Assembly: GCA_013215875.1 (NCBI GenBank)
Contig: JABSQK010000014.1
Location: forward strand, 1 to 45,107
DNA length: 45,107 nucleotides
Source: Lentisphaeria bacterium
Lineage (GTDB): Bacteria; Verrucomicrobiota; Lentisphaeria; JABSQK01
Direction of reading: 5' to 3'
Shown here: positions 1 through 45,107 of the stretch, piece after piece
Layout: every line of letters begins with the position of its first letter
Numbering within the stretch: the first letter of the stretch is position 1
Notes under the pieces: model-generated
The model's database searches: none
Seen by the model: only the letters and a program-made list of their open reading frames with translations
What the model was told of the DNA's origin: nothing
Position numbers and translations under genes: made by a program

Positions 1-861
1 ATTCTAACGGGAAAATACCAACATTACGAAGATATAAAACAGGGGGTTTTCCAGGAACGTTTTGAAGCGGAAGTGCCAACGATCTTTGAATACTTTCGCA
101 AAACTTACGATATACCGGAACACCAGACACTGTTAATTAATGGTGAGGATCGCACCCAGGAAGAATTTTATTCATTTAGCAACCATCACAATTTCGGCAT
201 AAAATATAAATCTACAGCCTTGAGCCTATTTCGTTTTAAGGTCTGGTATGGGCGCTACCAGAAGGAACAGGGGAAACTAAACCAACAGCAAATCCGCGAA
301 CTTGATAAGCTTGAAAAGGCCTATTACAGGGCCAATGGTCAGATCGATTACACTGCGCCAATGAATACATACTGGCAGAACTGGCTGGACTATTATAAAA
401 ACGATACGCGCACCCGACCACGCGGTGATGCCCTGCTCACAGAATTTACATTACGAGCGATGAAAGAGCTCCAACCCCGTCTGATGATGATTAATTACAA
501 TGACCCGGACTATGTTCACTGGGGCAATAAAAACCATTATTACAGAGGTATAAAAATTATCGACAACGGCATTAAACGCCTCTGTGAGTATGTCGAAAAA
601 GATCCATTTTATAAGGACAATACAGTTTTCATTGCCGTACCTGATTGTGGCAGAGATAGTAGCAGTTTTGCCTATTGCCCGTTTCAGCACCATTTTAATA
701 GTCGCAGTTCCCATGAAATATTTGCCATGCTCTGGGGCAAGGGGATTCCGCAAAATAAGATTGAACGCAGCCAGGTAAATCAAATAAATGTTGCAGCCAC
801 AGTTGCAGCAATTATGGGCTTTGAAAGCAAAGAGGCAGAAGGGGATGCCTTGAAAATATGA
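1..861 (+). CDS. Alkaline-phosphatase-superfamily (sulfatase/phosphodiesterase-like) protein, 5' truncated
   Basis: The reading frame is open from the first base of the window, so the gene begins upstream; a GTG at 73 is in frame but is probably internal. The visible part reads as the second half of an alkaline-phosphatase-fold hydrolase. It has an NDPDYVHWG segment (Asp and His in the metal-ligand region), then VPDCGRD, which resembles the Asp-x-Gly-Arg metal site of this superfamily, and a late His pair near FNSRSSHE. The Cys in PDCGRD stands where these enzymes usually have His. The substrate (phosphate or sulfate ester, or phosphonate) cannot be read from this part. The stop TGA overlaps the next ATG (ATGA), so the two genes are probably translated together. 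Superfamily fairly secure, specific function not. Confidence 0.68.
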   Translation: MLTGKYQHYEDIKQGVFQERFEAEVPTIFEYFRKTYDIPEHQTLLINGEDRTQEEFYSFSNHHNFGIKYKSTALSLFRFKVWYGRYQKEQGKLNQQQIRELDKLEKAYYRANGQIDYTAPMNTYWQNWLDYYKNDTRTRPRGDALLTEFTLRAMKELQPRLMMINYNDPDYVHWGNKNHYYRGIKIIDNGIKRLCEYVEKDPFYKDNTVFIAVPDCGRDSSSFAYCPFQHHFNSRSSHEIFAMLWGKGIPQNKIERSQVNQINVAATVAAIMGFESKEAEGDALKI

Positions 862-1973
862 ATTGCTGTCTGATTCCAATACGCCTCTTATTTAAATTAA
901 TTCTGGCGGTTTTATTCTCACTGAATCCGGTTGGTTGCCTGATTCTTGCAGGATGGATGATGCGGGTAATTCGCCTTTTTATGGTATCTCATATCTCAAA
1001 GTACAACGCCTCAATAGAAATTGACCGAAGCCCCCCGCGCTTTATTCTCAATAACAATATAACCCAGGCGATTGCAGACTTTAAAAAAGCAGATGTTTAT
1101 AAAAAACCGCAGGCATTGGCAAATGTTCTGATTAACTCACTGCTCTGTAACATTCGCGATGGATTAAAAATTTTTGTCGCCCTCGTTCTTTTAACCCTGC
1201 CGTTTACCTTAACGATTCACATTGCCTGGGATTATGGCTGGGATGTGTCCTTTTACAAAATTTATGACCAGGCATTCCACATGCCTTTATTAATCTTTTT
1301 TACGATCTGTTTATACAGCATCGTTCTTCTCTATTTGCCATTCGCATTGTCACACATGATCCTTACGAATAGAGTTCAGGCCATATTCGACTTTCAACTG
1401 ATTGTCGCAATCATACGAAAAAAATTGTTTTCGGCACTCATTTATGCCAGCATAGTTTTGCTCATGGGCGGTCTTTATCAGATCAGTATGATTATGGTTT
1501 ATGCTGCTGATAATTTTGGCAGCATCCAGCAATTGTCTGTAGCAGAAAAGGCCCGGTGGATTTGGCGCTATTATTTCTTCTCAGCCTGCTTTTTTCTTCC
1601 TCTAACGGTTCTGCTTAAATTCCTTGCCGCACGGATTTATTTATCTGGTTTGTTCAAAGTTTATCAGGATGAAAAGATGCGAGCTGATTTGCCTGTCAGC
1701 ATCCAACAGGTTCTGGAACATGCGGATTTACCTGAAAAAAAGACACGTAGTCAGGGTTGCATGAGACTGCCTTTTCGTTTACTGAAGCTCGCACTAATAA
1801 TAGTTACTTGCCTAGTATGGTTCTTTTTCACCATGCAGTGCTTTGGCAGCCAATTCTTTCATTATCGCGGCTTGAAAGGCTGGGCAAACCGCCCCATTAT
1901 TCAGATGCCTCTATTTAAAAATAGCAGCCCACATCTGAAAGAGTCACAGACTCAAGATGATAACATTTATTGA
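858..1973 (+). CDS. Multi-pass membrane protein of unknown function
   Basis: I do not recognise this 371-residue protein. It shows about six hydrophobic segments: residues 10-35, 104-122, 141-166, 190-214, 238-262 and 308-328. The stretch between residues 40 and 100 is polar and presumably cytoplasmic or periplasmic. No catalytic motif stands out. It starts with an ATG whose last two bases begin the stop codon of the upstream hydrolase, so it is translationally coupled to that gene and probably works with it at the membrane. The downstream intergenic stretch (about 170 bases) has no clear terminator. Confidence 0.6.
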   Translation: MNCCLIPIRLLFKLILAVLFSLNPVGCLILAGWMMRVIRLFMVSHISKYNASIEIDRSPPRFILNNNITQAIADFKKADVYKKPQALANVLINSLLCNIRDGLKIFVALVLLTLPFTLTIHIAWDYGWDVSFYKIYDQAFHMPLLIFFTICLYSIVLLYLPFALSHMILTNRVQAIFDFQLIVAIIRKKLFSALIYASIVLLMGGLYQISMIMVYAADNFGSIQQLSVAEKARWIWRYYFFSACFFLPLTVLLKFLAARIYLSGLFKVYQDEKMRADLPVSIQQVLEHADLPEKKTRSQGCMRLPFRLLKLALIIVTCLVWFFFTMQCFGSQFFHYRGLKGWANRPIIQMPLFKNSSPHLKESQTQDDNIY

Positions 1974-2147
1974 AAATAACTTATTTATGGCCGAAAGGAT
2001 GCTATCAGTTATACCCGATTCTGCCCCGCACAATTAATCCCTGGATAGTGCACCCATATTAAAAACGCGAGTCTTAGCACGCTCAATACCTTGTATTTTT
2101 TGATAGTTTCGTTAAATTAGTACTGTTAAAATTTGAATGAGCTGTAT

Positions 2148-2681
2148 ATGGAAAATATTGTCTTAATAGGATTTACGGCCTGTGGGAAAAGTACAACTGC
2201 TGCACTGATCGCACGGAACTCTGCTCGTAAAATGATTGATCTGGATTCGGTGATTGCACAACTGGATCAAGAAGCCAAAGATTTGACCGAGCCGCGTACA
2301 TGCCGTGATATCTTTCATATCGATGGTGTCGATTACTTTCGTGAGCTCGAAAACACCGCTTTAAAAAGTCTTGAAAATGAATCCAATGTTGTCATCTCTA
2401 CGGGGGGTGGAGCTGCAATTGTTGAAGAAAACAAACAACTAATAAAGAAGCTGGGACGGATTGTTTGCTTGAGGGCAAATGTGAAGATCCTGTTTGAACG
2501 TATGGTTCGTGGCAAAGGCCTGCCAGCATATCTGTTTGACAATCCTACACCTGAGGGCCTTGAAGAGGTATATGCAGCCAGGGAACCAATCTATGAAAGC
2601 CAAGCGGAATTTACCTTTGATACAGATGACGCATCCCCTGAAGAAATAGCGCAGAAGATTCTTCAATCCATTGATAAGTAG
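2148..2681 (+). CDS. aroK: Shikimate kinase (AroK-like)
   Basis: ATP-dependent phosphorylation of shikimate to shikimate 3-phosphate in the cytoplasmic chorismate pathway. The 177-residue protein has the family's motifs in order: P-loop GFTACGKST (residues 8-16), the DLD substrate/Mg site near residue 32, FRELE (about 67-71), the STGGGA glycine loop (about 86-91), a lid with RGKGLPAY, and ARE before the C-terminal helix. An in-frame TTG five codons upstream (2133) was rejected, because the ATG at 2148 places MENIVLIG directly before the P-loop, as in homologues. The insertion after DLD (AKDLTEPRTCRDIFH) is longer than usual but keeps the order of motifs. It ends 14 bases from the convergent coiled-coil gene. 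Confidence 0.85.
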   Translation: MENIVLIGFTACGKSTTAALIARNSARKMIDLDSVIAQLDQEAKDLTEPRTCRDIFHIDGVDYFRELENTALKSLENESNVVISTGGGAAIVEENKQLIKKLGRIVCLRANVKILFERMVRGKGLPAYLFDNPTPEGLEEVYAAREPIYESQAEFTFDTDDASPEEIAQKILQSIDK

Positions 2682-2695
2682 AACGGGGCGAGAAT

Positions 2696-4636
2696 TTACC
2701 CTTTTATCAACTCAATAAGTTCTTTTCCCTTATCCGGATCCATCGCCAGCGTGGTAGTTTTTACAGATGGCGTAGACGGAGATAAAAATAATTTCTTACT
2801 TATGCGGTTCCAAAAAGAATCATCGAGTTTTACCAGCGGAATGCTCTCAAGAGAATCCTTTTTTCCAACGGCAATTATAAGCAGTCGATTGGATGTCACA
2901 ACACACCAGGCAGTACTCTTTGATTTGGAAATCTTCTCTTTTGTCGCGATGATTGCCTTTATCTCTTCGCCTTCAGCGCTCGCTTGAGCCAATGTCATAA
3001 TGGCTTCAGGAACACCGGAGCTATTCGCATTCGCTGGCGCAGCAGGTGTTTCGGCAACAGGTGCTTTTACTTCTTCAACAGGCGCAGACGTTTCGGCAAC
3101 AGGTGCTTTTGGCTCTTCAGCAACAGGCGCTTCAGCAGGCGCTTTTTTTACTTCAGCAGCAGGTGTTTTTGGTGAAGAGCCTTCCCTTTCCTTAAGCTTG
3201 ATAACCATTTGCTTGAGCTTTTTATTTTGAATTGCCAATTCGTTCAGCTTGCTTTCGGTCTCTGGATTTTCTGAAGTCTTTGCTTCTTTCAACTGGGTCG
3301 CCAGGTCCATAACCTTCTTGTGTAAAACATCGTTTTCCATTTCTTTGCGGCTGAAGTCTTCGCTGGATGGATTTGCACCGAGTTCTTCATTCTTTGCTTC
3401 TAAATCAGTAATTACAACATGAAGCTGGGTCGTCTTTTCGGAAAGTTGCCTATTTTCAGTTTTCAGCTTCTCGAGCTCTCCAGCATCGACATTACCACCT
3501 TGTATGCCATCTACCTGGGCTTTCAATTGCTCATTTTCATTATGCAAGGTCGCCATTTCATCACTGTGAATCGCCGTTGTCTCTTGCTTAATTTTTTCCA
3601 TCTCGGTTTTTGCCTTGATAACTTCTTCTTTTAAAACGGTATTTTCTGCAGAGATTTTTTTGGATTGTTCACCATCGTTACTGGTAATCTTATCTTCCAA
3701 GCCGGTAATTTTCTGATGCGCCTCTTGTTTGGCTTTTTCGGCTTCAATATATTTTCCCTTCAGTATTTCAACTTCTTTTTTACTGCGCTCGTGACCTTCA
3801 TCCTCGGTGCTGCTTCCAGCCTGAAGCTTATCATACTCCTTCTGAAGTTCATCATGTTTGCTTTCCAGCGCAGAAATCTTTTCTTTATATTGTGATGATA
3901 CAGATTCAATCTTGGCTTTTACCTGCTCTTGTGCTTTTTCTTTGATTTTGATGGAAAGCTGAGACTTTTCGAGCTCGATTTTATTTCTATCTTTAGCAGT
4001 TGTCTCTAATTGTTCCTTGAGAACCCGCAATTCAACTTCGGCCTTTTTTACTTCCAACTCAGCCTTGGCCTTTATACTGTCGCGCTGGCCTATCGCCTTG
4101 ATCTTGAATTGTTCAACCTGGAGTTTCATGGTCTGATTCTGATCTTTAAGCTTTTTCGCTATTGTGGCATTTTCTTTTGCTTTATTTTTATACCTTAGCA
4201 CGTCTGCTTTAAGTTCTTCCAGATTATCGCCACTAATACTGGCACCTCCGGTCATTATAGAAATATTGCTTGCAGAAAGAACATCGGATTTTTCCATGTC
4301 TTCCGCGGTCGCATGAATTTTTATTGAACTCGAGGGATTTTTTTTCTGAAGTTTTACAGGACCTGTATCAGTTTTGCCTTTTTTCTTGAGCATCACAGGT
4401 TGTACGGGCGCATCAAGACCTGAGCTCATAGATAAACCATCGTCGCCCATCGGTGAATTGCTTACAGAATGCTGAGATTCGGATACGGCTGTATTTATAG
4501 GAGTAGCACTTCCCGGGCGGCAGATATCACCATTACAACTCGGACAGGGAAAACCTTTTGTCCACGCCTCAAGCGTGCCTTTAGTTTTTTCCCCACAATG
4601 TGGGCAAGAGATGGTGATAGTTTGTACTGCAACCAT
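2696..4636 (-). CDS. Zinc-ribbon / long coiled-coil protein with C-terminal PH-like domain
   Basis: A 646-residue protein in three parts. Residues 10-40 hold two CxxC pairs (CPHC, CPSC) typical of a small zinc ribbon. Residues about 130-490 are a Lys/Glu/Gln-rich heptad region with almost no Pro or Gly, so a long coiled coil. A Pro/Ala/Glu linker (about 495-550) repeats KAPVAET-like units. The last 90 residues (WCVVTSNRLLIIAV and onward) look like a bacterial PH-type beta domain. There is no signal peptide, so it is probably cytoplasmic. The start has a good ribosome site (AGAGGA, 7 bases upstream). It may be a structural or scaffold protein; linkage to the upstream flagellar genes is possible but unproven. 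Domain reading is moderately sure, function unknown. Confidence 0.7.
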   Translation of the reverse strand: MVAVQTITISCPHCGEKTKGTLEAWTKGFPCPSCNGDICRPGSATPINTAVSESQHSVSNSPMGDDGLSMSSGLDAPVQPVMLKKKGKTDTGPVKLQKKNPSSSIKIHATAEDMEKSDVLSASNISIMTGGASISGDNLEELKADVLRYKNKAKENATIAKKLKDQNQTMKLQVEQFKIKAIGQRDSIKAKAELEVKKAEVELRVLKEQLETTAKDRNKIELEKSQLSIKIKEKAQEQVKAKIESVSSQYKEKISALESKHDELQKEYDKLQAGSSTEDEGHERSKKEVEILKGKYIEAEKAKQEAHQKITGLEDKITSNDGEQSKKISAENTVLKEEVIKAKTEMEKIKQETTAIHSDEMATLHNENEQLKAQVDGIQGGNVDAGELEKLKTENRQLSEKTTQLHVVITDLEAKNEELGANPSSEDFSRKEMENDVLHKKVMDLATQLKEAKTSENPETESKLNELAIQNKKLKQMVIKLKEREGSSPKTPAAEVKKAPAEAPVAEEPKAPVAETSAPVEEVKAPVAETPAAPANANSSGVPEAIMTLAQASAEGEEIKAIIATKEKISKSKSTAWCVVTSNRLLIIAVGKKDSLESIPLVKLDDSFWNRISKKLFLSPSTPSVKTTTLAMDPDKGKELIELIKG

Positions 4637-4868
4637 TTATTAATCCTCTAATTTTAGGAGTTTTAGTAATAGCTGTAATTCGAAGATTTTCAAGTGCTGA
4701 AATGAACTTTTGAGCAATTCCATGCCGTTGAAACAGGCATTTTTACCACGGTTTATTTTATATAAACAACCGCTTAACTGCCTAATTTAAGGCAGAATTA
4801 GATTCGCGTTACAACGACTGCCTGTTTTAAATAATATGAGCGGCCATATCAGCGCAAGAATTCAGGCT

Positions 4869-6152
4869 TTAGATTTCGCTCAGCTCAATGCCATCTTCAT
4901 CGATAAATTTGGTGTGTTGGTCGCTGTCTTCATCATCTAATTCGCTTTCAGCGGCATCATTAGACTCATTTTCAATGCTAACTTCCACTCCCTCATAGCC
5001 CATGTTCTTAAGGAGCTTTACGAGTTCCGCACGTTGTTGCTGAAGCTGCTGGCGAGCCTGATCGTTTTCCATCTGAAATTGCAAATTTAAATGACCGGAA
5101 CTTTCAGTGATAATGATATTCATATTGCCAAAAACCTTTGATTCCAAGCTCAAGCTCACATCATTTGTAGGCTGCGCCTTGATCAGCCTTTGAAGTTCCG
5201 CTGCAAATTGCTGAATATCTGCGGAACGCTGTATCTGGTGAATGCGAGTCGCTGACGCTTTTTCCAGAATTTTTTCTGCCTGGTCCATGGCTGGCATCTC
5301 CAATTTGTTTATATGGTTCGAGACTTTCTCTCTGAGTTTGTCAGACGGTATCCGGTTGACTGTATCGAGGGAAAATTTCAGGTTGGTCTTTTTCCTCGCT
5401 TCGCTGAAATTGACCACCTTGGTACTTATATCCTTTTTCTTTTTATCGGAAATTGTTGGCTGTTTACGTTTACTTTTATCATCAAGACGCTCAAGCAGGG
5501 CCTCAGGTGCTGCTGCCTCCTTGGAAGCAGCACTTGTGACTTTCTTGATTTGAATATCTGCCAAATCTAAATTGCTGGCATGGCGCTTTGGTACATTCTT
5601 CACTTTTTCGGCCTCAAGATCCTGGCTTGGCGGATGAACTTTTTTTGCCAGGGCATTTTTTATTCTGGCCTGCTTTTCCTGCCAATTTGAGTCAGCAGCA
5701 TTGCCCTCTTTCTTTACTGAAGCGGCGGATTTCTGAGCGCTTACCGCTTTTCCACCAGCTTTCGCTTTTTCGGTTTTCACATCTTTATCCGATCGTACCG
5801 CTTTATCATCCGTGGTCGCTTTACCATCCGTGGTCGATTTACTTGCCTTCGTCTCTTCACTTGCCTTCGTCTCTTTAGCTGCCTTGCTTTGGTCGTCCTC
5901 AGACTTGGGAAATTTTTCTGCGTCTGTCTTCATCTCGGATTCACTTCGATTGCTTTGAGACTCTTTTTTTGCCTCGGAAGAAATGCCGGGAACCGCAACT
6001 TTATCTGCAGTATCAGGCTCCTTATCATGCTTATCAAGCTGCTGCTTAAACAGCTGAAAAAACTCTTTTTTCGCTTTTGCGGATACTTTATCTGTTAACT
6101 GTTCATTTATGTCCATTGCTGATCGGGGCATGGAAAATTCAGAGTCAATCAT
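4869..6152 (-). CDS. fliK: Flagellar hook-length control protein FliK-like
   Basis: FliK is the secreted ruler that sets hook length and switches the export apparatus from hook to filament substrates. The 427-residue protein has a long low-complexity, Lys/Ser/Ala/Asp-rich N-terminal region (to about residue 270), as FliK proteins do. A C-terminal domain (about 310-400) reads V-S-L-S-L-E-S-K-V-F-G-N-M-N-I-I-I, then NLQFQMENDQARQQLQQ and LVKLLKNMGYEGVEVSI, the pattern of the Flg_hook domain. Its ATG overlaps the stop of the motE-like gene upstream (ATGA), and fliJ precedes that, the order known from flagellar operons. Short DNA repeats between 5810 and 5890 encode KAT/KAS repeats. A type III injectisome needle-length protein is the alternative. 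Confidence 0.72.
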   Translation of the reverse strand: MIDSEFSMPRSAMDINEQLTDKVSAKAKKEFFQLFKQQLDKHDKEPDTADKVAVPGISSEAKKESQSNRSESEMKTDAEKFPKSEDDQSKAAKETKASEETKASKSTTDGKATTDDKAVRSDKDVKTEKAKAGGKAVSAQKSAASVKKEGNAADSNWQEKQARIKNALAKKVHPPSQDLEAEKVKNVPKRHASNLDLADIQIKKVTSAASKEAAAPEALLERLDDKSKRKQPTISDKKKKDISTKVVNFSEARKKTNLKFSLDTVNRIPSDKLREKVSNHINKLEMPAMDQAEKILEKASATRIHQIQRSADIQQFAAELQRLIKAQPTNDVSLSLESKVFGNMNIIITESSGHLNLQFQMENDQARQQLQQQRAELVKLLKNMGYEGVEVSIENESNDAAESELDDEDSDQHTKFIDEDGIELSEI

Positions 6153-6766
6153 AATTTTTTTTCATCCAGTTCGGGGACAAATTTGCGCATTTCATCGGCG
6201 ATGTCAGCGGCGGTTTTTGAATTTGTTTTTAACATTTCGCCAAGAATTTCCGCGGTCTTGGCCTTGGGCATATAATACATCACGCGGGCGGCCAAGGCGA
6301 TATCTTTCATTTCTTGCAGCATTTTGGCCCCGGACTTTACTTCCATATCGCTGATCACATCAGAAATACGTTTCACATTTTCTATCTCAGTTTTGTCGAT
6401 GGTATTTAGAAGCTTACGGATTTCTTCCTCATTTTTTTTCACGAGAGTTTGTGATTGCTTCAAACTTTCACCAAGTATCTCTATGGTGCGTTCACGGTCC
6501 TTTAGTACAGTCTCCCACTCCTTCAGGCGCTCTTTCTCTTTTTTCAATTCCAAGACAAAATTCTGAGTAAATTCTTCCCCTTCAGGAATTTCATTTTTAT
6601 TGATTGATTTTGGTTCTTGATTGTATTCCAATTCAGCCATAAGGTAGGGTTTCAAACCAAGAAAGTCACCCGTCATGAGGGTGATACACATAACTGCAAT
6701 ACAGAATGCAGAAAGACATGAACTGGCAAATACCAGGAATGCCATAAGTTTGACCGGCTTGCCCAT
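6149..6766 (-). CDS. motE: MotE-like flagellar accessory protein (MgtE_N-type domain)
   Basis: A 205-residue protein with one N-terminal membrane segment (residues 8-35), a long charged coiled coil (about 65-135), and a C-terminal helical module (about 140-200) containing MLQEMKDIALAARVMYYMPKAKTAEILGEML. The repeated A-x-x-L/M pattern there matches the MgtE N-terminal/FliG-M-like fold found in MotE. In known systems MotE lies in the periplasm and helps stator or motor assembly. It lies between fliJ and fliK, which supports the reading. A strong AGGAGA site lies 8 bases before the ATG and overlaps the fliJ stop. The gene start and the overlap with fliK indicate one transcript. Family confidence moderate. 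Confidence 0.68.
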   Translation of the reverse strand: MGKPVKLMAFLVFASSCLSAFCIAVMCITLMTGDFLGLKPYLMAELEYNQEPKSINKNEIPEGEEFTQNFVLELKKEKERLKEWETVLKDRERTIEILGESLKQSQTLVKKNEEEIRKLLNTIDKTEIENVKRISDVISDMEVKSGAKMLQEMKDIALAARVMYYMPKAKTAEILGEMLKTNSKTAADIADEMRKFVPELDEKKL

Positions 6767-6778
6767 TTAGCAGATCTC

Positions 6779-7219
6779 CTAATTTAATATAACAGAGAAC
6801 CCGGTTGAGCGTAAGCTAATTTCATCCAGGGTTTTCTGTTCTTCACGATCAGCCTCCTCGGTCCATAGGCTGTATTCTTTTTCACGGTGTTTTTCGAGCT
6901 TCTTGATTTCCCTGGCGATTTCTTTAAGATTATTTAATTTTATTTCCAACTCTTCCTGAATCATGCCAATAGTATTGCCAATCGATTTGACCTGAGCATT
7001 CAGCTTGTTGGTATACTTTTCGCGTTGTACAAGATAATTGATTGAAATAGACTGATTTAGCCTCATTTGGCTTTTATATAATGACTCTTTCACTGAATCG
7101 AGGGTGTTTATCGCAGCCTGCATTTTTACCCGGGTTTCATGCAGGTGTATTTCGCAGATGCTTTTCTGGGACTCTTTAATGCTCAAAATTGATTGCAAAG
7201 AAAATATAAAGCGCTTCAT
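6779..7219 (-). CDS. fliJ: Flagellar export chaperone FliJ-like protein
   Basis: FliJ is the coiled-coil stalk subunit of the flagellar export ATPase complex and also an escort for export chaperones. The 146-residue protein is the usual length and begins MKRFIFSLQSILSIKESQK, the F-x-L-Q-x-(I/L)-L-x-I-K-E signature of the family. It then continues as an uninterrupted antiparallel coiled coil rich in Glu, Lys and Gln. It is the first gene of the minus-strand trio fliJ-motE-fliK and has an AGGACGG ribosome site. The 256-base gap upstream to the divergent SH3 gene probably holds its promoter, but I see no convincing sigma-28 or sigma-54 box. Injectisome YscO is the alternative family. Confidence 0.74.
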   Translation of the reverse strand: MKRFIFSLQSILSIKESQKSICEIHLHETRVKMQAAINTLDSVKESLYKSQMRLNQSISINYLVQREKYTNKLNAQVKSIGNTIGMIQEELEIKLNNLKEIAREIKKLEKHREKEYSLWTEEADREEQKTLDEISLRSTGFSVILN

Positions 7220-7475
7220 TTTTCCGTCCTATCTGTTATTTTTCAATACTGACTTAAGAAGACGCAATAAATATGCCAGACTGGACAATTTGGAATTTTT
7301 TTAATCTTTAGGCTCATTTGTCTGAAAAGCTCAGGCAAAATTGGCTTCGGGTCATATAGAATTCCGACTTAAGCAGCCCATTCTGTAGGAAAAAGCAGCA
7401 TTTTAGATCAATTTTCAATTACTATTGATTATAAAAACCCATGCCCTATGTTAAGCATGAAGACAAGGACACTTT

Positions 7476-8306
7476 ATGAAGCTAAAACAATTTCTTATTC
7501 TACTCGGTTTAATCATTTCTTGCAGCCTTAGAGCCAAGGAAGACAACATTGGTGAGGTGACAGCGAATCGCCTTTTAGTCAGGTCTCAGGCAGGAAAACA
7601 ATTTGAGACAGTGTCTGAATTGAGGGCCGGTGATAAGGTCGTGATTAAACAAATGAAAGGTGAATGGCTAGGCATTGAACCTACAGATGAAATGAGTGCC
7701 TGGATAAAGGCAGACACGGTCGGCGGCTTGAAAACAAACAAAGAAGCAAAGGTTTATGCGGGTCCGGCAGACGCATTTAAAGTATTAACAAAAATACCGG
7801 CAAAAACAAGCATCAAAGTATTGCAGAAAAGAGGCGTAAAGTGGCTGCGAATAGAAGCACCCGCAGATATCATTGTCTGGGTAAACAGAAATTATATAAA
7901 ATTGCCTAAAAAATATCAAAAGATGCTGCCAGAAAAAAAGGAGCTTGCCGACGCCAAGGAACCCAAGAAAGTCGCCGCGCTAAAAGCCGCCGAAGCACCT
8001 GAGAAATATAAAATATATTTTATTGAAGACGAGCCGGAGAATAAAGAAATTCGCATTGTCGGCATTGGTAGAAATACGAGCAAGGTAGGTACAATTATTC
8101 CTCTCAACAATAAAAAAATTCCCTGGACACATGCCCTTGCTGTTGACTTAAATGGCACCTTCTACCCTCTTTATTATATCTCTGCCGAATCCAAAGATGT
8201 TGCCAAATATACCTGGCATAAGGTATCCCTCACTGGCAAGCAAAACTGGATAGAGGGTTGGCCAAGACCCATGATTCATATCAAAAGCATTCGCCTTCAA
8301 AAATGA
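7476..8306 (+). CDS. Secreted SH3b-domain protein
   Basis: A 276-residue exported protein. Residues 1-20 form a signal peptide (MKLKQFLILLGLIISCSLRA, cleavage likely after LRA). Two bacterial SH3 modules follow: about 25-85 (NRLLVRSQAGKQ ... WLGIEP ... WIKAD) and about 88-145 (VYAGPADAFKVLTKI ... WLRIEAP ... WVNRNYIK). A Lys/Ala/Glu-rich linker leads to a C-terminal region (about 175-276) that I do not recognise. Bacterial SH3 modules usually bind peptidoglycan or glycan ligands, so a periplasmic envelope role is likely but inferred. The ribosome site AAGGA precedes the ATG by 7 bases. The stop overlaps the next ATG (ATGA), which couples it to the small membrane protein downstream. Confidence 0.75.
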   Translation: MKLKQFLILLGLIISCSLRAKEDNIGEVTANRLLVRSQAGKQFETVSELRAGDKVVIKQMKGEWLGIEPTDEMSAWIKADTVGGLKTNKEAKVYAGPADAFKVLTKIPAKTSIKVLQKRGVKWLRIEAPADIIVWVNRNYIKLPKKYQKMLPEKKELADAKEPKKVAALKAAEAPEKYKIYFIEDEPENKEIRIVGIGRNTSKVGTIIPLNNKKIPWTHALAVDLNGTFYPLYYISAESKDVAKYTWHKVSLTGKQNWIEGWPRPMIHIKSIRLQK

Positions 8307-8800
8307 CCGTCCTTATCATATTTATGACCTGGGCGATTGCCGTATGCTCAGTTCTTCTCTTTTTTAGAGGCAATCCCGCATTTAAACTGTTATCGGATAT
8401 ACCGAATAATACCTTGACTGAGTTGGAAGAATGCTTCGATACAGAATCTGTTGAAGAATCGACGGAAGATGTTTCCGCGGTGATTAAACAACTCATTTTC
8501 TTCAGCATGATGAGCGCTTTTTTGCTCGCTGGCGAAACATTTGTTTGCTTCTACTATTTACAGGAAGACCCTGCCATGATACTTAGCTGGTTTATCATCG
8601 CAAAAAATATCATCATCTTCATTATCGCCTTGCGCCTTAGAAAGAAGGAATCAAAAAACCTTGTGCAACAAATATTATCACTGCCGCGCTGGAGCCTGGT
8701 GATAGAGCGCTACAGCTACCTTGCAAGTGCCATCGCATTTCTCATTTTCTTCCTCATTGCATCGGGTATTATCGATATGCTCATAGAGAATGGATACTAA
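8303..8800 (+). CDS. Small membrane protein coupled to the SH3 gene
   Basis: A 165-residue protein of unknown function. I start it at the ATG that overlaps the stop of the SH3-domain gene (ATGA), not at an upstream TTG (8258) lying inside that gene. Hydrophobic segments lie at about 3-22, 62-82, 90-112 and 138-160, which suggests four membrane spans. An acidic loop (ELEECFDTESVEESTEDVS) follows the first. No recognisable motif. The coupling suggests that it works with the SH3 protein in the envelope. Confidence 0.6.
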   Translation: MTVLIIFMTWAIAVCSVLLFFRGNPAFKLLSDIPNNTLTELEECFDTESVEESTEDVSAVIKQLIFFSMMSAFLLAGETFVCFYYLQEDPAMILSWFIIAKNIIIFIIALRLRKKESKNLVQQILSLPRWSLVIERYSYLASAIAFLIFFLIASGIIDMLIENGY

Positions 8801-8903
8801 TATTTAGTGCCGCCAGCACCTATGCAAAACAAGCAGAGCCATTAACAACGACATATTATTTGATAGAGTATCGAAGCACAAGCACCCTAAGTTTGTCGCT
8901 GCA

Positions 8904-8920
8904 TTTTGCGGGGCGCAAAA
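8904..8920. promoter_or_regulatory. Perfect 7-bp inverted repeat upstream of the BNR gene
   Basis: TTTTGCGGGGCGCAAAA has two 7-base arms with a GGG centre. It lies 75 bases before the BNR gene start and after the membrane-protein gene. There is no T-tract on the plus strand. It may be a protein-binding dyad or a weak hairpin. Confidence 0.35.
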
Positions 8921-8950
8921 GACCGTAATGGTGGCAATGATGAAAGAGCA

Positions 8951-8970
8951 ATCCACTTATCTAAGTGGAT
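8951..8970. promoter_or_regulatory. Candidate operator (20-bp dyad) before the BNR gene
   Basis: ATCCACTTATCTAAGTGGAT is a perfect 9-base inverted repeat with a 2-base centre, ending 24 bases before the ATG of the BNR-repeat gene. A two-base loop disfavours an RNA hairpin and favours a dimeric repressor site, for example of the LacI or GntR type, which often control glycan-degradation genes. No regulator is encoded nearby, so the binding partner is unknown. Confidence 0.45.
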
Positions 8971-8994
8971 AATTGAAAATGAAGGGTAATTTTT

Positions 8995-10215
8995 ATGAAT
9001 AAAGTTTTGATCGACCATGTCCCTGCAGACTTTCCTGTAGGCTTCTGTCTGCTGTCTACTGAAACCGTACACTATATCGCGTATTATAACGCTGACCATG
9101 AAATGGTTATTGTGCAGCGTGATATCAACACTGAAAAATCTGTCACAAAAATAGTACCGACAAAGATTGGCTGCGATTCGCATAATTATGTGACGCTGGC
9201 ACTGGATAAAGACGGACACCTGCATGTTTCAGGAAATATGCACTGCGTTCCTCTGATTTATTTTCGCACACAAATAGCCGGCGATATTTCCAGTCTGGAA
9301 AAAGCCGAGATGACTGGTTTGATTGAAGATGGCGTAACTTATCCTGTATTTTTTAAAACGTCTGAAGGAGACCTAGTTTTCACGTACCGTGATGGCGGCT
9401 CTGGTTGTGGTAGTAATTATTTTAATCGCTACGATTGCGAGACGACGACGTGGTCCCGGTTGGTCGATGGAAAGATATTTGATGGCGACGGAAAGTGTAA
9501 TGGCTACATGATCGCACCGAGCAAAGGCCCGGATGGCTATTTTCATGTCTACGGAGTTTGGCGTGATACGCCAGCCTGCGAAACAAACCATGACCTGACA
9601 TATATTCGTTCGAAAGATCTTCTAAATTGGGAAAATGCTTTTGGAGAAAAACAAGAACTGCCTGTTAACTCAGATAGCAGTACTTGCTTTGTTGACCCTA
9701 TACCAGCAGAAGGTGGCATCATCAACGGTTGCATAAAACATGTATTTGACCAGCAAGACAGAATTCACTTGCTGTATCACAAGTCTGATGCCAATGGCTA
9801 TATGCAAATATATGTCGCGCGTATTGAAAATGATGCATGGCGAATCGAACAAGTCAGTAACTTTAGCGATCGTATCTGGTTTGAGGGCTACGGATCCATG
9901 GGTTTCATTGGAATCACCCTCGATAAATTTGAAATTATAGATGATCATCTCGTTATTCAATACCATCACAAGACAGAGGGCTATGGACTAATTACCCTGG
10001 ATAAAAATCTAAATCCACAGCCACATATAAAAGGGGATGAAGCAGAAGCACCGATTCTGCCGAAAAGCAATTTTCCGGGCATGCAAGTCAGGCGATGCAA
10101 TGATAGATCGACAAACTCAGCATATTTACAATGGGAAACACTTTCACAAAACCGTGATCAACAACGCGAAGGCGACTTGCCGGATCCATCACCTTTATAC
10201 CTCATTGAAGAATAA
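8995..10215 (+). CDS. BNR_4-family beta-propeller protein, ulvan-lyase-like
   Basis: A 406-residue protein without a signal peptide. It has the features of BNR_4 propellers: CDSHNYVTLALDKDGHLHVSGNMH (about residues 60-84), then FTYRDGGSGCGSNYFNRYD (about 128-146), GDGKCNGYMIAPSKGPDG (about 162-180), and further W/D-rich blades. The two His residues of DSH and NMH are 20 residues apart. From memory, this matches the spacing of the catalytic His pair of PL24/PL25 ulvan lyases, which are seven-bladed propellers of this fold. Lyase activity is therefore plausible, but many BNR_4 proteins are uncharacterised, and the lack of an export signal is odd for a polysaccharide lyase. A good AAGGG ribosome site precedes the ATG, and a 20-bp dyad lies just upstream. 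Confidence 0.65.
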   Translation: MNKVLIDHVPADFPVGFCLLSTETVHYIAYYNADHEMVIVQRDINTEKSVTKIVPTKIGCDSHNYVTLALDKDGHLHVSGNMHCVPLIYFRTQIAGDISSLEKAEMTGLIEDGVTYPVFFKTSEGDLVFTYRDGGSGCGSNYFNRYDCETTTWSRLVDGKIFDGDGKCNGYMIAPSKGPDGYFHVYGVWRDTPACETNHDLTYIRSKDLLNWENAFGEKQELPVNSDSSTCFVDPIPAEGGIINGCIKHVFDQQDRIHLLYHKSDANGYMQIYVARIENDAWRIEQVSNFSDRIWFEGYGSMGFIGITLDKFEIIDDHLVIQYHHKTEGYGLITLDKNLNPQPHIKGDEAEAPILPKSNFPGMQVRRCNDRSTNSAYLQWETLSQNRDQQREGDLPDPSPLYLIEE

Positions 10216-10338
10216 ACGTCGTCCAAGTGCTTTCTTTAGAGTTAAAGTATTCGCCCAAAATTTCTAGAAAATGCAACACAGCTGGGTGCAAAATATAATA
10301 CAATTTGGATAATGAACTTATTCTTCAAAAATTTTAAG

Positions 10339-10356
10339 TTTCAGGTAGACCTGAAA
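10339..10356. promoter_or_regulatory. Candidate operator (18-bp dyad)
   Basis: TTTCAGGTAGACCTGAAA is a perfect 8-base inverted repeat around a 2-base centre, 64 bases before the ATG at 10421. It has the same architecture as the dyad at 8951-8970 but different bases. A TATAAT-like box lies upstream at 10294-10299, so a repressor bound here would sit just downstream of a promoter. Confidence 0.4.
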
Positions 10357-10420
10357 GAAAATTGCGATTAATCTATGCCTTTCTTAACAAAACATAAACA
10401 TGGAAAATGGAGGATGAAGA

Positions 10421-10804
10421 ATGCCGAACCCTGGAAAATGCCCCGGAGAATCTGTATTTAATAAAGGGAAAGTAAGAGTACAAGCAGTTGCAGCAACAGA
10501 GGCTGCAGCTTTTGCTGCGATGCAGCTCTTGCTGCCGCAAGCAAAAATAGATGCTGAAACTGCTCAAACTGCTGCATATAGAGCTGCACTCGCAGTAGGA
10601 GATGCAGGGTGTAAGCCAGGAGTTGCTCCTTGCGACCCCTGTTCTGCAATATACCTTGGGCAGGTGATCGGCCCTTGGGAAGGCGCGATTACACAAGCTG
10701 ACAATACATTTTTGGCTCGCGGGGGCTATAAATGGGAAGTATTAGTTATTTGTGAATGCCCAGAGGAAAAAGACAAAGAAGAGCCTGTGCAAAAAAAGGC
10801 TTAG
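10421..10804 (+). CDS. Small Ala-rich, Cys-rich protein of unknown function
   Basis: I do not recognise this 127-residue protein. It has no signal peptide. A central Ala/Gln/Glu-rich helix (about residues 20-60) is flanked by cysteine motifs: KCPGE near the start, CKPGVAPCDPC (about 64-74), and a final CECPEE. A charged KDKEEPVQKK tail closes it. The Cys spacing could bind metal or form disulfides. The ribosome site GGAGG lies 8 bases before the ATG, which supports real translation, and a dyad and a TATAAT box lie upstream. It stands alone between the BNR gene and the convergent sugar-isomerase operon. Confidence 0.55.
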   Translation: MPNPGKCPGESVFNKGKVRVQAVAATEAAAFAAMQLLLPQAKIDAETAQTAAYRAALAVGDAGCKPGVAPCDPCSAIYLGQVIGPWEGAITQADNTFLARGGYKWEVLVICECPEEKDKEEPVQKKA

Positions 10805-10899
10805 TCTTTGCTCTGTTGATGGAAGAAGTCTAGCAATTGTAACGTATCGACTGGAACATGACTGGACTTCTTTCATTTCGCGACACGATAAGGATATCG

Positions 10900-11700
10900 T
10901 CAGCTGCGAGCGTCATCCATCGCTTTGAATGATGCTTCAGCCGCTTCCCAGGCATTGTAGCCTGGGGCATTCCAAACCATGCCACTCACTTCGACAACCA
11001 CCGGTAGTGTGGTTCCCGTTGCATCTATCGCATTGCAGAAAACATTTAAGTCCATGTCGCCAGCACCGGGCAATAGAAATTCGAATTGATCACCTTCCAG
11101 CATGTTGCCATCTTTTATGTGCATATGCGCGGCATGCGGCATACACAAATCAATAGAATGTTGCAGGTCGCTATCCATTAAATAGAAATGACTGTAATCA
11201 AAGTTCAGTTTTAAATGTGGATGATTCGCGTCTCGCATGAGCCAGTCTGCCTTGTCCGGCGTATCAATCGCCATACCGATGTGTGGTTCAATCGCCAGAA
11301 GCACATTGTGTTTTGCCGCTTCATCAGCCCAAACAAGTAAGATGTCACGAATCTCCATTTTGCTTTTTTCCCAATCCCAATGCCCCGGCGGCATGCTACA
11401 AATTACCGCGGGATCATCTCCGAAATTTAGATCATTGGCCAATTCGCAAGCAGTCTTAAATCCGTCTAATGGATCATCCCCTTTTGCTGTACCGAGAAAA
11501 ATTGGTGGCGGGAATCCGAGTTCTTGAAAAAGCGTTACCAATCGTGTGCGATCGGCTGCATCAAGTTCACTTGGTGCAGTGGGCCAGCCATCGGTGACCA
11601 TAAGTTCTATGGCTTCATAACCCATCTCTCGTAAGCGGGGCAGGGCAGTAAAGACATCTTCATCCCGCATTCCGTAAGTACCGTAGCCAATCTTAATCAT
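10900..11700 (-). CDS. Sugar phosphate isomerase/epimerase-like TIM-barrel protein
   Basis: A 266-residue protein of the xylose-isomerase-like (AP_endonuc_2) family, cytoplasmic. Visible signatures are the N-terminal GYGTYGMRDEDVF and GYEAIELMV strands, AIEPHIG (a metal-ligand Glu, about residue 143), LKLNFDYSHF (Asp/His, about 170-175), HMHIKDG (His, about 199-205) and VVVEVSG (Glu, about 247). Together they form the usual E-D-H-E metal site. Such proteins isomerise or epimerise keto sugars and inositol derivatives, but the substrate is not readable. Its ATG immediately follows the stop of the MDR dehydrogenase (TAA-ATG), so it is the last gene of a three-gene operon. Confidence 0.8.
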   Translation of the reverse strand: MIKIGYGTYGMRDEDVFTALPRLREMGYEAIELMVTDGWPTAPSELDAADRTRLVTLFQELGFPPPIFLGTAKGDDPLDGFKTACELANDLNFGDDPAVICSMPPGHWDWEKSKMEIRDILLVWADEAAKHNVLLAIEPHIGMAIDTPDKADWLMRDANHPHLKLNFDYSHFYLMDSDLQHSIDLCMPHAAHMHIKDGNMLEGDQFEFLLPGAGDMDLNVFCNAIDATGTTLPVVVEVSGMVWNAPGYNAWEAAEASFKAMDDARS

Positions 11701-12705
11701 TTATTTTGTCCAATCGAATACAACACCAAGGGCATTTGCCTTGTCTTTGATTAAGCTGTCATATGCTTCCTGGCAGTTGTCCGGTTCATAGACTTGAGTG
11801 ACCAATGGACCCAGTTTCAATTTGCCACGATCGGTTAGATCCGCGAGAATACGCAGGTTGCGCTGCTGGTTGTGTTTCAAACTTTCCTGTGGCTTAATCG
11901 GAATATTCCATTCGTGCGCACCCTTAATTGTGATGTTACCATGCGGTTTCCAAATATGCACATTGTTTAGAAATGGGGTGAGATCGGTTTTAAATTCACC
12001 GCGAGGGGAACCAACCAAAATCAAATTACCACTTTGCGCACAATAGCCTGCGGCTTGTTCAACCACTGCTGGTACACCGGTACATTCGAATACATGTTCA
12101 GCGCCTTTGCCATTGGTCTTAGCCAGGACTGCTGCCATCACATCTTCGGTTGATGCATTGATGGTGTGTTCAATTCCACACGTATTAGCAATGGTCAAAC
12201 GGTTATCCAACTGATCTATTAAAATCGGTGTCACTCCGGCAATCTCTAGCAACTGCGCCAGCAATTGTCCAACCAGGCCAGCGCCTGTAACCACAGCGTA
12301 ATCACCAATCTCCGGTTGTGCCGCACGCAAACCGCCAAAGGCAACCATCGCCATGCCAAGAAGTGAGGTCTCTGGCTTTTCCAATGAATCAGGCAGCCCT
12401 GCGATTAACATTGCACCCACCACATGACTGGCATGGTGCGTATGACTAAAAACTAAATCGCCCTCAGAAAATTTGCTCTTCTCACCAGCAGCTACCACAC
12501 GACCAATGGCCCGATTGCCAATGCCTGTAGGGAATACGCCTTCCTGTAGACCTGTCAGCTTGGCAAGTTCTGTGCCCACACTGACACAGGAATACGATGT
12601 TTTGATGACGATGCCATCGGCAGGCGGATCGATACTTGTCGAATCCGTTTCAATGATCACCTTGTTAAGGTCCGCAAAAATGATTTTCTTTATGTCTGCG
12701 TCCAT
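11701..12705 (-). CDS. Zinc-type MDR alcohol/polyol dehydrogenase-like protein
   Basis: A 334-residue member of the medium-chain dehydrogenase family. The N-terminal catalytic part has YSCVSVGTE (the Cys of the catalytic zinc site, followed by GTE) and HTHHASHV. The cofactor domain has VVTGAGLVGQLLAQL (Rossmann GxGxxG, about residues 138-152) and a following acidic residue, which suggests NAD(H). GAEHVFECTG and GNLILVGSPRG follow the family pattern. The structural-zinc four-Cys lobe is missing, as in the BchC/bi-domain-like subgroup. It probably oxidises or reduces a sugar or polyol in concert with the isomerase downstream. It starts 5 bases after the stop of the DJ-1-family gene, so the two are cotranscribed. 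Confidence 0.78.
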   Translation of the reverse strand: MDADIKKIIFADLNKVIIETDSTSIDPPADGIVIKTSYSCVSVGTELAKLTGLQEGVFPTGIGNRAIGRVVAAGEKSKFSEGDLVFSHTHHASHVVGAMLIAGLPDSLEKPETSLLGMAMVAFGGLRAAQPEIGDYAVVTGAGLVGQLLAQLLEIAGVTPILIDQLDNRLTIANTCGIEHTINASTEDVMAAVLAKTNGKGAEHVFECTGVPAVVEQAAGYCAQSGNLILVGSPRGEFKTDLTPFLNNVHIWKPHGNITIKGAHEWNIPIKPQESLKHNQQRNLRILADLTDRGKLKLGPLVTQVYEPDNCQEAYDSLIKDKANALGVVFDWTK

Positions 12706-12710
12706 TGCGT

Positions 12711-13289
12711 TTATCCGTTGCGTTTTTCGCGTTCTTCAAGAAGCAAATTTATCCACGCTGGCATATATTTTCCATGATCACACCACACGCGACCGCTGAT
12801 CAAGTTGCGATCAATCACGCAGGCTTCATCAACAAAAGTGCCGCCACATATTTCCAAATCAAATTTACATTTACCGACTGTAGCCATTCTGCGGCCCTTT
12901 ACGCAATCTGCATAGGCAGGAATTTCCACGCCGTGGCAAACACAGGCGATGGGTAAATCCTTCTCAAAAAAGTAACGGGTGATGCGGACTAGGTCTTCAT
13001 CATAACGAATGTACTCAGGGGCACGTCCGCCAGAAAAGAAAATGCCTAAGTAATCCTCAGGATTGATATCTCTAAAGGCAATATCTGCTTGCAGAGTATA
13101 GCCTTCAAACTCACGGGTGATCTCCCATCCTGCTCCAGGCTCATGTAAGACCATATTAAAACGTTTCGCTTCGGGACCAGCTACCACAGGCTCAATGCCC
13201 TCTTCCTGCACACGTAGAAATGGATAAAGGGTATCCACAGTTTCCGTTGCATCGCCGATGATGATTAAAATCTTTCCTTGGTCACTCAT
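12711..13289 (-). CDS. DJ-1/PfpI family protein
   Basis: A 192-residue class-I glutamine-amidotransferase-like protein. The start is the ATG at 13289 with GGAGAT 7 bases upstream. A TTG four codons further up has no such site. GKILIIIGDATETVDTLYP starts the flavodoxin-like fold. DYLGIFFSGGRAPEYIR holds the family's SGG turn, and IACVCHGVEI holds the nucleophile Cys in a sharp CHG elbow (about residue 105). Members act as glyoxalases, deglycases, proteases or hydratases. The role here is unknown but probably linked to the sugar dehydrogenase and isomerase that follow. It is the first gene of the operon; a promoter may lie in the 170 bases between it and the divergent aldo/keto reductase. Confidence 0.78.
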   Translation of the reverse strand: MSDQGKILIIIGDATETVDTLYPFLRVQEEGIEPVVAGPEAKRFNMVLHEPGAGWEITREFEGYTLQADIAFRDINPEDYLGIFFSGGRAPEYIRYDEDLVRITRYFFEKDLPIACVCHGVEIPAYADCVKGRRMATVGKCKFDLEICGGTFVDEACVIDRNLISGRVWCDHGKYMPAWINLLLEEREKRNG

Positions 13290-13460
13290 TTGTATCTCCA
13301 ATAATTAAGTTCTCCCTACAATGGAGTAAATCAAATAGGCGTCAAGCCTGCATGAATCTATTTGAATCTTTTATTTCACAAAACTGACTTAATTCACCAG
13401 CAAACAGCGGATTGATTAATTCGGGTTTACTGTCTGATGGACAGCAGACAGGGGACAGAT

Positions 13461-14414
13461 ATGCAGTACAGAGAATTTGGGAAAACCGGTATTAATGTAT
13501 CGGTTATTGGTTTGGGCGGCCATGAGTTTGGTGAAGGTGGCTATATTCGCGGTTTTGGTGATGATGGCAAACTGGCCGTTCAGCGTGGCTATGTCTTCGA
13601 TGGTTTTGGCCAGGAAAACCGCCAGCAAATCGTTGCTAAAGCATTGGATCTCGGCATTAATTTATTTGATCTCGCCATCGATTCCGAGAAGGATGCCATG
13701 GGCCGGCAGCTAAAAGATCTTAAGCCATCAGAAGAGATTCTCATCCAGACACGGCCCGAAGGCATGGTCTACAGTTACGACCCAGAAAACCGCCAAATGG
13801 CCCAGTATGATTTGCTGAAAACCGAAGTGCAACGCATCTGCAAAATGATCGGCCGCGATTGTGTCGACATTCTAAACGTCGCATTTCTAAAAACTGCTGT
13901 CGATGCGGACCCGGATTATATGGCTAAAATTGGCGACAATGTCAGCCGACTAAAAGAGGAGGGGCTCATTCGTTTTGCCAGTGCAGATACCTTTTCAGGC
14001 GAACGCTTTTTACTCAGCCAATTAGCCAGCGGTCATTTTGACTCCACCTTCATAAGTTACAATCCCACCGACCAGGCTATGGAAGATAAAATCATTCCCG
14101 ATGCCCACGAACGTGGTATTGCGCTTATCGCCAGAGAATGTTTTCGCAAAGGTCAATGGTTTGCTATAGCAGAAGAGGCAGGCCTCACAGATCGTGCCTT
14201 TGTTGCGCACTTAGGCATAAAGTGGTGTCTAAGGGATGACCGCATCGCCTCTGTCGTTCTTGGTGTTGCCAGTGCGGAACAACTCGAAAGCAATTGTGAA
14301 ATTCTCAACTCACCTGGCTTAAGTGATGAAGAAAGTAGCGCTCTTGAAAAAATGTTAGCAACTGATTTTTTTAAGAAAGAATTGGTTGGCCGTACAACCA
14401 GTCTCAAAAAATAA
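13461..14414 (+). CDS. Aldo/keto-reductase-family protein lacking the usual catalytic residues
   Basis: A 317-residue protein with AKR architecture. The ATG at 13461 follows a GGGGA site and gives MQYREFGKTGINVSVIGLGG, a standard AKR N-terminus. An in-frame start at 13437 lacks this support. INLFDLAIDSEKDAMGRQL corresponds to the D-x-A-x-x-Y-G-x-S-E-x-x-G motif, but the catalytic Tyr is absent. IQTRPEG replaces the catalytic Lys with Arg, and VDILNVAF lacks the catalytic His. The C-terminal IASVVLGVASAEQLESN matches the cofactor-binding end. The fold seems intact, but classical NAD(P)H aldehyde reduction is doubtful, so a different chemistry or a non-enzymatic role is possible. It is divergent from the pfpI operon. 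Confidence 0.7.
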   Translation: MQYREFGKTGINVSVIGLGGHEFGEGGYIRGFGDDGKLAVQRGYVFDGFGQENRQQIVAKALDLGINLFDLAIDSEKDAMGRQLKDLKPSEEILIQTRPEGMVYSYDPENRQMAQYDLLKTEVQRICKMIGRDCVDILNVAFLKTAVDADPDYMAKIGDNVSRLKEEGLIRFASADTFSGERFLLSQLASGHFDSTFISYNPTDQAMEDKIIPDAHERGIALIARECFRKGQWFAIAEEAGLTDRAFVAHLGIKWCLRDDRIASVVLGVASAEQLESNCEILNSPGLSDEESSALEKMLATDFFKKELVGRTTSLKK

Positions 14415-14469
14415 CCTAACAATCATTGTATATAGAACTGATTTAATTAACAGGGACATGAAATGTATA

Positions 14470-14497
14470 TTGACAGACTAATTATTTGTGCTATTGT
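14470..14497 (+). promoter_or_regulatory. Sigma-70-type promoter for the RAYT gene
   Basis: TTGACA (14470-14475), a 16-base spacer and TATTGT (14492-14497) lie about 20 bases before the ATG at 14517, so the leader would be very short. Confidence 0.5.
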
Positions 14498-14516
14498 ACT
14501 AAAAATGGAGAAAGAG

Positions 14517-15524
14517 ATGCGCAGGGCTCGATTGAAAGTTCATAATAGAGACACGTTTTATCATACGATGAACCGTTTGGCGACTTATAAGAAGGACGGG
14601 AAGGATATATTCGATACGGAAGATAAAAACTACTTTGTAAACCTGATGACAAAACTCACTGGGTATTTCAATGTGGAAATCTCATCGTACTGCATAATGG
14701 GTAATCATTATCATATCATATTTAAGCAGAGATGTGAACTGCTTTCGCGTCCTGAAGCGACTCGCAAACATAATGAATACTATAAGGGGATGAAACGCAC
14801 CAAAAAGCTCGAGTATAAAGGGGATAAAGACACTCTGCCATACATGTTGGTTGACATAGATAATGCCAGAGAACGGATGCGCGATATGTCTGAATACATG
14901 AAGGCACTACAACAAGCTTTTACCCTGTGGTACAATAAACGACATGAGAAAATTGGTCCGCTGTGGGATGGACGATTCAAGAGCGTGATTCTCGATGAAA
15001 AAGATGCGCTATGGAAATGCTCTAAATATGTCGCTCTCAACCCTGTACGGTCTGAAATGGTGACAAGCCCAGCAGACTATGAGTTCAGTAGCTGGGGACA
15101 ATGGCAACAAAAGAAATCATCGACTTTTGCGGATTACTTTCATAAGGCGATTCGTAATGCACGAAACAAACCAAGGTGGACTAGCTATCAAGTAATGGAT
15201 GCATTCAGGCTGGATATGGAACGAACGATGAGCTATGAGACTCCCACGATCACTGCATGGGAGCATGCCGAGACGGATTGGGTTCCACAAGCCTATAAAG
15301 ATGAATGTGAAAAGCGTAAGGTGAGTAAACCAAAAGTACTCGAGATACAAGGTAATTGCCAGGTGGATTACTGGACGAAGGGCTGTATCATAAGTTCTAG
15401 TAAGGAATTTATGGATGAGACAGTACAGGATATCTTTGGGGAAGAAGGAATTAGTAAGAGTTATGATATATTGCTGGATGGAGAAGATGAAATGTTGGCT
15501 TATCAAAGAATCCAAAAGAGTTAA
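14517..15524 (+). CDS. REP-associated tyrosine transposase (RAYT), Y1/IS200-like
   Basis: A 335-residue single-copy HUH-type transposase. I chose the ATG at 14517 because GGAG lies 6 bases upstream and because MRRARLKVHNRDTFYHTMNR is the expected N-terminus. Two earlier in-frame ATGs lack this. SSYCIMGNHYHIIFK carries the HUH metal motif (His-Tyr-His). LWYNKRHEKIGPLWDGRFKSVI and CSKYVALNPVRSEMV follow the RAYT-type pattern. RAYTs are domesticated relatives of IS200 transposases and move short palindromic REP sequences. There are no terminal repeats around the gene, as expected for a RAYT. Candidate REP-like repeats occur at 36111 and 41878. Confidence 0.8.
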   Translation: MRRARLKVHNRDTFYHTMNRLATYKKDGKDIFDTEDKNYFVNLMTKLTGYFNVEISSYCIMGNHYHIIFKQRCELLSRPEATRKHNEYYKGMKRTKKLEYKGDKDTLPYMLVDIDNARERMRDMSEYMKALQQAFTLWYNKRHEKIGPLWDGRFKSVILDEKDALWKCSKYVALNPVRSEMVTSPADYEFSSWGQWQQKKSSTFADYFHKAIRNARNKPRWTSYQVMDAFRLDMERTMSYETPTITAWEHAETDWVPQAYKDECEKRKVSKPKVLEIQGNCQVDYWTKGCIISSSKEFMDETVQDIFGEEGISKSYDILLDGEDEMLAYQRIQKS

Positions 15525-15553
15525 TGCTGATAGATTAGGGGAATTAAAAAGAG

Positions 15554-16315
15554 ATGTTATCTGAATCACAGCTACAGTCATTTCATGAGCAGGGATACTT
15601 GAAGATCCCGCAGTTTATCGATGGGCAAACCCTGGCCCGGCTGCAGATGGAAACGGAAGCTCTACATGAGGAGATGGCGCAACTTGCAATTGAAGAAGAT
15701 CGAGTGGGACCCAATAGCAATCTTAAAAATGGAGCAGGCATTGCCTGGGAAGAAGACCTTGAAGCGGGCAAGCTTCGCATTCGCCAATTGATTAACAGTG
15801 AATGTGTATGCCCAAGCATTGCAGAAATTCTCGAATCAGAATCCATGCTCTCTGTCATTCGCCAACTCAGTGGTGAACAGGACATTATCAAATTTCATTC
15901 GAAGCTGCTGATGAAACCCGCCAGGGATGGCAGCTTCACTCCCTGGCACCAGGATTGGGGCTATTGGCAAAGTTACAGGAAAGATCCCTCGCAAATCAAT
16001 TGCATGTTATCGATCGACCCCGCTACATTAGAAAACGGCTGCGTGCGCTTTGTTGCAGGTAGCCATAAGGCTGGGTCCATCGAACATGGCACGGTGCCAT
16101 CGGCATCATTCAGTATTGGTTTGGAAGGGGATATCGATGCTTATGATGCGACGCCTGTTGAGACAGAAGCCGGCGATGCCGTATTTTTCGGCTCGCTGAT
16201 CATTCATGGCTCCGCACCAAACAAATCGAATCAGGAGCGTCGGGCAAATACCTTTGCTTATGATAAGGCGAATAATACGTTGGACGAAGAAAATGAAGAA
16301 CCGTTACTTAAATGA
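15554..16315 (+). CDS. Phytanoyl-CoA dioxygenase (PhyH) family protein
   Basis: A 253-residue Fe(II)/2-oxoglutarate-dependent oxygenase. The metal triad is complete: WHQD (His and Asp, about residues 132-134) and IIHGSAPN (second His, about 218). QERRANTF supplies the Arg that binds 2-oxoglutarate. ENGCVRFVAGSHKAGS is the conserved strand-turn of the family. PhyH enzymes hydroxylate lipids, small metabolites or modified sugars; the substrate here is not identifiable. It follows the RAYT gene by about 30 bases with an AGGGGA site 11 bases upstream, so readthrough from the transposase is possible. It is one of five PhyH proteins in the window, all clearly different from one another. Confidence 0.85.
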   Translation: MLSESQLQSFHEQGYLKIPQFIDGQTLARLQMETEALHEEMAQLAIEEDRVGPNSNLKNGAGIAWEEDLEAGKLRIRQLINSECVCPSIAEILESESMLSVIRQLSGEQDIIKFHSKLLMKPARDGSFTPWHQDWGYWQSYRKDPSQINCMLSIDPATLENGCVRFVAGSHKAGSIEHGTVPSASFSIGLEGDIDAYDATPVETEAGDAVFFGSLIIHGSAPNKSNQERRANTFAYDKANNTLDEENEEPLLK

Positions 16316-16374
16316 AAAATATATAGCATATCCAGGAAAATGAGTCATCATTTCTTAAGACAAAAGGAGTCATC

Positions 16375-16764
16375 ATGTTCAAACAATTAATTATTTTACT
16401 AGCATTAGCCCATTGCTCTGCTGTCTTTGCGAATGAAGGCGATGGCAGGACCGTTGATGAAATAATCGGCAAATGGACATATGAAAGAGTCAAAAAAGTA
16501 CAGAAAAATGGTGCAAAAGAGATATCCAAAATGGGTCTCGTCCTGAGAGCTGAAGGAACGGGAAGTTTAGACTATTGGACGAATGACAAACTTGAAGTAG
16601 AAAAGAGTATCACTTTTGAGTACAAAGTTAAAGGTGATACCATTACCTTTTTTGAAGTCATTAACAAAGATGGTAAGAAAATGAATGATGTTAAAAACAA
16701 ATATCGGCTGATGGATGGCAAGTTTTTTTTCAACAATAAGGAATTAACAACAGCAAATAACTAG
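16375..16764 (+). CDS. Small secreted protein, lipocalin-like pattern
   Basis: A 129-residue protein with a clear signal peptide (residues 1-19, cleavage after VFA). The mature part begins with TVDEIIGKWTYERVKK, and beta-strand-like alternation follows. GKWxYE near the start resembles small lipocalin-like domains in which a G-x-W motif closes the barrel, but similarity beyond that is not visible. A strong AAGGAG site lies 6 bases upstream. It converges on the RraA-like gene and its stop lies in a shared hairpin. Function unknown. Confidence 0.6.
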   Translation: MFKQLIILLALAHCSAVFANEGDGRTVDEIIGKWTYERVKKVQKNGAKEISKMGLVLRAEGTGSLDYWTNDKLEVEKSITFEYKVKGDTITFFEVINKDGKKMNDVKNKYRLMDGKFFFNNKELTTANN

Positions 16765-16775
16765 CCAGGCTAGTT
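16759..16775. terminator. Hairpin between convergent genes
   Basis: AACTAGCCAGGCTAGTT has 7-base perfect arms and a CAG loop, and contains the stop codons of both convergent genes. No T-tract follows on either strand, so it is only a weak bidirectional terminator candidate. Confidence 0.35.
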
Positions 16776-17669
16776 GTTAAGATCCTGAGTTTGTTTGGCC
16801 AATTCTTTTTCAATGATATCCTCCCAGGTGAGTTGCCGATACTTTTTCGGGCATTCCTCATCAAACCAAACTAGAAAATCATCCCATATAGCTTTGGTCC
16901 ATGAGCGGTCGATTTGCGCCACGGTATACACTTTTTCATCAATACGCTGGAAGGCAAAAACATCCCTCACCTTGGTTTGCTCCGCCGTACGGGCAACGTT
17001 CTCTGCCAGTTGAGGCGGTATGAAAACCACCCCGTCACAATTGGCATATACCAGATCGCCAGGCAGGCAGATCGCTTCACCTATCCGGCAGGGAACATTC
17101 AGACCAACCATCACCACATTTTTAATTCCCGTGGGATCATAGCCACGATAAAAAGTAGGAATGCTCTTTTTTCTGATTTGATCAAGGTCGCGTACACCGC
17201 CCCAGATAACCGCACCGCCCGTGCCTTCGGTCCGTTCTTCGATACCGGTAGTTAAATTGCCACCAACAAAGGTTCCCTCGAGAATTTTGTCGAACATGTC
17301 CACCACCATTACATCATACTTCTGCATGATCTGGATAATCCAGGAATTATAAAAACCTTCGCGCCCATCTTCATCACCAATCTTCGTCAATGACGCATGC
17401 AGGTCCAGGCGACTTGGGGCCATTACCGCAGTAACAGCACGTCCAATAAGCACCTTGTCCGGGTGACTGTTTAGAAAACCGTTCTGAAATTGAGCCTCAT
17501 ATCCCCGGCTATGTTGATTCCAAATACCAGTATAAATCTCCTCGATGGTCAAATCACGGAAACGCTCAATTAGCTCATCACTCACTTTGGGACGGCCATT
17601 TTCAAATCGCTCACCTTCCCAGGTGGAGGTAATGCTTTCAATCAGTTCTTTATCATCAAATAACGACAT
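16770..17669 (-). CDS. RraA-like / HMG-aldolase family protein
   Basis: A 299-residue protein of the RraA-like family, which includes 4-hydroxy-4-methyl-2-oxoglutarate/oxaloacetate aldolases and the RNase E inhibitor RraA. The core reads GGAVIWGGVRDLDQIRK (about residues 151-167), then IPTFYRGYDPTG, and LPGDLVYANCDGVVFIPPQL (about 203-222). The GGxRD motif and the GDxxxxxxDGVxxIP motif are the metal/substrate site of the aldolase group. N- and C-terminal extensions make it longer than RraA proper (about 160), as in many PVC and proteobacterial sugar-acid gene clusters. A role as a pyruvate-type aldolase in sugar-acid breakdown is more likely than RNA control. It is monocistronic with an AAGGAAG ribosome site. 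Confidence 0.78.
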   Translation of the reverse strand: MSLFDDKELIESITSTWEGERFENGRPKVSDELIERFRDLTIEEIYTGIWNQHSRGYEAQFQNGFLNSHPDKVLIGRAVTAVMAPSRLDLHASLTKIGDEDGREGFYNSWIIQIMQKYDVMVVDMFDKILEGTFVGGNLTTGIEERTEGTGGAVIWGGVRDLDQIRKKSIPTFYRGYDPTGIKNVVMVGLNVPCRIGEAICLPGDLVYANCDGVVFIPPQLAENVARTAEQTKVRDVFAFQRIDEKVYTVAQIDRSWTKAIWDDFLVWFDEECPKKYRQLTWEDIIEKELAKQTQDLNN

Positions 17670-17849
17670 ATAGGCTTCCTTCTCAATTCGGTATTAATTT
17701 ATATAAAAAAATTGCTTCTGTCTGTTAACCTAGCGAGTGAAATAAAGATTTAAAGCTGTCACTCAAAAAAAGAATTCGGAGTTTTTTTCGCATTTAGCAA
17801 TTGCAAAGCCCCCAGCCACTCATAATTGTATAGGAACAAAAGGTCGATC

Positions 17850-19214
17850 ATGTCGGATAATTACGAAGAAACACTCAATCACGTCAATACCAATTCCCGT
17901 CCATCGCAGCTACGTATCACTGATATTCGCTTTGCAGATATCACCGGTGCCCCCTTTGGCAGCTCCTTGGTAAAGATCTATACGAACCAGGATATCGTCG
18001 GTTATGGTGAATTACGCGATGGTGCCCATAAGGTTTTTGCACAAATGCTCAAGCCCCGTATCCTTGGCGAAAACCCCTGCGATATCGATAGAATCTTTCG
18101 CAGGATCAAACAATTTGGTACCACAAGTCGTGGTGCAGCCGGTGTTTGTGCTATCGAATTGGCCCTCTGGGACTTAGCTGGTAAAGCCTACGGCATTCCC
18201 GTTTATCAGATGCTCGGTGGACGCTTCAGAGATAAGGTACGGATGTATTGCGATACGGATGTGACCGGCAAGCCCGATGGTAAAACCATGGGAGAGGCAT
18301 TGAAGAAACGCATGGAGATGGGCTTCACATTTTTAAAAATGGATTTGGGTCTGTGGCAGATTATCGATGAACCGGGTACCTTGAGTGCGCCACTTGGTCT
18401 ATTAGAAGAGTTCAAAAACAAACGGAAATTTAAGGGAAAAATCGAAACCCTGGAAGACCGCTACGAGAGGAACAGACGCTACGATCTTAATAATCTGAAA
18501 CATCCATTCACCGGGCTTACCTTTACAGAAAAAGGGCTCGATATGATTGAGCAGTATATGGCCGATGTCCGTTCTGTTACAGGCGATGAGGTTCCCATTG
18601 CCATCGATCACCTCGGCCACATGGGGGTAGATGAAGCGATTCGTCTGGCAAAGCGCATCGAAAAATACCACCCCGCCTGGCTCGAAGATATGATCCCCTG
18701 GGATTATCCCGAGCAGCTTGCGCGCTTAAATCAGGCGACCACCATTCCCATCTGCACCGGCGAAGACATTTACCTCAAGGAAAACTTTAAACCCCTGCTG
18801 GACGCTGGGGCAGTGACTTATATTCACCCCGACATTCTTAGTTCAGGCGGCATTTTGGAAACCAAAAAAATTGGGGATATGGCCCAGGACTATGGTGTTG
18901 CCATGGCCATTCATATGGCGGAAAGCCCCATTGCCTGCATGGCCGCAGCACATGTGGCAACCGCTACAGAAAATTTCACAGCATTGGAATATCATTCCGC
19001 CGATGTTCCATGGTGGAGCGATATGGTCACAGGTTTGCCCAACCCCATCGTTCAAGACGGCTTTATTGAAGTACCCGATAAACCCGGCCTCGGCATCGAT
19101 GACCTTAATGACGATGTCATTAAAGAACATTTGAATAAGAACTTTCCAGAGATGTGGGCATCGACAGATGAATGGAATGACATTCGCACTGCCAATGATC
19201 GCACCTGGAGCTAA
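17850..19214 (+). CDS. Mandelate racemase/muconate lactonizing enzyme family sugar-acid dehydratase
   Basis: A 454-residue enolase-superfamily protein. I start at the ATG at 17850, preceded by AAAGG; an upstream TTG (17826) adds eight residues without support. The capping domain includes [27 protein letters not shown], the family signature. Barrel residues include FLKMDLG (K-x-D in place of the usual K-x-K), PIAIDHLGH (metal Asp), AWLEDMIPW (metal Glu), CTGEDIY (metal Glu) and MAIHMAESP (His near the seventh strand). The middle insertion of about 50 residues ([10 protein letters not shown] to TFTEKG) is larger than in typical members. It probably dehydrates an aldonic or uronic acid. Its neighbours (RraA-like aldolase, dehydrogenases) fit a sugar-acid pathway. 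Confidence 0.8.
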
Positions 19215-19336
19215 GCTTAAATACTGCAAAGACACTAGTTATTGCAAGATAAAGTCCGTCAATTAACCAGGTTTAGCTATAAAGCCATTATAACGAAATA
19301 GTTCGTATTTTAGACAGCTTAATGGCCCTAAACCCA

Positions 19337-19354
19337 AAAACTTTATAAAGTTTT
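19337..19354 (+). terminator. AT-rich palindrome after the dehydratase gene
   Basis: AAAACTTTATAAAGTTTT is a perfect 18-base palindrome about 120 bases after the dehydratase stop, followed by TATATTC. It may be a weak terminator or a protein site. The rest of the 266-base gap shows nothing recognisable before the prepilin leader. Confidence 0.3.
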
Positions 19355-19430
19355 ATATTCTCCCTTGCTTTATTCCTAAATACAACTTATCGTATTAATT
19401 GATTGAATATATTTTAATAAATGCAAATTT

Positions 19431-19480
19431 TAGTCTTCGTCTCTACGGGGGGATGGAAGACCATCAAAGGGACTGATTTT
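19431..19480 (+). promoter_or_regulatory. Conserved leader of prepilin gene 1
   Basis: The 50 bases before the ATG share a pattern with the leader of the next prepilin gene: CTTCGTCTC, a short variable part, then GGAT-G/A-GAAGACCATC, then a G-rich ribosome site at the same 15-base distance to the ATG. Here GATGG-AAGA-CCATC can form a 5-bp hairpin, and GTCTTC can pair with GAAGAC. Confidence 0.5.
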
Positions 19481-20224
19481 ATGAAGCTTTACTTTACATT
19501 AATTGAACTACTGGTGCTAGTCACCATCATCTCCATTTTAGGATCCTTGTTGTTACCAGTCATGGGTGGTGCCAAGTATCAATCAAAACTAACTCAGTGC
19601 ATCGGTAACGAACACCAGCTTGGCGTTGCCATAAGCAGGTACAGCAGTGACTTTAATGAATTTCTGCCACGGCTTTCAGTAAATGTAGAAGGTGGCTGCC
19701 GGCCAGCTATCAAATATAATGGGGTCGATGATCGTCCATTACTCCAATCTTATATGTCATTGAATGATGTATTAGTATGCCCACTAACCCGGAAAATAGA
19801 CCTGGCAGGCAGCAGCAGCAACAATGTTTATAGCAGTTACGAGTTGTGGTTTGGCAGCACAGTCCTTGCCTATGAGAGCGAAGGGATGATGAAAATCACT
19901 GATACCCTTGGCTGGAATGGAAATCAATTTAAAGTGATGGCCTCCAGCCTGGATGCCTGGCACCCAGCCTATTGGCAATCATCTCACCCGGATCGCAACG
20001 TCGGGCTTTTAACACCAAGACGCCTCAACAGTACGGGAATTTTACAGTCGCTTTGGATGAATGGCAATGATCCTGCACGAGGCAATATTGACCGAAATTT
20101 TCTATTTACCGATGGCAGTGTTGAGCAGATACTAAATGTGAAAATGTTAGATACTCGACTGAAGCCGATTCCCTATTTTAGTAACAGCACAACCGCCCGC
20201 TTATGTTATTTGCCTGCTCAATAA
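19481..20224 (+). CDS. Prepilin-type (pseudopilin) protein, paralogue 1
   Basis: A 247-residue protein with a type IV prepilin N-terminus: short basic leader MKLY, then [16 protein letters not shown] (Glu at +5) as the hydrophobic helix. The residue before the expected cut is Tyr, not Gly. The body resembles the Lentisphaera/Victivallis pseudopilin family: a conserved CIGNEHQLGVAISRYSSDFNEFLPR segment and, near the C-terminus, [13 protein letters not shown]. These proteins are thought to be exported or surface-exposed through a type II secretion/type IV pilus-like machinery, but their job is unknown. The ATG at 19481 is preferred over an in-frame ATG at 19421 because of the conserved leader. 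The next gene is a clear tandem paralogue. Confidence 0.82.
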   Translation: MKLYFTLIELLVLVTIISILGSLLLPVMGGAKYQSKLTQCIGNEHQLGVAISRYSSDFNEFLPRLSVNVEGGCRPAIKYNGVDDRPLLQSYMSLNDVLVCPLTRKIDLAGSSSNNVYSSYELWFGSTVLAYESEGMMKITDTLGWNGNQFKVMASSLDAWHPAYWQSSHPDRNVGLLTPRRLNSTGILQSLWMNGNDPARGNIDRNFLFTDGSVEQILNVKMLDTRLKPIPYFSNSTTARLCYLPAQ

Positions 20225-20360
20225 GCAGCAAAGTTAAATTGGAGATCTCTTCGGGATATTTTGCACCGGAACTTTGTAACGTACAACTTTATTCTTGACT
20301 TAATTTTAGCTTAGCCTCTCGTGATTTTTGCTTGAATTCTAGTGCTAAAAAACGAAAATA

Positions 20361-20410
20361 TCAGCCTTCGTCTCGAAATGGGATAGAAGACCATCCAGGG
20401 GGATGAACAA
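20361..20410 (+). promoter_or_regulatory. Conserved leader of prepilin gene 2
   Basis: This is the counterpart of 19431-19480: CCTTCGTCTC, then GGGATAGAAGACCATCC and a GGGGGA ribosome site, with the same 15 bases from CCATC to the ATG. Between the two copies the block changes by one base insertion and scattered substitutions, while the flanking sequence is unrelated. Confidence 0.5.
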
Positions 20411-21160
20411 ATGAAGCGTTATTTTACCTTGATTGAATTATTGGTGGTTATCGCCATTATTGCGATTTTAGCAGCGATGCTGTTGCCCGCCCTTGGCCGA
20501 GCCAAGTACCTTGCAAGACTGACTCTGTGCACCAATAACCAGCGCCAACTGGGCATAGGGCTCATAAGCTATACCCTTGACTTCGATGGCTACCTGCCGC
20601 GACGCAGGGTGAATAGCAATGGATTGGGCTGCCGACCAACAATTAGTTATCAGGGTGATGACCGTCCCATGCTCGAATCCATTGCACCATTGAACGATCT
20701 AATGATATGCCCCATGGTCCAGGAAGCTGATATAGAGAACAGTAGCTTCGACTTAATTTATGTTAGTTATGAGTTGTGGTTCGGTAGCAAAGTCTATAGA
20801 GATGACCAAGAAGGCCTGCTAAAAATTGATGATAGTCTCGAGTGGAATGGCTATCGATTTAGGGTGATGGCTTCCAGTATGGATGCCCCCAGTACGAATG
20901 GTTATTGGCAAACGAGCCACCCGGACAGGGGTACCGGACTTTTGGTGCAAAGATATAAGGATGGTCCCGATGGTTACCTGCAGTCACTTTTGTGGAATGC
21001 CAATGGACCTCAACGCGGTAAAATTGATCGGAATTTTCTTTTTACAGATGGTCGTGTTGAGCGTATGAATTACGTGGCAATGTATGATACTCGACTGAAG
21101 CCCGTCCCCTATTTTAATTATGCAAATAATACCCGCAATTGCTACCTACCTCCCGAATAA
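20411..21160 (+). CDS. Prepilin-type (pseudopilin) protein, paralogue 2
   Basis: A 249-residue tandem paralogue of the preceding gene. It begins [20 protein letters not shown] and [13 protein letters not shown], a textbook PVC prepilin start, again with Tyr instead of Gly before Phe+1. It then follows the first copy closely: [42 protein letters not shown], and [15 protein letters not shown] near the end. The two proteins share motif order along their whole length, so they arose by gene duplication and then diverged. Transport by a type II secretion-like system is expected from the N-terminus; the function of the globular part is not known. A shared leader precedes both genes, which suggests common regulation. 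Confidence 0.85.
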
Positions 21161-21199
21161 GCCTGTTTTTCTTCACTTATAATTATCCCCGACAGACTG

Positions 21200-22033
21200 C
21201 TAGCCGCGAGACGGCTCGGTAACACCCTTGGCTTTTAATTCGTCATGATACTCTTTGATCTTAAAATCATTTGCCATGATTTGCTGTAGATGAATCATGC
21301 GTTCAGGTCCAGCCGTATCAATCATCGTTTGCCCAATACAATGGTCAATGAAGAAACGACCTTCTGGGGCCAGCATATTTTGCAAGTCCTCCAGGCGATC
21401 GTCCTCGACGTGCTCACAAAAGTTCATAGTAAACATACGGCGCCGTTCGCTGCCGCCGAATGCTGCATGTTTAAGGTTATGCCAGAAGACAATAATATCA
21501 CCCGGCATCGTTTCCAAAGCCACTGAGGGGACCTCACTGCCATGAATGCCCCAGCTCTTATCTGTATCCTTTCGCAGTTCCTCAACAGTATCTGCATAGG
21601 CATCGCCACAATGATGGCTGCCGGGAATCACCCGTAAGGCACCGGTATCACGCGTCACCGAGTCCAGGTAAAAGGCAATCTTTATACTGGGAATGCGGTC
21701 ACCTTTGTAATCATCGGAATGCCAGTTGGTATCACCAGAATAGTAGTTGCCGTCTCCACTGGTATAATTAAAATCCTCACCGAGAATATCCGCCGCAATA
21801 TCGTGAATCCTGGGATCGTCGAGCAGACTGCTTAGATACACATTTCTACCCGGAAAGGGAAGTAAACACGAACGCTTTGTCAGGTCATGTTCGTTTCCAC
21901 CATGCCCACCGCCATTTTCTTTCCAGACATTTTCAAATTCCTCAATGATCCGTTCTTTGCAGTCATCCAGCAATCCCGGAAAACCCAGATAGCCAAAGGT
22001 ATTAAAAAAATGGTGTTGTTCATCACTTAGCAT
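21200..22033 (-). CDS. Phytanoyl-CoA dioxygenase (PhyH) family protein
   Basis: A 277-residue Fe(II)/2-oxoglutarate oxygenase. The iron ligands are in NWHSDDYKG (His and Asp, about residues 104-106) and NLKHAAFGG (second His, about 189), with RRRMFTMNF giving the 2-oxoglutarate Arg. TGALRVIPGSHHCGD is the family turn. HDLTKRSCLL and the GDGNYYSGDTNWH loop resemble PhyH proteins from Poribacteria- and PVC-type sugar clusters. The ATG lies just 10 bases from the end of the MITE-like element (22044-22217), which therefore makes up the upstream region and may supply or have replaced the promoter. The ribosome site is weak (AGG, 8 bases before). Confidence 0.83.
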   Translation of the reverse strand: MLSDEQHHFFNTFGYLGFPGLLDDCKERIIEEFENVWKENGGGHGGNEHDLTKRSCLLPFPGRNVYLSSLLDDPRIHDIAADILGEDFNYTSGDGNYYSGDTNWHSDDYKGDRIPSIKIAFYLDSVTRDTGALRVIPGSHHCGDAYADTVEELRKDTDKSWGIHGSEVPSVALETMPGDIIVFWHNLKHAAFGGSERRRMFTMNFCEHVEDDRLEDLQNMLAPEGRFFIDHCIGQTMIDTAGPERMIHLQQIMANDFKIKEYHDELKAKGVTEPSRG

Positions 22034-22043
22034 AGCCGTAACC

Positions 22044-22217
22044 TAGCCTGGATTATTCATAAATCTCGTAGCGAAAGTGCGAAATACAATAGTATCAGTA
22101 GGGCTGTAAGATGGATGCAAGCGTGCTGAAGCACTTCAAGGTCATCGTCAGTTCTAAGTTGCTGATACTGCAGTAAATCGTGCTTGCAGTAGATGGTTTT
22201 GTGAATAATTCAGGCTA
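22044..22217. repeat. MITE-like inverted-repeat element, 174 bp
   Basis: The ends are TAGCCTGGATTATTCAT on the left and the complement of TAGCCTGAATTATTCAC on the right (15 of 17 bases match). The arms keep imperfect similarity inward for about 55 bases, to a shared GTATCAG. A core of about 60 bases remains between them, and it contains a GTGCT/AGCAC hairpin. There is no ORF, so it is a non-autonomous element. I see no convincing target-site duplication. It sits directly upstream of the minus-strand phyH. Confidence 0.6.
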
Positions 22218-22357
22218 GAAGCATATAACGATTTTCCAATCTTAGGCGGATTAATTTCTAAATACGAAGTGGATATTGGAGCTGTACCACGTTAGCATCG
22301 ACATTTGATAATTCTCAAAGTATACTATAAAGTAAAGAATCAAGAAAAGGTAATACT

Positions 22358-22573
22358 ATGACTATTTCTAAAATGACTACAAAGGGGCAAGTAACAGTAC
22401 CCAAATCGATACGGGACAAGTTGCACCTTAATGCAGGCGATCAAATCGATTTTATATTTAATGATTCTGGTGAACTTGTGCTTGCACCGGTTTATAAGCA
22501 ACACGATTCCATAATTGGTATCATCAAGACCAATAAGAAAGCTACTATCGATGATATGAATAGGGCACTTTAG
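22358..22573 (+). CDS. AbrB/MazE-type (SpoVT-AbrB) DNA-binding protein
   Basis: A 71-residue protein with MTTKGQVTVPKSIRDKLHLNAGDQIDFIF (residues 5-34), the swapped-hairpin SpoVT-AbrB domain. It normally dimerises and binds DNA as an antitoxin or transition-state regulator. The C-terminal tail (IIGIIKTNKKATIDDMNRAL) resembles the toxin-binding tail of VapB-like antitoxins, but no PIN-domain toxin follows. The next gene is a frameshifted membrane protein. It is therefore an orphan antitoxin or a stand-alone regulator. An AAAAGG site precedes the ATG. Confidence 0.8.
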   Translation: MTISKMTTKGQVTVPKSIRDKLHLNAGDQIDFIFNDSGELVLAPVYKQHDSIIGIIKTNKKATIDDMNRAL

Positions 22574-22598
22574 AAATCATAGAACTAAGGACGGTTAC

Positions 22599-22935
22599 AT
22601 GAGCGAGGATGAGGACCAAACTAATTTCGAAGACGAATTGAGGGATGAGGAACTGCTTCCCAACAAGGCAGCAATACGGGCTGCGATAGCTTTGTTTATT
22701 GCCTGGTTTTCATTTGGCTTTGCCCCAGGGCTTCTTAGGAATAAAAGTCATTGCACCGTTTTTTGCACTGCTATATATGTTAGCAGTATTAGCATCATTT
22801 ATACTCTCAATAATTGCCATACTTGCTCGTAAGTATCGCTCACATGCCTGGTTGGCTGTCACAGTACTTGTATTAAGCTCACTCTCATTGATCAATCTTA
22901 TATTCAAAGTAATTCGCTCGCTGCAGCGAATGTGA
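22599..22935 (+). pseudogene. Frameshifted membrane protein gene
   Basis: Two overlapping reading frames together make one plausible protein. The first (from ATG 22599) gives an acidic N-terminus and the start of a membrane helix (AAIRAAIALFIAWFSFGFAPG). The second continues with FLGIKVIAPFFALLYML, ILSIIAILARKYRSHAW and VTVLVLSSLSLINLIF, ending at 22935. They join if one base is removed from the CCCC or GGG run near 22722-22730. The whole would be about 110 residues with three membrane spans, resembling short DUF4190-like proteins. It may be a recent mutation, a sequencing error, or a programmed shift. Confidence 0.55.
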
Positions 22936-23003
22936 GATTCTTTAAGCTGGTGAAAAAGCTTGATTGGATGCTATGGTAAGACTTATTCAATTACAGGAGC
23001 AAT

Positions 23004-23753
23004 ATGGATTTAGCTACAATTGACTATGCAGAGTTGCGCGAAACCTTCGACCGTGAAGGTTACGCACTTGTTCGCAATGTTTTAGATGAAAACGAGCGCA
23101 AGCAAGTTATCGAATTAACTGAGACTTATTTGGGCGAATCGGAAACCGACAATAAACACTCCAGCAGCGATCCAAGCTCAATTACTGTACTCCGTGAAAA
23201 GGCCAAGACAGATGAGTATTTTGCAGCGTTGCGGGAACGCCCCGATATCCTTGAGCTCGCACGTGCAGTACTTGGTCCAAAGATCGCCCACTGCGGGCAC
23301 AGCATTCTCAAATGCGCCAAAGGGCAGGGACATAAGCAATGGCACATCGATGATACGCTCGAGCATCCTCGCCCCGAAAGCACCACCTGGGAGGATGTCG
23401 GATTACCCATGCCCGTTTTATGGATGTCTATACAATTCGCCATCACAGATATTACCTCAGAAGAGAACGGCCCGACACAGATAGTGCCACGCAGCCATTT
23501 TTCAGGACTATTGCCAGAGCAGGACCATGTGAAGGAGCCCGATGAGAAGAACCCCCCGCAGTACCGTGGTCAAGGCCCTGTGCCAATTCTGTGTAACGCC
23601 GGTGACGCTTATCTCTTCAATCATCAAATCTGGCACCGCGGTTCAATCAACCATTCCGAGCAAACCCGTTATTTGATGCAGCAACAATATTGCCAGGCCT
23701 GGCTCAATGGACGCTTTCGCTGGATATCACAAGGCTTGTCGACAGAATCATAG
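23004..23753 (+). CDS. Phytanoyl-CoA dioxygenase (PhyH) family protein, 3' end duplicated downstream
   Basis: A 249-residue Fe(II)/2-oxoglutarate oxygenase. QWHIDDT (iron His and Asp, about residues 112-114), IWHRGSINH (second His, about 213) and EQTRYLMQQ (2-oxoglutarate Arg) are all present, and NGPTQIVPRSHFSG is the family turn. It is preceded by GGAGC 5 bases before the ATG. The final 81 bases, coding LMQQQYCQAWLNGRFRW and the last residues, recur without a mismatch at 26176-26256. The gene itself is intact. The VOC gene, with its ribosome site, begins right after the second copy of this tail, which suggests that phyH and the VOC gene were once adjacent. Confidence 0.85.
   Translation: MDLATIDYAELRETFDREGYALVRNVLDENERKQVIELTETYLGESETDNKHSSSDPSSITVLREKAKTDEYFAALRERPDILELARAVLGPKIAHCGHSILKCAKGQGHKQWHIDDTLEHPRPESTTWEDVGLPMPVLWMSIQFAITDITSEENGPTQIVPRSHFSGLLPEQDHVKEPDEKNPPQYRGQGPVPILCNAGDAYLFNHQIWHRGSINHSEQTRYLMQQQYCQAWLNGRFRWISQGLSTES
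23672..23752 (+). repeat. 81-bp direct repeat, left copy (phyH 3' end)
   Basis: Identical over 81 bases to 26176-26256. It covers the last 26 codons of the upstream phyH and the first two bases of its stop. Stop codons differ (TAG here, TAA at the right copy). The pair encloses 2.4 kb holding a fucosidase fragment and the GDPD lipoprotein gene. Confidence 0.9.
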
Positions 23754-23866
23754 TTTTGAAAACCAACACCTTCTTGGACAATCAATTCTCTTAAAAAATA
23801 CCATACATTCTCAAATTTGATAATTATTTTGATTTTTAGACACAGTGTAGATAACGGGGCTAATTA

Positions 23867-24015
23867 GGGCTCGAAATGGTCGAAGTACTTTTGATACTCT
23901 TCGGTGGTCATTTTTTCGGCTTTTTTCAGCCATTCATGGCGTATAATTCCCAGTGGATAAACATGCCAAAGCGGTTGCCAACAAAGCGGTCTTTATTTGT
24001 TTCAAAAGGGCTCAT
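23867..24015 (-). pseudogene. 5' fragment of an alpha-L-fucosidase gene
   Basis: On the minus strand, from an ATG at 24013-24015, this reads MSPFETNKDRFVGNRFGMFIHW, nearly the same as the intact fucosidase start at 28653. A 13-base deletion between two CATGGCG repeats (both present in the intact gene at about 28562-28580) shifts the frame and brings a stop. Homology resumes in another frame and ends abruptly near 23867. It is a dead copy carried along in the duplicated promoter segment. Confidence 0.85.
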
Positions 24016-24147
24016 AATCGGTTCTCCAAATTTTTGCCTTACAATGGATGAAAAAGAGGACTGGGCAAGTTGTATGACCGAATGATTTCCACGTGAATAG
24101 TACAGGAAAATCAAGCAATTAGCCTGGGTATATCGCCAACCATGACC

Positions 24148-24175
24148 TTGTCATATCTTTGGTATAGGGTATTAT
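24148..24175 (+). promoter_or_regulatory. Sigma-70-type promoter of the GDPD gene (duplicated)
   Basis: TTGTCA (24148-24153), a 16-base spacer and TATTAT (24170-24175). The same pair and spacing occur at 28788-28815 before the SGNH gene. Both boxes are unchanged although the spacer has drifted. Confidence 0.6.
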
Positions 24176-24228
24176 AAATGTGACTAGTTGTGTATGAATA
24201 TAAATGAAAGTAACAATGAGAAAGTTGA

Positions 24229-26118
24229 ATGATGAAAAAATGGATCCTGATCTTATCCGTACTCAGCTTATGGCTGGCAGTGGCGGCGTGTGCGGGATGC
24301 ACGAGTATCGCTCCTGCTACCAAAGAGAGAGCACACTGGCTGACAAAACAAGATAACCCGGAAGGTAAGCTGCCCAGGCTGACCAAACCACTGGTCCTGG
24401 ATGCGAAACTCGACGAGTGGGAAGCGGCGACGTCACTGTCACTGCGCTACGCATCATATATCTCTAACATCAAGCCAGGCCATGAATGGCGCGGACCAAA
24501 GGACGCCGGCGCTGAAATGTATTCTGCATGGAATGATGAAGGACTCTGTATCGCCGTGCTTGTGACCGACGATGACGTCCATAATGAGCGTCCACCCGGT
24601 TTTGTCTGGCAGCAGGATTGTCTTGAACTCTTTATCGACGGCCGGGGTGGCGAGGCATTCATGAAGCCGCCCTATTCAAAGGGAGCATACCAGCTGTTTG
24701 TACGGCCACCAGTGGGCAAATCCCCGGCCGCAGTGCTCGTTAACGGACGTGACGGTGTAATCGACGGATTGCGCATCGCAGGCAAGCGGACACGGATCGG
24801 TTATATCGTCGAGATGGTTATTCCATGGAAGGCGTTTCCCAATTTCAAACCGGAGGTCGGCTCACCGTTTGGGCTGCAGGTTTCGCTTTGCGATTATGAC
24901 AAGCGCGATAAGGACACCGACCAACCCATGGTCATGAGCTGGCGAGCGGAAAAAACGCTGTATATGAGTCCGCAGAAATTGGTTCGCTATGAATTGGTGA
25001 CAGCTGTGCCTGTCGGAGCAGATGAGCCGCTTGCGTCGGTAGTGAATGTGGATATCCCCCCGGTTATCGATTCAGGCGACTCAGCCACGTTTTCCATTGA
25101 GATAGGCCGGCCGCTGGCACGCATGGCGAAAACGGTCGAAATCGTTGTCCGCGACTGGACCGGGAAGGTGGTGTTGCAGCGGAAAAAGCGTCTAAAGAAG
25201 ATGGCAACGCCCTGGACCCAATCTAAGCAGGCGGTATGCGAATGGACGTTCGGAGAGATCGAAAACGGCGCCTACCAAATCGAGGTGCGACCGAAAGGGG
25301 GCCGAGGTGAGGTGCTGGGTTCAGCAGCGCGGGTTGTCGTCATTGCCACGAAACCTTTTTTGCGTTGGCGTCCAGATAGCAAGCCGACCATCCTGGCTCA
25401 CCGAGGAGCGCCACCACCGGGTCTGCCGGAAAACAGTATTGCCGCGTTTGAGCAGGCCTTGGCCGATGGTGCGGACTTTATCGAGATTGATGTGCGTCAG
25501 AGCAAAGACGGTGTGTTCGTGATCCTTCATGACGGAGGGCTGGGACGTACCACTACAGGAGGTCATGATGATGTGGTCGCCGAACATACGCTTGCTGAAC
25601 TGAAAACTTTCTTTCTAAGAACTCAAGCGGGAAAGGTCAGCACCCATAAGATACCGACATTGAAAGAGACCCTTGATTGGGCGCGTGGGAAAACGGTGCT
25701 TTTCCTGGATTTCAAGATATTGAATATCGAGAAGGTCATCGAATTCATACGGGATGAAAAGGCTCAGACCTTCTGCGTCCCTATGACCTATCATTTTGAA
25801 CAGACCCTTGCCATTCACCGAATGGCGCCTGAAATGGTGATCTACGCAAATGCCGACGGCAAGAGAAACAACGTGGAGAAGCTCTTGAAAGGTAATGTTC
25901 CCAAGGATCGCTTGTTCGTCTGGGTCAGAAACACGAACAAGAGCGTGATCGATCTCATGCATGATAATGAGATCATGGTGCAGTACGGAGGGGTGCAGGG
26001 CAGAGGAGGAAAATCGCTCGAACCTTATTTGGGCTGGCTGGAGAAGGGAATCGATTCGTTCAACACCGATGACGTACCAAGAGCTGCTGCAGCCATACGG
26101 GAATTCAACAAGAAATGA
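24229..26118 (+). CDS. Lipoprotein with CBM9-like domain and glycerophosphodiester phosphodiesterase domain
   Basis: A 629-residue chimera. Residues 1-23 form a signal peptide whose MMKKxILILSVLS start is shared with the SGNH hydrolase at 28869; LAVAAC gives a lipobox. Residues about 40-260 look like a CBM9/DOMON-type carbohydrate-binding module (PLVLDAKLDEWEAA, YSAWNDEGLCIAVLVTDDDV, DCLELFIDGRGG, VEMVIPWKAF). A beta-rich linker leads to a GDPD barrel (about 385-629): ILAHRGAP, PENSIAAF, FIEIDVRQSKDG, VILHDG and a late FNTDD. GDPDs split glycerophosphodiesters to glycerol 3-phosphate and an alcohol. The gene body is GC-richer than its neighbours (35 of 60 bases in 25081-25140), which suggests transfer. 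A second ATG follows the first directly. Confidence 0.8.
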   Translation: MMKKWILILSVLSLWLAVAACAGCTSIAPATKERAHWLTKQDNPEGKLPRLTKPLVLDAKLDEWEAATSLSLRYASYISNIKPGHEWRGPKDAGAEMYSAWNDEGLCIAVLVTDDDVHNERPPGFVWQQDCLELFIDGRGGEAFMKPPYSKGAYQLFVRPPVGKSPAAVLVNGRDGVIDGLRIAGKRTRIGYIVEMVIPWKAFPNFKPEVGSPFGLQVSLCDYDKRDKDTDQPMVMSWRAEKTLYMSPQKLVRYELVTAVPVGADEPLASVVNVDIPPVIDSGDSATFSIEIGRPLARMAKTVEIVVRDWTGKVVLQRKKRLKKMATPWTQSKQAVCEWTFGEIENGAYQIEVRPKGGRGEVLGSAARVVVIATKPFLRWRPDSKPTILAHRGAPPPGLPENSIAAFEQALADGADFIEIDVRQSKDGVFVILHDGGLGRTTTGGHDDVVAEHTLAELKTFFLRTQAGKVSTHKIPTLKETLDWARGKTVLFLDFKILNIEKVIEFIRDEKAQTFCVPMTYHFEQTLAIHRMAPEMVIYANADGKRNNVEKLLKGNVPKDRLFVWVRNTNKSVIDLMHDNEIMVQYGGVQGRGGKSLEPYLGWLEKGIDSFNTDDVPRAAAAIREFNKK

Positions 26119-26175
26119 GCTGATGCGGGTCTCGAATGTCAGCCCGCAGATCCGAACAGGTCGAGCGTACCGATG

Positions 26176-26256
26176 TTTGATGCAGCAACAATATTGCCAG
26201 GCCTGGCTCAATGGACGCTTTCGCTGGATATCACAAGGCTTGTCGACAGAATCATA
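26176..26256 (+). repeat. 81-bp direct repeat, right copy (phyH tail remnant)
   Basis: Perfect copy of 23672-23752. It is read in frame as the C-terminus of PhyH (QQYCQAWLNGRFRW) and ends with TAA. No start or N-terminal PhyH sequence precedes it; the 57 bases before it follow the GDPD stop. TAAGGAGAG at its end supplies the ribosome site for the VOC gene. Confidence 0.9.
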
Positions 26257-26270
26257 AGGAGAGAAATAGT

Positions 26271-26690
26271 ATGTCTGAAAACCCACAATTTAAAGCGGCT
26301 TATCCCTATCAGGAAGATGTTCTGGCCCTTCCCGTTGTCGATCTCGATGAAGCATCTGCATGGTATTGCAAACACTTTTCGATGAAGGAAGTGCAGCGTT
26401 TGGACACGCCGAATCCAACAGTCATTCTTGAAAGAGATGGTGTTAAGATCGGCTTCGCAATAAATGGCGGTGATGCCCCTCAAGATGGTGCTGCGGTATT
26501 GGTAGTTGATATTCAGGGCATGAAGGAAGAGCTCGAAGCCAATGGATTAAATATAGGCGATCTGCAAATCGATGAACGCGATGGTAAAAAATTCCAAGCA
26601 TTCTTTGTTGTCGCGCCAGATGGCCTTTGCTACTACTTTCATGAAGAAATCGGTGAATTGATTGATTCGATTTACTTGTTGCGGCAATAG
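26271..26690 (+). CDS. VOC (glyoxalase/bleomycin-resistance) superfamily protein
   Basis: A 139-residue protein; the ATG at 26271 has AAGGAG 9 bases upstream. An ORF start at 26211 would lie inside the repeated phyH tail and is rejected. DVLALPVVDLDEASAWYCKHFSM is the typical first beta-alpha-beta of a vicinal oxygen chelate fold, and FFVVAPDGLCYYFHEE carries the terminal DP-x-G-like strand with Glu. The usual metal His is not obvious at the N-terminus. Family members act on glyoxal adducts, aromatic rings or antibiotics, and the substrate here is open. It probably once followed phyH directly in one operon, before the GDPD insertion. Confidence 0.75.
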   Translation: MSENPQFKAAYPYQEDVLALPVVDLDEASAWYCKHFSMKEVQRLDTPNPTVILERDGVKIGFAINGGDAPQDGAAVLVVDIQGMKEELEANGLNIGDLQIDERDGKKFQAFFVVAPDGLCYYFHEEIGELIDSIYLLRQ

Positions 26691-26754
26691 CCATAACAGG
26701 GTAGGAATTTCCCGTTTTGCGTCATGGCGCATAATAAATTAGTTCTGCTATAAA

Positions 26755-27312
26755 ATGAATCGAATATTTATAATTGGGCCAGGAGGTGTTGGAAAGACAA
26801 CATGTGGAAAAATATTTGCAGAGAAAATATCTTATGATTTCGTGGATACTGATTTTGAGTTTATTAACAGAATTGGAGAGATTGACAGGTACATTGAGGA
26901 AAAAGGATATTTAATATATCGGAATGCCAATTCAAATCTATTTTATGAATTGATAGAGGGAAGAAATAACAATACTGTTTTCGCTCTTTCTTCAGGTTTC
27001 CTTGCAGACGAAATAGATTTATCGAAACATTCCAATTCAATTCGTGACTTGGGACTTTCAATTTTACTACTTCCGTCGGAATCTTTGGAAGAAACAGAAG
27101 AGGTCGTAGTAAAAAGACAAGTTTCCAGGGGACTGAATTACGATGAAAAAAGAGAACGTGAAAAAATAAAGAAACGTTTCTATGACTATCAGCATTTTGG
27201 GGACATCAAATTATTCTCAGACCAATCTCCAGAATTGATTGCAGAAATGATGAAGACAAGATACAATGAATTAAGCAGAACAAGCGCCCCCAGCCCTCAT
27301 TCTTCGGACTGA
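26755..27312 (+). CDS. Shikimate-kinase-like P-loop kinase of unknown substrate
   Basis: A 185-residue protein. GPGGVGKTTCGKIFAEK (residues 8-24) is a P-loop and FVDTD (about 31-35) matches the D-x-D of shikimate-kinase-like enzymes. The glycine loop STGGG of true shikimate kinases is replaced by LSSGF and the RELE motif by YLIYRNAN, so shikimate is unlikely to be the substrate. LLLPSESLEETEEVVVKRQVSRG may be the lid. The gene is clearly AT-rich (18 of 60 G+C in 26881-26940) compared with its neighbours and has no obvious ribosome site, which suggests transfer. It converges with the fucosidase gene. No toxin or resistance motif is visible. Confidence 0.68.
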   Translation: MNRIFIIGPGGVGKTTCGKIFAEKISYDFVDTDFEFINRIGEIDRYIEEKGYLIYRNANSNLFYELIEGRNNNTVFALSSGFLADEIDLSKHSNSIRDLGLSILLLPSESLEETEEVVVKRQVSRGLNYDEKREREKIKKRFYDYQHFGDIKLFSDQSPELIAEMMKTRYNELSRTSAPSPHSSD

Positions 27313-27321
27313 GGCAGGACG

Positions 27322-28653
27322 TTAATCAATAAAATTTGTAGCTACCGCATCATCGCTATGTCCAGAAATCTCTTTTTCATCCCTGAGGAATAGTTCGATC
27401 ACGGGAATTTCTACAGGTGGGCGATTGGGAGGTAATTGCAGGCGCACAAAATTCTCACCAAAGGCAATACCCTCTGTTTGGATTTGTCCAAAATCTTTTT
27501 CATCGATAATAATTTCGCTTGCATCATTTAGCAGCTGAGCATATTTAATCATCCCCTTTAATCCATCCAGTTTTATCATACGAATGGGCCACTGATAAAA
27601 GTGCAAATAGAGGCGATTGCCGTTTTGTGTATAGCTGCAATTTGGCGGCGGCGTATAGTCGGAAGCGGTACAGCCATAGATACTGCGGGAATGCGACTTC
27701 ATCCAGCTGCCGATGCCTTCGAGGCGATCGAGAGCACGGTAGTCGAGCTCACCACGGCCCGTCGGCCCGACGTTGAGCAAGAGGTTGCCGCCCTTGCTTA
27801 CGGAATCGATAAGCAACCAAAGCAGTGTGCGCAGGTCCTTCCAGCTGTCTTCATCGCGATGGTATCCCCAGGACCCGGAGAAGGTCTGGCAGGCTTCCCA
27901 GACGAGGCGATTGCCATCTTCATCAACCGGCCAGAATTCCGCCTGGTATTGTTCGGGGGTAACAAAATCGGGTGCGGTATCCAAACCGAGGCGGTTGTTG
28001 ATCATGATACCCGGTTGCAGTTCACGGATCATTTCGACGAGTTCTTCAGACCCCCAATCATCTTTATTTTTTCCTGCAAATGGTCCGGCAGGATCAAAGG
28101 AAAAGTCGACCCATAACATATCGATCTCACCATAATTTGTCATGATCTCGCGCACCTGCTCAAACATATAGCTGCGGTATTTTGCCATATCTCGGTTTTC
28201 ATTTGCGGGCTCTTCACCGGCGCGTGCGAGCGGATGCATCTGGTCGATGGTATAATGCTCATGGTACCAGTCGATCAATGAAAAGTATAAACAGACCCGC
28301 AGCCCTTCGGCGCGAAAAGCATCGACCATTGGCCGAAGAAGGTCTTTGCCGTAGGGGGTATTTGTCGCATTGTAATCCGTAACCTTCGAATCCCAAAGGC
28401 AGAATCCTTCATGGTGTTTTGTGGTGATTACCATGTATTTCATGCCGGCATTTTTGGCTGCCTTGGCCCAGGCTGTCGGGGCATAAAGATCGGGGTCGAA
28501 GTGGTCGAAGTACTTTTGGTATTCTTCGCTTGTCATTTTTTCGGCTTTTTTCAGCCATTCATGGCGGGCGCCCATGGCGTATAATCCCCAGTGGATAAAC
28601 ATGCCAAAGCGGTTGCCAACAAAGCGTTCTTTATTTGTTTCGAAAGGGCTCAT
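27322..28653 (-). CDS. Alpha-L-fucosidase, GH29 family
   Basis: A 443-residue glycoside hydrolase. RFGMFIHWGLYAMGARHEW is the GH29 start, ITTKHHEGFCLWDSKVTDYN carries the conserved His pair, and EIDMLWVDFSFD holds the nucleophile Asp (about residue 200) in the W-x-D-x-x-F-D motif. GGNLLLNVGPTGRGEL is the conserved end of the barrel, and a beta-sandwich domain follows. There is no signal peptide, so it acts in the cytoplasm on imported fucosylated oligosaccharides. The ribosome site GGAGAA lies 8 bases before the ATG. It is divergent from the SGNH/PhyH/UxuA operon and shares its promoter region, whose copy is at 23867-24291. Confidence 0.88.
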   Translation of the reverse strand: MSPFETNKERFVGNRFGMFIHWGLYAMGARHEWLKKAEKMTSEEYQKYFDHFDPDLYAPTAWAKAAKNAGMKYMVITTKHHEGFCLWDSKVTDYNATNTPYGKDLLRPMVDAFRAEGLRVCLYFSLIDWYHEHYTIDQMHPLARAGEEPANENRDMAKYRSYMFEQVREIMTNYGEIDMLWVDFSFDPAGPFAGKNKDDWGSEELVEMIRELQPGIMINNRLGLDTAPDFVTPEQYQAEFWPVDEDGNRLVWEACQTFSGSWGYHRDEDSWKDLRTLLWLLIDSVSKGGNLLLNVGPTGRGELDYRALDRLEGIGSWMKSHSRSIYGCTASDYTPPPNCSYTQNGNRLYLHFYQWPIRMIKLDGLKGMIKYAQLLNDASEIIIDEKDFGQIQTEGIAFGENFVRLQLPPNRPPVEIPVIELFLRDEKEISGHSDDAVATNFID

Positions 28654-28923
28654 AATCGGTTCTCCAAATTTTTGCCTTACAATGGATGCAAAACAGAACT
28701 GGGCAAGTTGTGCTGGTTTATTAGATTTCTACGTGAAGACTGAAGGGAAATCAGGCCATTAGCCTATGTATATCGCCCAGCATGACCTTGTCATCTCTTA
28801 GGTATAGGGTATTATAAATGTGACTAGTTGTGTATGAATATAAATGAAAGTAACAATGAGAAAGTTGAATGATGAAAAAATTAATCCTAATCTTATCCGT
28901 ACTCAGCGTAGGCATGACAGTCT
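28491..28923. repeat. Duplicated fucosidase-5'/promoter/signal-peptide segment, copy 2 (intact context)
   Basis: This is the likely source copy of 23867-24291, since here both flanking genes are intact. Offsets between copies change by 13 bases at the CATGGCG deletion and by 2 bases in the intergenic part; 114 of 120 bases match over 28761-28880. Confidence 0.85.
28788..28815 (+). promoter_or_regulatory. Sigma-70-type promoter of the SGNH operon
   Basis: TTGTCA (28788-28793), 16-base spacer, TATTAT (28810-28815), about 54 bases before the ATG. Conservation of both boxes in the duplicate supports the call. Confidence 0.6.
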
Positions 28924-30479
28924 CGGCTGCTGATTCCTACCTTAAAAAGAATGATGTAATACTCACGCTTGGGGATTCCATTTCAGCGATGAAATTCTAT
29001 CAGAAACAGATGGAAGATGTTTTGGCGGCCGTATACCCCGATGCGGGAATCAAGGTCTATGATTTTGGCTCTGGTGGCAAGAGTTCATCCTCTGGCCTGG
29101 GTCAACTGCAGGCGGGTTTAAGTAAAAAGCCAACAATGGTATTATGCATGTTTGGGGTGAACGATACCGTTTGGAGCAGTGCAGGGGCTGACAAGAAAGC
29201 CGCAAGCTTTAAGGCGAATATCAAGAAAGTAATTGAGAAATGCCAGGAATTGAAAATTCCCATTTTCCTACTTCGCGAGACGCATATTTCCCATACAGCT
29301 GCGAAGTCAGATGGCTGGCAAGATGGCGTTAACAAATGTTTGCTGACGATCTTCAAAGCCCAGGATGAATTGGCTGCAGAAATGAAGGTACCTGTTATTG
29401 ATGTATACGGTTATTATAAAAGTGAATTAGCAAAAGCCGGAAAAGCGGATGTGAAATATGAATTTACGCCCGACGTTGTTCATCCAACCCAACCGGGACA
29501 TGCGGCAATGGCAACAGAAGTAATGAGAGCCTTGGGCACAGGCCTACCGCTTGCTACCGGCGACCGTGGTCCAATACATCTAAAGACCAGTCCGATGAGT
29601 TTTGAGATTCAATCAGCCAATGGCACAGCCACAGCCAAGGATTTGGTCGAGGTCACCATTAAGATTAAAAGTCCAAAAGCTGAAGATGCAGAACTGGGCC
29701 TCGCCTTTGTTGGCGGTCACTTGACAACTAAAACGAAACTTAAAGCAGGTGAACAGTCTGTTTCATTTAAAGTTCCTCTGGCTAAATTGCCAAAGCGCTG
29801 GGACCATACCCCGCTTTACTTTTATATAAAAACAGCTGATGGGTTCAGTGGCGGACACGCGCTCTTTGCATATTCAAAGATGGCCTCCCTACCTTATGCA
29901 CCAGCCAACGATAAACTTTTTCCTCATGCTGGTAAAGCGAAAGCACCTGTCAGCAATGTAAAGCTTAGTAAAAAGGGCAAAGTCGTCAGCATTTCCTTTG
30001 ACTGGAATGATGAGTTAATCGTTCGCGGACCAGCCACAACGAAGCACAAATTTGGTATGAAAATAAACGGACCACTCGATCTGAATAAAAGAGATGCTCA
30101 GCTTTGTGATGCGCTTGAGTTTATGCTTGACCTGAGAAAGAACGAGGGTATTGGTCGCCAGACTGCCGATACTGAGAGTAACCCCAAAGGCATACTCCGG
30201 GTCGGTGTATGTTACGATAAAGATGGCAAAATTTTTATTATGAGTCTACCCGAAGTGAAGGCAACGATTAAAAATGTAAAAGATAAATCATACCTCTTAA
30301 CTATTGAGACGGCAGATGAGAGTTTGGACTTTTCGTTTACATTTTCTGTCACTGATTCGAAAAAGTATGGCAGCGGTGTTCAGTACAAACACACAGGCAA
30401 TGCCCATGTATCCAAGGAAGCGATGAACTTCATTCGCTTCAGTACTAAACCCGGTATTTTCTACCGCGTCGGTTACTAA
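28869..30479 (+). CDS. Secreted SGNH/GDSL hydrolase with C-terminal carbohydrate-binding-like domain
   Basis: A 536-residue exported esterase-type protein. The signal peptide is residues 1-21 (cleaved after VSA). The SGNH catalytic blocks are in order: LTLGDSISA (Ser), YDFGSGGKSS (Gly), CMFGVNDTVW (Asn), and TPDVVHPTQPGH (Asp-x-x-His, about residues 202-205). From about 245 on the protein is beta-rich, with a CBM9-like pattern in the last 180 residues (ISFDWND, ALEFMLDLRK, LRVGVCYDKDG). Such enzymes deacetylate or deacylate glycans, which suits a polysaccharide cluster. It is the first gene of a six-gene operon running to 36039. An alternative second ATG is three bases downstream. Confidence 0.85.
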   Translation: MMKKLILILSVLSVGMTVSAADSYLKKNDVILTLGDSISAMKFYQKQMEDVLAAVYPDAGIKVYDFGSGGKSSSSGLGQLQAGLSKKPTMVLCMFGVNDTVWSSAGADKKAASFKANIKKVIEKCQELKIPIFLLRETHISHTAAKSDGWQDGVNKCLLTIFKAQDELAAEMKVPVIDVYGYYKSELAKAGKADVKYEFTPDVVHPTQPGHAAMATEVMRALGTGLPLATGDRGPIHLKTSPMSFEIQSANGTATAKDLVEVTIKIKSPKAEDAELGLAFVGGHLTTKTKLKAGEQSVSFKVPLAKLPKRWDHTPLYFYIKTADGFSGGHALFAYSKMASLPYAPANDKLFPHAGKAKAPVSNVKLSKKGKVVSISFDWNDELIVRGPATTKHKFGMKINGPLDLNKRDAQLCDALEFMLDLRKNEGIGRQTADTESNPKGILRVGVCYDKDGKIFIMSLPEVKATIKNVKDKSYLLTIETADESLDFSFTFSVTDSKKYGSGVQYKHTGNAHVSKEAMNFIRFSTKPGIFYRVGY

Positions 30480-30504
30480 AACACACAGACAATTCGGAGC
30501 ACAT

Positions 30505-32082
30505 ATGTCAGAACATAGATTATCAGATGATGAAGTTTCGCGCTTTATTGTAGACGGCTATCACCGGGTCGATACAGACCTGCCCCCGGAATTGCATGAG
30601 CACATTACTAGCCAAATGCAGGAGCATATAACAGAGGGGGTAAACCCAGGCGATAATATTTTGCCCTTAATTCCTGAAATGTACCAGGTACTTGAATCGC
30701 CTGAAATGAGATCTGCCCTGGAAAGTCTCTATGGCAAAAATTATATGATCATGCCGCATCGGCATACACATGAATTGAATAACAACGATGATGGTTCCGG
30801 ACGCACATGTTTACACTATTTCTTCCACCAGGATTCTTGCGCGTCCCCCGCGCACAACTGCCACCATTACCCGAGACATGGCTTGATCCTTTATTACTGC
30901 CAGGATGTAGATATCGACTTTGGGCCCACCCATGTAATACCCGGAACGCAATACAATCGCGGGCTGCAAAAGGAAGATTCCGAAAATGCCGTCGCCGGTG
31001 TAGCAAAACCGGGAACCGCTTATATTACTCATTTCGACATTGGCCATGGAGCCGGTGTTAACCGCAGGGATGACGAGACTCGCTATATGACAAAGTTTGT
31101 TGTGACCCGTTGCCAGGAACCGAATAAATCGGACTGGAACAATCAGCGCGAGCATTGGCAAATGCCCGACGGCACTACAACCCTGTACCCCAATGAAATA
31201 GGCTGGTGCCATATCTGGGATTGGATGCGTGGCGAAGATGAGCGCAGTGCGAGTTGGCATAATCAAATAGACGAAACCACTGCAGTCATTCTTAGCAGTG
31301 CCGATAACGCCGAAGAGCGTGTTCGGTCCATTAAGGCAATTTCGCGTTTGACACACGTAGATGATGAAGCAATCGCAACGCTTATAAGTTCGCTTGATGA
31401 GGGCGATCAGATCGTCCGGAATGCGGCGATATATGGACTTGCTGCGATCGGCGAAAAAGCCGTACCCGCCTTAATTGAACATTTGCAGAGCTGCAAAACG
31501 GGTGAGGAAAAACCGTCCATGATGACACGTCCCCCGGGTTGGGGAAACCCCATGGTTATGGAAGATGCCGGCCTGGCACTCTCAGCACTGGGTGAACCCG
31601 CTGTACCTGCATTGATCGAATTACTCGAGGAAAACACAGCGAGTGAATGGGCCCAGATAAATGCTGCCTTCGCACTTGGCGATATTGGCAAGCCTGCGGC
31701 AAAAAGCCTGCCCACACTCGTTAGCCTGTTAAGCAGATCGCCACATATTGCCGAAGCAGCGCTTGATGCGATGGGAACGATTGAGGGTGATCTCGGCCCT
31801 GTTCTCGACCCTGTAGCAGACATGATGAACGATCGCGATATCGACGACGACCGGAAAGCCGCTCCGTTAAAAGCTGCCATGATGCTTGCCCGAGTCGGCC
31901 AGGGCGCTGAAGCGGTAGAGGAAAAATTACTGCAGGCCATGACGAGTCACAGTTACCATATACGTTATTCAGCCGCCCATGCCTTAAACCGTATTGGCTC
32001 CGAAGCAGCAAATAAAGCTGTTTATGATTTTCTCTTGTATAGCAGCTGGAGCCCGGATGTCGAAGGAGCAAGTAAAAAATGA
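30505..32082 (+). CDS. PhyH dioxygenase fused to HEAT-repeat domain
   Basis: A 525-residue protein in two halves. Residues about 1-245 form a PhyH-type oxygenase with HYFFHQDSC (iron His and Asp, about 109-111), GPTHVIPGTQYNRG (the family turn), and IGHGAGVNRRDDETRY (second His and the 2-oxoglutarate Arg). Residues about 255-520 are roughly seven HEAT-type helical repeats, for example RNAAIYGLAAIGEKAVPALI, AQINAAFALGDIGKPAAKSL and IRYSAAHALNRIGSEA. The repeats probably bind a partner protein or a large substrate. The fusion is unusual in length and domain order. The stop overlaps the UxuA-like start (ATGA), and CGGAG precedes its own ATG. Confidence 0.83.
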   Translation: MSEHRLSDDEVSRFIVDGYHRVDTDLPPELHEHITSQMQEHITEGVNPGDNILPLIPEMYQVLESPEMRSALESLYGKNYMIMPHRHTHELNNNDDGSGRTCLHYFFHQDSCASPAHNCHHYPRHGLILYYCQDVDIDFGPTHVIPGTQYNRGLQKEDSENAVAGVAKPGTAYITHFDIGHGAGVNRRDDETRYMTKFVVTRCQEPNKSDWNNQREHWQMPDGTTTLYPNEIGWCHIWDWMRGEDERSASWHNQIDETTAVILSSADNAEERVRSIKAISRLTHVDDEAIATLISSLDEGDQIVRNAAIYGLAAIGEKAVPALIEHLQSCKTGEEKPSMMTRPPGWGNPMVMEDAGLALSALGEPAVPALIELLEENTASEWAQINAAFALGDIGKPAAKSLPTLVSLLSRSPHIAEAALDAMGTIEGDLGPVLDPVADMMNDRDIDDDRKAAPLKAAMMLARVGQGAEAVEEKLLQAMTSHSYHIRYSAAHALNRIGSEAANKAVYDFLLYSSWSPDVEGASKK

Positions 32083-33053
32083 GCCGCTCAATCGATGAAA
32101 TTGAACGGCCCGATGGCATCGCCTTTTCTTATAAAATACCATCAGATCCAACGGACAAGGAATTGCAATTTGTTCGCCAACTTGGCATAAGCAAAGTCTA
32201 TACATGGCTTGAAGATGACCAGGCGAACTATGCCTATATTTCAGAGCTAAGCGATCGCCTCGCCACCCATGGGCTCGAACTTTCAAATGCCGGTACACTT
32301 AGGCTCAGTAAATCCGCCTCGATCCATTTAGCCTATCCAGATCGCGATAAAATCATCGATGAGTTTAAAGAATTTATCAGTGATCTTAAGCGGGCAGGGG
32401 TGCATACCACGACCTTTACTTGGGAACCGGATTGTGTACAAAGCACTGAAAATATGAAAGGGCGGGGTGACTCCATTACCCGTGCAGTCGAGCTTGAAGC
32501 GCTTAAGAAACAGCCACCAACCCGCGAAGGCAATTACAGTCATGAGCAAATTTGGGATAACTTTGCCTATTTCATGCGAGAGATTATGCCCGTAGCCGAA
32601 TCCGTCGGCATTCGTTTATCGCTGCATCCCAACGATCCACCCATGCCGGATATAAACGGTGTTCCCTGTCTCATCTACAATCGCCAATGTTACGACCGTG
32701 CTTTTGAAATTGCCGACAGTGATTGGCTCGGCATGGAATTTTGCTGCGGTTGCTGGCTCGAAGGCGGCGATCAATTTGGCAATATTCTCGAAGACATCGA
32801 AAAATATGTCTCCGCTGGAAAAGTGTTTATTGTCCACTTTCGCAATGTCAGCAGTCCGCTGCCAAACTTTGAAGAATCCTTCCTCGATGATGGCTATATG
32901 AACATGCACACCGTGATGGAAACATTTATAAATGCGGGCTTCCGTGGTAATATGACACTTGATCACAGCCCTTCGATGGCCTATCCCATGGCAGAGAAAG
33001 CCTATGCTATCGGCTATATGAATGCCCTGAGACAGTCATTGAGCAAGGGCTAA
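32079..33053 (+). CDS. Mannonate dehydratase (UxuA)-like protein
   Basis: A 324-residue TIM-barrel protein. SLHPNDPPMPDINGVPC, MEFCCGCWLEGG, VHFRNVSS and DDGYMNMHTVM match UxuA blocks that hold the manganese ligands (Cys, His, His and a late Asp in LDHSPSM). Mannonate dehydratase converts D-mannonate to 2-keto-3-deoxy-D-gluconate in glucuronate breakdown. The protein is about 70 residues shorter than the usual E. coli form, so a related acid is possible. The start overlaps the previous stop and AAGGAG precedes it. It ties the operon to uronic or aldonic acid metabolism, which fits an acidic glycan. Confidence 0.82.
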   Translation: MSRSIDEIERPDGIAFSYKIPSDPTDKELQFVRQLGISKVYTWLEDDQANYAYISELSDRLATHGLELSNAGTLRLSKSASIHLAYPDRDKIIDEFKEFISDLKRAGVHTTTFTWEPDCVQSTENMKGRGDSITRAVELEALKKQPPTREGNYSHEQIWDNFAYFMREIMPVAESVGIRLSLHPNDPPMPDINGVPCLIYNRQCYDRAFEIADSDWLGMEFCCGCWLEGGDQFGNILEDIEKYVSAGKVFIVHFRNVSSPLPNFEESFLDDGYMNMHTVMETFINAGFRGNMTLDHSPSMAYPMAEKAYAIGYMNALRQSLSKG

Positions 33054-33056
33054 TCT

Positions 33057-34292
33057 GTGACAACGGATTTTACCCGTAAAGAATTCATGACTTTGCTTGG
33101 TCTGGGCTTGGCCAGCAGCCAACTAAATACAGTGTCGGCAGATGACAGCATCGCCGCGGAAACTGATAAGCAAGCGAGTTGGACAGATCTGCGCAAACAA
33201 TTTCTCTTACCCACCAAACTCAGCTATTTAAATAATGGCTCACTCGGTCCTTGCCCACGAATCGTTTTAGCAAAAACGATTGCTGCTTTGCGCGGGCTTG
33301 AGCAAAATCCTGTGCATGAGTTTTGGGGCAAGCAATTTAAACAGACAGAAATTATTCGTAAGAAATTGGCAAACTTTGTTCATTGTCAAAGCGGCGAAAT
33401 AAGTATCACACGCAATACCACGGAGGGAATGAATGCGATCGCTCAAGGCATTCAGTTTAAACCGGGTGATCATATATTGACGACCGACCAGGAACACGCA
33501 GGCGGCTTTCTTTGCTGGCAGTATTATGCAAAACGGGAAAACCTGAAACTCGAAAAAATAAAAATTTCAAGTACTGATTCATCCGCGGCAATTGTTAATA
33601 AATTTAGATCAGCAATTACCGACCGTACACGAGTTATTAGTTTGAGCCATATTACCTATACGACCGGGCACCGCCTGCCTGTAAAAGAAATTGCCGAATT
33701 GGCCAGGAAGAATAAAATTCTGTCTGTTGTTGATGGTGCTCAGGCGCTGGGCATGATTCAAGTAAACCTTAAGGGCCTGGGCTGCGATGCCTACGCCAGC
33801 AGCACACACAAGTGGTTGCTTGCCCCTAAAGGCACGGGAATTCTTTATATTCGCCAGTCGGCTGCAAAAGAGATTGCACCGCTAATTCGTGCGGCCGGAC
33901 CAGGAACCTATTCGAGTAGTTTTGGCAGTGGCGATTTGCCGGGAATGATTGGCCTTGGCGCGGCACTCAATTTTCAAAATGCCCTGGGACCTGATAAAAT
34001 CGAAGCACATGCCATGTCCTTACAAAAACAATTGCAGCAGGGTTTGAAGAAAATGAAGGCGGTTAAAATGATCAGCCCGGAACTAGTCAGCCAGCGCTCG
34101 GCTCTGACATGTTTCGAAATTAAAGGAGTTGCTGGATCTAAAGTAGCGGCGAAGCTTTCAAGCGATTTTAATACGACAGTAAAAACAGTATACCATGGCA
34201 ATGACCAGTACTTGCGGGTCTCCACACACCTGTATAATACCCGGGAAGAGATCGAACAATTTCTGAAAAACCTCAAAAAAGTGACCGCTTAA
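33057..34292 (+). CDS. Class V aminotransferase-fold (cysteine-desulfurase/isopenicillin-epimerase-like) PLP enzyme with Tat-like N-terminus
   Basis: A 411-residue PLP enzyme; GTG start 3 bases after the UxuA stop, with AAGGG upstream. Residues 6-28 (TRKEFMTLLGLGLASSQLNTVSA) look like a Tat-type signal, with R-K in place of R-R and cleavage after SA. YLNNGSLGPCP, ITRNTTEGMNAIAQG, DGAQALGM and SSTHKWLLAPKGTGIL follow, the last with the PLP lysine (about residue 251). Related proteins in PVC genomes carry such signals. Reactions include desulfuration, epimerisation and transamination; the substrate is not clear. An exported PLP enzyme between a sugar dehydratase and a Kelch protein is unexpected. 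Confidence 0.76.
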   Translation: MTTDFTRKEFMTLLGLGLASSQLNTVSADDSIAAETDKQASWTDLRKQFLLPTKLSYLNNGSLGPCPRIVLAKTIAALRGLEQNPVHEFWGKQFKQTEIIRKKLANFVHCQSGEISITRNTTEGMNAIAQGIQFKPGDHILTTDQEHAGGFLCWQYYAKRENLKLEKIKISSTDSSAAIVNKFRSAITDRTRVISLSHITYTTGHRLPVKEIAELARKNKILSVVDGAQALGMIQVNLKGLGCDAYASSTHKWLLAPKGTGILYIRQSAAKEIAPLIRAAGPGTYSSSFGSGDLPGMIGLGAALNFQNALGPDKIEAHAMSLQKQLQQGLKKMKAVKMISPELVSQRSALTCFEIKGVAGSKVAAKLSSDFNTTVKTVYHGNDQYLRVSTHLYNTREEIEQFLKNLKKVTA

Positions 34293-34303
34293 AGGACGAG
34301 TGA

Positions 34304-35275
34304 ATGAGTACTACAAATAACTATCAATGGGTAAAAGTAACTGACCATGCAGAATTTCCTCCGCGCGATGGCGTCGGCGCATTGGTCTATCACGACGAAC
34401 TTTATATTATTGGCGGCTGGAATCCTATCGATAAACAATACTATCCGCGCGATTGCGTGAACGATGTCTGGCGCTCCAAAAATGGCGCTAACTGGGAACG
34501 GATAAAAGACAATGATTATACCCGTGACAAAGCACCGGAACAATGGGAAGGTACCCATACCGCTGGCTATGTCGTCTACCAGGATAAGATGTGGATTGTT
34601 GGTGGTGACCCGTTGCAAGGGCATTACCAATCCGAAGTTTGGAATAGTTCCGACGGCATAGACTGGCATCATGTAAACGAGGGGCACCCCGTACCATGGG
34701 CACCGCGGGTCTTGCATTATACATTTGTGCTCAATGATAAACTCTACGTTTTAGGCGGACAGACATTACCCCAGTTTGCCCCGGCCCCGGAACTCTTTTA
34801 TCACGATATCTGGTGTACGGAAGATGGCATTCATTGGGAAGAGATCGAAATGAAAACCCCCTACACGCCACAGCGTGGGTTAATTTGTGGCAATGCAGTT
34901 TTCAAAGATCGTGTCTGGTTAATCGGTGGCGGCGGCTACGAAACCGATAACCGACCTTATGTTTACAATAATGATGTATGGAGTTCCGATGATTGCACCA
35001 ATTGGACCTGTCATACAGCGAATGCCCCGTGGACTGGTAAGCTCTATCATAACGTCATTGTCTTCGATGAGAAACTATGGATCATTGGCGGCCAAAGCAG
35101 TACAGAAAATACCAATGATGTATGGTATTCATCCGATGGTAAGGATTGGACTGAAGTTCCCGATTCACCCTGGGCGAAACGCCATGCCACAGCACTATTT
35201 GATTTTGATGATAAACTCTGGCTCATGACCGGAAATCATTTGGATAACGATATCTATTATCTTAAAAAGGATTAA
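34304..35275 (+). CDS. Kelch-repeat beta-propeller protein
   Basis: A 323-residue protein without signal peptide. It is built of repeated blades, each with a DELYIIGG-, DKMWIVGG-, DKLYVLGG-, DRVWLIGG- or EKLWIIGG-type strand followed by a NDVWxSxDGxxW strand, spaced about 50-60 residues apart, so a six-bladed Kelch propeller. Related propellers include sialic-acid mutarotase NanM and many glycan-associated proteins, so a mutarotase or sugar-binding job is possible. It starts 11 bases after the PLP enzyme in the same operon. No export signal is seen, so the role would be cytoplasmic. Confidence 0.82.
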   Translation: MSTTNNYQWVKVTDHAEFPPRDGVGALVYHDELYIIGGWNPIDKQYYPRDCVNDVWRSKNGANWERIKDNDYTRDKAPEQWEGTHTAGYVVYQDKMWIVGGDPLQGHYQSEVWNSSDGIDWHHVNEGHPVPWAPRVLHYTFVLNDKLYVLGGQTLPQFAPAPELFYHDIWCTEDGIHWEEIEMKTPYTPQRGLICGNAVFKDRVWLIGGGGYETDNRPYVYNNDVWSSDDCTNWTCHTANAPWTGKLYHNVIVFDEKLWIIGGQSSTENTNDVWYSSDGKDWTEVPDSPWAKRHATALFDFDDKLWLMTGNHLDNDIYYLKKD

Positions 35276-35280
35276 GAACC

Positions 35281-36039
35281 TTGTCTTTAACTAAATTGCA
35301 AATCGACCATTATCATTCCCGTGGTTTCATCGTTATACCCAATCCATTATCCGATGAAGCGATGGCTGAAATTGATACCCTGCAAAAGGAGATTGAACCG
35401 CGCTGGAGCGAAATGGAATTTCCTGGTAATGTTAATCCGCTTGCAGCTCAGATGTTAATGGCTGGCGAACCGATATTTGAGATGATTGAAAATCCGGGAC
35501 TGATTGAAATGGCCAAAGAGATTCTCGATGTTGACCGTGTAGAAATCGCCGCCTTTGGCATGGGCGATTCATCCCTGGCAGTTGGCGGCGAACAAAAACA
35601 GGTGCAATGGCACTCGGATAATTTTGGCAATGTGAAACAGGTCGCCATCCGCGTGGGACTCGATCGCCATGATGGTGACAATGCACCTCTACGAATTATT
35701 CCCGGCTCTCACAAACGCGATGTGGCTGAGTTTAAGCAAGAGTTATATGAAAATGAAATGGCCTCCTGTCCGGAAGAGATCCCCCCCAAATCTTTGTTTG
35801 CCAAGCACCCGGATGAAATAGAAATCATCCTCGATACACCGATCATGCTTGTATGGACAGCGAATTGTTGGCATTCTACAGGCAAGAAAACATCGACCCG
35901 TCTGCGCCGTGTGGTTACCTGGCACTATTTCGCACCGGGCTACGACAACCCCTTCCAAGCCACCGTATTACATACCCTCGATGGCGTCTGGCAGAAATGG
36001 TCAGGCGAACGAAAAAAACTCTGGGGTTTGTCCGAGTAA
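35281..36039 (+). CDS. Phytanoyl-CoA dioxygenase (PhyH) family protein, last operon gene
   Basis: A 252-residue Fe(II)/2-oxoglutarate oxygenase with TTG start, 9 bases after an AAGGA site that lies over the Kelch stop. VQWHSDNFG (iron His and Asp, about residues 104-106), NCWHSTGKK (second His, about 198), TRLRRVV (2-oxoglutarate Arg) and APLRIIPGSHKRD are the family blocks. The C-terminus HTLDGVWQKWSGERKKLWG is found again, diverged, at 36915-37001. The last gene of the operon is followed by a terminator hairpin and a REP-like repeat. Confidence 0.85.
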   Translation: MSLTKLQIDHYHSRGFIVIPNPLSDEAMAEIDTLQKEIEPRWSEMEFPGNVNPLAAQMLMAGEPIFEMIENPGLIEMAKEILDVDRVEIAAFGMGDSSLAVGGEQKQVQWHSDNFGNVKQVAIRVGLDRHDGDNAPLRIIPGSHKRDVAEFKQELYENEMASCPEEIPPKSLFAKHPDEIEIILDTPIMLVWTANCWHSTGKKTSTRLRRVVTWHYFAPGYDNPFQATVLHTLDGVWQKWSGERKKLWGLSE

Positions 36040-36077
36040 TTAAGTAGCCGCGACACGCCGTGGTGCGGAAGATAAGA

Positions 36078-36099
36078 ATGCAAGAGCTTGCGTCTTTTT
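36078..36099 (+). terminator. Rho-independent terminator of the SGNH-PhyH operon
   Basis: ATGCAAG-AG-CTTGCGT (7-bp stem with one T-G wobble) is followed by CTTTTT, 39 bases after the phyH stop. Confidence 0.55.
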
Positions 36100-36110
36100 A
36101 TGAGGGTCAT

Positions 36111-36195
36111 TTTCAGGAACTATCAAGCCAACGAAATATCGGACTTGGGATCTGCTTGGTAGTGATGATCGCGTTCGGAGACCCCGACCTACTTT
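36111..36195 (-). repeat. REP-like repeat, copy A
   Basis: 76 of 85 bases match 41878-41962 without gaps. The last 26 bases of the plus strand (GATCGCGTTCGGAGACCCCGAC and onward) are identical in both. On the minus strand this end reads GTAGGTCGGGGTCTCCGAAC, a GTAG head followed by an imperfect TCGG/CCGA hairpin, the shape of REP elements mobilised by RAYTs. It lies between a terminator and the toxin-antitoxin pair. Confidence 0.6.
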
Positions 36196-36279
36196 ATCAC
36201 TCACTCATCATTCACTGCTTTGCTTGCGAAGTATATCGATTCTTCTTGTAAATAATTGATTATTGTTTAAGTTTTGATT

Positions 36280-36495
36280 ATGAGTAATTCTATTACAGTT
36301 AGTGAATTAAGCCTTGATGAAAAAATTCGATTAATGGAAGAGTTGTGGCAGAGTTTAAGTTCTGACTCTGAATTTAAAACTCCTGAGTGGCATAATTCAG
36401 TTCTAGATTCCCGTCTTAAGGCATACAATAGTAATGACATTCCAGTATCTGACTGGGAGACTGCCAAAGAGGATATCAGAAATAGTATTCAATGA
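36280..36495 (+). CDS. Antitoxin of a RelE/ParE-type module (addiction module component family)
   Basis: A 71-residue protein: ITVSELSLDEKIRLMEELWQSL, then PEWHNSVLDSRLKAYNSNDIPVSDWETAKEDI. The LMEELWxSL and PEWHxxxLxxRL blocks are typical of the CHP02574 addiction-module antitoxins, with a C-terminal helix that wraps the toxin. The ATG at 36280 is preferred to a TTG two codons earlier. I see no clear ribosome site. Its stop overlaps the toxin start (ATGA). Such proteins also repress their own operon, and the AT-rich bases upstream are the likely promoter region. Confidence 0.84.
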   Translation: MSNSITVSELSLDEKIRLMEELWQSLSSDSEFKTPEWHNSVLDSRLKAYNSNDIPVSDWETAKEDIRNSIQ

Positions 36496-36803
36496 AAATA
36501 CAAATTATTGAATCAGCGAAAATTGACCTGATAGACAGCTACAGCTTTTATGAAGAACAATCCCATGAACTTGGGCAGTACTTTTTAGACTGCCTTTTTT
36601 CTGATATCGACTCATTAATGCTTTACGGAGGGATACATCCCTTACAACACGATATTTTTTATTGCATGTTGGCGCAGCGTTTCCCATATGCTATTTATTA
36701 TCGCATCGAAAATCAAACAGTTACTGTTTTTGCTGTACTTGATTGCCGACAAGACCCTGAAAATATTAAAGATCGTTTAAGCTGGGAAAAAGGCCTTAAA
36801 TAA
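36492..36803 (+). CDS. RelE/ParE-family toxin
   Basis: A 103-residue protein of the RelE/ParE superfamily. IIESAKIDLIDSYSFYEEQSHELGQYFLDCLFSDIDSL is the two-helix N-terminus, and AQRFPYAIYYRIENQTVTVFAVLDCRQDPENIKDRL is the beta-core, with F-P-Y-x-I-Y-Y and the D-C-R-x-D-P tail typical of ParE-type gyrase inhibitors or RelE mRNA cutters. Length is as usual. It is translated from an ATG overlapping the antitoxin stop. Together they form an intact plasmid-type stabilisation pair, sitting between two phyH 3' ends. The toxin target cannot be read from the sequence. Confidence 0.85.
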   Translation: MKIQIIESAKIDLIDSYSFYEEQSHELGQYFLDCLFSDIDSLMLYGGIHPLQHDIFYCMLAQRFPYAIYYRIENQTVTVFAVLDCRQDPENIKDRLSWEKGLK

Positions 36804-36914
36804 AATAGTGAGCCCACCCACGATATCCAAGCACGAAATTATCACTACTGCTTAGCCTTTCTATTTACAGAATAATTTCTACAATGATAACCCACAAATA
36901 CTCACCCAGCACTC

Positions 36915-37001
36915 ATTCAAGCCTCCGTATTGCATACTCTTGATGGGGTCTGGCAAAAATGGTCCAACGAACGAAAAAAACTTTGGGGTTTGCCTGAGTA
37001 A
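36915..37001 (+). pseudogene. Diverged phyH 3'-end remnant
   Basis: It encodes QASVLHTLDGVWQKWSNERK and then KLWGLPE-stop, aligned without gaps to the end of the intact phyH (35953-36039), with 73 of 87 bases identical. Most differences are silent or conservative, so it evolved as a coding sequence for some time before losing its N-terminus. No PhyH sequence precedes it. The rest of the 372-base gap between the toxin gene and the ABC transporter shows nothing recognisable. Confidence 0.8.
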
Positions 37002-37175
37002 CTGACAGAAAGTTTGATTTTTGGCATAGCTTAATAATCGTGCATATTTCGTTTGAAGCACCAGCCCAGTTTACCCTGCATGTACCACTTGCTTTTCTCC
37101 CTTTATTATGTAATATAGGGGCTCCAATAATCATAAAATCCACACTTTCATTATCACAGGAAACCGTAGCACTAA

Positions 37176-39926
37176 ATGAAAATCCGCTTGGCTTACACAC
37201 TATTGATAATTGCCGCTATGAGTACTGCTCGTGCCGGGTATATCGAGGATAAGGATGGCAAGACCATTATTCATGTGGTCTGCGCCCCTGCAGTTCTGCC
37301 GAATCCCCTGAATACCTCACCATTCGGTAAAGCCGAATCCGCTGGCGTTAAGCTGTTCAAGAAAAAGTTCAAACAGATCTTCATCGAAAAATATCGTGAT
37401 AAGTATAAGGCAAATCCCGAAAAATACGGCACGCACAATTGGGATAATGTTGAAGTTAACTTCATCAAAGCAACTGGAATACGTGTGGAAGGTGTCGAAA
37501 CAGACCTTCTACAAATTGCCGGAGATATTGCCCCGGATATCCTTTACGTAAACTTCAGAAAGTCGGATACCTATATCCGCTCTGGCTTTCTCTACCCGTT
37601 GGATAAAGCTGAAGACGGCTATCTCACGGACATGACTCAGGAGGAATTGGACTTTCGTATTAACAAGAAGATTTGGCCAGTCATCAAGCGCAAGGGACCG
37701 CAGGGCAAAAAACAGGTCTGGGCGATTCCCTACGGTGGCGCTATCGGCAAAGTATTGATGTTTCGTAAGGACCGCTTCGATGAACTGAAGATTCCCTATC
37801 CCGATAAAGACTGGACCTGGGATGATATGATGGCCGCTGCCAAAAAACTGACAGATCCTGCAAACGGCTATTATGGCTTGTTGCTCGGTCGTGGCATTCA
37901 CGAATCCTGGCACTGGATTACCTTTCTGTGGTCAGCCGGTGGCGAGGTCATGGTCTACAATGAAAAAACGGATACCTGGTCTTGCACCTTTGATACGGAT
38001 GAAGCGGCTGTCGCTCTCGATTTTTATACGCGGATGAGCGCCGAAAAGTGGATCGATGCCAAAGGCAAAGTGCGGCGCGGTTACTCCAGTAAAGATGCTG
38101 CCGAAAGTTCCTACAAAATTTGGAACCGTGGCCAGATCGGTATGATGCAGGACTATGTGGACGAGAAACTTTTTTCTCAAATAAATCCTGAGACCACCGG
38201 CATGGCCCCGGTGCCCCTGGGACCAACAGGTATTCGCGGTGCCGAATTGAATTCGCGGATGATGGGCCTGTATGCAAAGATTAAACATCCTGCTGTTCGG
38301 GATGTGGCCTGGGAATATATGAAACATTACGATTCCAAAGAGACCTCGGCGCTAAAAACGAAAATCATGGTCGAAGGCGGCCTCGGACGCTACGTCAATC
38401 CAAAGTATCTGCGCATGTTCGGCTACGGTTTTATGGAACGCTTATCACCCAAAGGCTGGGTGGAAACCTTTAACATCGCTATCGCTTCTGGTAAACCCGA
38501 ACCCTATGGGAAGAATTCAAACATTGCCTATGACTTGATGACCAAGCCGCTCCAGGAAGCCGAGCAGCTAATGCTCAATAATAAGCTGCCGAAGAATAGA
38601 GAGGCCCGTCTAAAAATCTTGAAAGCGATACTGGTAAAAGCCAATGCCAGGGCCAATGAAGAAATGATCGGCGTCATCAGCCCAGAGGAGCGTCGTAACC
38701 GTCGCATTGCTGCGGTTAGTGTACTGATCTGTGTCATTATTGGCTTTGTCTTTGTCTTTAAACGCATCTTTAAAATATTCTCCCCGCCCGAAACCTACGG
38801 AATTAAAAAGAAGAAATGGGATTTTAAACGCTATTTCTGGGCCTATATGCTGCTTTTACCCGCTGTCCTCTGCATACTTGTCTGGCAATATATACCATTG
38901 CTTCGCGGCTCTTATATGGCGTTCTTTGACTATCAACTGGTCCTGGAATCCAGCTTTGTGGGCGTTGACAACTTCGGTGATCTGCTTTGGAATAGGGACT
39001 TCTGGGTGAGCATCTGGAATGCAATTCGCTACAGTGGTATGGTCTTGGCCTTCACCTTTCTACCCCCTATTATTTTAGCTATTCTGCTTCAGGAAGTGCC
39101 CAAGGGCAAGATACTCTTCCGGACGATTTATTATCTCCCGGCGGTCATCTCGGGTCTTGTTGTCATCCTCCTTTGGAAGCAGTTTTATGAGCCATCGGAG
39201 AATGGTGCTTTAAATGCCATCGTCCTGCAAATTCCCTTAATCGGATTCGTTTTAATTGGCTTAGCCATTTTTGCACTGCTCAGTGTGTTCGGAGTTCGCC
39301 TGCGTCTTCATGAAATGAAATGGCAATCAAATGCCTTTTTTATAGCTGGTGTTGTATTATGCGGCTCGGTTATTTCTCTTGGTAAAACAATCATGATTAA
39401 AGATGGCGAAACCCTGGTATCCGCTTTACCGCATCTAGTCTCTCGCCTTTTCAATGTGATGCCGGAACCAAGTAACTGGTTAGCAAACCCGGACACAGCA
39501 ATGATCTGTTGTATTGTACCCATGGTCTGGGCCGGCATGGGACCGGGTTGCTTGATATATCTGGCTGCCTTGAAAGGAATCCCCGATGATTTCTATGAGG
39601 CCGCAGATATCGATGGGGCAAATTTTATTGATAAAATCCTCTTCGTCGTTTTCCCAAATCTAAAAGCTTTGATTATCATCAACTTCATTGGCGCCTTTAT
39701 CGCATCGTGGTATACCGCAACGGGTGCCATACTAATGATGACCGGCGGTGCTGCTAACACTGAGGTGGTTGGCCTGCATATTTGGAAGAAGGCGTTTACC
39801 TATTTGAAGTTTGGGCCGGCAACAGCCATGGCCTGGGTCCTGGGATTCATGTTGATTGGGTTCACAATGCACCAACTTAAAATCCTTTCGAACCTGGAAT
39901 TCAAAACAACCGGGGGGGATGACTAA
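37176..39926 (+). CDS. Sugar ABC transporter: solute-binding protein fused to MalF-type permease
   Basis: A 916-residue fusion. Residues 1-20 are a signal peptide (cleavage after ARA). Residues about 24-500 form a family-1-like solute-binding protein (DILYVNFRKSD, WAIPYGGAIGKVLMFRKDRF, WTWDDMMAAAKKLTDP, LLLGRGIHESWHW). A membrane helix follows at about 511-530 (IAAVSVLICVIIGFVFVF). A MalF-like permease fills about 553-910, with the cytoplasmic EAA loop EAADIDGANFIDKILFVVFP (about 807-826) that contacts the ATPase. Normally the binding protein and permease are separate polypeptides; here the receptor is tethered to its channel. The stop overlaps the second permease (TAATG). No ATPase gene lies in the window, so it must be supplied from elsewhere. 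The ribosome site is weak. Confidence 0.84.
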   Translation: MKIRLAYTLLIIAAMSTARAGYIEDKDGKTIIHVVCAPAVLPNPLNTSPFGKAESAGVKLFKKKFKQIFIEKYRDKYKANPEKYGTHNWDNVEVNFIKATGIRVEGVETDLLQIAGDIAPDILYVNFRKSDTYIRSGFLYPLDKAEDGYLTDMTQEELDFRINKKIWPVIKRKGPQGKKQVWAIPYGGAIGKVLMFRKDRFDELKIPYPDKDWTWDDMMAAAKKLTDPANGYYGLLLGRGIHESWHWITFLWSAGGEVMVYNEKTDTWSCTFDTDEAAVALDFYTRMSAEKWIDAKGKVRRGYSSKDAAESSYKIWNRGQIGMMQDYVDEKLFSQINPETTGMAPVPLGPTGIRGAELNSRMMGLYAKIKHPAVRDVAWEYMKHYDSKETSALKTKIMVEGGLGRYVNPKYLRMFGYGFMERLSPKGWVETFNIAIASGKPEPYGKNSNIAYDLMTKPLQEAEQLMLNNKLPKNREARLKILKAILVKANARANEEMIGVISPEERRNRRIAAVSVLICVIIGFVFVFKRIFKIFSPPETYGIKKKKWDFKRYFWAYMLLLPAVLCILVWQYIPLLRGSYMAFFDYQLVLESSFVGVDNFGDLLWNRDFWVSIWNAIRYSGMVLAFTFLPPIILAILLQEVPKGKILFRTIYYLPAVISGLVVILLWKQFYEPSENGALNAIVLQIPLIGFVLIGLAIFALLSVFGVRLRLHEMKWQSNAFFIAGVVLCGSVISLGKTIMIKDGETLVSALPHLVSRLFNVMPEPSNWLANPDTAMICCIVPMVWAGMGPGCLIYLAALKGIPDDFYEAADIDGANFIDKILFVVFPNLKALIIINFIGAFIASWYTATGAILMMTGGAANTEVVGLHIWKKAFTYLKFGPATAMAWVLGFMLIGFTMHQLKILSNLEFKTTGGDD

Positions 39927-41836
39927 TGCCAATCATTTCCGAAATCGGGCGGCGATCTCTCAAGGTGCGCCTGCTCATTGGCAGCATCTACATCCTGCTC
40001 ATCATCGGCTCGATCACCATGGTGCATCCCTTCATTCTGATGATTGCGGGTTCAACAAAATCGGCAGTGGATACACCAGAGGCCAAGCTGATTCCAGAAT
40101 TTATTATCAATGATGAGGCGCTGTACCAGAAAGAAACCGAGGCTTTGTTTAACGACGATTTCAGAATCATGAAACAGGTTTATCATACAGAAGACTTTAT
40201 ATCCTTTCGTATGATGTCTATTCCCACGGCATCGAATGACGCATTAGTCGATGAATGGGAAGCCTACCTGAAGCAGCGCGAGCTATTGCCTTATGTCGCG
40301 AACATGGGCCACTTCACCTCTACCGTCGGCACCACACCCAGGAACCTCAGAGCGCTAAAAGCCACTTACATTGAAAGCTACAAGGATATCGACAGCATAA
40401 ACGATCACTTTGACGTTGAGTTTGTATCCTGGAATTATTTTAAGATTTATCCAGGCAGATACCTTGGACGCAACCAAAAATACTACAAAACGCCCTTTCT
40501 TGATTCCACCCACGCATTCAGCCTAACCCTTCCCAAACATGATCTATTCTTCTTCAGTCTAGAGGGATTTTACAAGAATGAATTTCTGAAGACCCAGTAC
40601 AGCATGGAAATCGATTCCTACAACGCCTCCCATGGCACGAGCTATAAAAGCTACAACAGCCTGCACCTGGACAGGACCTTTCCCAGCGGCGAAGGGCGGA
40701 CCAAAAAGGAACAGGAAGACTGGAACGACTTTGTTCGCAATCTCTTTAACCTCCTGTGGATTCGTTCCGATCAGACCGCCGCAGAGGGCTACAGGGATTT
40801 CCTTATGGCCAAGTACGGCACAATGAAGAATCTCAATAACTCATACGGTACCAGCTATGAAAAGCCGGCAGATATAGTCTACCCAGAACAGTGTCCGGTG
40901 TCGGGCTCCTCTGCATCGGATTGGGAATCCTACCTGCAGGGTTGGAAAGATCCGGAAACCGCAACAATCAATGAGATGCCGATTAAATCAATATCCATAA
41001 CGGGAACAGATTTCTGGTTCCAGGATTTTCTAAAATCAAAATATGGCTCCCTTGAGAAAGTGAACCAAGCGTGCGCCACATCCTTTAGCTCCTTCAGTGA
41101 TATTACACCCCCACAGCGAGACTGGCACTACAGACATTTTCTAAAAAACCGCTCGTCGATCAAGAAGGAGTTTATGTTCCGCAACCTGATTACTGTTTTT
41201 GACTTCGTCGTCATTCATGGACGTGCCATTTTCAATACAGCCTTCTACTGTGCGCTGGCTATTCTCACTGCCTTGATTGTTAATCCTCTGGCGGCCTATG
41301 CATTGAGCCGCTACAAACCGCCATCCCAGTATAAAATGCTCTTGTTCCTGATGATGACCATGGCCTTTCCACCAATGGTCACCCAGATCCCGATCTTTCT
41401 AATGATCCGTGAATTTCAAATGCTCAATACCTTTTGGGCGCTAATCCTGCCGGGCGTCGCCAATGGCTATGCTATTTTTCTACTCAAGGGCTTTTTTGAC
41501 TCCCTGCCCAGGGAGTTATACGAGAGCGCTGAGATTGACGGTGCCAGTGAATTCAGGATTTTTTGGCAGTTCACCATGGCCTTGTCCAAACCGATACTTG
41601 CGGTTATCGCCCTACAGACCTTCACCGGAGCCTATGGAAATTTTATGATGGCCTTACTGATCTGCCAGGACGAAAAAATGTGGACAATCATGCCATGGTT
41701 ATACCAACTACAGATGAACAGCGGTGAAGGCGTTGTTTTTGCCTCCCTGATTTTAGCATCCGTACCCACATTTCTCATCTTTGTATTTTGTCAAAATATC
41801 ATCATGCGCGGGATTGTCGTACCCAGCGAAAAATAG
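39926..41836 (+). CDS. Sugar ABC transporter MalG-type permease with a large periplasmic repeat insertion
   Basis: A 636-residue permease, more than twice the usual length. The first membrane helix is at about residues 15-38. The remaining helices run from about 425 on, with the EAA loop ELYESAEIDGASEFRIFWQF (about 531-550). Between them lies a periplasmic loop of about 370 residues with four similar units spaced about 72-76 residues apart, starting near 143, 218, 290 and 366. The clearest pairs are DFLMAKYGTMKNLNNSYGTS and DFLKSKYGSLEKVNQACATS. Such K-Y-G/L-N/Y-G-T-S units resemble motifs of beta-galactosidase-type glycosidases, so the insertion may bind sugar. It is translationally coupled to the upstream fusion gene. 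Confidence 0.8.
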   Translation: MPIISEIGRRSLKVRLLIGSIYILLIIGSITMVHPFILMIAGSTKSAVDTPEAKLIPEFIINDEALYQKETEALFNDDFRIMKQVYHTEDFISFRMMSIPTASNDALVDEWEAYLKQRELLPYVANMGHFTSTVGTTPRNLRALKATYIESYKDIDSINDHFDVEFVSWNYFKIYPGRYLGRNQKYYKTPFLDSTHAFSLTLPKHDLFFFSLEGFYKNEFLKTQYSMEIDSYNASHGTSYKSYNSLHLDRTFPSGEGRTKKEQEDWNDFVRNLFNLLWIRSDQTAAEGYRDFLMAKYGTMKNLNNSYGTSYEKPADIVYPEQCPVSGSSASDWESYLQGWKDPETATINEMPIKSISITGTDFWFQDFLKSKYGSLEKVNQACATSFSSFSDITPPQRDWHYRHFLKNRSSIKKEFMFRNLITVFDFVVIHGRAIFNTAFYCALAILTALIVNPLAAYALSRYKPPSQYKMLLFLMMTMAFPPMVTQIPIFLMIREFQMLNTFWALILPGVANGYAIFLLKGFFDSLPRELYESAEIDGASEFRIFWQFTMALSKPILAVIALQTFTGAYGNFMMALLICQDEKMWTIMPWLYQLQMNSGEGVVFASLILASVPTFLIFVFCQNIIMRGIVVPSEK

Positions 41837-41877
41837 GCCGGAGCACCCGTCCTCATCAGTGAGTGTATGAGAGATAT

Positions 41878-41962
41878 TTTTAGGAACGACCAAGCCAATT
41901 AAATATCAGACTTGGGATTTGCTTAGTCGTGATGATCGCGTTCGGAGACCCCGACCTACTTT
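41878..41962 (-). repeat. REP-like repeat, copy B
   Basis: Ungapped match (76 of 85) to 36111-36195. It lies between two convergent genes, and on the minus strand its GTAG head begins two bases after the EEP-family gene stop. REP elements typically occupy such 3' intergenic sites. Confidence 0.6.
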
Positions 41963-42792
41963 TAACTACCCATTAAATCGATTTCAGCACACACCCCGAA
42001 ATGGTCACTGGGCCAAACACCATTCACTGCTTTATTTAAAACCACTCGGCAGTTTTCTATGAGTGCCGCTTTTGCATGCACATGCGGCGATGCCAGAAAA
42101 ACATAATCGATCCGTCGGGCGTGATTCTTTTGTCTGATACAAGCATCGATGATCCCGCGGGCGGATTCATTTTCGTAGGTCCAGGTAAAGCCTTCCGTCC
42201 CATCGCCGGCCTGTTCCCAGGCATCCAGATAATGCGTGCTGTGGCCATCGAGGGATTGCTTGCCCTTGAGAAAGCGAACACTCGCACTGTTAGCAACGGC
42301 ATCGAAATCGCCCGCAAGAATTGTTGGAAAGTCTGCCGCGTTAGTTTCGTCTTCAATAAGTTTTACCACTTTCAGAGCTTGCAGTTCACGTTCGTATTCG
42401 CGGTTCAACTCCCATGAAGGTTTACTACACACAAATAGAAAACCACCAATGGGTTCCGGCGCTTCTATGCGTACCGCAATCGCGGCATAGGGATAGCCCA
42501 TAGAATTAGGGCTAAGCATCAACGAGCAAACAGTCTTTTTATTTATGGGCCAACGACTGGCAATACAGGTGCCTTCGTTCTGTTCACCACGATCGTCATC
42601 GAGTTGGTGAAATATATGGTAATCCAGGCCGGCTAACAGATCACGTATTTGATCGGCGCCTTCACGGAAACCCGCTTCCTGAAAGGCCAGCAGGTCGGGC
42701 TTTTCCTCTTCCACCCAATCACGAATGAGCTGCATGCGTTCCGTATAGGGCTCTGCATAAGCCCAGATATTGAGTGTGAAAACTTTAATCAT
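41962..42792 (-). CDS. Endonuclease/exonuclease/phosphatase (EEP) family protein
   Basis: A 276-residue protein. I start at the ATG at 42792, two bases after the stop of the Gfo/Idh gene; an upstream start would overlap that gene by 40 bases. FTLNIWAY (Asn), LLAFQEAGF (metal Glu), ILAGDFDAVANS (D-F-D in place of the usual D-F-N), RRIDYVFL (Arg, Asp) and WPSDHFGVCAEI (Asp-His) are the EEP signature blocks in the right order. Members hydrolyse phosphodiesters of nucleic acids, inositol phosphates or lipids. No signal peptide, so it is cytoplasmic. Its partner gene suggests a role in sugar or lipid phosphate metabolism rather than DNA repair. Confidence 0.82.
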   Translation of the reverse strand: MIKVFTLNIWAYAEPYTERMQLIRDWVEEEKPDLLAFQEAGFREGADQIRDLLAGLDYHIFHQLDDDRGEQNEGTCIASRWPINKKTVCSLMLSPNSMGYPYAAIAVRIEAPEPIGGFLFVCSKPSWELNREYERELQALKVVKLIEDETNAADFPTILAGDFDAVANSASVRFLKGKQSLDGHSTHYLDAWEQAGDGTEGFTWTYENESARGIIDACIRQKNHARRIDYVFLASPHVHAKAALIENCRVVLNKAVNGVWPSDHFGVCAEIDLMGS

Positions 42793-42794
42793 TG

Positions 42795-43925
42795 CTATGC
42801 AGGTGGCCAGGTATATTGCGGTACGGGCATCCATTCGCCGTCTTTTAAGGACGACTCATGCGCAACGATTCCCGGTACTGTCATGTTCAATGACCAGGCA
42901 ATATTGATCAATGGATCCCGGTCTTCGAGAATTGCTGTGATAAATTCATCGGTTAAATAGGCATGTGAACCGCCGTGGCCACCGGCATCCATTGTGGGTG
43001 GTAATTGCGGTTTGGCAAATTGCGAAGTATCCTCGACCTCGGGCGTAATTTTCGTACCAAAAATTGCCGCCTTTTCTCCCTGGACGGAGCCGTATTCACC
43101 ATGGGATCCAGCTGCGCCCCAGAAAATATTCATTCGCGACATACCGCCTTCACTTGTTTTAAACAATGCGGTTTGACTGTCGAAGGAATTATTATAGTCA
43201 TTATTTTCGGCTTGGAGGTGCTCTATATTTCCCCCATTGTATCCAATGCAGGAAACATCCGTATAGCTTCCACCAGTAACTGCGATGTGATAGGCTGTTG
43301 CATGCGTCGGGTACCACATGGGTGGAATACCGGCGCGCCAATTGCCGTGGCCGCCCAGTGCATCCGGGAAATAGTGGTAATATTGGCCTTCAGAATAAAG
43401 GATCTCACCGAGCAAGCCGGCGTTGTATGCTTCACGCATCATATAGCAGTCGGCTTGAAAAGCAGATGTTTCAAACATCATATATTTCATACCACTACTT
43501 TTTACCGCGTTATATAGATCTTCCGCATCTTGTAAAGAGCCATGTACAGCAGGCACACAGGAGCCCACATGTTTGCCGTGCTCGAGTGCCAAGATTGCCA
43601 ATCGCGCATGGCTGGGTGCATCGGTGGCAATAAATATCGCTTCGACATTGTCATCCCTAACCATTTCTTCGACGCTGGCGAACATCGTATCGCAACGGGC
43701 ATTTTCTGCCATAATCTTGCAACGGTCAGGATCCAAATCTGTTACTGCGACCACTTCCACATTGGGGTGATCCTGAAAACCAAAGGCTGTACCAAAACAG
43801 CAAACCCCATAACCGGCAAGGCCAACACGGACTTTACGATCGGATACCGATTCCCATTCTTTACTTTTTAGAACTCCCGCATCTGTTTTATCAAAACCCG
43901 CAATATCTTTAGTTTCATCAGCCAT
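42795..43925 (-). CDS. Gfo/Idh/MocA family oxidoreductase
   Basis: A 376-residue NAD(P)-dependent sugar oxidoreductase. The Rossmann start is VRVGLAGYGVCCFGTAFGF (about residues 32-50) and VVAVTDLDPDRC supplies the acidic residue for the ribose. GKHVGSCVPAVHG takes the place of the E-K-P motif, with Val-Pro as in the subfamily reading EVPA. The C-terminal part (GGHGNWRAGIPPMWYPTHATAYHI) matches members in which His pairs with Lys for hydride transfer. Some Gfo/Idh enzymes oxidise, reduce or cleave glycosides; the substrate is not readable. Start preceded by AAGGAA. The EEP gene follows after 2 bases, so they form one operon. Confidence 0.84.
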   Translation of the reverse strand: MADETKDIAGFDKTDAGVLKSKEWESVSDRKVRVGLAGYGVCCFGTAFGFQDHPNVEVVAVTDLDPDRCKIMAENARCDTMFASVEEMVRDDNVEAIFIATDAPSHARLAILALEHGKHVGSCVPAVHGSLQDAEDLYNAVKSSGMKYMMFETSAFQADCYMMREAYNAGLLGEILYSEGQYYHYFPDALGGHGNWRAGIPPMWYPTHATAYHIAVTGGSYTDVSCIGYNGGNIEHLQAENNDYNNSFDSQTALFKTSEGGMSRMNIFWGAAGSHGEYGSVQGEKAAIFGTKITPEVEDTSQFAKPQLPPTMDAGGHGGSHAYLTDEFITAILEDRDPLINIAWSLNMTVPGIVAHESSLKDGEWMPVPQYTWPPA

Positions 43926-44072
43926 AATCGTATTCCTTAATTGTTGAATCGTTTCATATATCTTACAGGTTGGAAAGAGTGGGGCAAGCAGGAATTACCG
44001 TTTAAGACGAAATTCACAGTTGGAACAAAGACTAAAATGTTGTATGTTCTCAAAAATCTAAAGGAAAACGAT

Positions 44073-44897
44073 ATGGCTACTGAACAAGAAAGAATTGACT
44101 ATTGGTCGTCTTATATGGATGAGATGCTGGAATTCCAAAATAGGGTTATGCCTCATCCGGTCGAGGAATGCGGGGACCCACTTCTACCGATTCCAGATGC
44201 CATGGAAGGCATCGAAGTATTGTATTCCGATACTAAACTTGCCGGAACATTTGAGCGGATTTATTATATTCGCTCTGGTATACTTGATGATCTGGTGGCG
44301 ATTGCCCGTGAGATGAATGAGCGCGGCTGGATATTAAAAATTGAAGATGCTTACCGCAGCATGGAAATGCAAACTGCCCTTGTTGGTAACCCGGGAATAT
44401 TTGAACAGATTGTTGAAAAGTGCAAATGGGAAAGCGGCGGCGAAACTCCCTCGGTGGATTTGGTGAGTAGGCGTCTACGTCTACTGGTTGCGAATTGCGG
44501 AAAGTTTGGCACACATACCCAAGGCTGTGCAGTAGATATTTCAGTTTACAATCGTAATGATGGCAGCGAAGTCTGGCGCGGCAAGCCCTATCTTCATATG
44601 AGCGAATTAACGCCAATGGAATCGCCCTTTATTTCTGCCGATGATTTAGCCAACCGTCTGGCGATCTCCGAGCTGGTGGAGTCACATGGCTTTATTCGAT
44701 ATCCGGCAGAATTTTGGCACTACAATAAGGGCGATGTAATGCATCGGCAATTAACCGGAAGTTCCGAGCCCGGTATCTATGGCTCTGTGCACTTTAATCC
44801 GGAAACCGGCGAGACCGTTCCCTACGATGATATCCTTGCACCATTAGTTCCAGATGAGCAGCTTGCCATATTGCTGGAAGCAGCGATGAATAAGTGA
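44073..44897 (+). CDS. D-Ala-D-Ala dipeptidase (VanX/DdpX)-like, peptidase M15D
   Basis: A 274-residue zinc peptidase. The ATG at 44073 has AAAGGA 7 bases upstream; an ORF start at 43941 lies in the intergenic region and lacks support. IEDAYRSMEMQ (about residues 90-100), GTHTQGCAVDIS (zinc His and Asp, about 147-158) and FWHYNKGD (catalytic Glu before and zinc His, about 212-219) are the M15D blocks. These enzymes split D-Ala-D-Ala, for use of peptidoglycan fragments or vancomycin tolerance. No signal peptide and no vanA/vanH-type genes nearby, so the peptidoglycan-recycling reading is more likely. It is divergent from the Gfo/Idh operon. Confidence 0.82.
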   Translation: MATEQERIDYWSSYMDEMLEFQNRVMPHPVEECGDPLLPIPDAMEGIEVLYSDTKLAGTFERIYYIRSGILDDLVAIAREMNERGWILKIEDAYRSMEMQTALVGNPGIFEQIVEKCKWESGGETPSVDLVSRRLRLLVANCGKFGTHTQGCAVDISVYNRNDGSEVWRGKPYLHMSELTPMESPFISADDLANRLAISELVESHGFIRYPAEFWHYNKGDVMHRQLTGSSEPGIYGSVHFNPETGETVPYDDILAPLVPDEQLAILLEAAMNK

Positions 44898-44949
44898 ATG
44901 TTTGTGGATTGGATGAATAGGTAATTATTATTTTAAAAATATTTAAAAG

Positions 44950-44961
44950 TAGGCTAGCCTA
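44950..44961. promoter_or_regulatory. 12-bp perfect palindrome
   Basis: TAGGCTAGCCTA lies 53 bases after the dipeptidase stop, before the terminator. It may be a protein site; nothing else supports a function. Confidence 0.2.
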
Positions 44962-44987
44962 GGTCGCAGGCCTAATGGCACTTCCTT

Positions 44988-45010
44988 AAGGATTTTTTAT
45001 CCTTTTTCTT
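44988..45010 (+). terminator. Rho-independent terminator of the dipeptidase gene
   Basis: AAGGAT-TTTTT-ATCCTT is followed by TTTCTTTTT. The stem is 6 bp and the T-tract is strong. Confidence 0.65.
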
Positions 45011-45069
45011 TTTAAAATAAAAATGCTCGTTACCTTGAGAAAAACCACTAACCCAAAAGAGTAACAAGC

Positions 45070-45107
45070 ATGAGTGAATATACCCCTCTCCTTCCTGATT
45101 TTCCAGT
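45070..45107 (+). CDS. Start of an unidentified gene, cut by the window edge
   Basis: An ATG at 45070 begins MSEYTPLLPDFP and runs off the end. GAG lies upstream, and TGCTCGTTAC and GTAACAAGCA (nearly complementary, 26 bases apart) could fold over the start. Too short to assign a family. Confidence 0.3.
   Translation, partial: MSEYTPLLPDFP

Follow-up and report, generated by a model that had tools for sequence, protein, structure and literature searches.

A common bacterial fusion of a PhyH-type oxygenase with a HEAT-repeat solenoid

In this work we analysed a gene of a Lentisphaeria bacterium that encodes a PhyH-type oxygenase and a HEAT-repeat solenoid in one protein. The gene lies in a window of 45,107 nucleotides (the whole stretch of DNA that was analysed) and is the second of six genes that follow one another on one strand, separated by 25, -4, 3, 11 and 5 bp. 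The genes of this run and the features of the fusion gene are summarized in Table 1; the coordinates given to the gene in the initial annotation were right. Elsewhere in the window are another PhyH gene of a different subfamily (21200–22033, minus strand), an ORF that combines CBM9-like and glycerophosphodiester phosphodiesterase domains (24229–26118), and two ABC transporter ORFs, one of 916 amino acids that contains both a solute-binding protein (SBP_bac_1) and a permease (BPD_transp_1; 37176–39926), followed by one of 636 amino acids with a C-terminal permease domain (39926–41836).

Table 1. Genes and features of the run that contains the PhyH-HEAT fusion (positions in the window)
Feature	Position	Strand	Remarks
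GDSL/SGNH hydrolase	28869..30479	+	First gene of the tight run; signal-peptide-like N-terminus by eye
PhyH-HEAT fusion gene	30505..32082	+	525 aa, ATG start; ORF, Pfam, AlphaFold2 model
PhyH-type Fe(II)/2OG oxygenase domain	30505..31233	+	Residues 1–243; Pfam, alignments, fold matches
Codons H108-Q109-D110	30826..30834	+	Q109 is the mark of the smaller Q class
HEAT solenoid	31309..32040	+	Residues 269–512, seven helix pairs; HEAT_2, model, alphaRep fold matches
UxuA / xylose-isomerase-like TIM barrel	32079..33053	+	4 bp overlap with the fusion gene
Class V aminotransferase-fold PLP enzyme	33057..34292	+	
Kelch beta-propeller	34304..35275	+	
Unfused PhyH protein	35281..36039	+	Different subfamily, 12% identity in alignment

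Both halves of the protein are recognized by Pfam. The PhyH profile (PF05721) matches residues 56–190 with 28.7 bits for a cutoff of 22 (E 2e-6), and HEAT_2 reaches 85.1 bits for a cutoff of 27.7 (E 4.3e-24), with the HEAT_PBS and HEAT profiles also exceeding their cutoffs. In the alignments the putative iron ligands are H108, D110 and H181, and they are accompanied by R193; these residues, which from their positions we take to be the iron ligands and the 2OG-binding arginine, are identical in all 85 full-length sequences of the family alignment, that of the window protein counted, in agreement with the intact iron site noted in the initial annotation. The AlphaFold2 model, made from an 82-row alignment (mean pLDDT 86.2, pTM 0.91), consists of a beta core followed by helices from residue 269 to residue 512, paired as 269–280/287–296, 302–315/317–329, 354–362/364–375, 381–394/396–410, 413–425/431–441, 452–478 and 484–497/500–512. 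The C-terminal half is therefore a real HEAT domain, and the estimate of about seven repeats was correct, seven pairs being counted when the single long element 452–478 is treated as one pair. No signal peptide was seen by eye in the fusion protein, which is probably cytoplasmic.

A single protein sequence, used as query of genome contigs, found no relative, and an alignment of the three fusions of its own genome, used in the same way, found 93, of which the best 80 were kept. The two domains occur in the same order, aligned to residue 420 or beyond, in 79 of these 80 loci, a proportion that favours fused loci because patterns of the PhyH part served to choose the loci and the entire fusion was the query by which they were ranked; the exception, L070, is cut by a contig end. 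This recurrence rules out an artefact of ORF joining, and PhyH and HEAT are truly one protein, as initially described. Both Pfam domains were found in 82 of 82 members scanned, PhyH at E values up to 0.001. The record titles of the relatives name Paenibacillus, Cohnella, Bacillus, Neobacillus and Mesobacillus, and further Latescibacterota, Gemmatimonadetes, Armatimonadetes, Chthonomonadaceae and two Gammaproteobacteria bins, so that the search for other fusions called for by the initial annotation yielded them in several phyla. One title is probably outdated: L018 is labelled Gemmatimonadetes, yet its genome (G390) belongs to the same phylum as L033, a Latescibacteria record. At E ≤ 1e-60, matches occur in 72 of the 104 genomes from the family to which Paenibacillus filicis (L020) belongs, and in the phylum of L033 46 of 64 genomes match, with up to nine matches per genome; the per-genome matches include some PhyH-only stretches, and the counts are lower bounds. 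A P0001-like group (36–41% identity) is present in 26 of the 64 genomes of the L033 phylum, with one match each at E ≤ 1e-85. Several Latescibacterota copies (e.g. G541:C54 and G544:C46) contain in-frame TAG or TGA stops and may therefore be decaying, and the fusion ORF at L019:5105–6763 carries about 50 extra N-terminal residues that, judged by eye, look like a HicB-like domain.

From these frequencies the fusion is common. It is rare in the sampled part of its own phylum, as it was found in two of 387 genomes, own included. Three of the 387 match at E ≤ 1e-10 (first-look counts that are lower bounds, scoring being capped at three per genome): the own genome, G347, which has a full fusion of 495 amino acids with 42% identity, and G001, which has the PhyH half only. 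Among 59 near genomes eight match at E ≤ 0.001, own included, and the matches outside the own genome are partial. The own genome (5.49 Mb in 876 contigs) contains two more fusions with 30% identity, L002 and L003, the latter ending at a contig edge, together with L004 and L005, which are unfused and of the same PhyH subfamily, and L006, which runs off a contig end and could be of either form. The initial annotation had allowed that the fusion might prove to be a common and characterised family: common it is, and no description, characterisation or substrate of it was found in searches of an open-licence library, so that it is a real and common variant of the PhyH kind that is apparently uncharacterised. 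Poribacteria carry many PhyH proteins, in an article whose main text does not contain the word HEAT (PMC3909097), and in the available text of another article PhyH and HEAT-like proteins are mentioned apart and are not joined in a single protein (PMC6697440). Four members (P0001, L020, L032 and L002) were scanned with the NCBIfam models, and none of them attains a cutoff: the best score of P0001 is 41.9 for a cutoff of 220 bits, the L020 and L032 members stay below every cutoff, and L002 gives no match.

A tree of 59 chosen PhyH-domain rows, rooted for drawing only, comprises 36 fused rows of the main type, three of a long type, one other fused row and 19 unfused rows. All 40 fused rows lie on one side of a single branch with support 97/97 and all 19 unfused rows on the other, and the simplest reading of these sequences is therefore one old joining of PhyH and HEAT that has been kept since in several phyla. 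The unfused relatives L004, L005, L109 and L111 stop after the oxygenase (260–298 amino acids) and share with the fusions R86, H89, H108, D110, Y130, D178, H181, N186, R193, M195, K197, R202 and W211, but they have Q, not K, at position 109, and K109 occurs in none of the 19 unfused rows. The long type (L105, L106 and L107, from the genomes of L096, L018 and L049) is a second PhyH-HEAT form of 635–673 amino acids with an insertion within the PhyH part.

Residue 109, between two of the iron ligands, divides the fusions into two classes, since 76 of the 109 aligned rows have K there and 33 have Q; the window protein is a member of the Q class, the smaller one. Residue 302, in the HEAT part, changes with it: all 76 K rows have E there and 29 of the 33 Q rows have Q, the other Q rows carrying E (two), N (one) or K (one), and residues 484, 516 and 519 mostly follow the same split. 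In one automatic alignment, four divergent fused forms have K109 with E302 in four of four cases, and Y310 as well. Among the 76 K-class rows, 20 of which are from outside Bacillota, the HEAT part has a mean pairwise identity of 0.44 (lowest 0.25), and 22 of its positions are at least 95% conserved. Eleven of these are polar, charged or aromatic (E302, Y310, R417, E421, R484, Y485, R487, R514, W515, C516 and T519), and the last seven are identical in all 76 rows. In the model, residues 302, 417–421 and 484–487 lie close to where the first helix of repeat 2, 5 and 7, respectively, begins, and 514–519 come after the last modelled helix; because of these positions the conserved residues may share one edge of the solenoid.

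Such conservation at 44% mean identity makes a mere scaffold unlikely from the sequences. A HEAT part that serves only for oligomerisation or stability would account for the catalytic core residues being common to fused and unfused proteins, and for the three long fused forms, which keep E302 and Y310 and are without R417, R484, Y485, R487 and W515; yet seven HEAT residues that never vary in the K class go beyond the need of a scaffold, and we hold this explanation for distinctly unlikely. The long forms, whose oxygenase half also departs from the others at R86, H89 and D178, nevertheless indicate that the conserved edge is not general. The window protein itself has E at 417 and S at 514, where nearly all relatives keep R, and for this reason the function of its HEAT part may be altered; it retains the catalytic residue set. 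As to the covariation, of the 24 positions that covary most closely with 109, 14 are in the PhyH half and 10 in the HEAT half, and the K/Q split closely tracks the tree, so that the pattern would be the one expected from shared descent alone.

The initial annotation had suggested that a protein or large polymer could dock on the HEAT arm as the substrate, a protein side chain then being hydroxylated. HEAT solenoids commonly bind proteins, and the conserved polar and aromatic positions of the solenoid suit this idea. The neighbours of the other fusions, which the initial annotation had also singled out for inspection, speak against it, since no constant partner gene was found, neighbours differ between groups, and an AraC-type regulator is the commonest neighbour in Bacillota, a hint that the function is inducible and concerns small molecules. 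In addition, the conserved HEAT residues change together with residue 109, though this also tracks the tree. In Bacillota a divergent upstream neighbour is present at 400 bp or less in 43 of 53 loci, and AraC-type regulators match 46 of the 105 flanking proteins of these loci, counted on either side, upstream or downstream (the tally covers 53 of 55 loci, L048 and L083 being left out, with genes picked as longest ORFs). One AraC-like cluster is divergent at position -1 in 41 of the 80 loci. Outside Bacillota, the 125 flanking genes of 24 loci include no family with more than eight members, PhyH (eight) being the most frequent. The frequent AraC-type regulators, together with the variety of the other neighbours, therefore point to an enzyme that is inducible and acts on a small molecule, not to one with a fixed protein partner, and make docking unlikely.

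UxuA-related TIM barrels are found in 14 of 27 loci (the window, L018 and L102 among the 27). A functional partnership with such a gene was considered and rejected, as 10 of the 14 loci come from related Latescibacterota and have a common gene order, 10–15 UxuA-like genes are present in each of three of these genomes, and in G347 the closest relative is on a different contig from the fusion gene. For these reasons the UxuA-like neighbour was treated as context specific to the window.

We tentatively favour, with a probability of about 0.4, a reading in which the HEAT arm has a fixed place on the oxygenase and contributes to the shape of its pocket, which would receive a small polar substrate. 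The protein would be a PhyH-family Fe(II)/2-oxoglutarate oxygenase, by predicted activity, with the solenoid as a fixed second domain packed rigidly against it. The edge formed by the first-helix starts of repeats 2, 5 and 7 and by the C-terminal tail would reach the mouth of the active site and complete the pocket, and the substrate, perhaps derived from a carbohydrate or an organic acid, would be hydroxylated or O-demethylated in an inducible catabolic pathway. The pTM values of the window model and of a second model, of the L033 member (0.91 and 0.90), may be taken as an indirect sign that arm and oxygenase pack together, and the joint change of 109 and 302 and the high pTM, neither being proof, would agree with a role of the arm in the active site no less than with docking. 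A small-molecule setting is also found in the window, where the run includes esterase-like and UxuA-like genes. A more precise proposal is that the arm itself supplies active-site residues, 109 (K or Q) pairing with 302 (E or Q) and setting, with the C-terminal R-W-C/D tail, two substrate classes, the solenoid being part of the pocket; this is conceivable but doubtful.

The family consists of bacterial oxygenases that are fused in several phyla, often in more than one copy, and that have no NCBIfam name, as judged from the four members scanned. If the solenoid shapes the catalytic pocket, HEAT repeats would here be put to an unusual use, and two residue signatures might predict the substrate class. 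The AraC-type regulator that adjoins the fusion in named Paenibacillus strains offers a route to the inducer, and hence to the substrate.

By sequence and by fold, the best matches of the HEAT half are the alphaRep and PBS-lyase HEAT families (alphaRep: Z 18.1, rmsd 1.9, 140 aligned residues). The alphaRep proteins are designed binders without an enzyme and have only the repeat type in common with the window protein. Deoxyhypusine hydroxylase also associates HEAT repeats with iron-dependent hydroxylation, but it is a di-iron enzyme whose metal is held in the repeats by His-Glu pairs, and residues 256–525 of the window protein contain no H-E pair. The PhyH half has the same core as the PF05721 proteins EctD, SptF, FtmOx1 and PHYHD1/FJS, with the H-x-D...H motif and the arginine. 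FtmOx1 matches the model with Z 18.0 and rmsd 2.8 over 194 aligned residues, and known PhyH structures cover about residues 3–205 at 13–18% identity, some with a few residues of the arm. Among the fold matches listed, no PhyH structure has a HEAT domain by its title, and the aligned range runs into the HEAT part and stops there for 25 of the 34 PhyH rows of the window protein model and for 18 of the 32 of the L033 model, an extension that for most amounts to a few residues beyond the 190–194 of the core. PHYHD1 is not among the best 50 fold rows of either model, which excludes nothing.

In profile comparisons, the PhyH half matches SptF with E 4.5e-8 and ectoine hydroxylases with 5.6e-4 and 8.1e-4. 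A bacterial counterpart of PHYHD1/FJS, that is, an O-demethylase of 2'-O-methyl nucleosides or methylated sugars, would be suited by a UxuA-like neighbour, which could serve sugar use; the match of the profile to PHYHD1 is however weak (E 0.005 over 52 profile positions), and SptF, ThoJ and a leucine hydroxylase score better, so that we give this assignment a slim chance. Several PhyH-family proteins, bacterial ones included, are reported to demethylate 2'-O-methyl nucleosides (PMC12709175). By analogy, and over a weak sequence link to PHYHD1, this activity suggests one possible chemistry for the fusion.

Follow-up and report, generated by a model that had tools for sequence, protein, structure and literature searches.

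A five-unit repeat array in periplasmic loop P1 of a MalG-type permease from a Lentisphaeria bacterium, conserved alongside a receptor-MalF fusion

In the sugar importer that has been studied best, it is mainly the P2 domain of MalF that provides the cap, and loop P1 of MalG makes a minor contact. The MalG proteins of Escherichia coli MalFGK2-MalE and its CUT1-type relatives (MalG, UgpE, SugB, AlgM2) are about 275-305 aa in length, have a short P1 and are served by a solute-binding protein (SBP) that is free or lipid-anchored. According to the title of Daus et al. (2007), cited in the reference list of PMC3150292, the E. coli/Salmonella binding protein makes contacts with precisely MalF P2 and MalG P1. 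The system reported here shares with these importers the MalG core with its EAA loop but carries about 386 residues in P1 and has the SBP fused to MalF. Covalently linked substrate-binding domains are present in the importers OpuA and GlnPQ (PMC11065425, PMC8025302), which have in common with our system that the receptor is permanently tethered to the permease. OpuA and GlnPQ belong, however, to different importer families (for glycine betaine and glutamine, respectively) and come from Gram-positives, whereas here the receptor is located N-terminal to MalF, is connected via its own membrane helix and has a partner permease with a repeat domain. We found no published description of this architecture in openly licensed papers; it is real, conserved and undescribed in searchable papers, and constitutes a variant within a known transporter class.

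The window, i.e. the complete stretch of DNA that was analyzed, is a contig of 45,107 nucleotides in which the two permease genes lie next to each other on the plus strand. The first (positions 37176-39926) encodes an SBP-MalF fusion of 916 aa consisting of a signal peptide, a solute-binding domain, an anchor helix and a MalF-type permease domain. Pfam assigns SBP_bac_1 to residues 113-387 (E 2.5e-20; plus strand, 37512-38336) and BPD_transp_1 to residues 747-895 (E 1.1e-10), so that the sequence-only reading was right in placing the receptor on the partner permease chain. As judged from hydropathy and charge, the anchor helix resides between the receptor and the permease domain at residues 511-529 (plus strand, 38706-38762) and is followed by a positively charged linker of cytoplasmic type. 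No large soluble domain is found amid the core helices of this MalF. Residues 686-741 (39231-39398) form two additional hydrophobic helices that are missing from more distant homologues (alignment gap at about 686-762). Among the 17 BPD_transp_1 matches in the genome, a single pair is of the SBP-MalF plus insertion MalG type, as judged by open-frame length, and MalK-type ATPases with an OB domain are encoded on other contigs of the same genome. The 45 kb contig furthermore harbors five phytanoyl-CoA-dioxygenase-like genes (15554-16315, 21200-22033, 23004-23753, 30505-32082 and 35281-36039), two of them recognized by Pfam and the rest by eye, one being fused to HEAT repeats, as well as a gene for a Peptidase M15 (D-Ala-D-Ala dipeptidase-like; 43941-44897) adjoining one for a GFO/IDH/MocA oxidoreductase.

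The start codon of malG shares one base with the malF stop codon (TAATG). The gene (plus strand, 39926-41836; identified as an open reading frame and by Pfam) encodes a MalG-type permease of 636 aa with a periplasmic repeat insertion. Its TM1 region comprises residues 10-44 (plus strand, 39953-40057; from hydropathy, with a helix at 12-42 in the AlphaFold2 model), the insertion in loop P1 spans residues 45-430 (plus strand, 40058-41215; from the AlphaFold2 model and P1 loop statistics) and the conserved transmembrane core takes up residues 431-636 (plus strand, 41216-41833; from Pfam BPD_transp_1 and matches to AlgM2, SugB and MalG). Hydrophobic segments are located at residues 10-44 and otherwise from about residue 433 on, and thus about 386 residues separate TM1 from TM2, compared with a median of 33 in the 71 ordinary MalGs that we collected. 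The open reading frame, coordinates and topology originally proposed for a MalG-type permease with a long periplasmic insertion are correct, and so is the premise that ordinary permeases have a short loop at this place. The best-matching relatives in the PDB, AlgM2 (4tqu), SugB (7cad) and MalG (2r6g), align from about residue 400 on only. Residues 459-628 match Pfam BPD_transp_1 (PF00528; E 5e-15, 56.1 bits versus a cut-off of 26.4), and the EAA-type coupling loop ELYESAEIDGASEFRIFWQFTMALSKP (residues 530-556; plus strand, 41513-41593; read from the sequence) is intact, with E533, A535, G539 and P556 invariant across 28 homologues. The nearest curated families are UgpE, MalG and GlcU, each scoring under its equivalog cut-off in NCBIfam (UgpE best with 6.6e-22 and 78.5 bits, cut-off 297; MalG 60.9 bits, cut-off 261); going by these profile scores, the protein is to be placed in the MalG/UgpE subfamily without being MalG or UgpE proper. 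Five other insertion MalGs (L058, L062, L064, L071 and L078) exhibit extra hydrophobic sequence ahead of the EAA loop, amounting to about 60 residues in the aligned ones among them.

Within the P1 insertion, five degenerate units follow each other with a spacing of 71-78 residues, all encoded on the plus strand. A unit profile of 36 positions, trained exclusively on other family members, yielded 4.3, 17.9, 26.5 and 43.1 bits at residues 152, 219, 288 and 365. These scores belong to unit 1 (residues ~139-175, 40340-40450; helices 139-152 and 155-162), unit 2 (residues ~212-250, 40559-40675; helices 212-225 and 229-236), unit 3 (residues ~283-321, 40772-40888; KYGTMKNLNNSYGTSY; helices 283-297 and 300-307) and unit 4 (residues ~361-398, 41006-41119; KYGSLEKVNQACATSFSSFSDI), the last of which also produces GH42/GH14 matches in Pfam. 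The top single score obtained with this profile on 1000 shuffled insertions was 3.2 bits, and a Smith-Waterman comparison of the insertion with itself scored 75, as opposed to 34 +/- 5 (maximum 51) for 300 shuffles. The N-terminal unit 0 (residues ~66-104, 40121-40237) emerged when the family alignment was compared with the unit profile by hhalign (probability 95.8, E 8e-9) and appears as helix-helix-3-10 in the AlphaFold2 model (helices 63-74 and 79-86). The repeats are real. From the letters of the DNA, four units had been counted at distances of about 72-76 residues, each with a KYG...LN...YGTS pattern; the comparison with shuffled sequences upholds the repeats, the count has to be raised to five and the distances widened, and the pattern is well spelled in units 3 and 4 only, the units at ~139 and ~212 being degenerate. 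In homologues, an earlier and looser profile detected one to five copies each, often 60-80 residues apart, and the length of the insertion ranges from 225 to 597 residues across the family.

Single-chain AlphaFold2 predictions were run with an input of 14 sequences. For the insertion alone (residues 45-432), they returned a pLDDT of 90.5 and a pTM of 0.88, and in the full-chain model of MalG, pLDDT within the insertion is mostly 85-95. The prediction is thus a confident repeat fold and not the set of unrelated segments that would have spoken against the initial proposal. The recurring order in a unit is a helix (DW..F), mostly a short strand, a long helix (FLxxKY), a short helix (lxxLN) and a 3-10 turn. 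As the fold search of the PDB with the whole chain returned permease cores only, a model of the insertion by itself was prepared for a search of its own. With the whole insertion domain, Foldseek found no PDB chain at E <= 0.001 (best 0.44), and a viral fold library gave nothing for the insertion. The weak PDB matches (E 0.4-9) are almost all glycosidase barrels of families GH14, GH42, GH50 and GH167, and the tightest among the Foldseek matches are single elements of 36-46 columns superimposing at 1.1-2.1 A.

Glycosidases also turn up at the sequence level. Unit 4 attains 23 bits for GH42 (cut-off 21) and 24.1 bits for GH14 (cut-off 27) in Pfam, and weak PDB sequence matches of the insertion comprise the GH42 entries 5e9a and 6ptm and the GH50 entry 4bq2. 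With 24 of 28 family members matching Pfam GH42 (best E 6.6e-23), one might suppose that the permease carries a working glycoside hydrolase as its insertion. We consider this highly improbable: the matches are short repeated stretches at profile positions ~136-264, to which Pfam coverage of the GH42 profile is confined; Foldseek reveals no full (beta/alpha)8 barrel in the insertion; and the catalytic Asn-Glu acid/base motif (NE) precedes none of the units in the MalG sequence, rendering hydrolysis by the insertion unlikely. A full hydrolase domain was rejected as a candidate since Pfam and Foldseek matches are limited to one element. Two GH42-matching proteins from the window's own genome look glycosidase-like on reading, and one glycosidase-like protein of this genome (L156) has an Asn-Glu motif ahead of the shared element. 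When the insertion alignment was searched against 60 genomes, long matches occurred, among the matches listed, solely in insertion permeases; the others listed were short, in the majority of cases covering ~35-80 positions and located in large open frames. What the units have in common with the GH42/GH14/GH50 barrels (PF02449, PF01373), by sequence and local fold, is the element FLkxKYgxlxxLNxxwGTxxxSwxxI...P...DW, which is present once per enzyme-like frame but several times in tandem in the MalG insertion, where both full barrel and catalytic motif are absent. Each unit hence resembles a single helix-helix-loop element of glycosidase barrels (GH42, GH14, GH50). Descent of this element from an ancestor shared with the barrels is plausible, and the likeness may also have arisen by convergence. 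No CBM family matched the MalG insertion up to E 0.1, and the suggested look at glycosidase and CBM families has accordingly brought to light the GH42/GH14 element but neither a catalytic domain nor a carbohydrate-binding module.

It is against this background that a putative built-in glycan-binding array has to be discussed, which would pass oligosaccharide to or from the tethered receptor near the pore. This is possible and forms the main rival to the docking role proposed below, yet we hold it to be rather doubtful. The closest neighbours of the unit in sequence and structure are all sugar-active enzymes (GH42, GH14, GH50, GH167), aromatic residues account for 13% of the insertion versus 11% of the SBP part, a CBM30-like domain occupies P1 in a different lineage (see below), and sulfatases, GH20, GH38 and GH130 are encoded among the neighbour genes in related loci. 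The shared element is, on the other hand, a structural helix-helix-loop element and not a catalytic center, the conserved KYG, LN, GT, S.W and DW look structural as well, and fast divergence combined with a variable number of units is compatible with glycan binding and docking alike.

Our systematic survey covered the phylum Verrucomicrobiota, and a search with the insertion alone gave hits in 104 of the 388 genomes sampled, including that of the cultured type strain Oligosphaera ethanolica DSM 24202 (L076). Insertion MalGs also occur in other Lentisphaerae, in Verrucomicrobia, Kiritimatiellae, Sumerlaeota, Cloacimonadota and Hydrogenedentota and in one MAG labelled Actinomycetota, with diderm lineages predominating among the carriers; many of the bacteria with this arrangement have received little study. 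When the tree was calculated solely from the membrane core, the 47 insertion MalGs grouped together in a single clade with a support of 100/99, and the survey of MalG homologues that had been advised shows the entire clade to carry the insertion, which has a single origin. The genome from which the window stems is distributed over 876 contigs with 5% contamination, and the insertion diverges quickly, as might be expected of drifting padding under low constraint or of an artefact of metagenome assembly. Such an explanation is barely credible and is refuted by the conserved open frames, which run without stops in these genomes and in the cultured Oligosphaera strain, together with the confidently predicted fold.

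The gene neighborhood ties the insertion to the tethered receptor. We assessed 49 insertion loci, two of them duplicates, and detected an intact adjacent SBP-MalF fusion at 38. At four more, the fusion is frame-broken (two), cut by a contig end (one) or situated about 4 kb upstream (one), and at the remaining seven the sequence piece examined contains no fusion. An unfused MalF next to an insertion MalG was encountered at none of the 49 loci, whereas it accompanies 70 of 71 ordinary MalGs. The reverse look-up in the class gave a corresponding picture: among the related fused MalFs looked up, those with a MalG beside them had one bearing an insertion. Several related SBP-MalF fusions (L180-L184, L194-L196 and L198-L200) have no MalG nearby, pointing at the possibility that several receptor-MalF subunits share one MalG, and these lone fusions may draw on a MalG encoded elsewhere. 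In an independent-pairs test of insertion against fusion, only two supported pairs were available; the tree contains no more than about four to five changes of label, and the test is therefore without power.

Outside the KYG clade, some MalGs contain insertions unrelated to the KYG repeats (L131, L188-L193, L205, L116 and L138). Those of L131 and of L188-L193 and L205 are similar to our system in that the insertion sits in the same P1 loop and the partner is an SBP-MalF fusion. In L131 (4123-7661), from Omnitrophota, the P1 domain is CBM30-like (Pfam 1e-6, above cut-off) and gave no significant match to the unit profile. In L188-L193 and L205, the insertion is ~300-333 residues long, has no Pfam match and looks beta-rich by eye; kinship with the KYG insertion was rejected at an hhalign probability of 4%. 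The strict rule that a fused SBP implies a P1 insertion is broken by L202-L204, in which SBP-MalF fusions are paired with a MalG possessing an ordinary P1 loop of 39 residues, and a P1 domain is thus not obligatory. P1 insertions of 175 and 136 residues are found beside unfused MalF in L116 (6641-7942) and L138 (1631-2809), originating from Phycisphaerae and Victivallis, respectively.

Pairwise identities among 34 systems have medians of 26% for the insertion, 32% for the SBP, 63% for the MalG core and 48% for the MalF core; insertion and SBP diverge at a similar pace, and the two cores are conserved. After regressing out the cores, divergence of the insertion remains correlated with that of the SBP (partial r 0.34, Mantel p 0.0005), a modest correlation drawn from saturated distances; insertion length and SBP length are not correlated (r -0.06). 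This bears on yet another conceivable role of the array, that of a periplasmic spacer or anchor connecting the inner-membrane importer with a channel of the outer membrane, with peptidoglycan or with a secreted hydrolase. As in spacers, the array differs in size between homologues (225-597 residues, with a varying number of units) around a conserved core, and the lineages concerned are mostly diderm. We nevertheless deem this role unlikely, because the correlated divergence of insertion and SBP speaks for the receptor as the partner and no consistent third gene lies next to the pair: related loci have no constant third-gene partner, their neighbours being a mixture of carbohydrate and housekeeping genes.

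The reading that we prefer, with a probability of about 0.5 and by analogy with the E. coli importer, is that, in the periplasm, the insertion provides the tethered receptor with a docking and capping platform. The two genes encode an ABC importer of type I (MalFGK2-like), putatively for sugar, with the SBP joined to MalF through a membrane helix of its own and with P1 of MalG enlarged to a rigid five-unit array, which would rise beside the translocation pore. This array may hold the tethered receptor over the pore and limit its swing, thereby possibly helping to align the receptor's sugar-release cleft in the ATP cycle. In E. coli, this job is split between the P2 domain of MalF and the short P1 loop of MalG. 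SBP-MalF/MalG would be powered by a MalK-type ATPase encoded elsewhere; we infer the use of this ATPase along with the docking role, the direction of import and a sugar as the substrate. A docking scaffold fits the evidence at least as well as the sugar-binding or gating domain suggested at the outset. Against a docking platform it can be held that glycosidase-like units would be equally suited for contact with sugar, that L116 and L138 combine P1 insertions with an unfused MalF and that the fusions in L202-L204 manage with an ordinary loop of 39 residues.

On a wider and more speculative view, which we advance as a tentative and somewhat doubtful idea, an element of glycosidase barrels was multiplied, installed in P1 of MalG and co-evolves with the tethered receptor, and, taking into account the unrelated P1 domains of other systems with a fused receptor, as a general rule MalG would tend to grow a periplasmic recognition or gating domain of its own once the receptor resides on MalF. 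If true, these importers would have a second checkpoint for substrate or receptor that is absent from textbook importers. The array also provides an example of an enzyme-barrel element serving as a tandem repeat. Since the system is encoded in 104 of the 388 genomes sampled from the phylum and in a cultured type strain, it is testable, and a widespread clade combining a large rigid P1 domain of MalG with a receptor fixed to MalF offers a natural experiment on tethering, docking and importer specificity.
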